Both the position numbers and the translations under genes were made by a program. Source: a virus. From it: a stretch of DNA of 38,407 bases. Position 1 is the stretch's first letter, and every line of letters begins with the position of its first letter. Location: the IMG/VR virus record IMGVR_UViG_3300044638_008818, positions 1 to 38,407 of that record; one strand, 5' to 3'. The notes under the pieces were generated by a model. That model was not told the origin of the DNA, searched no databases, and was given only the letters and a program-made list of their open reading frames with translations. Below are positions 1-38,407 of this stretch, in pieces.

Positions 1-359
1 ATTACAGCGTCATGCTCCAATGCAATTAAAGGTTTATTTTGTTCAATGCATTTGCACCACAAGGAAAAATGACTTAACAAGCAACATACTTCTGGTTTTG
101 TCAATTCGTGATTTACAAGACGAAGCCATTTAAGCCATGTAGCGTCTTGGCAATGTTCTGGGACTTTAATTCCTTCAACATTAGGATCAGTACCATCAAA
201 AGCATCGTAAATTTCGGCTTTTTGTCCTACTCTTTTACATGATTCAAGGCATCGAGAAGCTAATTTCTCTGATGTTTCATGACCACGAATGGTGATGATG
301 TAGGCTTTGTCTACTACTAGATCGTATTTTGCGTGTAGAGTTTCATTTAATATTTGCAT
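1..359 (-). CDS. Glycosyltransferase, GT25-like (partial, N-terminal 119 aa)
   Basis: The gene runs off the left edge, so only the N-terminal 119 residues are visible. It begins with a beta strand, DKAYIITIRGHE, then a helix, then AEIYDAFDGTDP, and reaches LTKPEVCCLLSHFSLW followed by PLIALEHDAV. This order (first strand, 'AxDG', 'LxxxExxCxLSH', 'LExDxv') is the GT25/LPS-type glycosyltransferase pattern; the last motif normally carries the metal-binding acidic residues. GT25 enzymes transfer hexoses in LPS synthesis and, in animals, galactose to collagen. The ATG at 359-357 shares one base with the stop of the upstream sulfotransferase gene, so the two are probably translationally coupled. 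The acceptor is unknown; the nearby collagen-like genes make a fibre plausible but unproven. Confidence 0.72.
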   Translation of the reverse strand, partial: MQILNETLHAKYDLVVDKAYIITIRGHETSEKLASRCLESCKRVGQKAEIYDAFDGTDPNVEGIKVPEHCQDATWLKWLRLVNHELTKPEVCCLLSHFSLWCKCIEQNKPLIALEHDAV

Positions 360-1150
360 TAGTACACCAGATTAAATTGATTATAATATTCAGTCAAATA
401 TGGCCCAAGTATCTCATCAGGAGGAGTGCTTGTCTTCTTTAAGATTGTTCTAATTAAATGTAAATTTTCTAATCCCCAAGCAGCATCCTTTTCTTCAGCA
501 CAAAAATTATGAATGTTTTCATAAAGATGACCCAAATAATGAGGCAAACCTAAAAAGTCATAAATTTGTTTCAACACAATGTCAGGCTTGTTTATCAAGT
601 TTTCATACTCAACAATATGCAAATTATCTCTATAATTTTTCAGTCCAAACTTCATGCTTTCATATGGAGATATAATGTATTCTTCCCATAAGCACTTGGC
701 ACGATTGCCAATGTTAATTGGTATTTTTTTTGATTTCAAATGATTGTCAATAAAATTATCAGATTGTTTGTTTTTTTCAATTAATTTAATATAAGAAGCA
801 ATTATTTCTGAAACTGGACGAACAGTACAAATTATTTTAGGTTCATCTGTTACAAATTTTTTCAAAGGAACCAAGTTTCGTGGATGACCACGATGTTTAT
901 CTAAAATATATTTCTTGTCTATATGCTTGTAAAAGCCTTCGATAATTCCTTTGTAAACATTAGCAGAAACTACATCTTTGTCATAGGTATATTTTTGTTC
1001 CAACAAGTTAAAATTCTGATTGGCAAAACAAAGTAAATCTAAAAGAGGACTAGTTGGAGTAACATGAAAATCTGGATTTTGACCTATGATCGAACCTAAA
1101 AGTGTCGATCCAGATCTTGGAAGACCAGATAAGAAAAATATTGTTTTCAA
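359..1150 (-). CDS. Sulfotransferase family protein
   Basis: This 263-residue protein opens with FFLSGLPRSGSTLLGSII (about residues 5-22). That is the 5'-phosphosulfate-binding loop of PAPS-dependent sulfotransferases, directly after the first strand as usual. KIICTVRPVSEIIASYIKL (about 105-123) matches the 3'-phosphate-binding region, with the typical Arg followed by Ser. The length fits a single-domain sulfotransferase. The family moves sulfate from PAPS to hydroxyls or amines of sugars, proteins or small molecules. It overlaps the TPR-glycosyltransferase upstream by four bases and the GT25-like gene downstream by one, so the three form a tight glycan-modification unit. The substrate cannot be read from sequence; a virion or host-surface glycan is inferred from context. 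Confidence 0.85.
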   Translation of the reverse strand: MKTIFFLSGLPRSGSTLLGSIIGQNPDFHVTPTSPLLDLLCFANQNFNLLEQKYTYDKDVVSANVYKGIIEGFYKHIDKKYILDKHRGHPRNLVPLKKFVTDEPKIICTVRPVSEIIASYIKLIEKNKQSDNFIDNHLKSKKIPINIGNRAKCLWEEYIISPYESMKFGLKNYRDNLHIVEYENLINKPDIVLKQIYDFLGLPHYLGHLYENIHNFCAEEKDAAWGLENLHLIRTILKKTSTPPDEILGPYLTEYYNQFNLVY

Positions 1151-2547
1151 TTCAAATACCCTAACAAATCTTTAAGTTTTGCCATGGGTTCATCCCAATT
1201 TCTTGGTTTTGTTTGCCTTAGCAATGTTACATTTTCACCATACCAAGGGCTTTTCTCTGCTGAGTGGCACCAAGTGTAATATGCTGAAATTGGTACAAAA
1301 ACATAAACCTTCTTGCCTTGTGATGCTGCCATATGAGCAATGCTTGTGCATGACGTAATAACAATGTCAAGATTACTGATCAATGCAAAAGTATCTTCAA
1401 TTGTTTCTAGCTTATCACTATAATCAACAACATTAGGGAAATCAACAGTTTCTTCTACTCCATCATCTCTTTGTAGACTAATGAAATGAGCATCAATATG
1501 ACCAATATTTGAATAAAGCTGAGAGACAGGATAGGATCGATGTAGATCTTGTTCGTAATTCTTACTTCCCTTCCAACGAATACCGATTTTCGGCTTATCT
1601 GTGTCAATTTTCCATTTGTTCTGAAATTCTGGACAAGGTTTTAGATATGGTTCTTTCCATAAATCGGCATAGCCAAGATTCAAATAAATTGGTAATTGCA
1701 TTGAATATGTCCACATGACATCAGGCATATGCAATACTTCTTCCAAATCTTGAATGACAGGATAGCCATTTTTTACAAAAAGATTAGTTATTCCTTGTCT
1801 ATCATTTTTTTTATTTTTCTGTGTAGCTTCATACCAATAGGCATTAATGCCACGTTCTTTCAAATGATTCATAAATCGAATATTGATGATCTCATCGCCG
1901 ATTCCTGCTTCGGCATAAACAACAAGATTTTTTACATCTGGAGAGCCTTGCCAAAATGGCAGATTCAAAGCATTATTTTTTGTGAATATTACTTCTGTAT
2001 TCCAAAGTTTCATCTTGGCTCCACCCAAGAGAAATTGCCTCATCCCTTTTTGGAATTTATCTTCATATAAATAATATGTTCCTAGATTGAATTTAATCTT
2101 ATCACGAATTTCTTCAGGAATATCATCGCTCAACAATGCGTTTTCAAGTATTTTTTGAGCTTCAGGTTTTCTGTTTAACAAATAAAGAGCATAAGACTTA
2201 TGAAGTTCAATCTCTCCAGATGATCCTGCTCCTTCATTAAAACCGATATAAGTCATCGCCTCTTCTGGCATATTGGCACTGTTGTAAACATTTATAAGAT
2301 TGTTTCTTGTTACAAATACATGTTGTGCGCTTGGAGCAACGGTTAAAGATGCCTTACCATGCTTTATTGATTTCTTATATTCTTTTATCTTAAAATAACA
2401 TTTAGATAAATTGTCATGTTGACCAAATAGTGAAGCTGATTCGGAAAAAGCATCAAGACATTTAATTGCAAGATCTTTATATCCAATTTTTTGAAGAGCA
2501 ATAATAAAAGGCTCTAGATCGCTTATGCCTTGTGGTTCTTGGCTCAT
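1147..2547 (-). CDS. TPR protein with GT9-like glycosyltransferase domain
   Basis: This 466-residue protein has two parts. Residues 1-180 are helical repeats of TPR type (for example KCYFKIKEYKKSIKHGKASL). The C-terminal half holds LVVYAEAGIGDEIINIRF (about 208-225), the GDE loop typical of GT9/heptosyltransferase-like folds, then PKIGIRWKGS and a nucleotide-sugar-binding stretch with DIVITSCTSIAHMAASQGK. TPR plus this GT-B domain is common in bacteria and phages that glycosylate surface or structural proteins. The start overlaps the 3' end of the upstream 101-residue gene by four bases, and its own end overlaps the sulfotransferase start. The donor sugar and acceptor are not identifiable. 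Confidence 0.82.
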   Translation of the reverse strand: MSQEPQGISDLEPFIIALQKIGYKDLAIKCLDAFSESASLFGQHDNLSKCYFKIKEYKKSIKHGKASLTVAPSAQHVFVTRNNLINVYNSANMPEEAMTYIGFNEGAGSSGEIELHKSYALYLLNRKPEAQKILENALLSDDIPEEIRDKIKFNLGTYYLYEDKFQKGMRQFLLGGAKMKLWNTEVIFTKNNALNLPFWQGSPDVKNLVVYAEAGIGDEIINIRFMNHLKERGINAYWYEATQKNKKNDRQGITNLFVKNGYPVIQDLEEVLHMPDVMWTYSMQLPIYLNLGYADLWKEPYLKPCPEFQNKWKIDTDKPKIGIRWKGSKNYEQDLHRSYPVSQLYSNIGHIDAHFISLQRDDGVEETVDFPNVVDYSDKLETIEDTFALISNLDIVITSCTSIAHMAASQGKKVYVFVPISAYYTWCHSAEKSPWYGENVTLLRQTKPRNWDEPMAKLKDLLGYLN

Positions 2548-2849
2548 AGGTTCCTGATGTATTGTTCGACTTTGTAGAAGTCCCCTACAATTCTACTGAT
2601 ACGGGAATCTTTATCTTTTTCCACTAACTCTTTGGATGGAACATTTTCACCCATATCTTGAATGAACTTCTCTATTCCAACTAAGTAAGACCATAGCCAA
2701 TATTTTCTATTTCTAAGCCTTTTTTCAACATCTTTGACATATGTCTTCCAAGGAATTTTCCATTTTTTGAAAACAACTACATACCTCTCCATCATCATAC
2801 GATTCTGCTCATCGTAAAATTCAAGTTCAAAATCAGGAGAATCCAACAT
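2544..2849 (-). CDS. Hypothetical protein downstream of UvsW-like gene
   Basis: This 101-residue, mostly helical and charged protein has no family I recognise. It is rich in Lys, Arg and Trp (KKWKIPWKTYVKDVEKRLRN) and its C-terminal third looks helical. It is translationally coupled on both sides: its ATG shares one base with the stop of the UvsW-like helicase, and its end overlaps the TPR-glycosyltransferase start by four bases. T4 also has a small gene, uvsW.1, directly after uvsW, but I see no sequence reason to equate them. A helicase accessory role is only a positional guess. Confidence 0.7.
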   Translation of the reverse strand: MLDSPDFELEFYDEQNRMMMERYVVVFKKWKIPWKTYVKDVEKRLRNRKYWLWSYLVGIEKFIQDMGENVPSKELVEKDKDSRISRIVGDFYKVEQYIRNL

Positions 2850-4294
2850 TAAAAGTCTATCTCCTTGATTTCAACATTATGACCTTCTTTCTTCAAAATT
2901 TCAATTCTTTTGTTGCTGTGATCTTCCAGATAATCATTAATTTCAAAAACAAAGTCAAAATAATTCAATCTTTCTTTGTCATCGGCTGTTCTTAATCCAC
3001 GACCCATACGCTGAATAATCATGTGATCAGCCTGACCACCAGCAGCATTAATTAAATTGTTTGGGTGAACATTGATTCCCGTATTAAAAATCTGCTGAGT
3101 TGCAATCGCAATTAAATCGCCCTTAGCCTTCTGCAATTCTTTAATTACTGACTTTCTGGTAACAGCATTGTCTTTGCCTTGAACCCAAAGACTGTTGGGA
3201 AGAAGCTTGTTCAAAGCATCTCCATGAGCAATACGATCAACTAGAATAAGAGTTCTACCTCTTAAACTCTTGGCAAGACGAGTTACAACATCATGAAAAT
3301 GAAAGCTTTCGGCAATTCCACGAGTTACTGCATCAATGTAAATGTCATGTGGAATCTTAGGCTCACGAATTGGATAGAATATACACTTGCTCTTTGCCAA
3401 AATTCCACGGTCTTGCAATTCAGAAGTAGTTAGAACTCCACCTTCTGCCGACTTAATCTTCAAGATTGGCCCGAAAAAACCACGAACATAAAATTTTTGA
3501 ACTTGGTCTTTACCACCAAATTTGAAAGGAGTTGCACTTACTGCAACACGAATATCAGCAGACTTGAGACGACGATAAACAGCTTTTGGCAAAGTACTCA
3601 TCATATCATGAATTTCATCAACAATAAGAACTTTGATTTTAGGCAATACTTTTTCCATTTTGGCAACAGATTGAACTGTTGCAACTGTTATCATACTTGG
3701 ATTTACACTTCCACCCCATAATGATCCAACATTAGGAAGACCCCACTTAACAAACTCATCGTAATTTTGTTGAGCCAAACTAGCCCTATTCTGCAAAACC
3801 AATGTAGGTGTATTAGGAGCAATAGTTTTAAGGATACCGAGCATTACCAATGATTTTCCAGCAGAAGTAGGAGCATAGATAACACCTCTGCGATGTTTGA
3901 CAACTTGATTAATCATTTCAACTTGGTAATCATAAAGCTCAAGAGACTTGATCTTGTCGCCAATACTGTTCGTTTCTGGAAGCCATTGATTAAGAAAAAG
4001 TTTGTCAACTTCTTGATAAGCGAATAGACTCTTAGTTCTCAAGTCTTCAACTGTATATTCTGTTTTGAAATGATTCAAGACAGCACTAACTTCAGGAAGC
4101 AAACCAGTCAAAAATTTACCTGTTTCTAATGCAAAAAAATTGATGAAGCCGTCCCACTTTTTCATCTTGTAGGCACGGTTGTGAAAGTAATTCTTATCAC
4201 GGAAACGTAATCTGTCCCACAACTCAGTTCTGATTTTCATATCATCAGACAAGAAAAAAGAATAATCATTGTTGATTCGGAGGATGTTGGTCAT
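2849..4294 (-). CDS. uvsW: UvsW-like superfamily 2 DNA helicase
   Basis: This 481-residue protein has the full SF2 motif set: a Q-motif region LELYDYQVEMI (about 118-128), Walker A APTSAGKS (141-148), ITVATVQSV (motif Ib), DEIH (226-229), VAVSATPF (motif III) and QRMGRGLR near 430 (motif VI). The roughly 115-residue N-terminal region before the motor and the overall length fit T4 UvsW (503 aa). UvsW unwinds R-loops and branched DNA and moves replication from origin-dependent to recombination-dependent mode. AGGAG lies about 10 bases before the ATG. RecA/UvsX-like and gp32-like genes elsewhere in the window support a T4-type recombination system. It heads the overlapping gene chain that continues into glycan genes. 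Confidence 0.88.
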   Translation of the reverse strand: MTNILRINNDYSFFLSDDMKIRTELWDRLRFRDKNYFHNRAYKMKKWDGFINFFALETGKFLTGLLPEVSAVLNHFKTEYTVEDLRTKSLFAYQEVDKLFLNQWLPETNSIGDKIKSLELYDYQVEMINQVVKHRRGVIYAPTSAGKSLVMLGILKTIAPNTPTLVLQNRASLAQQNYDEFVKWGLPNVGSLWGGSVNPSMITVATVQSVAKMEKVLPKIKVLIVDEIHDMMSTLPKAVYRRLKSADIRVAVSATPFKFGGKDQVQKFYVRGFFGPILKIKSAEGGVLTTSELQDRGILAKSKCIFYPIREPKIPHDIYIDAVTRGIAESFHFHDVVTRLAKSLRGRTLILVDRIAHGDALNKLLPNSLWVQGKDNAVTRKSVIKELQKAKGDLIAIATQQIFNTGINVHPNNLINAAGGQADHMIIQRMGRGLRTADDKERLNYFDFVFEINDYLEDHSNKRIEILKKEGHNVEIKEIDF

Positions 4295-4379
4295 CTTTTT
4301 TTAACTTCTCCTGAGATTGCACTTTTGCACGAGACTTAGTCAGACCAGATCTTGGTCCTGTAGTCTTCCTCTTTTTCAC
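4266..4379 (-). CDS. Possible small basic protein between exonuclease and uvsW
   Basis: A GTG at 4379-4377 overlaps the stop of the exonuclease gene (GTGA arrangement) and opens a 37-codon frame ending at 4266, inside the first codons of the UvsW-like gene. The product begins VKKRKTTGPRSGLTKSRAKV and is strongly basic, which could suit nucleic-acid binding. It fills an otherwise empty 81-base gap. Against it are the short length, the weak start codon and the overlap of about 29 bases with uvsW. It may simply be leader sequence. Confidence 0.3.
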   Translation of the reverse strand: MKKRKTTGPRSGLTKSRAKVQSQEKLKKDDQHPPNQQ

Positions 4380-5005
4380 CTTTTTTCTTCCGCAACACAT
4401 TCTTTATTTATCAACTTGTGTCTCAAAAGTTTAATCACAACTAAAGCGTCTTCAAGAGCAGTATGGGCAACTTCTCCTGCGATGCCTGCTCTTTCCATGC
4501 ATTTTTTCATGTCAGGAAGAGAATGATCATTTTCCAAATCAAAATACAATATAGCAGGATCTATAGAGCGATTAAGAAAGTAAATGCTTCCCCAATCCTT
4601 GATTTTTGATTTAAGGAAAGGAATGTCGAAAGAAGATAAATTCTTACCTGCTGGATTTATATAAATATTGCCATTTTTATCATTTTGATTATAACCATTT
4701 TTGAGAAAAAAGGCGGTAAGAGCGGTTGGCAAGTGATCTATGGGCATGAAATAAATGTCTTGGTCTGGGCAATATTCCAGATTTTTCTTTTTAGCCATAT
4801 CAATTTTTTTGAATATTTCTGAATGCATACTCAAAGCGAATGGATTACCCTTATAGTTATCCTGCATAAATATAGCTTGGAATCGAGGAAGTTCTTCAAG
4901 TGGTTTTGGGTTTTTCAAATCATCCAAAACAACAGCAAACTGTAATATGTCACAGTTTTCCTGAGAAAGACCTGTTGTTTCAATGTCAATGCTGGCGAAT
5001 TTCAC
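4376..5005 (-). CDS. DEDDh 3'-5' exonuclease (DnaQ-like)
   Basis: This 209-residue protein starts with FASIDIETTGLS (residues 3-14), the DxE motif ExoI of DnaQ-fold exonucleases. LSSFDIPFLKSKI (about 122-134) supplies the second Asp (ExoII). HTALEDALVVIKLL near 187-200 supplies His and Asp of ExoIII, placing it in the DEDDh class. Such enzymes act as polymerase proofreading subunits or as RNases and DNases. The family A polymerase in this window seems to lack exonuclease residues, so this could be its proofreader in trans; that is inference. It is the first gene of the leftward operon ending at the left edge, and a 118-base gap separates it from the divergent virion gene at 5124. Confidence 0.85.
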   Translation of the reverse strand: MKFASIDIETTGLSQENCDILQFAVVLDDLKNPKPLEELPRFQAIFMQDNYKGNPFALSMHSEIFKKIDMAKKKNLEYCPDQDIYFMPIDHLPTALTAFFLKNGYNQNDKNGNIYINPAGKNLSSFDIPFLKSKIKDWGSIYFLNRSIDPAILYFDLENDHSLPDMKKCMERAGIAGEVAHTALEDALVVIKLLRHKLINKECVAEEKR

Positions 5006-5123
5006 GATTTTGGCCTCATTAGAACGGTCTCCAAGTGCTTATTGTACAGGAGTTTTTGAGAAAATTCAAGAAGAATAAGTTTTGTGGCATCAAGTGCTAA
5101 ATATATAAGGAGAAAAGTCAAAT

Positions 5124-5663
5124 ATGGCTGATGATTACACAATACTTAATCCCGGCGTTGGCGGGGATGTCATGGATGAATCACTTGTGGTTTATCCATC
5201 GTCTCCGACCAATCGTAAAAGACCCCGTGTTGTCATTACAGGGGAAGGTATTGATGACATAGTCCCAGCGCAAGTGACTAATCCTATTGGAGATGAGTTC
5301 GGTTTAGTAACTCGGCCAATAGTTCCTAGTTATCCCGGGACTGAAGCAAATACGTTTGGAGATGTAGCTCTTGTTTTAACATCAACCGAAACAACAGTTG
5401 TTACTTATACTGTTCCAGCAGATAAAACATTTTATTTTATTGGGGTTAATGTTAGCGGAAACGCTAATGCGCTTTTTAAGCTTTATGTTGATGGCGATCC
5501 AGTTCTAGCTGGTCGTAGTTCAGTGGCAAATTTAACACTCAATTTAACTTACAGTTATTCTCCGATCAAAGTCCCAGAAGGAGTTACAATCGTTTTGAAA
5601 GTAACTCATGAAGCTTCTGTTGGTTGTGACTTTGAAGGAACCATACTTGGTTATATTCTGTAA
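5124..5663 (+). CDS. Putative virion structural protein
   Basis: This 179-residue protein begins MADDYTILNPGVGGDVMDE, an opening I associate with phage structural or adhesin-type proteins, although I cannot name the family. Residues 70-179 are predicted mostly beta, with alternating hydrophobic strands (TTVVTYTVPADKTFYFIGV, FKLYVDGDPVLAGR) like a small beta-sandwich or jelly-roll. There is no signal peptide or membrane segment. AAGGAG lies 13-18 bases before the ATG, which is somewhat long. It converges tail-to-tail with the giant collagen-like gene, leaving only three bases between the stops, so it belongs spatially to the virion-protein block. A capsid decoration or fibre-associated role is possible. 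Confidence 0.65.
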   Translation: MADDYTILNPGVGGDVMDESLVVYPSSPTNRKRPRVVITGEGIDDIVPAQVTNPIGDEFGLVTRPIVPSYPGTEANTFGDVALVLTSTETTVVTYTVPADKTFYFIGVNVSGNANALFKLYVDGDPVLAGRSSVANLTLNLTYSYSPIKVPEGVTIVLKVTHEASVGCDFEGTILGYIL

Positions 5664-5666
5664 AAT

Positions 5667-8600
5667 TTAACCTTCTCTCCATCTACTCCAGAATGTATTA
5701 TTCCTAACCATTTCTTCGTAGGTATGGGTTGCGAATCTCTTATGTGCAGCGCCAGCCCTTATTCCAGAAAGTCTCACTACCACTTCAATTTGATTATTGA
5801 TAAGCTTATCGCTTTCCACATCAATAATAATAAGATTGTCTCTCACATAAGCTCCAACAATAACTGGCATTGATGGAACAACACTTACAGGTTTTATTGT
5901 GTTAAAGGCACAAACTTGTAACAACCGATCATCAATAAATTTTGAAACATTTTCTGTTTTATGTCCAAGTCCACCAACCTTGAATATGACGATATCTTCA
6001 AATCTAACTTCTGGCATTTCTACACATATAAGCTCAACATATTCAGTTCCTTGAGAAGTAACAACAGGAAGGATCGCATACTTATCACCTTGTGGACCTT
6101 CTGCGCCTTGTGCGCCTTGTGCTCCGGCTGAACCTTGCAATCCAGAACCATTTTCGCCGGGAGGACCTTGTTCTCCTAGAGGACCCGGCTCACCTTGATC
6201 ACCTTGATCGCCTTGATCGCCTTTAGGCCCTTGTGCTCCTGTTTGGCCTTGAAATCCAGCTGGTCCACCTTGATTTCCTTGTGCCCCAATTGTACCCTGA
6301 TTTCCTTGATAACCTTGATAACCTTGATAACCTTGATTCCCTGTTATTCCTGTAAGTAAGCTATAAATTTCTTGATTTACTAATGCGTTTCCAGAAACAA
6401 AATTGACTGGAACTGAATAATAATCTATTGGAAATCCAGAATATCCCCCAGACTGGTAGCCAATGGGACTTCCATTTGAATTAAATATTGCTAAATTTGT
6501 TGTATTGTCGGATTCAATGTAAATGTAATTATTTACAATAAAATCTTCGATGTAATTTCCTTCATCTATACCGTTATAATCAACTTTTTTGATGTAAATC
6601 TGAGTTACATTACTTATTGTTGCATTATTAAAGTGAATATAACCAGCAGATGGAGCTTGATTACCATATACCGACTCATACTTATATTTTGGACCAAATA
6701 AAGATCCTTGATTTCCTTGAATGCCTTGAAATCCATCGGCAGGACCTTGAAAACCTTGATTTCCTTGGTTGCCTTGATATCCTTGTCTTCCTTGATATCC
6801 TTGTCTTCCTTGGTTACCTTGATATCCTTGGTTACCTTGATATCCTTGGTTACCTTGATATCCTTGAAATCCATCGGCAGGGCCTTGCAATCCCTGATTG
6901 CCTTGGAATCCTGCTCCTTGATTGCCTTGATTTCCTTGTTCTCCTTGATTTCCTTGGTTTCCTTGGAATCCTTGTCTTCCTTGTGCGCCTTGTCTTCCTT
7001 GAAAACCATTAGCTGGTCCTTGGAATCCTTGGCTTCCTACGTTGCCTTGACTGCCTTGAAATCCAAAAGGATATGCTTGATATCCCTGAGTTCCTTGGTT
7101 TCCTTGATAGCCTTGACCACCTGTTCCAGCAACACCTTGACTCCCTATTGATCCTTGATATCCTTGATATCCTTGATATCCTTGAAATCCATCAGCAGGA
7201 CCTTGTAATCCCTGATTGCCTTGTAGTCCAGTGCCTGTAATGCCTTGCGGTCCTTGAACACCAGATTCACCAGCATCTCCTTGATATCCCAAGTTTCCTT
7301 GATATCCTTGGAATCCTTGATTTCCTTGAAACCCTTGGAACCCTTGATTTCCTTGATAACCTTGGAATCCTTGGAATCCTTGATTTCCTTGATAGCCTTG
7401 TTCTCCCTGATGGCCTTGGAATCCTTGGAATCCTTGATTTCCCTGATAGCCTTGTTCTCCCTGATGACCTTGGAACCCTTGGAATCCTTGGTTTCCCTGA
7501 TAGCCTTGTTCTCCCTGATTTCCTTGGAACCCTTGGAATCCTTGATTTCCTTGATGGCCTTGGAATCCTTGGAATCCTTGATTTCCCTGATAGCCTTGTT
7601 CTCCCTGATGACCTTGGAACCCTTGATAGCCTTGGTTCCCTTGATAGCCTTGATTTCCTTGTAACCCTTGGAACCCTTGATAGCCTTGGCCTCCTTGGAA
7701 TCCATCGGGACTACCTTGCAGCCCTTGATTTCCTTGGTAACCTTGATTTCCTTGATAACCAGCCCCTTGTTCTCCCTGATTACCTTGATTTCCCTGAAAT
7801 CCTTGGAATCCTTGAAATCCTTGTTCTCCCTGATTGCCTTGATTTCCTTGGAACCCTTGATAGCCTTGGTTTCCCTGAAATCCTTGGAACCCTTGGAATC
7901 CTTGTTCTCCCTGATTGCCTTGATTTCCTTGGAACCCTTGATAGCCTTGGTTTCCCTGAAATCCTTGGAACCCTTGGAATCCTTGGTTTCCCTGATAGCC
8001 TTGTTCTCCCTGATTTCCTTGGAACCCTTGGAATCCTTGATTTCCTTGATGACCTTGAAACCCTTGGAATCCTTGATTTCCTTGATGACCTTGGAACCCT
8101 TGGAATCCTTGATTTCCTTGATAGCCTTGTTCTCCCTGATGACCTTGGAACCCTTGATAACCTTGGCCTCCTTGAAATCCATCGGGACTACCTTGCAGCC
8201 CTTGATTTCCTTGATTTCCCTGAAATCCTTGCAGCCCTTGATAACCTTGATAGCCTTGTAGCCCTTGATAACCTTGATGACCTTGATTTCCTTGGTAACC
8301 TTGGAATCCTTGAAACCCTTGGAATCCTTGATTTCCCTGATAGCCTTGGAATCCTTGAGATCCTTGAGCGCCAGTTATGCCTTGAGCGCCAGTAATTCCA
8401 ATAGTACCTTGGAATCCCTGAAATCCTTGATATCCCTGAAATCCTTGATATCCTTGGAACCCTTGATATCCTTGGAACCCTTGATATCCTTGGAACCCTT
8501 GATATCCTAGTCCTTGATATCCTTGGAACCCTTGAAAACCTTGATATCCTTGTTCACCTTGCAGACCTTGATAGCCTATTTGTCCTTGGTAACCAGTTAA

Positions 8601-10598
8601 TCCAAGATCTCCTTGTGCTCCTTGAGTTCCTTGAAATCCTTGATATCCTCTATCTCCTTGATTTCCTTGGTATCCTTGACGACCTTGAAATCCTTGGATT
8701 CCTTGATATCCTTGGTATCCTCGCTCACCTTCGCTTCCTTGTTGTCCTACATATCCTTGTTCACCTTGATTTCCTTGATATCCTTGATATCCTACATCTC
8801 CTATATTTCCAGTTTCTCCTTGATATCCTAGTCCTTGATATCCTTGTTCACCTTGATTTCCTTGGTATCCTTGATTGCTTTGATATCCTTGATATCCTGT
8901 TTCTCCTTGATATCCTAGTCCTTGATATCCTTGTATTCCTTGATATCCTTGGTATCCTTGGTATCCTTGATTGCTTTGATATCCTTGATATCCTGTTTCT
9001 CCTTGATATCCTAATCCTTGATATCCTTGTTCTCCTTGATATCCTAGGCTTCCTTGATTGCCAGTTAATCCAACATCGCCTTGTTCGCCTTGTCTTCCTT
9101 GTCTACCTTGATATCCTTGATATCCTCTATCTCCTTGAATTCCAGTAAATCCTTGATGACCTTGATAGCCTTGATTTCCTTGATATCCTTGTTCGCCTTG
9201 ATTTCCAGTATCTCCTTTATTTCCTTGACTTCCTAGTATTCCTTGAAATCCTTGACTTCCTAGTATTCCTTGAAATCCTTGATATCCTTGTTCGCCTTTA
9301 TCTCCTTGATATCCTTGTTCGCCTTGTCTTCCTTGTCTTCCTTGTTCACCTTGAAATCCTTGTTCACTTTGATAGCCTTGTTCGCCTTGATTTCCTTGGA
9401 AACCTTGAAGCCCTTGTTCGCCTTGATTTCCTTGGAAACCTTGAAGCCCTTGGAATCCTTGGTTGCTTTGGTATCCTTGATATCCTAATCCTTGATATCC
9501 TTGGAATCCTTGGAATCCTTGGAATCCTTGGAATCCTTGATTTCCTTGGAATCCTTGGAATCCTTGATTTCCTTGGAATCCTTGTCCTTGGTTTCCTTGA
9601 TTTCCTTGGAACCCTTTTTCGCCTTGATTTCCAGTTGATCCTTGATTTCCAGTTAACCCTTGACGGCCTTGAAATCCTTGTCGCCCTTGTTCTCCTTGGA
9701 ACCCTTTTTCGCCTTGATTTCCTATTAAACCTTGTCTTCCTTGATGTCCTTGAAATCCTTGTCGCCCTTGTTCTCCTTGGAACCCTTTTTCGCCTTGATT
9801 TCCTATTAAACCTTGTCTTCCTTGATGTCCTTGAAATCCTTGTTGGCCTTGTTGTCCTTGTTGTCCTTGTAATCCAATAGTTCCTTGTAATCCAATAGTT
9901 CCTTGTCTTCCTTGATATCCTTGAGCGCCTTGATATCCAGCGCCTTGAATTCCCTGATTGCCTTGTAGTCCTTGAAGCCCTTGAACGCCTTGTGTTCCAA
10001 TCCCTGTTGCGCCTGTTGTTCCTTGTGCGCCTTTTCCACCTTGCGGTCCTTGAAAACCTTGAACGCCTTGTTGTCCTTGTGCTCCATCAATTCCTTGACT
10101 TCCCTTTTGTCCTTGATATCCTTGACCTTGGAACCCTTGATAGCCTTGTAGGCCAATATCTCCTTGAAATCCAGCACCTTGGATTCCTTGTTCGCCTTGA
10201 AGACCTTGTTCACCTTTGATTCCTTGTTCGCCCTGAAGACCTTGAATTCCTTGGAATCCATCAGGACTGCCTTGAAGGCCAATAGTTCCTTGATTTCCTT
10301 GTAATCCTTGATTTCCTTGATTTCCTTTTGTACCTTGTGCGCCTTGTGGACCCGCAACAATACTAGGACCACCTTGAGCGCCTTGAGACCCTGCTCTTCC
10401 TTGTGAGCCTTGGTTGCCTTGTGAGCCAGATTGCCCTTGGTTTCCTTGTGGTCCTTGTTTTGACTGTCCAATTTGAGTCGAAACAACAAAATCTCGCAGA
10501 TCTTGTGCGGTAATTCCACCTTGGTTATTGTCTGCAAAAACACACAATAATTCTTCTTCTGTTCTTTGCGTTGCTGATTGATTGCATTGATTTGCCAT
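5667..10598 (-). CDS. Giant collagen-like Gly-X-Gln repeat protein
   Basis: I place the start at the ATG at 10598-10596 (1643 aa) because GGAAT sits just before it; an upstream in-frame ATG adds 16 residues without such a site. The N-terminus contains [12 protein letters not shown], a segment I recall from collagen-like phage tail proteins. Most of the protein is uninterrupted Gly-X-Y with Y nearly always Gln and X often Phe, Tyr, Asn or Glu; proline is rare. Seven G(S)PD or GPA(D/N) four-residue interruptions occur, and a globular insert of about 110 residues precedes the last triplets. The final 150 residues ([12 protein letters not shown] to NTFWSRW) match the C-terminus of the neighbouring collagen gene. 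It is probably a trimeric virion fibre. Confidence 0.88.
9667..9828 (-). repeat. Perfect tandem 81-bp duplication in collagen gene
   Basis: Two identical 81-base units (9667-9747 and 9748-9828) follow each other, and a third copy begins at 9829 before diverging. Each unit codes for nine collagen triplets (27 residues, from GFQGHQGRQ to GEQGRQ), so the frame and triplet register are kept. It is the clearest example of slippage or unequal crossing-over in this gene. Confidence 0.9.
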
Positions 10599-10636
10599 TT
10601 TATTCCTATACTTTTTTTGATTTATTATAAAATAGC

Positions 10637-12121
10637 TTATTCCCAACTATTCCAAAATTGATTGTTTTTAATCATTTCTTTGTATGTGTATTCAACAAAT
10701 CTTCTGCCGCTAAAGCCCAATCTAATTCCTGATAGTCTAATTGTTAATTTTATTTCATTTTCAATTAACTTTTCGCTTTCTGCTTCGATAAACAAAAATT
10801 CACCTTCTATGTATGCTCCAATGTTAATTGGAGCTGATGGAACTACACTGACGACGACAATTGACTGAGGATCGCAAACTTGCACAAAACTATCATTTAA
10901 TTTAATAAAATCTTTATGATTGTTAGTGCCTTGATTGCCAATAACTGTAAAAACTAAATCTTCAAACCGAACTTCAGGCATTTCTACGCAAGACAAGCCA
11001 ACATATTTTTCAGAATATTCTTGTATAATTGGAACAATTGCATTTTTAGCTCCTGCTGAACCTTGTGCTCCTTTTGCTCCTGTTGATCCTTTTGCTCCTG
11101 TCGCACCTGTTGCTCCTGTGGGGCCTGTCGCACCTGTTGCTCCTTTGGGGCCTGTTGATCCTGTTGATCCTTTCGGCCCTATTGCGCCTTGAGCGCCTTG
11201 AGACCCTTTCGGACCAACAACTCCTCCTAAGCCGTTTATTCCTTGTTTTCCTTGTGGGCCTATTGCCCCAGTTAATCCTATTGCTCCTTGAACTCCAATT
11301 AATCCTTTTTCTCCTTGGCGACCTTGAAATCCTTGGTGACCTTGAAATCCTTGGCGACCTTGAAATCCTTGATGACCTTGAAATCCTTGGCGACCTTGAA
11401 ATCCTTGGCGTCCTTGATGACCTTGATATCCTTGATATCCTTGATGACCTTGATATCCTTGGCGACCTTGAAATCCTTGACGACCTTGATGACCTTGATA
11501 TCCCTGAAAACCTTGACTGCCTTGATAGCCCTTTTCTCCTTGACGGCCTTGAAATCCTTGGCGACCTTGAAATCCTTGAAAACCTTGATTTCCTTGATTT
11601 CCTTGAAATCCCTGACGACCTTGAAATCCAATAGTGCCTTGAAAACCGTCTCTTCCTTGTAAACCTTGATTTCCTCTTTCTCCTTGATTTCCAAAGTCTC
11701 CTTGAAGTCCTTTATTTCCTTGTCGTCCTTGAAGTCCTAGATTTCCTTGTTGTCCTTGGTTTCCTATGCCTACAGATCCTTTTTCTCCTTGTTGACCCTG
11801 ATTCCCTTTATCCCCTTTTACTCCTGTTAATCCTAATCCTCCTTGTGGTCCCGTTAGTCCTTTTTCTCCTTGCAGACCTTGTCTTCCTTGTCTTCCTTGA
11901 TATCCTTGCTCTCCTTGCTCTCCTTGTCTTCCTTGATGTCCTTGTCTTCCTTGAGATCCTATTCCGGGTCCTTGATAACCTTGAGTTCCTTGAGTTCCTT
12001 TAGTTCCTTGATATCCTTGATATCCTTGTTCTCCAAGCTGTAAAGCTTTGACGTAGGCGGAATTATTGATTAATAATTCTTCTTTGTTATCAAAATTTTC
12101 TTGATTACCTTGATTTATCAT
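10637..12121 (-). CDS. Second collagen-like fibre protein
   Basis: I choose the ATG at 12121-12119 (494 aa), which follows AGGAAAAAA and lies eight bases after the upstream stop; the longer frame would run through that gene. Residues 30-330 are Gly-X-Gln triplets. They end in a more classical stretch (GPKGATGATGPTGATGATG) with Pro and Thr, unlike the larger neighbour. The C-terminal 150 residues share [37 protein letters not shown] and a final NNQFWNSW with the giant collagen protein, so the two are paralogues with a common C-terminal domain. That domain is likely for trimer nucleation or attachment. The stop is 38 bases before the start of the larger gene, in one operon. Confidence 0.88.
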   Translation of the reverse strand: MINQGNQENFDNKEELLINNSAYVKALQLGEQGYQGYQGTKGTQGTQGYQGPGIGSQGRQGHQGRQGEQGEQGYQGRQGRQGLQGEKGLTGPQGGLGLTGVKGDKGNQGQQGEKGSVGIGNQGQQGNLGLQGRQGNKGLQGDFGNQGERGNQGLQGRDGFQGTIGFQGRQGFQGNQGNQGFQGFQGRQGFQGRQGEKGYQGSQGFQGYQGHQGRQGFQGRQGYQGHQGYQGYQGHQGRQGFQGRQGFQGHQGFQGRQGFQGHQGFQGRQGEKGLIGVQGAIGLTGAIGPQGKQGINGLGGVVGPKGSQGAQGAIGPKGSTGSTGPKGATGATGPTGATGATGAKGSTGAKGAQGSAGAKNAIVPIIQEYSEKYVGLSCVEMPEVRFEDLVFTVIGNQGTNNHKDFIKLNDSFVQVCDPQSIVVVSVVPSAPINIGAYIEGEFLFIEAESEKLIENEIKLTIRLSGIRLGFSGRRFVEYTYKEMIKNNQFWNSWE

Positions 12122-12128
12122 TTTTTTC

Positions 12129-12380
12129 CTATTTGAAGCTATTTGAGAAGGCGCTGCCAAATTGCTTATATTGTCCTTGATAACTTGTTTGCTTGATATA
12201 CTTACATTGACGATATGCTTCTTCATAAGAAACAGTGCGAGGAACATAAGCTCCATCGCTTTGATTGTCTACACATACTTCTGAAGATTTATGTGGAGGA
12301 CATTTAAAAACAATAGATGGATTGATGCAACACTCGCTCAATCCAGCTGGTAAATTACAAGTTGTTTTTTTTGTTGCCAT
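12129..12380 (-). CDS. Small cysteine-containing protein upstream of collagen genes
   Basis: This 83-residue protein has six cysteines (C8, C17, C18, C27, C36, C59), five of them in the first 36 residues, and a Tyr/Gln-rich C-terminus (YKQFGSAFSNSFK). I know no family. No signal peptide or membrane segment is visible. There is no clear Shine-Dalgarno site before the ATG. It lies directly before the two collagen-like genes on the same strand, so it may be a virion component or assembly factor; the cysteine spacing could bind metal but is not a standard zinc-finger pattern. Confidence 0.7.
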   Translation of the reverse strand: MATKKTTCNLPAGLSECCINPSIVFKCPPHKSSEVCVDNQSDGAYVPRTVSYEEAYRQCKYIKQTSYQGQYKQFGSAFSNSFK

Positions 12381-12404
12381 GTCTTATTTATCGTGCGAAC
12401 CCAT

Positions 12405-12698
12405 CTATTTTTTTCTATCTTTGGACATCAAATCAATAATGTCTCCTAATGTTCCTTCTTGGCTTAATATTTTATCTTTAACCTGTTTTTGAATTTTGTC
12501 ATCTAAATTCTTGAATTCGCCTAAATTGTCAAGTAGGCTTATTAAATTATCAGGCGGATTCCATAATTTTAAAGAAGTTGAAACACTATTAATTTTATTC
12601 TTTTTATTATAATTCAATTTTCCTAAAATTAAATCTTTGTAAAAATTATAATCATCTTGCTTATCTTCTAACCAAGTTTGAAAAGAAAAATTTTTCAT
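12405..12698 (-). CDS. Hypothetical protein, possible internal capsid protein
   Basis: This 97-residue, highly charged, helix-rich protein begins MKNFSFQTWLEDKQDD. The opening resembles that of the divergent gene at 12748 (MNRLSFKYWLVKEM): an aromatic residue near positions 4-6, then WL and an acidic residue. T4 internal capsid proteins carry a short capsid-targeting N-terminus of similar character, so these two may be packaged proteins; this is inference. GGA precedes the ATG by about eight bases. It is the first gene of the leftward block that ends with the giant collagen gene. Confidence 0.65.
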   Translation of the reverse strand: MKNFSFQTWLEDKQDDYNFYKDLILGKLNYNKKNKINSVSTSLKLWNPPDNLISLLDNLGEFKNLDDKIQKQVKDKILSQEGTLGDIIDLMSKDRKK

Positions 12699-12747
12699 TT
12701 TATTTATTCCAATAATAAATACTGTTTATGCGATTGGTATATATTGC

Positions 12748-13563
12748 ATGAACAGATTGTCTTTCAAATATTGGCTTGTAAAAGAAATGGCCAATTATGG
12801 TTTTGGCGATCCACTGGATCAAATTCTAGGTGGCACAGATGTAATGAAAGGTGATGACTTATTTAAAAGAATAAATCCAAATTTAATTATTTCTGAGCTT
12901 ATAAAAATGCCATCTATTATACCTGCTACTGAAGCAAAGCAAACTTTTAATGATGTGATACAATATGGCGATCAAGCTGGTGCCTTTAAAATTGAATTGA
13001 CGCCTCTTGGCTCTATGAGAGTTGTGACTCGCAGATTAACAAAAGACTTAGAAGGAAATGATAGTTGGATCTGTAAAAGCATTCATACAATAAGTGATTT
13101 TGATGATCAAAGCAATGAATCTAATATTGCGAATGATGTTTATGAAAAAATGAATGAAATAAATCAAAAAGAAATTGATGGTCCAGAGAAAGGGTACACA
13201 GAATTAGAACGACTTGCACAAAAATTGTGGTATGCAACTAAAAAGCAACATCCTTCTTATATTATGTTTCCAACACAGTTAAGGAAACAGGATGAAAATT
13301 ATTACAAGCTTGTCTATGAATTCAGAGGCCAAGGTGTTGGAACTCCATATAACGGAAAAACTGGGAGGGCTGAACAGTTCAACATTGATTTGATCTACTA
13401 TCCAAAAAAAGGCATGATTAGATGTTTTGGCTACGATATTGACAGTAGTTCAAGAGAAAGAAAGTTTTATGTTCAGCCTTCTCAGTGGGATGAAATGTTT
13501 TCCCCAAAGCAAGATGATCATGAAATAGTTGAAAATATCATTAAAATTTTCTTGCAGTACTAA
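12748..13563 (+). CDS. Hypothetical protein, possible virion or internal protein
   Basis: This 271-residue protein is of unknown family. Its N-terminus MNRLSFKYWLVKEM resembles that of the divergent gene at 12405-12698, which supports this start over the internal Met14, although no Shine-Dalgarno site is obvious at either. The body is mixed alpha/beta; residues 190-250 (YKLVYEFRGQGVGTPY, FNIDLIYYPKKGMIRCFGYD) look like a small beta-rich domain. There is no membrane segment. The 49-base gap to the divergent gene is AT-rich and must hold both promoters. It precedes the ATCase gene on the same strand by 49 bases. Confidence 0.65.
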   Translation: MNRLSFKYWLVKEMANYGFGDPLDQILGGTDVMKGDDLFKRINPNLIISELIKMPSIIPATEAKQTFNDVIQYGDQAGAFKIELTPLGSMRVVTRRLTKDLEGNDSWICKSIHTISDFDDQSNESNIANDVYEKMNEINQKEIDGPEKGYTELERLAQKLWYATKKQHPSYIMFPTQLRKQDENYYKLVYEFRGQGVGTPYNGKTGRAEQFNIDLIYYPKKGMIRCFGYDIDSSSRERKFYVQPSQWDEMFSPKQDDHEIVENIIKIFLQY

Positions 13564-13612
13564 GTTCTCAACATATAATTAATTGTCAAGCAAAAAATTA
13601 CGAGATGAACAA

Positions 13613-14548
13613 ATGCGTCATTTTTTGTCCATTTCCGACTTCACTAAAGATCAAATTGAAACTGTTTTAGAAATTGCGACAGACATTGAAAAGAATTGGG
13701 AATTTTGTCGCCAAATGAACAACAAATGTATTTCTTCGTTTTTTGCAGAACCTTCTACTAGAACCAGATTTTCCTTTGAGCGAGCAATGCATTGGCTTGG
13801 AGGAAGATGTGTTACGGCTGCTGATGCATCTTCAAGTAGCAGTTTAATCAAAGGTGAAAGCCTCAAGGATACATTTCGCACCCTTGGCCAGTATTCTGAT
13901 GCTATAATTATGCGTCATGGTGATTCAAGCTGGCCAGAAATAGCAAGAGCATATTCTCGTGTTCCAGTAATTAATGCAGGAAGTGGATCTGGGGAACATC
14001 CAACACAGGCACTTCTTGACCTTCACACAATTAAACAAAAATGGAAAGATGTCAGTAATCTTAAGGTTATGTTGTGTGGAGATCTTAAAAACGGAAGAAC
14101 AATACACAGTCTTATTGAACTTCTTCACATTTATGGTTGCAAAATATATTATTGCGCTGCCACTGATCATGCAGATTGTGATTTGAGCATACCTGAAAAA
14201 TACCTTGCAAATATTCCTTGTAAAAATGTTGAAATATGTGACGCAAATGACATTCTTCCAGAAATCGATGTCATTTATATGACCAGAATCCAAAAAGAAA
14301 GATTCAAAGGTGTCAGTGGTTCTCTAGATTTCTTTAAGATTGACAAAACCAATATCAATAAAATCAAAGAAAACGCTGCAATTCTTCATCCTCTCCCTAG
14401 AAATGAAGAAATTAGTGAAGACATAGATGATGATTCTCGTGCTGACTATCATGAAAGACAAGTCAGGAATGGTCTTTATATAAGAACTGCTCTTTTAGAT
14501 TACACCCTCTATACAAGTCCCTTACACAAATATTACAGAGAAATATAA
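13613..14548 (+). CDS. pyrB: Aspartate carbamoyltransferase catalytic chain
   Basis: This enzyme makes N-carbamoyl-aspartate from carbamoyl phosphate and aspartate, the committed pyrimidine step. From the ATG at 13613 it is 311 residues, the same length as E. coli PyrB. A TTG at 13583 would add ten residues but has no ribosome site. The active-site set is intact: STRT (48-51), the loop Ser and Lys80 before GES, MRH with R101, HPTQ (129-132), GRTIHS, TRIQKER and HPLPR. No regulatory PyrI gene is visible, so the chain is probably an unregulated trimer, or uses host PyrI. It is followed after five bases by a methyltransferase. Full-length conservation argues for a working enzyme that boosts pyrimidine supply during infection. 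Confidence 0.95.
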   Translation: MRHFLSISDFTKDQIETVLEIATDIEKNWEFCRQMNNKCISSFFAEPSTRTRFSFERAMHWLGGRCVTAADASSSSSLIKGESLKDTFRTLGQYSDAIIMRHGDSSWPEIARAYSRVPVINAGSGSGEHPTQALLDLHTIKQKWKDVSNLKVMLCGDLKNGRTIHSLIELLHIYGCKIYYCAATDHADCDLSIPEKYLANIPCKNVEICDANDILPEIDVIYMTRIQKERFKGVSGSLDFFKIDKTNINKIKENAAILHPLPRNEEISEDIDDDSRADYHERQVRNGLYIRTALLDYTLYTSPLHKYYREI

Positions 14549-14553
14549 ATTTT

Positions 14554-15198
14554 ATGAAAGATATAACATGGATGCCTTCTTGGGCATCGTACAATAGAGA
14601 AGATCAGGTACATCCACATCAAGAAGAAGAAAAATCACATCTTTTTCATGCTCTTGATATTGGTTCAACTGAATATGAAGTATTAAATTGGATTCATTCT
14701 ACAATTCGTGTCCTAAAACCAAAATTAGTTTTGGAAACAGGAGCGTATGAGGGAATCGGAACTTTAGCTTTAGCTCATGCCTGCAAACTAAATGGATTTG
14801 GAAAAGTTATCAGTATTGAAAATGATTCCAAACAATGTGTCAAAGTCGAAGAAATATTAGAAGAAAATAATTTAAAAAAATATGCAGAAGTTATTTGCTC
14901 AGATAGCATTGAATTTCTAAATATAACAAATTATAAATTTGAAATAGGATTTTTTGATAGTGAGACAACTATTCGTGCAAAAGAATGTGAAATTTGTTTA
15001 GATCGTAATATTTTAAATAATGTTGCTATATTTCATGATACTTCACCATATCGTCTCGATGTAATTACACCTCAACACATTCAACAAAAGTATAGAAGTG
15101 ATATTTTTGAACTAGCACGACATCCAAATTGTACAGGATATTATGATTCTTGTTTATCAAGAGGATTTATGGCCTTATGGCTTAAAAATTATTCGTAA
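14554..15198 (+). CDS. Class I SAM-dependent methyltransferase-like protein
   Basis: This 214-residue Rossmann-type protein contains KLVLETGAYEGIGTLALAHA (about 53-72), motif I for SAM binding. VISIENDSKQCVKVEEIL follows, with an acidic residue at the end of strand 2. Then come AEVICSDSIEFL and FEIGFFDSETT, and FHDTSPYR. The layout resembles O-methyltransferase/cephalosporin-hydroxylase-like families that act on sugars or small molecules. It follows the ATCase gene by five bases and converges with the next gene, overlapping it by ten bases at the 3' ends. The substrate is unknown; glycan methylation would suit the number of glycosyltransferases here. Confidence 0.72.
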   Translation: MKDITWMPSWASYNREDQVHPHQEEEKSHLFHALDIGSTEYEVLNWIHSTIRVLKPKLVLETGAYEGIGTLALAHACKLNGFGKVISIENDSKQCVKVEEILEENNLKKYAEVICSDSIEFLNITNYKFEIGFFDSETTIRAKECEICLDRNILNNVAIFHDTSPYRLDVITPQHIQQKYRSDIFELARHPNCTGYYDSCLSRGFMALWLKNYS

Positions 15199-15902
15199 GG
15201 AAATAATTCTTTAAATTTTTCTCTGACATTGTCATTAATGCAAGACATATAAACATCAAGTTCAAAATTAATTTTCTTATAATCATCTTCTGTAAATATT
15301 TTTTTAACAAATGAAGAAATAGCAAGATAATAAGGAGAAATTTTTCCAAGATTAATCCATCGGAAAATATTATTGTTAATATAACATTCTTGCATTTTGT
15401 TTAATGTGTGTTCAGAGCCGAATATTTTAGCAAAAAATTCTTTTGTTTTTTCAATTCCATCAATTGCTTTTTGGAATCCAATTCCATTAGCAACAGATTC
15501 TGCTGGTTTATTTTTGACTGAGTCGTACCTTTTCTTCCAAAGCTTCCATCTTTTCCAAGCTCTTTCGCCAACTAAGCAGTTTGGATCAATAAGAGGATGA
15601 TCTTTTCCAGAATTTATATATTTAAGAACTTCTAACTGAGCACGGATATAAAGTGAATATTCATTGTTCTCAAGAATTCCCTGAGTTTCTCTTGCAAGCT
15701 TATATGCTATTTTAAATATGAGAGACTTTCTAGGGTCGCCCTTTTTCATTGTTGAGTGACGATAATCAGGAAATGTTTTTCTGCTCTGTTCAAGCCACAT
15801 TGCAGAAAGATTGCAAGCTTTTGCCTCAAGATCGTCCATATTATACTTTTCAACTGCATCTAAGAGCCACATGTAGTCATCCTCTTTTTTTTCAGACTTC
15901 AT
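15189..15902 (-). CDS. Hypothetical helical protein
   Basis: This 237-residue, charged, mainly helical protein is of no family I recognise. It has an acidic/basic N-terminus (MKSEKKEDDYMWLLD), a Trp/Lys-rich centre (ERAWKRWKLWKKRYD, about 113-127) and no membrane segment. AAAGGAG lies before the ATG. It is a single-gene leftward unit between two rightward genes, overlapping the methyltransferase end by ten bases. The basic aromatic patch could contact nucleic acid, but that is speculation. Confidence 0.68.
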   Translation of the reverse strand: MKSEKKEDDYMWLLDAVEKYNMDDLEAKACNLSAMWLEQSRKTFPDYRHSTMKKGDPRKSLIFKIAYKLARETQGILENNEYSLYIRAQLEVLKYINSGKDHPLIDPNCLVGERAWKRWKLWKKRYDSVKNKPAESVANGIGFQKAIDGIEKTKEFFAKIFGSEHTLNKMQECYINNNIFRWINLGKISPYYLAISSFVKKIFTEDDYKKINFELDVYMSCINDNVREKFKELFPYE

Positions 15903-15941
15903 GTTACTCCTTTAAATTTGGAAAAGCAAGGTATGTATTAA

Positions 15942-16829
15942 ATGAAAATAGCATTTTGCCCATTAGTTAGTCGTGATATGGACAAGGCAATTCGTGCCAC
16001 AAATTCTTGTCGCAATCAATTTTCAACCGAATCCATTGAAATAGAAACAGTTGCAATTATCAATTCTCAAAATCAAGAATTTGTTTCTCATTTTTCAGAA
16101 TGGTGCGAAAAAGAGAATGTCAAATATAAAGTTACAGAATCAAATGGCACTCCGAGTAAGGGTAAAAACTCTGTATTAGATTTTTTGCAAAACTCAGAAT
16201 ATGATGGTCTGAGTCTCACTGATGGAGACGACCTATTTTACCCAACAGGCGCAATTCAAATTGAAAAACACATGAGGCATCACCCGGGAACTGATGTTTT
16301 AATTGTCAAGCCTTCATATCAAGTTTTAAATGAACAAACAAACGGCTCTAATCAGATTGGAGAAAATAAATATGCAGTATGTTGGGGCATGAATATTATT
16401 AATCTTGGATATAAGTATGGACCCGAAAAGCATGATATATTTACATTAGGTCATAAGGCAGCAAGAAATTTAGGTGGACATGTATTTTATAGTAAAAAAT
16501 TAAGCAACATGATAAGGTACGATGAAGAACAATTATTGGGAGAAGACCTACTTCTTGAATTCAATCTTCTTAAACTTCATCAAGAAAGTAAAATATCATT
16601 TTGGTTAAGTTTTGCTAGTGATGTACAGATGTTAGATAGAACTAATCAAGAAAGCATACAAAAAACTAAAAATAGTAGTTTCGGTAGTGTTTGTTATGAA
16701 AGGCTGATTGAAAAAGTAAGGGAAATATTGCCTGAGGATAGAAGTTCTTTTAATGAATTGCCAGTAGAGTTTCCAGAAATTATTTTTAATTATGATCAAA
16801 AAATTGAATGGTTGAAGCAAGTTTTTTGA
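15942..16829 (+). CDS. GT-A type glycosyltransferase-like protein
   Basis: This 295-residue protein has GT-A fold features. MKIAFCPLVSRD is the first strand, with IEIETVAIINSQ next. SLTDGDDLFYP (residues 91-101) is a DxD-type metal and nucleotide-sugar site. A later LLGEDLLLEFNLLK supplies the acidic residues often used as base or acceptor contact. No membrane segment is present, so it is likely cytosolic in the infected cell. It stands alone on the plus strand between the unknown leftward gene and the long gene-free RNA region. Donor and acceptor are unknown. Confidence 0.68.
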   Translation: MKIAFCPLVSRDMDKAIRATNSCRNQFSTESIEIETVAIINSQNQEFVSHFSEWCEKENVKYKVTESNGTPSKGKNSVLDFLQNSEYDGLSLTDGDDLFYPTGAIQIEKHMRHHPGTDVLIVKPSYQVLNEQTNGSNQIGENKYAVCWGMNIINLGYKYGPEKHDIFTLGHKAARNLGGHVFYSKKLSNMIRYDEEQLLGEDLLLEFNLLKLHQESKISFWLSFASDVQMLDRTNQESIQKTKNSSFGSVCYERLIEKVREILPEDRSSFNELPVEFPEIIFNYDQKIEWLKQVF

Positions 16830-16849
16830 CATTTTGGGGCAAATAATAT

Positions 16850-16877
16850 TTGACATTCATGCTTTAATCTGTAGAAT
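16850..16877 (+). promoter_or_regulatory. Sigma70-type promoter for the structured RNA
   Basis: A perfect -35 TTGACA (16850-16855), a 16-base spacer and a -10 TAGAAT (16872-16877) predict transcription from about 16883-16885. That is at the start of the first helix of the RNA below. It lies just after the upstream stop codon. Confidence 0.7.
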
Positions 16878-16879
16878 AT

Positions 16880-17270
16880 GGTTGGCAATCCCCCAACTGG
16901 ATTCAACAATGGTTTCGTACTACCTGAGTTGATGAAGGTGCCTAACCTGTGAGGCCCATACCATGGGCAGGTCTTTGTAGTTGTTCTACAACAAATGCTA
17001 TTACGGGTAGCATTGTTCTCACGGCAGTAGAGGTAAAGTCGAATAGAATTTATGCTGACTTTCATGGCTCCTGTGTCTCCCAAACAAACACAATGCCATG
17101 GACTATTCGATCTTAGGTTTACTGCAAAAAAAAGTACGCAAGTCTTCACCAACCAAAAGGTAAAAGCTGAAGTGAATAAGACAGTAACAAAAAGAATAAG
17201 CTTAAACGCTAAATTTTTGCTCTACTAATCTTGTTTACCTAATAAGTCATTATTCTTACTGACTTATACA
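16880..17270 (+). ncRNA. Large structured noncoding RNA, family not identified
   Basis: The 563 bases between genes (16830-17392) hold no convincing frame but many perfect helices in order: 16881-85/16893-97; 16903-07/16928-32; 16954-59/16963-68 within 16945-48/16969-72; 16975-80/16986-91; 16994-17000/17008-14; 17024-29/17120-25 enclosing 17039-46/17103-10, then 17063-68/17095-100, then 17072-76/17088-92; 17144-48/17168-72; and 17242-49/17260-67. GGTTGG at 16880-85 can also pair with CCAACC at 17149-54, closing the whole domain. The promoter at 16850 fits this 5' end. The 3' end is unclear because no U-tract follows the last hairpin, so it may instead be a long leader of the polymerase mRNA. 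It resembles large phage-borne RNAs in size and complexity only. Confidence 0.68.
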
Positions 17271-17392
17271 GCAATTACCATTTAGGTCAGCATCCCGTTC
17301 CAAAGTTTGATTGTAAATAAAAATTTCAAAAATAAATTGGTCTTGTTTTAACTGGAAAAGTTTTGCAGAATTGGGCCTAGGAGGAACGATCT

Positions 17393-18706
17393 ATGAATTT
17401 TGAATCTCTGGCCAAGTTGTTATCTGGAATTGATCAGAAAGCCGTTTTCTTGCGGTTTAATCCAGAGATCATGGACATTGCTGAAAAAGACTTGGAGAAT
17501 GAGCTTCAGTTCATGCTTTCTGATGGTGTTTCGTTTCAAGTAATGATTCGTGATGATACATTGCCTTTAATTTTGAGTATGTTGCAATTATCATTGTTTT
17601 CAAAAGATAAAAAGGTTTTTACTTGGAATTGGAAGAACTTTTCAAGCTATGTTTTGTGTAAGACTGGCAAGAGTCTTGATATAAAGGCTTCTATAATTGA
17701 TATAAAGATATTAGAATCATTTAGTGGTATTAAAAAAGTTGCTCCTGTTTCGTTTGTTGAGGCGATGAATAGGATTAAGCATTTGGTTTCGTCGGGTTTG
17801 TGGAAAGAAAGTGAAAACATTTATCGTAAGATTCATTTACCGTTAATGACGACAGTTCTGCCTCATCTTGAGAGTGTAGGAATATTGGATGTAGAACGTG
17901 CTGCCAAAGTACACGCTTACTACGAGATTGATGGTCAGGAAAACGGTCGATTACGTTGTCATGGGGCTTACAAAAAATCATTTGTTCCGCATACAATGGG
18001 ATCTGATTTGAAAGATGTTTTGAAGCCGATTGGTTGTGATAATTTATTTATGAGTTTTGATTTTAAGGGTATGGAAGTTTTTGTGTTAGCCAACTCTAGT
18101 CAAGACTCTAAACTATTGCGTTTGTGTGAGTGTGATGATATTTATTCGGCACTGTTTCAGGTCTTGATGTCAAGTGATCCAGAAAAAAATGATAGGGAAT
18201 TGGCAAAAAAATGCTTCTTGCCTGTTATATATGGACAGTCGGCCCGATCACTTTCTTTGAGATGTGGTTTGGCGGCTGATGTGGCTGAGAAAGTGGTGGA
18301 GCGAATTAGTTCTTTGTTTCCCACTGCTATTTCATTTGTTGCCGATTGCGAAAGCAAAGTTAAAAAAGATGGATACGCAAAGGATATCTTCGGTAAGCGA
18401 AGAACAAACTTTGAGGTTGGTAAGGAATATCTTGCTAGAAATTTTGCTGTGCAGTCTCCTGCTGCAACGATATGCCTAGAAAAGTTGATTAAATTATATT
18501 TTGCGTTGGAAGGCAAAGCTCAAATTGCTTATACTGTACATGACGGTTACGTTATTTATGTAACTAAAGATAACTGGAAACAAATTTTCAAGAAAAGCAT
18601 GGATGCGCTTACAAGCGAATCTGAACTTTGTCCTAAACTTCGACTGAAGGTTTCATGTCGTGGTGGACGCAATCTTAACGATTTGAAAGTGATAAAAACG
18701 TCTTAA
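17393..18706 (+). CDS. Family A DNA polymerase, probably exonuclease-deficient
   Basis: This 437-residue protein carries the polymerase A palm and fingers. Motif A is FMSFDFKGMEVFVLA with D223. Motif B is RELAKKCFLPVIYG (268-281). ARNFAVQSPAATICLEKL matches the 'R.A.N.xxQ..AAD' helix, and motif C is YTVHDGYVIYV with D384. Both catalytic Asp residues remain, but the usual HDE is HDG. Residues 1-120 resemble the Pol I exonuclease fold (KVFTWNWKNFSSYVL) without its acidic residues, so proofreading is probably absent; that is inference. AGGAGG lies eight bases before the ATG. It replaces the family B polymerase of T4 in an otherwise T4-like set, and the next gene follows after ten bases. Confidence 0.88.
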   Translation: MNFESLAKLLSGIDQKAVFLRFNPEIMDIAEKDLENELQFMLSDGVSFQVMIRDDTLPLILSMLQLSLFSKDKKVFTWNWKNFSSYVLCKTGKSLDIKASIIDIKILESFSGIKKVAPVSFVEAMNRIKHLVSSGLWKESENIYRKIHLPLMTTVLPHLESVGILDVERAAKVHAYYEIDGQENGRLRCHGAYKKSFVPHTMGSDLKDVLKPIGCDNLFMSFDFKGMEVFVLANSSQDSKLLRLCECDDIYSALFQVLMSSDPEKNDRELAKKCFLPVIYGQSARSLSLRCGLAADVAEKVVERISSLFPTAISFVADCESKVKKDGYAKDIFGKRRTNFEVGKEYLARNFAVQSPAATICLEKLIKLYFALEGKAQIAYTVHDGYVIYVTKDNWKQIFKKSMDALTSESELCPKLRLKVSCRGGRNLNDLKVIKTS

Positions 18707-18716
18707 AGGAGAAGAA

Positions 18717-19268
18717 ATGATTGAGATTGTTCACAATTTTCCAATTACTGAAATTGAATTTTTTGATCTTGATAAAAAGTTTTCCAAGCTTTGTTGGCAC
18801 GCAGCGCATGAATTGAAAAAGAAGAATAGCAATAATAATTTTATTGATGACGCAGAAGATATAAAGCAAGAGCTTCAGATGAGTATGCTTAGGGCAGGAA
18901 GCTATTACAAGAGGCAAGTTTATATCGAGAGATGTCTTGATGTAGCTAAGAAGTATGTGAGTGATAATTTTATTCAAAAAGTTTTGGAAGAGCTTCAAAA
19001 TCTTTGGGAGAATAGAACTCGTCACGGAGCCAACCGACAGAAATATGGTTGCTTTCAAGAAAATTTACTTGAAAACATTATCAATAGATTTGTTCCAAAG
19101 GATCAGCAGCCTAAAAAAGATGCTCCTTTGAAGATTGACACTAAGTTCACGACATATTGCAAGGCAATTGTTTGGAATGGTCAGAAGAGCATGGGTAAAA
19201 GAATTACCCGTGAAAAATCAATTCGTAGTGGTATGGTTTCATTAAGCGAGTTTGATTTCCTGCATTGA
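18717..19268 (+). CDS. Possible sigma-factor-like protein
   Basis: This 183-residue helical protein follows the polymerase gene by ten bases, with AAGGAG before the ATG. DDAEDIKQELQMSMLRAGSYY (44-64) resembles sigma region 2.1-2.2, where an acidic 'ED..QE...AL..A...Y' helix binds RNA polymerase. The C-terminal part, DTKFTTYCKAIVWNGQKSMGKRITREKSIRS without break, has the 'F.TY....V.N....G...R.' look of region 2.3-2.4. T4 gp55 is a similarly short sigma (185 aa). I see no clear region 4. Other helical proteins can mimic such signatures, so the call is tentative. Confidence 0.4.
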   Translation: MIEIVHNFPITEIEFFDLDKKFSKLCWHAAHELKKKNSNNNFIDDAEDIKQELQMSMLRAGSYYKRQVYIERCLDVAKKYVSDNFIQKVLEELQNLWENRTRHGANRQKYGCFQENLLENIINRFVPKDQQPKKDAPLKIDTKFTTYCKAIVWNGQKSMGKRITREKSIRSGMVSLSEFDFLH

Positions 19269-19280
19269 GATCAATATAAT
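19252..19280 (+). promoter_or_regulatory. Sigma70-type promoter for the small RNA
   Basis: The -35 TTGATT (19252-19257), a 17-base spacer and a consensus -10 TATAAT (19275-19280) predict a start near 19286. That is where the closing helix of the small RNA begins. The -35 lies within the end of the upstream coding region. Confidence 0.75.
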
Positions 19281-19284
19281 ATTT

Positions 19285-19387
19285 TGAGCAGTATAGTTCG
19301 CCGTCCTGACCATATTTTATAAAATACATTTAATTAATTTACATAGTTCGCAATGGCTGAGTTTAACGGCGTGCTGCTCATTTTTTT
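19285..19387 (+). ncRNA. Candidate ~100-nt small RNA with intrinsic terminator
   Basis: TGAGCAG (19285-91) pairs perfectly with CTGCTCA (19374-80), which is followed at once by seven T. Inside it, CGCCGT (19299-304) pairs with ACGGCG (19366-71), and CCAT (19310-13) with ATGG (19353-56). The apical part is AT-rich with TATTTTATAAAATA. The sequence ATAGTTCGC occurs twice (19293-301 and 19343-51), once on each side. A consensus promoter ends five bases before the first helix. Together these define a discrete transcript of about 100 bases in the 182-base gap before the helicase gene. It matches no RNA family I know. Confidence 0.65.
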
Positions 19388-19450
19388 CAAATTAATCTAG
19401 ATGATTTCATATTTTTGTGTTATTCTGGTGTGAGCCTACAGGAATAATTG

Positions 19451-20980
19451 ATGCGTGAACTCACACCAGAAGAACAAGCCAAGCTTGAATCAATGACTGA
19501 CCCAGAAGTCATTAGGCCTAAATTTGCATGGGATGATACTTTTCAGCGCAGATTGTTGGCGATGATTTTGACTGATGATTATATGCTTGTTCAGTCGATG
19601 GATAAAATTAAACCTGAATATTTTAGCAATGAGGCTCATGTAATTATTTGTCGTATTCTTCTTGAATATTTTAGCACCAAAAAGTCTATACCAAAGGATT
19701 GGATACTTCAGCAAGAATTATCTAATGCCCTTAAAGATCGTGATCGTACAATTCAGTTGCATTATCAAGCTGAATTGAAAAGTGTTTATGACTATTATGT
19801 CCCGGGAGTTGATTCTCGTGAATACCTGATAGACAAGGTAACATATTTTGCTAAAGTTCAAGCTGTAAAGCTTGCTTTCCATTCTAGTTTGGAAAAAATG
19901 CAAGAGGCTCCTGAAGATGAAAAAACATGGAGTTTTGTTTACGAAAAAATGCGTGAAGCCATGCTCGTGGATAGGTCTTACGAACCGGGTCTTGAATACT
20001 TCATGAATATTGACGAAATGTTTCGTCGTATGGATGATGTATTCATTGGTAAAGATAGATTCACATCGGGTTTCCCAGCGATTGACAATGCCTTGACGGG
20101 CGGCGGATTGTTTGCTGGTCAGATTGGAAGTTGGATTGGCTTGCCGGGAACTGGTAAGTCTCTAGCTCTAGTAAAAACTGCTGTTCAGAATGTTTTACTT
20201 GGCCATAAGGTTCTTTATATTACATTGGAAATGGATGAGCTTGGTATTGTTCAGAGATTTACAAGTCAGTTTGCCAAGATGGACATCAATAATCTTCGTG
20301 ATATGAAGGATGAAATTAAAGCAACTATTGAAGAATTCAAAAAGGAAAAAGAAGATCCAAATCTATTGCACGTCAAACAGTTTCCCGGCGGTCAGATTGA
20401 TGTCAATGGAATTAGAGCATATATGGCGCAATTAGAATTAAGAGGATGGAAGCCTAATGTTTTAATTGTTGACTATGTTGGTGAAATGAAAGACGATCCA
20501 TCAGTTAAAAAATATGAAAGTGCTTATCGTATTTTGCGTGATCTTCGTGGTTATGGAGTTGAAAAAGGTCATTGTACATTTACATGTGTTCAGCCAAACC
20601 AAAGTGCTGCAAAACTTGAAGTTGGTCAATATATTGATGAATCTAATATTGGCACTAGCTTTGATCAGTTCAAACCTCTTGATGCTTTCTGGTCAATTAA
20701 TCAGCAAGTTCTTGAAAAAGATGCTGAAGTTGGAAGGGTTTTTGTCATTAAGCACAGGAATGGTCGGTCAAGGTTTGCATTTAAGATTGGCTTTGATTAT
20801 AAGATTGGTACTCTTGACATGTTTGAAATATCGAAGGATACATATCGTGAAAGAATGAACTTGATTCAGGAAAAGAAAGCTGGAGAAGTTACTATGGACA
20901 ATGTAGGCGATGCTCCTTCGGGCAAGAAGCAGCGCAGTAAAAAGGGATTTGTTCCAGAAGAAGACACCTACGAGGCATAA
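19451..20980 (+). CDS. DnaB/gp41-like replicative helicase
   Basis: The ATG at 19451 (509 aa) is preferred over the adjacent TTG because AGGA lies about eight bases before it. The N-terminal 180 residues are helical, as in DnaB/gp41 N-domains. The RecA-fold motor follows: SGFPAIDNALTGGGL, Walker A GLPGTGKS (230-237), VLYITLEMDELGIVQRF with the catalytic Glu, and Walker B VLIVDYVGE (D341). HRNGRSRFAFKIGFDY near the C-terminus matches the arginine-finger region. The family forms hexamers that unwind DNA at the fork and bind primase. It is slightly longer than T4 gp41 (475 aa). The gene follows the small RNA and leads a rightward operon. No primase is seen in the window. Confidence 0.9.
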   Translation: MRELTPEEQAKLESMTDPEVIRPKFAWDDTFQRRLLAMILTDDYMLVQSMDKIKPEYFSNEAHVIICRILLEYFSTKKSIPKDWILQQELSNALKDRDRTIQLHYQAELKSVYDYYVPGVDSREYLIDKVTYFAKVQAVKLAFHSSLEKMQEAPEDEKTWSFVYEKMREAMLVDRSYEPGLEYFMNIDEMFRRMDDVFIGKDRFTSGFPAIDNALTGGGLFAGQIGSWIGLPGTGKSLALVKTAVQNVLLGHKVLYITLEMDELGIVQRFTSQFAKMDINNLRDMKDEIKATIEEFKKEKEDPNLLHVKQFPGGQIDVNGIRAYMAQLELRGWKPNVLIVDYVGEMKDDPSVKKYESAYRILRDLRGYGVEKGHCTFTCVQPNQSAAKLEVGQYIDESNIGTSFDQFKPLDAFWSINQQVLEKDAEVGRVFVIKHRNGRSRFAFKIGFDYKIGTLDMFEISKDTYRERMNLIQEKKAGEVTMDNVGDAPSGKKQRSKKGFVPEEDTYEA

Positions 20981-20982
20981 AA

Positions 20983-21156
20983 ATGGCTAAATATAAAGTT
21001 TTTGAAAATGTTCTGAATGAATATGTCAATCATCCAACTCAAGTTTTGGTTGACGAAGTTGAGGCTAATTCTCCGCAAGAAGCCGCCAATATTATTCGTA
21101 CTATCCATCCCAACAAGGTAAGTTTGACAATTAATGGTCAGCAATTTGAGGGATAA
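20983..21156 (+). CDS. Small conserved-looking protein (57 aa)
   Basis: The ATG at 20983 lies two bases after the helicase stop and opens 57 codons ending at 21156. The product has a strand-helix-strand look: KVFENVLNEYV, then VLVDEVEANSPQEAANIIRT, then KVSLTINGQQFEG. The pattern 'EV.A.SP.EAA' is typical of small conserved phage proteins in the SPEAA style. The gene fills the gap exactly and has codon use like its neighbours. Function is unknown. Confidence 0.65.
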   Translation: MAKYKVFENVLNEYVNHPTQVLVDEVEANSPQEAANIIRTIHPNKVSLTINGQQFEG

Positions 21157-21158
21157 TT

Positions 21159-21320
21159 GTGAGACAGTTTGAAAACATAAATGATGTTGCTAAAATCTAT
21201 AATAGTCCTAAATATGGACTTGGTCCTGATGGAGGTCATCCTCCAGATCAATTTGATCGTAGTTATTTTACTGCTGATAAGGCTTGTTTTTTTATTGGAG
21301 AGTCATTATATGGCCATTGA
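21159..21320 (+). CDS. Small protein (53 aa), GTG start
   Basis: A GTG at 21159, two bases after the previous stop, opens 53 codons ending at 21320 and overlapping the next gene's start by 11 bases. The product runs from MRQFENINDVAKIYNSPKYG through GPDGGHPPDQFDRSYF to a short C-terminal segment. This frame explains bases that would otherwise be assigned to an implausible hydrophobic extension of the following gene. Function is unknown. No strong Shine-Dalgarno site is visible, consistent with coupled translation. Confidence 0.55.
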   Translation: MRQFENINDVAKIYNSPKYGLGPDGGHPPDQFDRSYFTADKACFFIGESLYGH

Positions 21321-21813
21321 TGCACCTTTGGAAAAAGTTCGAGTAACAGTTCAGGGCAAAGAGATTATTCTCGACCCTGATAACATGAAATATAATGAAA
21401 ATAATCTCCCAGAATATATGAGCAAAGAATATGGATGGGTTGATTATTTGGGTAAACAACTGGAATATGCTCAGAAAGAATTATTGATTGCAGAAGTTGA
21501 TTCGGAAGCGATTTATAGTTTGAGATTCATTGAATCAAAAGACGCTGGAAATTCAGATAATTATGCCAAGGCTTATTCAACAGCAAATGTTGATGTTGTT
21601 GCTGCAAAAAGACATGTTATTGATAGGAAAGAAGTTGTCGGGCATATTAAGGCTCATTTGAAAGCATGGGACAAGAATCATGAAAATGTACAAAATAGAG
21701 GTCATTCTTTAAGACAAGAAATGAAAGTTCTTAATCGTGATATTTACGATACCGATGCTAATAAAACCGATGCTAATAAAAATTCTTGCACATTTGAAGA
21801 TTATTTAAAATAA
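21310..21813 (+). CDS. Possible UvsY-like recombination mediator
   Basis: The start is the ATG at 21310, with GGAGAG ten bases upstream, giving 167 residues (MAIDAPLEKVRVTV onward). The protein is acidic and mostly helical. LPEYMSKEYGWVDYLGKQL and the later IKAHLKAWDKNHENVQNRG give a two-helix pattern with a late Trp and an 'RG' near the end, broadly like T4 UvsY (137 aa), which loads UvsX onto gp32-coated DNA. The identity is weak and rests partly on the presence of RecA/UvsX, gp32-like and UvsW-like genes here. Near the C-terminus a 15-base tandem duplication gives TDANKTDANK. Confidence 0.45.
   Translation: MAIDAPLEKVRVTVQGKEIILDPDNMKYNENNLPEYMSKEYGWVDYLGKQLEYAQKELLIAEVDSEAIYSLRFIESKDAGNSDNYAKAYSTANVDVVAAKRHVIDRKEVVGHIKAHLKAWDKNHENVQNRGHSLRQEMKVLNRDIYDTDANKTDANKNSCTFEDYLK
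21751..21780 (+). repeat. Tandem 15-bp duplication
   Basis: The 15-base unit accgatgctaataaa occurs twice without change (21751-65 and 21766-80), in frame, near the end of the preceding gene. It repeats the five residues TDANK. Confidence 0.9.
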
Positions 21814-21815
21814 GA

Positions 21816-21843
21816 TTGACTTAAATTATTTATTTTGTATATT
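21816..21843 (+). promoter_or_regulatory. Sigma70-type promoter before acetyltransferase gene
   Basis: The -35 TTGACT (21816-21821), 16 bases and -10 TATATT (21838-21843) lie just after the previous stop and 23 bases before the ATG at 21866. The position rules out a TTG start at 21842, which falls inside the -10 box. Confidence 0.65.
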
Positions 21844-21865
21844 GTCTCTAGGAAGGGGACATAAC

Positions 21866-22369
21866 ATGTCAGAACCGACGATGCGATGGATACTGCAAAG
21901 CGACATTTCTTCAATCATTGAGATAGAAAATCAATGTTTTCCTTTTCCTTGGGATGAAAGGGATTTTGATATTTGTCTTAAAAATAAAGACAATGTTGGT
22001 CTTGTTATTGAAAAAGATCATAATATAATTGGGTATCTTATTTTCAGTTTGGGTAAAAATTGTTATAATGTTATAAGTTTGGCTGTTGATCCCAAAATGT
22101 GTCGTAAGGGCTATGGGAATCGCATGATCCAATATTTGATAACAAAAATTAGATCTTCAACACAAGGTCCGAGAAATAAAATAAATGTGATTGTCAGTGA
22201 TCAAAACTTAAATTGTCATCAATTTTTAAAGGCAATTAGTTTTACTGCAATAAAGGTTCGTAAAAATTATTTTGGTCCACTTCACGATGCTTATGAATTC
22301 GTTCTTGATATGAATGAAGTCAAAAAAAATATTGTGAAAAGAAACTATAAGGCTAAGAAGAATGCATAG
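21866..22369 (+). CDS. GNAT acetyltransferase, RimI-like
   Basis: The ATG at 21866 (167 aa) follows AAGGGGAC at a good distance. MRWILQSDISSIIEIENQCF then FPFPWDERDF matches the start of RimI, including the FPW signature. VISLAVDPKMCRKGYGNRMI (about 69-88) is the acetyl-CoA-binding motif A with the 'RxGxG' turn. IKVRKNYFG near 130 resembles the RimI 'RrnYY' segment. RimI acetylates the N-terminus of ribosomal protein S18; a phage version may target another protein N-terminus. It has its own promoter and is followed by the deaminase fusion gene, with 17 bases between. Confidence 0.85.
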   Translation: MSEPTMRWILQSDISSIIEIENQCFPFPWDERDFDICLKNKDNVGLVIEKDHNIIGYLIFSLGKNCYNVISLAVDPKMCRKGYGNRMIQYLITKIRSSTQGPRNKINVIVSDQNLNCHQFLKAISFTAIKVRKNYFGPLHDAYEFVLDMNEVKKNIVKRNYKAKKNA

Positions 22370-22386
22370 GACATGTTGAGGATCTA

Positions 22387-23283
22387 ATGGTAGAAAATAA
22401 TGATTTGACAGGATTTATCAGCAATGATATTCCTGTTCTTGGCAATGATGAAAAAAGACAATGTGGAGATTTGCCACTTGTTTATGTTGACAACTTGAAG
22501 AAAAATACGATAGGCAAAAAAATACCTTTTGATTTGTCACCGCAATATTTGTGGAATTTATTTCTGAATCAAAACGGAAAATGTAGCCTGTCTGGAATGC
22601 CATTAGAATTTAATTCATTTGATTTAGAAGGTGATTTTTCTTCTGTCTTTTTAGACATGATAGATCGTTCCCTTGGATATATTGAAGGGAATGTTCGTTG
22701 GATACATAAAAATTTAAGTATTATGCGAGGTAGTTTCACAGATGATGTTTTTCTTGAATATTGCAGAAGATGCTTTTTAAATAATTATTCTATTGGGAAA
22801 ATTGAAAGGCCTACTTTTGATGAATACTTTCTAAACATAGCATTTGATGTTTCTTTAAGATCAGATGATCCTGATATTAGACATGGATCTGTGATCGTTA
22901 CCAGTCAAAATCATATTATTGGAACTGGATATAATGCGACAATTCGTGGATCGGATAAGAGCAAAATTCCTTATAAAATAAGAGATAAAAAAAGATTATG
23001 GATGATTCACGCAGAAGAGAATGCCATTTTGAACTGTACCACAAATCCACTTACCATAGGTGGATCTAAAATATACATAACAGGAACTCCATGCGTTAAT
23101 TGCTTGCAGAGAATTATCAATTTTGGCATAAATGAAATAATTTATGCCAAGAGAGTTGGTTCTATTACGGAAAACGATGAAACAAATAAAATGAGACAAG
23201 ATATAATTTTAATGTCTGGAATTAAAATTCGTGAATTTGATTTAGATAATGTTTGGTTAAAGAAAGCGGTAGATGTCAATTAG
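22387..23283 (+). CDS. dCMP deaminase fused to HNH-like domain
   Basis: Residues 140-290 are a deoxycytidylate deaminase, which converts dCMP to dUMP for dTTP synthesis. HAEENAI (208-214) supplies the zinc His and catalytic Glu, and TPCVNCLQRI (234-243) the PCxxC zinc cysteines. RHGSVIVTSQNHIIGTGYN is the expected nucleotide-binding start. Residues 50-135 resemble phage HNH-type proteins: GKCSLSGMPLEF, then FLDMIDRSLGYIEGNVRWIH and a helix ending LEYCRRCF. Only some of the usual Cys and His metal ligands are visible there, so nuclease activity is uncertain. The whole is one continuous 298-residue frame. It overlaps the 3' end of the convergent glycosyltransferase by eight bases. Confidence 0.85.
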   Translation: MVENNDLTGFISNDIPVLGNDEKRQCGDLPLVYVDNLKKNTIGKKIPFDLSPQYLWNLFLNQNGKCSLSGMPLEFNSFDLEGDFSSVFLDMIDRSLGYIEGNVRWIHKNLSIMRGSFTDDVFLEYCRRCFLNNYSIGKIERPTFDEYFLNIAFDVSLRSDDPDIRHGSVIVTSQNHIIGTGYNATIRGSDKSKIPYKIRDKKRLWMIHAEENAILNCTTNPLTIGGSKIYITGTPCVNCLQRIINFGINEIIYAKRVGSITENDETNKMRQDIILMSGIKIREFDLDNVWLKKAVDVN

Positions 23284-24226
23284 CTTTACATTCTTTTTGA
23301 AAAGCATCGATTATTTCTTCAAATCTAATATCGCTCATACAAGGTTTTATAATTTCTTTTGATTTTGGACAGATTGTGCAATTATAGCATGGACCACAAT
23401 CCCAATTGCCATTGTCACGATGTCTTTGAACCAATGTGAATTTGTAATATTTACCGTATACTTTTCCATCGGTAAATGAAAAAATTCCTACTAATGGTTT
23501 TTTTAAAGCTCCAGCAAGATGAAATGTTCCTGTGTCAATCGATATGACATAATCTGCTGCTGCTGTCAATCCTGCCCAAGCAGAAAGTTCTATATTAATA
23601 AATTGAACAGTATTTGTTAGTGTGAATATTTCAATTGGCTCTTTGTGAATTGTAAAAACAAAGAACCCAAGCTCTTTGAGTTTGCTTATTGTTTGGTAGG
23701 TAGTTTTTTCTGGCAGACTTTTAGCTTGGCCGAAATTGTCTTTTGTTGATTGAGTTGCGAATAAAACAGTTGGCAGTTTTTGTGGATTAAGTTCTTCAAT
23801 AAATTTTTTATAAAGATCTACATCATTAATTTCCATGTGACAGTTGTGATTCGTAAGTTCTACACCACAACTTTTCGCCCATATGTCACTGCGATGGTCA
23901 GTATTTCTCCCGCCCATTTTACTTTCATGAACACGACAAGCTGTGCTTATGTCAAAAATAATGCCATAATCTCTTTCATTGATTTCTTCTATAGGCACCC
24001 ATTTTGCAAATGGGTGATTATTTGCAAAATCTTTATATAATTTAGGACATGTGTAGGTTAATTCTATTTCTGGCATGTGTTTTTGAAAATCTTCAAACAT
24101 CATTCTTTGCATGATGATATCACCATGACCACCATACTTTCTTTTAATTAAAACCTTATTTCTTCTCAGAAAGTGTTCTTTTAGACTTATTGGTTCAATT
24201 TGTTTTTTCTTAACATAAGGAAACAT
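23276..24226 (-). CDS. GT9-family glycosyltransferase (heptosyltransferase-like)
   Basis: This 316-residue GT-B-type protein has a glycine-rich loop near the start (KRKYGGHGDIIMQRMMFEDF) of the 'GDxi....' kind in ADP-heptose transferases. It also has ADYVISIDTGTFHLAGALKK followed by PLVGIFS, the donor-binding 'D.G..H.A...g.P...iFg' pattern. The C-terminus has clustered cysteines (CGPCYNCTICPKSK), a CxxCxxC arrangement seen in some GT9-like proteins and possibly metal-binding. It is a single leftward gene converging on the deaminase fusion. It probably adds a sugar to a glycan; the donor is unknown. Confidence 0.8.
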   Translation of the reverse strand: MFPYVKKKQIEPISLKEHFLRRNKVLIKRKYGGHGDIIMQRMMFEDFQKHMPEIELTYTCPKLYKDFANNHPFAKWVPIEEINERDYGIIFDISTACRVHESKMGGRNTDHRSDIWAKSCGVELTNHNCHMEINDVDLYKKFIEELNPQKLPTVLFATQSTKDNFGQAKSLPEKTTYQTISKLKELGFFVFTIHKEPIEIFTLTNTVQFINIELSAWAGLTAAADYVISIDTGTFHLAGALKKPLVGIFSFTDGKVYGKYYKFTLVQRHRDNGNWDCGPCYNCTICPKSKEIIKPCMSDIRFEEIIDAFQKECKAN

Positions 24227-24290
24227 ATATATATTGTCTCTTTTTACTACCTCGGTATTACAATTATAAAAGTTCAGGCTGTCTGTATGG

Positions 24291-24410
24291 ATGTCGGATC
24301 ATTATGTAATACCTGAAACCTTAATGCAGGAAAAGGATGCTTTGAGGCACTTTTCAAAGGCAATTCAAATAAGTTTAATTAAAAACTTGAAATCGAGACA
24401 GAGAGGTTAA
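24291..24410 (+). CDS. Small protein (39 aa)
   Basis: The 203-base gap between two leftward genes has one plausible rightward frame: ATG at 24291 to TAA at 24410. The product begins MSDHYVIPETLMQEKDALRH and ends in a basic stretch, KNLKSRQRG. It looks like a soluble helical peptide with coding-like composition. Its stop lies within a hairpin (24400-24431). No strong Shine-Dalgarno site is visible, so confidence is moderate. Confidence 0.45.
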   Translation: MSDHYVIPETLMQEKDALRHFSKAIQISLIKNLKSRQRG

Positions 24411-24431
24411 CCTTGTTGGTTTAGCCTCTCT
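24400..24431. terminator. Stem-loop between opposing genes
   Basis: AGAGAGG (24400-24406) pairs with CCTCTCT (24425-24431), and AACC with GGTT inside, around a TTGTT loop. It lies at the end of the small rightward frame and at the stop of the leftward glf-like gene, so it could end transcription from either side. Neither strand has a good T-tract directly after it, so it may be rho-assisted or only a transcript-stabilising hairpin. Confidence 0.45.
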
Positions 24432-25554
24432 ACACAAATGTTTTAAACTTAGTTAATGCTGAAGCAATTGTCTGGTCAATGTCCAGATATTTATATTCAC
24501 CAAGCCTTCCTCCAAAAGTGATTTCTTTGTGGTTTGTTTTAAGATCTGCGTACTTATTGTATAGTTCGCTGTTTTTATCATCTCTGATTGGATAGTAAGG
24601 TTCGGGATGATCTTTAAATGCAACTGGAATGTCATATGAGACAACAGTTTCTTCTTTCGATTGCAGCTTGACTTCATAATGTTTTGGATTGTTTTTGTAA
24701 AAATGCTTATGCTCTATTGTCCTGATATGTGGCACAGACATGTCTACATGATTAAACACAGCATTCCCTTGATAGTCGCCATGCATTTTTTTGTGTTCAA
24801 ATCTTAAAGTGTTGTATTCCAAAGATCCAAACTCATAGTCGTAAAACTTATCTATTGGTCCTGTGTAGATCAGATGTTTGGCATAATCACGCCATTTGTT
24901 TCTAATTGTAAAAAAATCAGTATTGAGTTCTGTTTTAATTCCATCAAGCATATTTTTTATTGTTGCTGAATATCCTTCATTTGGAATGCCTTGATATTTT
25001 GTTGTGAAATAATTTTCTTCATAAGTAAGTCTTATTGGCAGTCTCTGAATTATTGAGGCTGGAAGATCTCTAGGTTCTTTCATCCATTGTTTTTTAGTGT
25101 ATCCATAAAAGAATAATTCATAGATTTCCTTGCCAACTCTGTCTAAAGCCCATTCTTCAAAGTTTCTAGGATTTTCGCATGGTATCCGCACATCTTGCAG
25201 TTTACGGTATGCTTCTTCTGGATTGATAACTCCCCATAATTGATGAAGAGTCATCATGTTAATTGGGAATGAATAAACATTTCCTTTAGATAAAACTTTT
25301 GGTTTGTTTGTGAAAGGCATAATTGTTGTGAATTTATTAATGAAGTCCCAGACTTCTTCGCTTTGAGTGTGGAATATGTGCGCTCCATATTCACTTACAA
25401 TAATGCCATTGTCCCATTTTCGATCATATGTTGCGCCAGCAATGTGATTGTTTTTATCAATTACAAGGCACTTTTTGCCAGCATCTGTTGCTTTTCTTGC
25501 AAAAGTGGCACCAAAGAATCCTGATCCCACAATCATAAAGTCAAATTCAGGCAT
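24430..25554 (-). CDS. glf: UDP-galactopyranose mutase
   Basis: This flavoenzyme converts UDP-galactopyranose to UDP-galactofuranose, the donor for galactofuranose glycans. The 374-residue length is typical. FMIVGSGFFGATFARKA (6-22) is the FAD dinucleotide fold, with VIDKNNHIAGATYD as the second part. EYGAHIFHTQSEEVWDFI carries the conserved 'GaHiFHT' segment. YGYTKKQWMKEPRDLPAS matches the family's 'f.gYT.KQWg..p..L' motif, and the C-terminal GGRLGEYKYLDIDQTIASAL the FAD-contacting end. It starts one base after the upstream glycosyltransferase stop, so they form one operon. Its presence implies that some phage- or host-derived glycan carries galactofuranose during infection. Confidence 0.93.
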   Translation of the reverse strand: MPEFDFMIVGSGFFGATFARKATDAGKKCLVIDKNNHIAGATYDRKWDNGIIVSEYGAHIFHTQSEEVWDFINKFTTIMPFTNKPKVLSKGNVYSFPINMMTLHQLWGVINPEEAYRKLQDVRIPCENPRNFEEWALDRVGKEIYELFFYGYTKKQWMKEPRDLPASIIQRLPIRLTYEENYFTTKYQGIPNEGYSATIKNMLDGIKTELNTDFFTIRNKWRDYAKHLIYTGPIDKFYDYEFGSLEYNTLRFEHKKMHGDYQGNAVFNHVDMSVPHIRTIEHKHFYKNNPKHYEVKLQSKEETVVSYDIPVAFKDHPEPYYPIRDDKNSELYNKYADLKTNHKEITFGGRLGEYKYLDIDQTIASALTKFKTFV

Positions 25555-25555
25555 T

Positions 25556-26383
25556 TTATTTACCCCCAGCTAGATGATCACTCAAACATCCCGCTAAGTA
25601 TGCGTCACAGTATTCTTTTTGTGAACTCCAACCGTATTTGTAATAATTTCTATTTCCAAGAAATCCAGTAACCCAAAAATCAATATTGTTTTCCATTCTA
25701 TAGCCCCATGCGGTGAATGTTGGAATTTTCGCTGCTGGTCCCCAGATAGCAGCCCAACTGTCACAAGCAAGAACAATATCAGCACGATAAATTGTAAATG
25801 CCAATGCTTCTAATATCGACCAAGATCCAATTTTATTTTTTGTTTTTTCAATACTTTCTTTTTTCATTGTTTTTTCTATCGGATCATTTTGCCCACCAAC
25901 CATGTAAATATCATAGCCTTTTTCATGTAATAATCCTATGCATCTGTCCCATATTGGTATATACCAATCTATAAATTGCTGTGGCTTTAGATCGATACTT
26001 ACTGGTTGAAGAACTGCTATTTTATTTTTTGTATTAATTTCTGGTGTAAAGTCTTTTAAATCAATCCATTCTTTTATGTCGTGTTCGTCTCGTGTGAGCA
26101 TTGGTTGATAAATTTGACAATTATATTTTTTGCTGAAATAAAATGAATTTTTTTCATTATAATCAACATCATATTCAATTTTTTTGATAAATTTGCATCT
26201 TTCAAGTATAACTTTTACATTAGGATTTGTTTTTGTTTCTTTTCCATGTGATTTAAAAATTGGTGATGTATGGATTATTGATGCATCGTGACCAATGGCA
26301 CACATGGCAATATTAGCCCTGCACAGATTTAGTCCTGTGTCTCCAATGGCTCCTGTTTCAAAATAAATATGTAAGTCTGACAT
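25556..26383 (-). CDS. GT9-like glycosyltransferase
   Basis: This 275-residue protein opens with LHIYFETGAIGDTGLNLCRA (about 4-23), a glycine-rich loop with GD as in GT9-type transferases. It has a Rossmann-like second half: KIAVLQPVSID, a YDIYMVGGQNDP strand-turn, and ADIVLACDSWAAIWGPAAKI followed by PTFTAWG, matching the donor-site 'D....a..A....P....wG' pattern. The identification is fold-level rather than specific. It is the first gene of the operon with UDP-galactopyranose mutase, so it may use UDP-galactofuranose; that is inference from position only. Confidence 0.65.
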   Translation of the reverse strand: MSDLHIYFETGAIGDTGLNLCRANIAMCAIGHDASIIHTSPIFKSHGKETKTNPNVKVILERCKFIKKIEYDVDYNEKNSFYFSKKYNCQIYQPMLTRDEHDIKEWIDLKDFTPEINTKNKIAVLQPVSIDLKPQQFIDWYIPIWDRCIGLLHEKGYDIYMVGGQNDPIEKTMKKESIEKTKNKIGSWSILEALAFTIYRADIVLACDSWAAIWGPAAKIPTFTAWGYRMENNIDFWVTGFLGNRNYYKYGWSSQKEYCDAYLAGCLSDHLAGGK

Positions 26384-26409
26384 CTATTCTAATATAAGAG
26401 TGAAATTTT

Positions 26410-27039
26410 ATGAAACAAATTGATTTGAAAAAACTTAAGTTGGATGTAGATGTTCATTTGAAAAAAGAATTAATTAGTGGTAAGTTATTGCTTGATCGAT
26501 TCTGTATGATTAATGAGGATTCTAGAAAATCACCATCTTATTCTGATCCAAAATTTACTGCTTTTTATTATCATCTTGGTAAGTACTTAGAGCCTAAATC
26601 TTTGTTGGAAGTTGGTTTTGATTTGGGTCTGTTTTCTGGATGCTTTATGATTTCTTGTAAAACTGTAGAAAAATTTTTAGCTTTTCGTGAAAATAAAAAA
26701 GATTATTATTTTTCTTCAAAAATTGGTCAAAGGAATATTAAAAAATACTTCAAGGGTCCAATAGTTTTTCATTTTGGTACGATTTATGATGATTTACTTG
26801 ATAAAAATTTATCAAAACCTTATGATATGATTATAATCACGATGGAGCAAGCATATGATAAGCAACTTGAATATATGGAATTTTTCTGGCCGCACCTAAG
26901 TGAAAATGGTATAATGGTTTGTGAAAATATTATTTATCACGAACCAACAAAAGAAGCTTTTAATGCATTTGCTTTTAGTAAAAATAGAGAGCCAATCATT
27001 TTTTCAACTCGCAATGGAACTGGAATTTTACAAAAATAA
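26410..27039 (+). CDS. Methyltransferase-like Rossmann-fold protein
   Basis: This 209-residue protein contains PKSLLEVGFDLGLFSGCFM (about 62-80), like SAM-binding motif I 'LEvG...G.fs'. Later it has PYDMIIITMEQAYDKQLEYM and LSENGIMVCENI, corresponding to strands 4 and 5 of class I methyltransferases. The acidic residue expected after strand 2 is not obvious, so cofactor binding is uncertain. It begins 26 bases from the divergent glycosyltransferase gene and leads a rightward run through to the recombinase. The target is unknown. Confidence 0.55.
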   Translation: MKQIDLKKLKLDVDVHLKKELISGKLLLDRFCMINEDSRKSPSYSDPKFTAFYYHLGKYLEPKSLLEVGFDLGLFSGCFMISCKTVEKFLAFRENKKDYYFSSKIGQRNIKKYFKGPIVFHFGTIYDDLLDKNLSKPYDMIIITMEQAYDKQLEYMEFFWPHLSENGIMVCENIIYHEPTKEAFNAFAFSKNREPIIFSTRNGTGILQK

Positions 27040-27082
27040 ATAAAATTTTAGACTAATTTAATGGAGTGGACAGGAGGTATTT

Positions 27083-27859
27083 GTGGGATTTGAGTGCTGT
27101 TATCACTATTATGAAAAAATTGATGGTGAATATAATAAGGAAGAAACAAAAACTTTTAAGAAAAAGGTTGGCGATCCATTTGACGATGTGCCTGTTGAAA
27201 AAGTAGCAGCTTCTATCATGGCACAGATGGCAAGAAGAGATATTCTTATCATTGATGTTGAGATTTATGAGTTAACCAAAAAATTTATAAGTTTCAAAGA
27301 ATCAAAAAGTGGAATTATCATAAAAAATAAAAAGTTTTCTTTTGATGGGGCTGGTGAAGATTCATCATTCATTGCTGTTGAAGAATTACAGCAACTATCA
27401 GCCCCATCAACACAACAGCAATATACGGTAACGGAATTTCAGCCAAGTAGCTCAAATATGCCAGCACAGCAGCTTTCAGCCGCTGCTACCCATCCTCACA
27501 ATGTGAAAAACAATAATAATAAATCTGTCAAAAGATTTGTTGACGTAATGGTTTTTTTGCCAGAAGCATTGCATTTACATCAAGCAAAACAGAAGAATTT
27601 GAAATTTACGGTCAATAAGAAATATCCAATAACTGAAAAACGTCCATCGCCAACAGGTGTCGGAGAAATGTTTGTTGTGCAGGATGATACTGGGCGTGAG
27701 CAGGTTGTTTCAGACATTTATTTTGTGCCAGCCAATATTAATCTTGTTGCTGATAGAGAATTAAATTTTTCTGAAACCCCAGAAGAAAAAGATGGTGGAA
27801 ATCTTTATTGGGGCAAATCATCCAATGATCCGGGTATGCCTGATTTGAGAAGGAGATGA
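27083..27859 (+). CDS. Hypothetical protein with low-complexity centre
   Basis: The start is a GTG at 27083 with AGGAGG seven bases before it (258 aa). Residues 1-95 are mixed alpha/beta. Residues 105-150 are low-complexity, rich in Gln, Ser, Ala and Asn (a linker with QQQ and NNNNK). The C-terminal 100 residues are beta-rich (KFTVNKKYPITEKRPSPTG, MFVVQDDTGREQVVSDIYF), suggesting a small SH3-like or OB-like domain. I do not recognise the family. It is followed after three bases by a coiled-coil gene and then the gp32-like SSB, so a replication-related role is possible but unproven. Confidence 0.68.
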   Translation: MGFECCYHYYEKIDGEYNKEETKTFKKKVGDPFDDVPVEKVAASIMAQMARRDILIIDVEIYELTKKFISFKESKSGIIIKNKKFSFDGAGEDSSFIAVEELQQLSAPSTQQQYTVTEFQPSSSNMPAQQLSAAATHPHNVKNNNNKSVKRFVDVMVFLPEALHLHQAKQKNLKFTVNKKYPITEKRPSPTGVGEMFVVQDDTGREQVVSDIYFVPANINLVADRELNFSETPEEKDGGNLYWGKSSNDPGMPDLRRR

Positions 27860-27862
27860 CAT

Positions 27863-28315
27863 ATGTCACTATCAAGAAAGCAAATAGAAAAGCGTAAGGT
27901 TCGTGAAGAATCTGTTAGAAAGAAAGTTTTAGAACAAAGAGAAGAAATAAGAAGAGAGAGAAAATTGGTCGAGAACGAAAGAAGTAAAGAGAGAGAAATG
28001 CACAAGATAGAATACGGATACACACCACCTGCCCTGCCGGGAAATGCTGAATTGGCTAAAATTAGGCAGGCAGAAAGAGAAAAGAAAATAAGTGAAAAAT
28101 TAAAGCATAATTTGGAAATTTTGAAGAATTTAGAGCAAGAGTACGAAAACGAACAGTCTAACCGCAAGAATATCAATGATAAATTAGAATCAGAAGGCTA
28201 CAAAACCATGAAGGAAAAGATGGACGCCCTTCACGAAAAGGCTTTAAGCATGGAAAAAGTAGCAAATGATCTTGCAGAAGCAGCTAGTGAAAATTTTGAT
28301 ATAAATAAAAAATAA
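27863..28315 (+). CDS. Coiled-coil hypothetical protein
   Basis: This 150-residue protein is almost wholly charged coiled coil. Residues 5-48 are Lys/Arg/Glu-rich, a short YGYTPPALPGN linker (51-61) follows, and then a second long helix runs to the C-terminus. It has no cysteine. AAGGAGA lies about nine bases before the ATG. It is coupled to the previous gene, with only three bases between. Such proteins often act as scaffolds or adaptors; no specific family is recognised. Confidence 0.68.
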   Translation: MSLSRKQIEKRKVREESVRKKVLEQREEIRRERKLVENERSKEREMHKIEYGYTPPALPGNAELAKIRQAEREKKISEKLKHNLEILKNLEQEYENEQSNRKNINDKLESEGYKTMKEKMDALHEKALSMEKVANDLAEAASENFDINKK

Positions 28316-28334
28316 AAATATTTTTCAAAATTCA

Positions 28335-28363
28335 TTAAAGTCTTAGTGATTTTTGTCGATAAT
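28335..28363 (+). promoter_or_regulatory. Probable promoter before SSB gene
   Basis: TTAAAG (28335-28340), a 17-base spacer and GATAAT (28358-28363) give a fair sigma70-type promoter pointing at the gp32-like gene, with a start expected near 28370. Confidence 0.5.
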
Positions 28364-28410
28364 AAAGTGACGGGGCTGATGAGGCTACCGTCACTTTTAC
28401 TTTTTACAAC
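28364..28410 (+). terminator. Strong stem-loop with T-rich tail upstream of SSB gene
   Basis: AAAGTGACGG (28364-28373) pairs perfectly with CCGTCACTTT (28388-28397) around a 14-base loop, followed by TTACTTTTT. It fits an intrinsic terminator for the coiled-coil operon. Because it lies at or next to the predicted start of the SSB transcript, it could also be a regulatory leader element: T4 gene 32 is autoregulated through a structured leader. The sequence alone does not decide between these. Confidence 0.6.
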
Positions 28411-28419
28411 GAGGACACT

Positions 28420-29421
28420 ATGTCACTAGACTTTGAACCACTGGATTTGAATGAGATTAACAAAGAGGCTAAAAGAGTCTCTGAAGAAGGTGTTGCCGCT
28501 GGAAACAGTGGTGATTATCTTGAAAAGTTTGTCAAGATGCCTGATCGTGATGGCTTTGTAATTATGCGTATTATGCCACGAAAAAAAGGCGGAGTTGTAT
28601 GGTGTGCAACTCGTGTTCACACATTGAATAATCCATCTACTCGCCAAAAGAAAACCTATCATTGCCCTCGCAATTTAGTGCAAACGGATAAGGGCGAGCG
28701 TTGGATGGGCGACTGTATCATTTGCAAGTACTATTCAGATTTGTGGCAAAAATCTGAAGGAAAACATGGCAAAGAACAAGAAGACCTTCAGAATCAGGCA
28801 AGAGCAATCAAGCCTGTCGAACGATACTATTACAATGTAATTGTTCGATCTGAAAAGGATAAAGATGGCAACATCAAAAAGAATGTTGGCCCTAAGATTT
28901 ATTCTTGTGGTAAAACGACTCATTCTAAGATTATTCGTGCAATGCGTGGGGATGAAGCCGCTGGAGAAAAACCATTGGGTGACATTACTCATCCAAGGGA
29001 TGGACGTGACTTTAGAGTTGTCAAGAAAGTTGTTAAAGGTGGAGGTGGCGCTGAATACCCCAACTATGACAATAGTAAGTTTGAAGAACCAACACCAGCT
29101 GGAAGTCTCGATGAATTGAAGTCGTGGTTGGAAAACATCCATGATCTTCAGGCTCTTCGTGTAGTTAAAACGCAAGATGAACTCAAGCACGCACTTCGTG
29201 TTCATCTTGGTATGGTCAAAGAAGGTGATGCAAGTGGCACCGATAGCGAACTTGATGAATTCAGGAACGCAGGCTCTGCTACTCCTTCCAAGCCTAAAGT
29301 CGTTGAGACAGTTCGAGAAGAATTGGTTGTCAGCAGCACTCCTTCTGTTGCTAAAGAAGAATCAAAACCAAGCGATGATCTAGCCGATGACGACTTCCTG
29401 AAAGAACTTTCAGGCATGTAA
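28420..29421 (+). CDS. gp32-like single-stranded DNA-binding protein
   Basis: This 333-residue protein follows the T4 gp32 plan. The N-terminus is basic/helical. The core is an OB fold with a zinc site: H67 in VHTLN, then C99 and C102 in GDCIICKYY, with HC (81-82) as the other likely ligands. YYYNVIVRSEKDKDGN and GPKIYSCGKTTHSKI align by pattern with the gp32 core strands. The tail is acidic (KPSDDLADDDFLKELSGM), the part that recruits partner proteins in gp32. It coats single strands and coordinates polymerase, helicase and recombinase. GAGG precedes the ATG, and a perfect terminator follows the stop. Confidence 0.9.
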   Translation: MSLDFEPLDLNEINKEAKRVSEEGVAAGNSGDYLEKFVKMPDRDGFVIMRIMPRKKGGVVWCATRVHTLNNPSTRQKKTYHCPRNLVQTDKGERWMGDCIICKYYSDLWQKSEGKHGKEQEDLQNQARAIKPVERYYYNVIVRSEKDKDGNIKKNVGPKIYSCGKTTHSKIIRAMRGDEAAGEKPLGDITHPRDGRDFRVVKKVVKGGGGAEYPNYDNSKFEEPTPAGSLDELKSWLENIHDLQALRVVKTQDELKHALRVHLGMVKEGDASGTDSELDEFRNAGSATPSKPKVVETVREELVVSSTPSVAKEESKPSDDLADDDFLKELSGM

Positions 29422-29430
29422 TCAAAACAG

Positions 29431-29470
29431 AATGGGTGTCCAGAGCATAATCTGGACACCCATTTTTTTT
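29431..29470 (+). terminator. Intrinsic terminator after SSB gene
   Basis: A 14-base perfect stem (29431-29444 with 29451-29464), a loop of GCATAA and a run of T to 29470 make a classic rho-independent terminator ten bases after the SSB stop. It separates the SSB and recombinase genes. Confidence 0.92.
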
Positions 29471-29497
29471 CATTCTCTCAACATAAGGTGGTGTGTT

Positions 29498-30715
29498 ATG
29501 GCAAAGAAAAAAGCAAGTGAAGGCGTTGATGATAATTTTTTTGAAAATCTCGCAGAAGAAACTGGAGGCGATGTTCTTGATGCAATCGACTCAGTTAAGT
29601 ATTTCGTTGACACAGGAAGTCTAGCACTTAATTATATTTGTTCAGGTCAATTCATCACGGGAGGAATTCCCGGTGGAAAATTGACTGAAATATACGGTCC
29701 AAACAGTTCATCCAAGTCTCTGCTCGGTGCCAATATTTTGTTCGGCACACAGAAAGTCAAAGGCATTCCTATTCTTATGGACTGTGAGAATAGCGCCAAT
29801 AAAGAATTCATTCAGATTGCAAGCCATTGTAATCTGAAGCGAATTGTAAGACATACTCCAGAAACACTGGAAGCAGTTTTTTCAACAATGTATAGGGTTA
29901 TTGAAAAAGCCCGTGAAAAAACGAACAATGAAGTCCCAATCGTCATTGTTTATGACTCGATTGGGGTAAGTCCTTCTGCCCGTGAACTTCGTGAAGTTGC
30001 ATTGCCAGAAAACTACACGAAAGAACAGTTCAAGAAGATAGTAGGCGGAAATGAACAACCCGGAGAAAGAGCTAAAATTTGCTCAAGAGAATTAAGAAAA
30101 CTTAACACGGTCATGGAGAAACACAACGCAACAGTTGTGATTCTCAATCAGACTCGTGATAAAATTGGAACTTACATTCCCACCAAAACAACTGCTGGTG
30201 GTGGAAATGCCCTTCCTTTCTATGCGTCTTGTCGTCTTGAAACCAAGACAATGCAGAAAATAGAAAAGAAGATAAGTGCTAAGAAGAAGAAGATTCTTGG
30301 CATCAATGTGAAGCTCAAGAATGTTAAAAACAAGACTCACAGACCTTTTGTGGAGTCTGAGAATGTTCAGCTTCTTTTTGATAAGGGAATTAATCCAATT
30401 AGTGGTCTTCTTTCTTGTTTGTTAGATGCTGATAGGATTGAAATTGCAGGAACAGGATCATTCAAGGTCAAGCCTGCTTTTTCTAATGGCGAAGAAGTTA
30501 AATTCCGTGCAAGTATGGATCGTAACGATGTACCCATGGACATTTTATTGAAGTGTCCAGCACTCATTGATGCTAATTCATCTGATCAGGTCGATGCGTA
30601 TCTTGAGCCTTATAAGCTGGCTATTGCTAGTAGGGCAGAAGATGATTCTGATGTTGAATTAAGCGAAACTGATTCTTATGACGATGAAAGTATCGACGAA
30701 GAATTGGAAGGATAA
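29498..30715 (+). CDS. uvsX: RecA/UvsX-type recombinase
   Basis: The ATG at 29498 (405 aa), with AAGGTGG before it, is preferred; the longer frame would start inside the terminator. GGIPGGKLTEIYGPNSSSKS contains Walker A (67-74), with Ser in place of the usual Gly/Glu. PILMDCEN holds the catalytic Glu97 and VIVYDSIG the Walker B Asp153. VILNQTRDKIG, followed by the GGGNALPFYAS region, is loop 2 and DNA-binding. The C-terminus is acidic (DDSDVELSETDSYDDE), as in RecA. The enzyme forms filaments on single strands and starts strand invasion. Its partners here are the gp32-like, UvsW-like and possible UvsY-like proteins. A bidirectional hairpin follows the stop. Confidence 0.92.
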   Translation: MAKKKASEGVDDNFFENLAEETGGDVLDAIDSVKYFVDTGSLALNYICSGQFITGGIPGGKLTEIYGPNSSSKSLLGANILFGTQKVKGIPILMDCENSANKEFIQIASHCNLKRIVRHTPETLEAVFSTMYRVIEKAREKTNNEVPIVIVYDSIGVSPSARELREVALPENYTKEQFKKIVGGNEQPGERAKICSRELRKLNTVMEKHNATVVILNQTRDKIGTYIPTKTTAGGGNALPFYASCRLETKTMQKIEKKISAKKKKILGINVKLKNVKNKTHRPFVESENVQLLFDKGINPISGLLSCLLDADRIEIAGTGSFKVKPAFSNGEEVKFRASMDRNDVPMDILLKCPALIDANSSDQVDAYLEPYKLAIASRAEDDSDVELSETDSYDDESIDEELEG

Positions 30716-30721
30716 TGAGAA

Positions 30722-30754
30722 AATTAGGAGGCAGCAAATTGCTGCCTCCTAATT
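30722..30754. terminator. Bidirectional terminator between recombinase and glycosyltransferase
   Basis: AATTAGGAGGCAGC (30722-30735) pairs perfectly with GCTGCCTCCTAATT (30741-30754) around AAATT. A-rich and T-rich flanks on the two sides suit termination from both directions. It lies seven bases after the recombinase stop and overlaps the stop of the convergent gene. Confidence 0.85.
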
Positions 30755-31801
30755 GATTTCTATCATAGAAATTTTTTCATAAGTATAAATGTCATTATTT
30801 TTTGTAAAGTGTGCAACTTTTTGTAGGCTATCAAGAATAATGATTATTTTGTCTTCTTTTTTACACCATAGTCCTACTGTGTTATTGTTTTCTGAATCAG
30901 AAGTTATTTCATTATATAATTTAATTTTTTGATCTGGGAAAAACTTTACAAGTTTATTTGCATTTTTATTTTCTTTATCTTCAATTAAGAATACTTTATT
31001 TTCAATTTCTGAAAAAGTTGTTTTTTCGTAATAGTCCATCCATTCCATATATTTGGGACATTTGTCTCTACCAACCCAGTGGACGTGATTTTTGTGGCCA
31101 CCAAAATAACTGTGAAGCCATAAGTCACTTTCGTGACTTATAAATTTGACTTCTACTCCATAAATTTTCGACATTCGCAAAGCATGACAAAGACCGTGAT
31201 CGCCATATCCTTCGGGAAATTCTTTTCTTAGTTGAAAATACTTATTGGCTTTTGGGTTTTCGGTGACTTTTTTGATTGCGGCATTACTGGTAATGCTGAT
31301 TTCTTGTTCATGTGCTGGTGATTCAATGTTTGGCCATAATGTACTATTACGATACCACCAGCCAAAACCAAGTATTGTTAAAAGCTTTTGATCTAATGGG
31401 TAAATGTCATAAAGCAATCTACTTGCAATATGATATTCTCTCTCATAATCAAAATACCGATCTAAATTTTGAATTAACCCTTCAAGATCATTGACGCTAT
31501 CTTCATCTATTCTCATATACCATTTAGCTATATCGGCTTTTAGATACTTATGATAAAAGTAATAAATCTTTTGAGCGACATGGTTGTAGGGGCAATGAAT
31601 TATATTTATTTCAATATTTTCTGGCCACCCAGTACTTAGCCATTCAAATTCGTCATTATTGTCTTCACTGGCCAGCAAGTTCAATCGTGCTTTAATTTTA
31701 TTTGTATTAATAAACCCATATTTTTTAAAATCATTAATTCTTGTTTTGATGGTTCTATTTGATGTTTCTACAGGAACAACAATGTCTATATCATATTTCA
31801 T
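30749..31801 (-). CDS. GT-A type glycosyltransferase-like protein
   Basis: This 350-residue protein starts with DIDIVVPVETSNRTIKTRI, a typical first strand and nucleotide-binding loop. It carries WYMRIDEDSVNDLEGLI (about 94-110), a DxD-type metal site ('RIDEDS'). GYGDHGLCHALR near 215 fits the catalytic-acid loop of GT-A enzymes. The C-terminal 80 residues are poorly conserved-looking and may be a separate module. It overlaps the start side of its upstream partner by four bases, so both come from one leftward transcript. Sugar and acceptor are unknown. Confidence 0.68.
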   Translation of the reverse strand: MKYDIDIVVPVETSNRTIKTRINDFKKYGFINTNKIKARLNLLASEDNNDEFEWLSTGWPENIEINIIHCPYNHVAQKIYYFYHKYLKADIAKWYMRIDEDSVNDLEGLIQNLDRYFDYEREYHIASRLLYDIYPLDQKLLTILGFGWWYRNSTLWPNIESPAHEQEISITSNAAIKKVTENPKANKYFQLRKEFPEGYGDHGLCHALRMSKIYGVEVKFISHESDLWLHSYFGGHKNHVHWVGRDKCPKYMEWMDYYEKTTFSEIENKVFLIEDKENKNANKLVKFFPDQKIKLYNEITSDSENNNTVGLWCKKEDKIIIILDSLQKVAHFTKNNDIYTYEKISMIEIN

Positions 31802-32256
31802 AAAATTTTATATGCTCCTGCTGCTATTTTTGAAAAAGTATATCCTTCTTTTGAAAGTTCGTTTTTAATTTTCTTTACATAATTGCAAAGATTTGCGTCA
31901 CTAAAACCATATTTGTTATATTTTCCTTTAAGTTCTTTCAAAACAATTATTTTATTACTTAAAAAATTATTTTTAATATTGTTTTGAATTTTTTTTGCCA
32001 TTTCACGTTTGTTTGGTTTTTCACAACATGGTGAAATTTTATTTTCTATAACGACATATTCATAGTTTTGTTTTTTTTGTTTTGGGTTGCAAAGAGCAGG
32101 AACTAATTCTTCTAGATCTAAAATCGCACCTTCTTTCATGTTGACTATTGATAAATTTGCTTTAAAAATTTTGCAAAATTCAATAAGTTGACTGAAATTT
32201 TTCTTATGAGTGAAAAATTTTCTTTTATCTTTAGTTTCAATTAAGAGGCATTTCAT
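31798..32256 (-). CDS. Hypothetical protein, possible C-terminal winged helix
   Basis: This 152-residue basic protein begins with a beta-rich segment (MKCLLIETKDKRKFFTHKKN) and has a central DLEELVPALCNPKQKKQNYE. Its C-terminus, KYGFSDANLCNYVKKIKNEL, followed by EGYTFSKIAAGAYKI, looks like a helix-turn-helix with a wing. DNA binding is therefore possible. The family is unknown to me. It lies upstream of, and coupled to, the glycosyltransferase gene and diverges from the amidoligase gene. Confidence 0.6.
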   Translation of the reverse strand: MKCLLIETKDKRKFFTHKKNFSQLIEFCKIFKANLSIVNMKEGAILDLEELVPALCNPKQKKQNYEYVVIENKISPCCEKPNKREMAKKIQNNIKNNFLSNKIIVLKELKGKYNKYGFSDANLCNYVKKIKNELSKEGYTFSKIAAGAYKIL

Positions 32257-32316
32257 GTATTGCTCCTTGTGTCTTTACGACGCCTTTGTAAATAATTATA
32301 GGTTTGATTTAATAAA

Positions 32317-32345
32317 TTGCTACTCAAAGTTGCTATTCTTATAAT
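32317..32345 (+). promoter_or_regulatory. Sigma70-type promoter before amidoligase gene
   Basis: TTGCTA (32317-32322), exactly 17 bases and a consensus TATAAT (32340-32345). Transcription would begin near 32352, which excludes a GTG start at 32346 and supports the ATG at 32364. Confidence 0.72.
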
Positions 32346-32363
32346 GTGAACAGGGGGTTTTCG

Positions 32364-33386
32364 ATGGAATTTATCAAAGAAAATATTGATATAAACAACC
32401 TCCGAAGATTTGGTGCGGAAATTGAAATCAATGCATTTGATTTTAGGAATAGGCCGCTTGGTCACAATGATGGAATATTGCCAGAAGGCACATATTATGT
32501 AGCAAATTTAGTACAAAAATCTTCTGAAAAAATAGTTAAAATACACAAATGGGCATATGACCACAACAATAGTGATTGGATTATCAAACCTGACAGTAGT
32601 TGTGGCATCGAAATATGCACACCAGTGCTTAAGGGCTGGGCTGGACTTATGGAAACTTGTAAGGTAATTGATGCGCTTGGGAACGATAATAAAATCAATG
32701 CTGATGAAAGATGCAGCTTTCACGTTCATGTTGATGTGAGTGATCTTAGCGAGCAAGAATTGGCAAACATTATTACTTGGTGGATTAAATGTGAGCCAGT
32801 TTTTATGGATTCAATGCCAACAAGCCGCAAGCGCAATCAGTATTGTCAGTTGCTGGGGCAATCGGAAATTTTTGAAAGAGTTGAAGATGGATTTCATTCT
32901 AATGATTATTTGATTCGCAAGCTTGGTTGCTGCAAGTATTATACAATTAACACTTATCATTATTACAACAACAAACGAAAAACGATTGAGTTTAGAATCA
33001 TGGATGGAGAATGCTGTCTTGATCCATGGACGGCAAAGAATTACATCAGACTTTTATTACATTTTATTGATAGAGCCTTAAAGTTTGGCGTGCCAAACTC
33101 TTATTACTCTGGAGATCCTTGGTCTGGTTATTGTTGGCTTGATCCACGAGATGTTTTTGATTTTCTTGGATTCAATTCAAAATACAATCTTTCACCGGGA
33201 TTGACTCAAGTATATGAATGGTTTCTTGATCGTTTGCATTTAAATTGCAATTATGAAAAATCAAATGGTATAATGGGTAGTAGTGCTAGAAGGTTTGCTC
33301 AAAAAGAAATTGAAGATATGTGTTCTGAGTATGGCGAAATGTCAATAAATTATGATGATATATTTAATCCTAATTTTCGTATATAA
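32364..33386 (+). CDS. Amidoligase-family protein
   Basis: The ATG at 32364 (340 aa) follows AGGGGG. LRRFGAEIEINAFD (about 13-26) is the first-strand 'GxExE' motif of the predicted amidoligases with a glutamine-synthetase-like fold. WIIKPDSSCGIEICTPVLKG and CSFHVHVDVSDLS give the next conserved strands, with acidic residue and HxH-type metal ligands. KTIEFRIMDGECC supplies the late 'E.R' motif. The family is proposed to form amide bonds between amino groups and carboxylates in ATP-dependent peptide or protein tagging and cell-surface modification. No partner gene of that sort is certain here; the RimI-like acetyltransferase is the closest candidate. The substrate is unknown. Confidence 0.75.
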   Translation: MEFIKENIDINNLRRFGAEIEINAFDFRNRPLGHNDGILPEGTYYVANLVQKSSEKIVKIHKWAYDHNNSDWIIKPDSSCGIEICTPVLKGWAGLMETCKVIDALGNDNKINADERCSFHVHVDVSDLSEQELANIITWWIKCEPVFMDSMPTSRKRNQYCQLLGQSEIFERVEDGFHSNDYLIRKLGCCKYYTINTYHYYNNKRKTIEFRIMDGECCLDPWTAKNYIRLLLHFIDRALKFGVPNSYYSGDPWSGYCWLDPRDVFDFLGFNSKYNLSPGLTQVYEWFLDRLHLNCNYEKSNGIMGSSARRFAQKEIEDMCSEYGEMSINYDDIFNPNFRI

Positions 33387-33411
33387 CATTGTTAATTAAA
33401 CTTAAGGTTTT

Positions 33412-33876
33412 ATGAGTTTTTGCAAATCATCAAAACTTGATGAAATAATCAAGGAAATGAAAAACCTTGGCAATGTACTTGTTCCTTTTAATTATCCCAA
33501 AACACTGATTACTTGGGAGGATGATTTGGCAATCTTCAAGGCAAGAGAAGTTACCATAGATGGTTATAATCTTTTTTTACATTATCAAAAATCAGATTAC
33601 AATGAATATCTTATTGAAACTCTACAAATTCATAACACAAAACACCCATTCTTGCCATTTAATTTAATTTGCAAAATTGGCAAAAGATTTCTTGGGTCAA
33701 AGCACTTATCATTAATTGAAATTTTTAAAGATCATAGGAAGATTTATATTTGGTCTGTTTGCTTAGATAGATCTGAAAAACCAGTTCCAATTCCCAATCA
33801 ATATGACACAGAATCTTGCGAGTATGAAGGGTTCCAGTATATATACATGCAACCTAAAAATGTAGATTTCTTTTAA
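33412..33876 (+). CDS. Hypothetical protein
   Basis: This 154-residue protein is of mixed alpha/beta character, with no membrane segment or recognisable motif. The N-terminal helix (SSKLDEIIKEMKNLGNVLVP) is followed by alternating strands, including DGYNLFLHYQKSDYNEYLIE and KIYIWSVCLDRSE. AAGG lies before the ATG. It follows the amidoligase gene by 25 bases on the same strand and may share its transcript. Confidence 0.65.
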   Translation: MSFCKSSKLDEIIKEMKNLGNVLVPFNYPKTLITWEDDLAIFKAREVTIDGYNLFLHYQKSDYNEYLIETLQIHNTKHPFLPFNLICKIGKRFLGSKHLSLIEIFKDHRKIYIWSVCLDRSEKPVPIPNQYDTESCEYEGFQYIYMQPKNVDFF

Positions 33877-33898
33877 TTTTTCAAAACATGAAGTTTGG

Positions 33899-33970
33899 TG
33901 CGAAGATTTTAACAATCAAATAAAAAAACAATATATAACTTCGCAGCGTCATATACTGACGTTTTCCTTT
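33899..33970 (+). promoter_or_regulatory. Two adjacent stem-loops in intergenic region
   Basis: TGCGAAG (33899-33905) pairs with CTTCGCA (33939-33945) around an A-rich loop. One base later CGTCA (33947-33951) pairs with TGACG (33957-33961), followed by TTTTCCTTT. The second hairpin is a weak terminator candidate. The pair could also be a leader structure for the 99-residue gene at 33986. Confidence 0.4.
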
Positions 33971-33985
33971 AACGAGGGTCCAAAC

Positions 33986-34285
33986 ATGAAAAAAAGAAAA
34001 ATTCAGGCTCTTATTGTAGAGCATCTTCTAAAGTACGGACAACTAGAGATACTTCTGCCAGATAGCGTTAAATTGGAAATTGGTACTACTCAAGAAAATA
34101 AAAATGGAGAATTAGTAAGAAAAGATGATTATTGTTGGGTCATTGCCTCCAGAGAGGGAAGATCAACAAGTTTGGATGCGTATAATATGGGCTTAAGATT
34201 CTCAGATGATGAGAGAGTTTTGGTTTTTGAAGATAAATTTATAGACAGAGACGGCGATAATATCAGAAGATTGGATGTTGTTTAA
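33986..34285 (+). CDS. Hypothetical protein
   Basis: This 99-residue protein has a basic N-terminal helix (KKRKIQALIVEHLLKYG) followed by a beta-rich region (KLEIGTTQENKNGELVRKDD, DYCWVIASREG). The compact layout suggests a small regulatory or nuclease-inhibitor-like protein, but no family is recognised. GAGGG precedes the ATG by about nine bases. It overlaps the convergent gene by four bases at the 3' end. Confidence 0.62.
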   Translation: MKKRKIQALIVEHLLKYGQLEILLPDSVKLEIGTTQENKNGELVRKDDYCWVIASREGRSTSLDAYNMGLRFSDDERVLVFEDKFIDRDGDNIRRLDVV

Positions 34286-34608
34286 ATTAAATTACCATTC
34301 ATGGTAATGAAATTTAATGTGCCATCAAAACTTAAATTTAATTCCATTGTTCCTTCAGCATACTTGCTGTTGGCAACTGGCGTATTAAATTCAACCCAAA
34401 TCAAGAATCCATTTTTATTTAAATGGAATCTTGATAAGGTGACTCGTATACCTTTGTTTTTTATTTTTTCGCTTGATATAATATCGAGGCAGTTAGCGTT
34501 TTCTTGTACGTTTTTCAGTACATACGCCATCAGCTTGGAACTGTTAATAAAGTGTGTCCAGTTGGCGACTAAAAGAGATTCTAGTTTGTCAGCATTAAAA
34601 ATATCCAC
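34282..34608 (-). CDS. Hypothetical protein
   Basis: This 108-residue protein has a helical N-terminal half (FNADKLESLLVANWTHFINS) and a beta-rich C-terminal half (NKNGFLIWVEFNTPVANSKY, GTMELNLSFDGTLNFITMNG). I know no family. It is the only leftward gene in this stretch; its upstream side faces the rightward gene at 34632 with 23 bases between starts. The plus-strand frame across the same bases has poor coding character, so I prefer this strand. Confidence 0.6.
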   Translation of the reverse strand: MDIFNADKLESLLVANWTHFINSSKLMAYVLKNVQENANCLDIISSEKIKNKGIRVTLSRFHLNKNGFLIWVEFNTPVANSKYAEGTMELNLSFDGTLNFITMNGNLI

Positions 34609-34631
34609 ACTTTTCTCCCGTGAGGTTAAAT

Positions 34632-34886
34632 ATGAAGAAGCCAGAAGTTTATCTAAGAGAGTTCTGCTTGAAACTTTCTGACGACCATGTTAGATTTTTA
34701 CATGGCAGACTCAGTCAAAGATTGGGTGGCGATTTAGGTGAATCAGTTGAATTTCTCGGCAACATCAGAGAAATTGATAAATGGTTCGATTCTGCGGATG
34801 GATGTTTTGAATTGTATGATATGATTGATATGGTTTACTTTGCAGTTAATAAGGAACATGAAAAAAGATTGGGTGCAGTTGCTTGA
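34632..34886 (+). CDS. Hypothetical protein (84 aa)
   Basis: The ATG at 34632 with GAGG before it is preferred over the GTG twelve bases upstream. The product is an acidic helical protein with RFLHGRLSQRLGGDLGESVE and FELYDMIDMVYFAVNKEHEK. The 'GRL.QRL.GDL.E...fL' pattern looks like a conserved small phage protein, but I cannot name it. Its stop overlaps the TTG start of the next gene (TTGA). Confidence 0.65.
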   Translation: MKKPEVYLREFCLKLSDDHVRFLHGRLSQRLGGDLGESVEFLGNIREIDKWFDSADGCFELYDMIDMVYFAVNKEHEKRLGAVA

Positions 34887-35104
34887 TTAAGTACGCATTA
34901 CATTTAATTCCAATGAGCCTTGCTGGTATTACCTGCTTGGCTCTTGGATTTTATTGGGGACAATCTCACGGCTATCGTGAAGGTGCAGCAGACACCATTA
35001 TTATGTTTGATAGCTTTGATAGAGCAACAAATAAAAATGATGGCCGAAGATTCCAAGAGAACAAAAAAATCCTCGATATGTTCAATGATAAAATTCCATA
35101 TTGA
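34883..35104 (+). CDS. Small membrane protein
   Basis: Translation probably starts at TTG 34883, coupled to the preceding TGA (73 aa); the ATG at 34913 is an alternative. Residues 6-25 (LHLIPMSLAGITCLALGFYW) form one membrane helix. A hydrophilic C-terminal domain with charged residues follows (RATNKNDGRRFQENKKILDM). It is likely a single-pass inner-membrane protein. Function is unknown; it precedes the helicase gene. Confidence 0.6.
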   Translation: MIKYALHLIPMSLAGITCLALGFYWGQSHGYREGAADTIIMFDSFDRATNKNDGRRFQENKKILDMFNDKIPY

Positions 35105-35128
35105 AAACCTTGATTAATTTGCTATAAT
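35101..35128 (+). promoter_or_regulatory. Sigma70-type promoter before Hel308-like gene
   Basis: TTGAAA (35101-35106), 16 bases and a consensus TATAAT (35123-35128), 22 bases before the helicase ATG. The -10 region also forms a TTGATTA/TAATCAA inverted repeat. Confidence 0.72.
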
Positions 35129-35149
35129 CAAAAAAATCAAGAGGTTGTC

Positions 35150-37171
35150 ATGCCGCCCATCATTAAAGTTTCAGATCAAGATGTTTGCGTAGCCACATCG
35201 GAATTTCCATTCGCTAAATGGAAATTTGAAAAATTCAATCCTGTCCAAAGCAGGATCATGGACTTCTATAATCAAGACTGCAATACACTTGTCGCAGCAA
35301 GGACAAGTGCTGGTAAAACCGTGATTGCAGAACAGTTTCTCTCTCAAGAAATTCGTGAAAGAGGAGGAAAAGGAATGTTCCTTGCCCCTCTCAGAGCCTT
35401 GGCCCGTGAAAAGGTGACCGATTGGACAAATCCAGAATATCACCTCTCTGACCTAAAAATAAGCATCTGCACAGGCGATTACAGACTCACCAAAGAAAGA
35501 ACCAAAGAGCTTGATGATGCCGATATTATCATCATGACAAGTGAAATGCTTAGTCATAGAAGCAGATCACACAATTCAGAACAAAGTCAATTTCTCAAGA
35601 AAATTGGGACTCTTGTCATCGATGAATTCCACACAATCGGAGTTCAAAATCGTGGAGATCACCTAGAAGTCGGATTGATGAAATTCACTCAAATCAATCC
35701 AACTGCCAGAATCGTTCTCCTTTCCGCAACAATGCCAAACGTAGAACAACTTGCAGAATGGGTAAGTTATAGCCTTAATCAAAAGCAGACATTTGTTCTA
35801 AGGTCAGAATATAGACCTGTTCCTCTTACAATCCATTATGAAACATATGACGACAGCATAAAAAGATATGATCTCCTAGAGCAAGAAAAAATCAATAAGG
35901 CAATGGATATTGTCGAATGGTATAAAGATGATAAGTTCATCGTCTTTACTCATACCAAAAGAACTGGCGAAATGATGAAGAAAGAACTTCAATCAGCAGG
36001 AATTGATTGCCAATTTCATAGTTCTGACCTCGAATCAGCAGAAAGAGCAAAAGTAGAAGATAAATTCCGTAACGATCCAAAATTCAAAGTAGTTGTTGCA
36101 ACAAGTACTTTGGCAGCAGGTCTTAATATGCCTGCCAGAAGAGTGATTATCTTAGGTGTCAATCGTGGTGTTGACGAAGTCGAATCTCATGAAATTATTC
36201 AAATGTGCGGTAGATCAGGAAGATATGGCATCGATCCCATGGGAGATGCTTATGTTCTTGTTCCAGAAAGCCAAGTGAGTTTATATAAGCAAAAATTCAA
36301 CAAGCCGAACAGAATAGAATCTCAGCTTCTCGAAAAATATGGCAATAATTATAAAACATTGGCGTTTCACTTGGTTAGTGAAATTTATTTTGGCGGAATT
36401 GAAACCACAGATGATGTTCGCAAGTGGTTTAAAAGATCATTGGCTTATTTTCAAAATAAGTCATTCGATGATAGCGTTGTTGATTCTACTCTTGAATTAT
36501 TGAGAAAATGCGGTGCCATTGGCTTAGAGGATGATAAGTGGAATGCCAGAACAATTGGCAAAGTTGCCAGTATGTTTTACATAAGTCCTTTTGATGTAAG
36601 CGATTTGTATTTTAACTTCAAGTCTTTGTTTGATTCTGGAAAAGAGAATGATGATCATCTTCTTTCATTGGCACTAGGCAACATTGACAGTCAAAGGTCT
36701 AACATTGTTAACAAAGCAGAGAAAGACGAAATGAGCTTGTACGCCAATCAGGCTAGATTGAAGTTTACTGGTAAATTCTTAGCCGATGGAGCCATTAAGG
36801 CTGGATACTGTTACTATTCACTCTTGAATGGCACTAACTCACAAGCTTTGGCTAGCTTTCGAAGAAATTTACAGTTCGATTTCAATAGATTATCTCAGAT
36901 TTTGATAGCTTTAGATAGCATGGGAGGTTCTTGGAATCGTTCTGGGTGGTTAAAAACTCTTGAGGGAAGAATAGCTTATGGTGTTCCTGCACACTTGATT
37001 AATTTGTGTAAGATTGATAATATTGGACGTGTTAGAGCCAATAAGTTATATGATGCAGGAATAAAAACTGCTAAAGACATTGCTAATACTGATGCAGAAA
37101 AACTTGGTAAAATAATTAATATGAAAGGTGATGCAGTTAAAAAAATTATTCAACAGGCTCAAGGCTTGTAG
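35150..37171 (+). CDS. Hel308/Ski2-like superfamily 2 helicase
   Basis: This 673-residue protein has FNPVQSRIMDFY (Q motif), ARTSAGKT (50-57), APLRALAREK (Ia), ICTGDY, DEFH (158-161), SATMPN (192-197), FIVFTHTKRTG (IV), STLAAGLNMPARRVII (V) and QMCGRSGRYGIDPMG (VI). A winged-helix and helical region follows, then a C-terminal helix-hairpin-helix (LINLCKIDNIGRVRANKLYD, KLGKIINMKGDAVKKII). This order and length match Hel308/POLQ-type 3'-5' helicases, which remodel stalled forks. These are typical of archaea and eukaryotes and less usual in phages. GAGG precedes the ATG and a good promoter lies upstream. It overlaps the convergent cysteine-rich gene by 13 bases. Confidence 0.88.
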   Translation: MPPIIKVSDQDVCVATSEFPFAKWKFEKFNPVQSRIMDFYNQDCNTLVAARTSAGKTVIAEQFLSQEIRERGGKGMFLAPLRALAREKVTDWTNPEYHLSDLKISICTGDYRLTKERTKELDDADIIIMTSEMLSHRSRSHNSEQSQFLKKIGTLVIDEFHTIGVQNRGDHLEVGLMKFTQINPTARIVLLSATMPNVEQLAEWVSYSLNQKQTFVLRSEYRPVPLTIHYETYDDSIKRYDLLEQEKINKAMDIVEWYKDDKFIVFTHTKRTGEMMKKELQSAGIDCQFHSSDLESAERAKVEDKFRNDPKFKVVVATSTLAAGLNMPARRVIILGVNRGVDEVESHEIIQMCGRSGRYGIDPMGDAYVLVPESQVSLYKQKFNKPNRIESQLLEKYGNNYKTLAFHLVSEIYFGGIETTDDVRKWFKRSLAYFQNKSFDDSVVDSTLELLRKCGAIGLEDDKWNARTIGKVASMFYISPFDVSDLYFNFKSLFDSGKENDDHLLSLALGNIDSQRSNIVNKAEKDEMSLYANQARLKFTGKFLADGAIKAGYCYYSLLNGTNSQALASFRRNLQFDFNRLSQILIALDSMGGSWNRSGWLKTLEGRIAYGVPAHLINLCKIDNIGRVRANKLYDAGIKTAKDIANTDAEKLGKIINMKGDAVKKIIQQAQGL

Positions 37172-37836
37172 CGAACTTTTTTAATGCGTGATAAAATTTG
37201 ATATTTTAGTCCAAGCATAGTTGTTCTATTTCTTCTCATGGGCATACCACTGCTGCAAGTATTTCCAATATCATTGCCAAGTATGTATCCACTAGGGCCA
37301 CCAGCACAACAACAAGTTCCCGGCCAGCTTGCAGTTGGTTGGAAAAAAATTTGTATTGAATCACAATCATTGACGCCACATTCTAGATTTTCTCCAGCCA
37401 ATGCAGCTGCTTCTGACAGTGTGCAAGAATATCCTGTAGTAATATTTAATATTGTCGCATATACTATTGGTTTAGTGCCCGGAACATCACAAGATAGATC
37501 AGTTGGCACACAAAAACAACCTGAATCTTGATAATGTGATCCCGGCGTTATTTTGAGAACTCCATTTCCTACTACACGAAGTTCCATCATGGTGCCGAGT
37601 GGACTTTCATATGGAGTGAAGCAACATCCATCGGTTTCTAGTAAAAATTCAATGTCAACATTTACTGTTGCTGTTGGACAGCATGGTTTTTCAGCGTAAT
37701 TAAAATATATTGTGTATTTATACGTTATGTTTTCGACACAACAAGAATAATTCCCACATGGACGTATGCATTTGCAATTACAATTGCAAAACCCACCTGT
37801 TCCACATGCATAAGGAGGAGTACAGTTTCCAGCCAT
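37159..37836 (-). CDS. Cysteine-rich protein, probable virion component
   Basis: This 225-residue protein has 23 cysteines, about one residue in ten, in pairs and triplets (CNCNCKC, SCCVE, PGTCCCAGG). The N-terminal 35 residues hold nine. Residues 38-190 look like a beta-sandwich with alternating strands (YKYTIYFNYAEKPCC, ATVNVDIEFLLETDG, ELRVVGNGVLKITPG). The last 20 residues are basic. There is no signal peptide, so disulfides would form only after lysis; metal binding or extracellular stabilisation are options. It is coupled to the 89-residue gene upstream by a one-base overlap. The family is unknown to me. Confidence 0.7.
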   Translation of the reverse strand: MAGNCTPPYACGTGGFCNCNCKCIRPCGNYSCCVENITYKYTIYFNYAEKPCCPTATVNVDIEFLLETDGCCFTPYESPLGTMMELRVVGNGVLKITPGSHYQDSGCFCVPTDLSCDVPGTKPIVYATILNITTGYSCTLSEAAALAGENLECGVNDCDSIQIFFQPTASWPGTCCCAGGPSGYILGNDIGNTCSSGMPMRRNRTTMLGLKYQILSRIKKVRYKP

Positions 37837-38105
37837 TATTTCCTTTCTTCGCCGAAAAATCCCGTGGGATATTCTACTTTTACTGTCCCATTGCCTTCAG
37901 TTTGGTTGCCGTTTTCATCTTCGACCCACCATCTTACTTGTTGGACTGGTATATTTAGTTGTTCTAGATGACATTTATCACGATGGAAAACAGGAAGATG
38001 ATATTCTTGTCCTTCGACGAGAACTGCAACTTTACATTCTTTTTTTTCATGGTTGTACAAAAGACAATTGCCGCATACTTTTTCTACAGGTTTTTTCTTG
38101 AACAT
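37836..38105 (-). CDS. Small protein with four-cysteine metal-site-like motif
   Basis: This 89-residue protein has C11 and C14 (VCGNC), C24 and C45, a spacing that could bind zinc or form disulfides. The C-terminal half is beta-type, VRWWVEDENGNQTEGNGTVK. Its ATG lies inside the -35 box of the divergent kinase promoter, so the two transcripts may interfere. It leads a two-gene leftward operon with the cysteine-rich gene. No family is recognised; a virion role is plausible from its neighbour. Confidence 0.62.
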   Translation of the reverse strand: MFKKKPVEKVCGNCLLYNHEKKECKVAVLVEGQEYHLPVFHRDKCHLEQLNIPVQQVRWWVEDENGNQTEGNGTVKVEYPTGFFGEERK

Positions 38106-38126
38106 AACTTAAACTCCGCTTATAAT
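38098..38126 (+). promoter_or_regulatory. Sigma70-type promoter before dNMP kinase gene
   Basis: TTGAAC (38098-38103), exactly 17 bases and consensus TATAAT (38121-38126), 19 bases before the TTG start. The -35 box overlaps the start of the divergent gene. Confidence 0.78.
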
Positions 38127-38145
38127 TTAGTTAAGGAGAAATAAA

Positions 38146-38407
38146 TTGAAAATCATTTCAGCTACAGGCCAAGCTCAAAATGGTAAAGATACTTTTTGTG
38201 ATTATCTGCAAAAAGAATTAAATAGTATGCCTAATAAAATTATATGGGAGCGTACTGCATTTGCAAACGCAGTAAAAGATACTTTTTGTAAAACATTTGA
38301 AGTTGATCGACAATTTATTGAAGAATGGAAGACTAAAGATGAGTGTCCTCCTAATTTATCAATGCCTGTTCGTAAGGCCTTGCAATTTATTGGTGATGGA
38401 TTCAGAC
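38146..38407 (+). CDS. Deoxynucleoside monophosphate kinase-like (partial)
   Basis: The gene is cut by the right edge; 87 residues are visible. It begins at TTG 38146 with AAGGAG seven bases upstream. KIISATGQAQNGKDTFCDYL (2-21) is a P-loop of the 'GxxxxGKDT' type found in T4 gene 1-like dNMP kinases. RTAFANAVKDTFCKTFEVDR (about 44-63) matches the lid/substrate helix that follows. These enzymes phosphorylate dNMPs to dNDPs. With ATCase and dCMP deaminase this makes a nucleotide-supply set. The family call rests on the N-terminal third only. Confidence 0.75.
   Translation, partial: MKIISATGQAQNGKDTFCDYLQKELNSMPNKIIWERTAFANAVKDTFCKTFEVDRQFIEEWKTKDECPPNLSMPVRKALQFIGDGFR

Follow-up and report, generated by a model that had tools for sequence, protein, structure and literature searches.

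Replication of ColE1 uses a structured pre-primer RNA, and a small hairpin located at the ribosome-binding site serves as the translational operator of the T4 and RB69 DNA polymerase genes. A recent entry point to work on the ColE1 pre-primer is available (PMC11012335). Origins of T4 consist of a promoter, then an A+T-rich element and an RNA primer, and lie near strand switches; the minimal origins, about 100 bp long, have little sequence in common, and no structured RNA is described for them (PMC3016281). Among the ornate RNAs of phages, a ROOL example measures 659 nt, and GOLLD RNAs often exceed 800 nt (PMC12286853). The RNA family described here may connect the way in which phages of hundreds of kilobases start replication with the function of ornate RNAs.

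The window, a 38,407-nt fragment of an uncultured phage (IMG/VR record IMGVR_UViG_3300044638_008818), contains a noncoding gap of 563 bases between an open reading frame ending at 16829 and the start of polA at 17393, as the first-pass annotation had reported. The polA gene (17393 to 18706, plus strand, 437 aa; Pfam DNA_pol_A, E=1.7e-27) encodes a family A DNA polymerase and is part of a T4-like replication set that includes a DnaB/gp41-like helicase and gp32-like and RecA/UvsX-like proteins. That annotation had placed a large, highly structured noncoding RNA in the gap, and homologues, covariation, and fold energy support it: an RNA conserved in relatives and matched by a covariance model occupies approximately 16884 to 17330 on the plus strand, where a predicted transcription start and 3′ end give a transcript of about 430 to 450 nt. 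Positions 16880 to 17165 fold at −87.5 kcal/mol (z = −3.96; an energy as low occurred in 0 of 200 dinucleotide shuffles), and the fold of the whole gap has a z score of −3.63 against dinucleotide shuffles. That large uncultured T4-like phages carry a conserved structured RNA of this family is virtually certain.

The gap RNA resembles ROOL and GOLLD in being a large, pseudoknotted, multi-branched RNA of phages or prophages with no assigned function and with structure conserved more than sequence. It differs in its length of about 430 nt, in matching neither family in Rfam, and in lying at polA and a putative origin, whereas ROOL and GOLLD are often encoded near tRNA islands; the resemblance drawn earlier from size and ornateness thus stands as a likeness without membership. 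With ColE1 RNA II it shares a structured transcript of roughly half a kilobase, with its own promoter (here judged by sequence), that would run into a putative origin co-oriented with the leading strand, and the relevant polymerase is of family A in both cases. However, the two have no sequence or Rfam relation, and the gap RNA belongs to a phage rather than a plasmid and to a genome that encodes the polymerase next door. No Rfam match to the ColE1 antisense RNA I was found at the locus, and a promoter scan of 16000 to 18500 listed no minus-strand site inside the RNA with more than 9 of 12 consensus matches. As at T4 oriF and oriG, a promoter and then an A+T-rich element lie near a coding-strand switch in a phage with T4-like replisome genes, and the 3′ end of the RNA is proposed to prime the leading strand, but in this phage promoter and A+T-rich element are separated by about 430 nt of covarying fold. 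The T4/RB69 operator is likewise an RNA element upstream of a polymerase gene, while the gap RNA ends 70 to 200 nt upstream of that gene, with a promoter in between in many relatives.

All parts of the fold lie on the plus strand. At the 5′ end, GTTGG (16881 to 16885) can pair with CCAAC (16893 to 16897) and ATCC (16888 to 16891) with GGAT (16899 to 16902), a pseudoknot predicted from sequence at 16881 to 16904. It has the same a-b-a′-b′ topology, with other sequences, as the covarying pseudoknot of diverged homologues; among the closest relatives it lacks clear covariation support, and part of its first strand may precede the transcription start. Hairpin P2 (16903 to 16932) has an outer stem, TCAAC (16903 to 16907) with GTTGA (16928 to 16932), in which by inspection the sequence varies and pairing is retained in most homologues, and an inner stem, GGT (16911 to 16913) with ACC (16922 to 16924), which is helix 1 of the covariation count. 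The P2 loop strand CGTACT (16916 to 16921) pairs with AGTACG (17133 to 17138), about 215 nt downstream, in a long-range pseudoknot detected by RNAalifold and also seen in the count of double changes. Next comes a domain (16949 to 17022) closed by GTGAG (16949 to 16953) with CTCAC (17018 to 17022) and bearing hairpins at 16954 to 16968, 16980 to 16992, and 16994 to 17014; its helices 2, 3, 4, and 6 have 80 to 94% of cells paired and double changes in each. The following domain (17024 to 17125) is closed by GCAGTA (17024 to 17029) with TACTGC (17120 to 17125) and contains a long helix (17039 to 17046 with 17103 to 17110) and an inner hairpin (17063 to 17100). These are helices 7, 8, and 9, and helix 8 has double changes at 10 of 10 pairs.

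A 3′ domain (17159 to 17279), obtained with RNAalifold from five near homologues, comprises an arm of GGTAA (17159 to 17163) with TTACC (17275 to 17279), side hairpins (17242 to 17249 with 17260 to 17267), and a conserved TTAAAC loop (17202 to 17207) whose closing pairs read GGC/GCC, GGT/ACC, AGT/ACT, or TGT/ACA in relatives. Beyond it, the alignment contains a conserved element of the GGTCAGCATCCCG type (17286 to 17297) and a conserved A+T-rich 3′ end (GATTGTAAATAAAAATTTC..., 17309 to 17340). The end of the RNA coincides with a minimum of duplex stability: across 21 homologues its median rank is within the least stable 2.5% of windows, a rank biased upwards by the use of an AT-rich motif as the anchor.

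Most of the dozen or so helices listed from the sequence at the outset are present, and the outer nested ones (17024 to 17029 with 17120 to 17125, and 17039 to 17046 with 17103 to 17110) have homologous helices with compensatory changes in relatives. The RNA had been drawn too short, and the 3′ domain (taken from 17159 to 17327) and the long-range pseudoknot have been added. The helix proposed to close the structure, GGTTGG (16880 to 16885) with CCAACC (17149 to 17154), was rejected because transcription starting about 7 bases after the −10 box would begin near 16884, inside the GGTTGG strand, and because the pairing is lost in L009, L010, L011, and L021; the same 5′ segment can instead form the local pseudoknot.

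Covariation was measured by pair counts, with shuffle and slide controls, in a structure-blind MAFFT alignment of 19 homologues. Over the 44 pairs of the central structure, standard pairs made up 79.8% versus 64.8% after shuffling, and double (compensatory) changes were present at 34 of the 44 pairs versus 23.3 when shuffled. The number of double-changed cells was 121 compared to 50.0 ± 6.4 in shuffles, and sliding the partners by 1 to 3 columns left only 24 to 49. For the long-range pseudoknot there were 29 double-changed cells in 23 sequences versus 7.2 shuffled, with CGTACT/AGTACG in the window replaced by CGCACT/AGTGCG (L021), GTGCT/AGCAC (L015), GCGCT/AGCGC (L032), GTATC/GATAC (L034), TGCGTT/AACGCA (L039), or TATGCT/AGCATA (L186). 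Diverged homologues begin with an H-type pseudoknot, GAG-NN-GGNNN-CTC-NNN-N′N′N′CC, in which the GAG/CTC stem is also seen as GGG/CCC or AAG/CTT and the other stem occurs in many sequence versions. Anchored counts for this 5′ pseudoknot are biased towards pairing by the choice of partners by eye, and a free, unanchored search for 5′ pseudoknots gave noise. Two pseudoknots covary, the 5′ one in diverged homologues and the long-range one.

Relatives of polA were gathered from viral contigs, with one more from a MAG labelled Neisseriaceae, and every close relative has the RNA directly upstream of polA, even where little DNA similarity is left. The gap is identical in seven contigs, and those of L009, L010/L013, and L011 share 73 to 80% identity with the window gap by BLASTN. 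In L012, L014, L015, L026, L032, L034, and L051, and likewise in seven more distant loci (L016 to L019, L031, L039, and L050), motif order and fold are shared with the window, with little alignable DNA. A covariance model of 168 positions, built from 22 sequences, scored 127.8 bits on the window at 16943 to 17126, the window sequence being part of the training set. Held-out sequences were also recovered, namely L021 (126.9 bits, E 2e-29), L224 (132.2 bits), L039 (61.1 bits, 8e-13), and L218 (36.0 bits, 1.5e-6), with a weak match in L251 (19.3 bits), and all five matches lie just upstream of polA. Across 1.68 Mb of large phage contigs the model gave seven strong matches, one per genome and each at polA.

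When the model was run on 274 bacterial genomes from the same class as the Neisseriaceae MAG, the sole match was the known phage contig, and the other 273 were empty; an exact-pattern scan of viral contigs returned nothing beyond the polA-linked loci already identified; and BLASTN against 50,697 phage records gave only chance-level matches for the window gap and none for the L026 gap. Several deeper polA relatives and the L020, L027 to L030, and L043/L047 groups have large noncoding gaps unmatched by the model, including those of L020, L030, and L047 searched with filters off, and the polA genes of G010 and LR756511 are without such an RNA. Upstream of polA in L027, L029, and L030 lies a different structured gap of about 700 bases (fold z −2 to −3), also unmatched by the model.

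The gene-neighborhood table shows the gap RNA keeping the company of polA, a 183-aa gene, and the helicase gene across relatives. A conserved C3-cluster gene of unassigned function (15189 to 15902, minus strand, in the window) is the immediate upstream neighbor of the RNA in many relatives, and the genes separating the RNA from this divergent gene vary. No tRNA genes were present in the window or in the 225-kb relative contig G003. Host-like metabolic genes elsewhere in the window encode an aspartate/ornithine carbamoyltransferase (13583 to 14548), a UDP-galactopyranose mutase (24430 to 25554), and a sulfotransferase (362 to 1150).

To locate strand asymmetry, GC skew at the third codon position was computed per gene with a coding-strand term and subjected to a changepoint search with 100 permutations. 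In most of the large contigs analysed the skew jumped no more than about 3 kb upstream of polA. The whole-contig optimum lay upstream of polA, at 0.05 to 3.1 kb from its start, in G002, G003, G004, G008, and G010, with F values of 33 to 116 compared to permutation maxima of 12 to 19. The jump was seen for genes on both coding strands, which argues against a mere transcription effect. Summed over nine contigs, including G013, the profile peaked at −1.5 kb from polA and stayed flat between about −3 and 0 kb; the resolution is 1 to 3 kb, and the summed optimum lies slightly left of the RNA. Collagen-like tail-fibre genes confound the changepoint in G003 and G013 and were left out of the final analysis. 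In the window, two long collagen-like GxQG repeat proteins with tail-fibre family matches (5667 to 12256, minus strand) distort the local GC skew. In G013, the 69-kb contig of the window's own phage, the switch fits once these genes are removed and the search is limited to ±25 kb, but with the full length of this short contig the best position moves to a region at −23 kb. The switch is weak in G005 and G006, and G007 and G011 carry the RNA with no significant switch at it. G010 switches sharply at polA yet lacks an RNA of this family, and the strong switch of G004 accompanies a gap unmatched by the covariance model. The noncoding gap of G009 lies 1.8 kb upstream of polA; there, a switch at the gap is 0.1 from the optimum and one at the polA boundary 4.4, a difference of 4.3 chi2-like units in favor of the gap. 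A repeat search for iterons found none. The polA/RNA locus is thus probably a replication origin, on a skew signal that is indirect and absent in some genomes, and the RNA is oriented along the apparent rightward leading strand. That the RNA itself is needed at the origin is something we infer.

Our preferred reading, held tentatively and at somewhat below an even chance, is that a folded origin transcript primes or licenses leading-strand synthesis. The RNA would be transcribed from its own sigma70 promoter, with transcription opening the duplex, and would extend across the A+T-rich element where it ends. The predicted fold of this RNA, which combines the 5′ pseudoknot, two multi-branched domains, the 3′ arm, and the hairpin whose loop pairs 215 nt further on, could hold the nascent RNA on the template as an R-loop or could recruit replication proteins such as the polymerase or helicase, and the 3′ end at the A+T-rich element might then be extended rightwards as the leading strand. 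Direction, promoter, A+T-rich element, and family A polymerase are consistent with such a mechanism; against it, R-loop origins need no ornate RNA. With no counterpart in Rfam and a place at a predicted origin beside the replicative polymerase gene, this covarying RNA provides a testable link between the start of replication in large phages and the roles of ornate phage RNAs. Should the proposed mechanism prove incorrect, the new family, which combines two covarying pseudoknots with a fixed genomic partner, would still be a good target for structural work and for annotation of phage RNAs.

The strongest competitor, which we consider possible though rather improbable, is a trans-acting ornate RNA of the ROOL/GOLLD sort, serving as a scaffold, cage, sponge, or host regulator and lying near the origin merely as early genes cluster. 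The size, pseudoknots, and multi-branched fold are those of ornate phage RNAs (PMC12286853), and a promoter of its own and structure conserved far beyond sequence fit as well. However, such an RNA would not be expected to stay strictly adjacent to polA across very diverged phages while its upstream neighbors change, or to sit at the skew switch, and it shows no relation to tRNA islands.

Promoters bear on a second competitor, a leader within the polA mRNA that acts in cis to regulate polymerase synthesis, either through binding of the polymerase to its own leader or as a ligand-sensing element; T4 gp43 polymerase, for example, binds its own mRNA leader. The sigma70-type promoter noted at first pass, TTGACA-16-TAGAAT, is present at 16850 to 16877 on the plus strand (11 of 12 consensus matches, p=0.005 versus shuffles) and is conserved at the same place in L009, L010 (TTGACA/TATAAT), L011, and L021. 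In the four closest relatives the −10 box lies 6 to 7 bases ahead of the conserved RNA, as in the window. In the near group a sigma70 promoter ends 2 to 7 bases before the conserved RNA, and in many diverged homologues it lies mostly 31 to 56 bases before the 5′ pseudoknot. Across homologues, whose sequences are not independent, the combined p is about 1e-10 for the RNA promoter and about 1e-7 for a second promoter between RNA and polA in many relatives; individually, polA promoters downstream of the RNA reach p 0.005 to 0.055 in eight relatives (L021, L026, L027, L029, L030, L031, L034, and L050). In favor of a leader, every locus matched by the covariance model has the RNA upstream of polA and in the same orientation, the promoter of polA itself is weak in the window (p=0.27) and also in L009 and L010, and no strong terminator separates RNA from polA in the window. 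Downstream polA promoters in many relatives weigh the other way, as do a distance from RNA end to ATG that varies among relatives from about 70 to 200 nt, a ribosome-binding site not covered by conserved structure, and a fold far larger than known autoregulatory operators. Because the RNA has a promoter of its own, polA promoters lie downstream, and the spacing to the ATG varies, a separate transcript is favored over a polA leader, which we regard as unlikely, and the RNA is predicted to be a stand-alone product of its own sigma70 promoter. One arm of a perfect 13-base inverted repeat (16115 to 16127 and 16846 to 16858) overlaps the −35 region of this promoter, and the other lies inside the upstream gene.

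The sequences were also compared to 4227 families of Rfam 15 at the gathering cut-off, including ROOL, GOLLD, tmRNA, RNase P, introns, and RNAI. The window had no match, in agreement with the earlier failure to recognize tmRNA, RNase P, or a group I intron, and at E<=10 gave only a chance snoRNA-like match on the other strand; 15 scans of homologous loci were empty, and seven diverged loci gave nothing even at E<=0.5. A search of open literature found no description of this RNA. By every test available the family is new, while ornate phage RNAs and origin transcripts as such are already known. The size range and multi-branched fold, and the fact that polA genes can host introns, would suit a catalogued RNA too diverged to recognize, such as a tmRNA, RNase P, or a degenerate intron of group I or II. 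We give this a very small probability: Rfam is silent at these relaxed thresholds, the downstream polA is uninterrupted, and the RNA has a promoter of its own and no exon ahead of it. Equally improbable is chance structure in a purely DNA-level origin element, where inverted repeats are frequent, or in a minus-strand gene (118-aa ORF, 16796 to 17152, open in L002 and L011). The covariation of pseudoknots and long-range pairs follows a single transcribed orientation, hairpins and loops keep their sequences in the manner of RNA motifs, and the ORF is not conserved, being absent in L010 and L021, and was rejected as a gene.

In a few relatives unmatched by the covariance model, protein genes occupy the slot between the divergent gene and polA. 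An RNase HI gene (E=1e-37) lies between a large structured noncoding gap and polA in L043 (2372 to 2920) and L047 (2737 to 3273), and in L243 the gene directly upstream of polA (2651 to 3931) encodes a protein that weakly matches the archaeo-eukaryotic-primase domain of TOTE systems (E=9e-5, short of the curated cut-off). A protein of 387 to 394 aa occupies the same position in L048 (2829 to 3998), L167 (18841 to 19998; LR756511.1, a published 595-kb phage), L260, and L261, and carries DIxNSQP and IHDS motifs that resemble polymerase motifs A and C. It had no match in Pfam, NCBIfam, PHROG, or PDB, and AlphaFold models of one member, the polymerase-like P0001, were of low confidence, with a pLDDT of 39.8 for the single sequence and 58.5 for three sequences, and gave no significant fold match; this family is possibly an unrecognized polymerase or primase at the origin. 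Searches for RNase H, 5′-nuclease, and DnaG zinc-ribbon proteins in phage contigs were mostly negative, and since most RNA-bearing contigs are without a phage RNase H of the searched families, a host enzyme would be needed.

The RNase HI, primase-like, and polymerase-like genes fit a priming function, which is suggestive in a small sample that includes other gene types. A broader proposal, which we hold to be doubtful, is that a dedicated pseudoknotted origin RNA starts replication in this family of large phages, is inherited vertically with polA, and has been replaced by or separated from polA by protein genes in a few lineages, where the slot holds an RNase H, a primase-like protein, or a polymerase-like protein with an initiator-like N-terminus. 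On this view the RNA would be a phage counterpart of ColE1 RNA II whose conserved fold is far more elaborate.

Further arrangements were seen upstream of polA in L043 and L047 and in other relatives. About 2650 to 2150 bases (L043) and 2320 to 1820 bases (L047) upstream, a divergent gap contains a conserved long hairpin, CCCCGGAGACTCCCCTTGTT...AACAAGAGGGGAATCT, and recurrent copies of a TTTAAAC motif; this gap is perhaps a second type of origin RNA. L249 has an HNH-helicase gene in the interval, and in L046 (IMGVR_UViG_3300035205_001136) the segment directly upstream of polA (977 to 3950), where relatives carry the RNA, contains a Cas12-like effector (Cas12b models, E about 1e-66) and a CRISPR array with the repeat GGTGTGGAACACCTTGAATTGTAGGTAGACCGCAAC.
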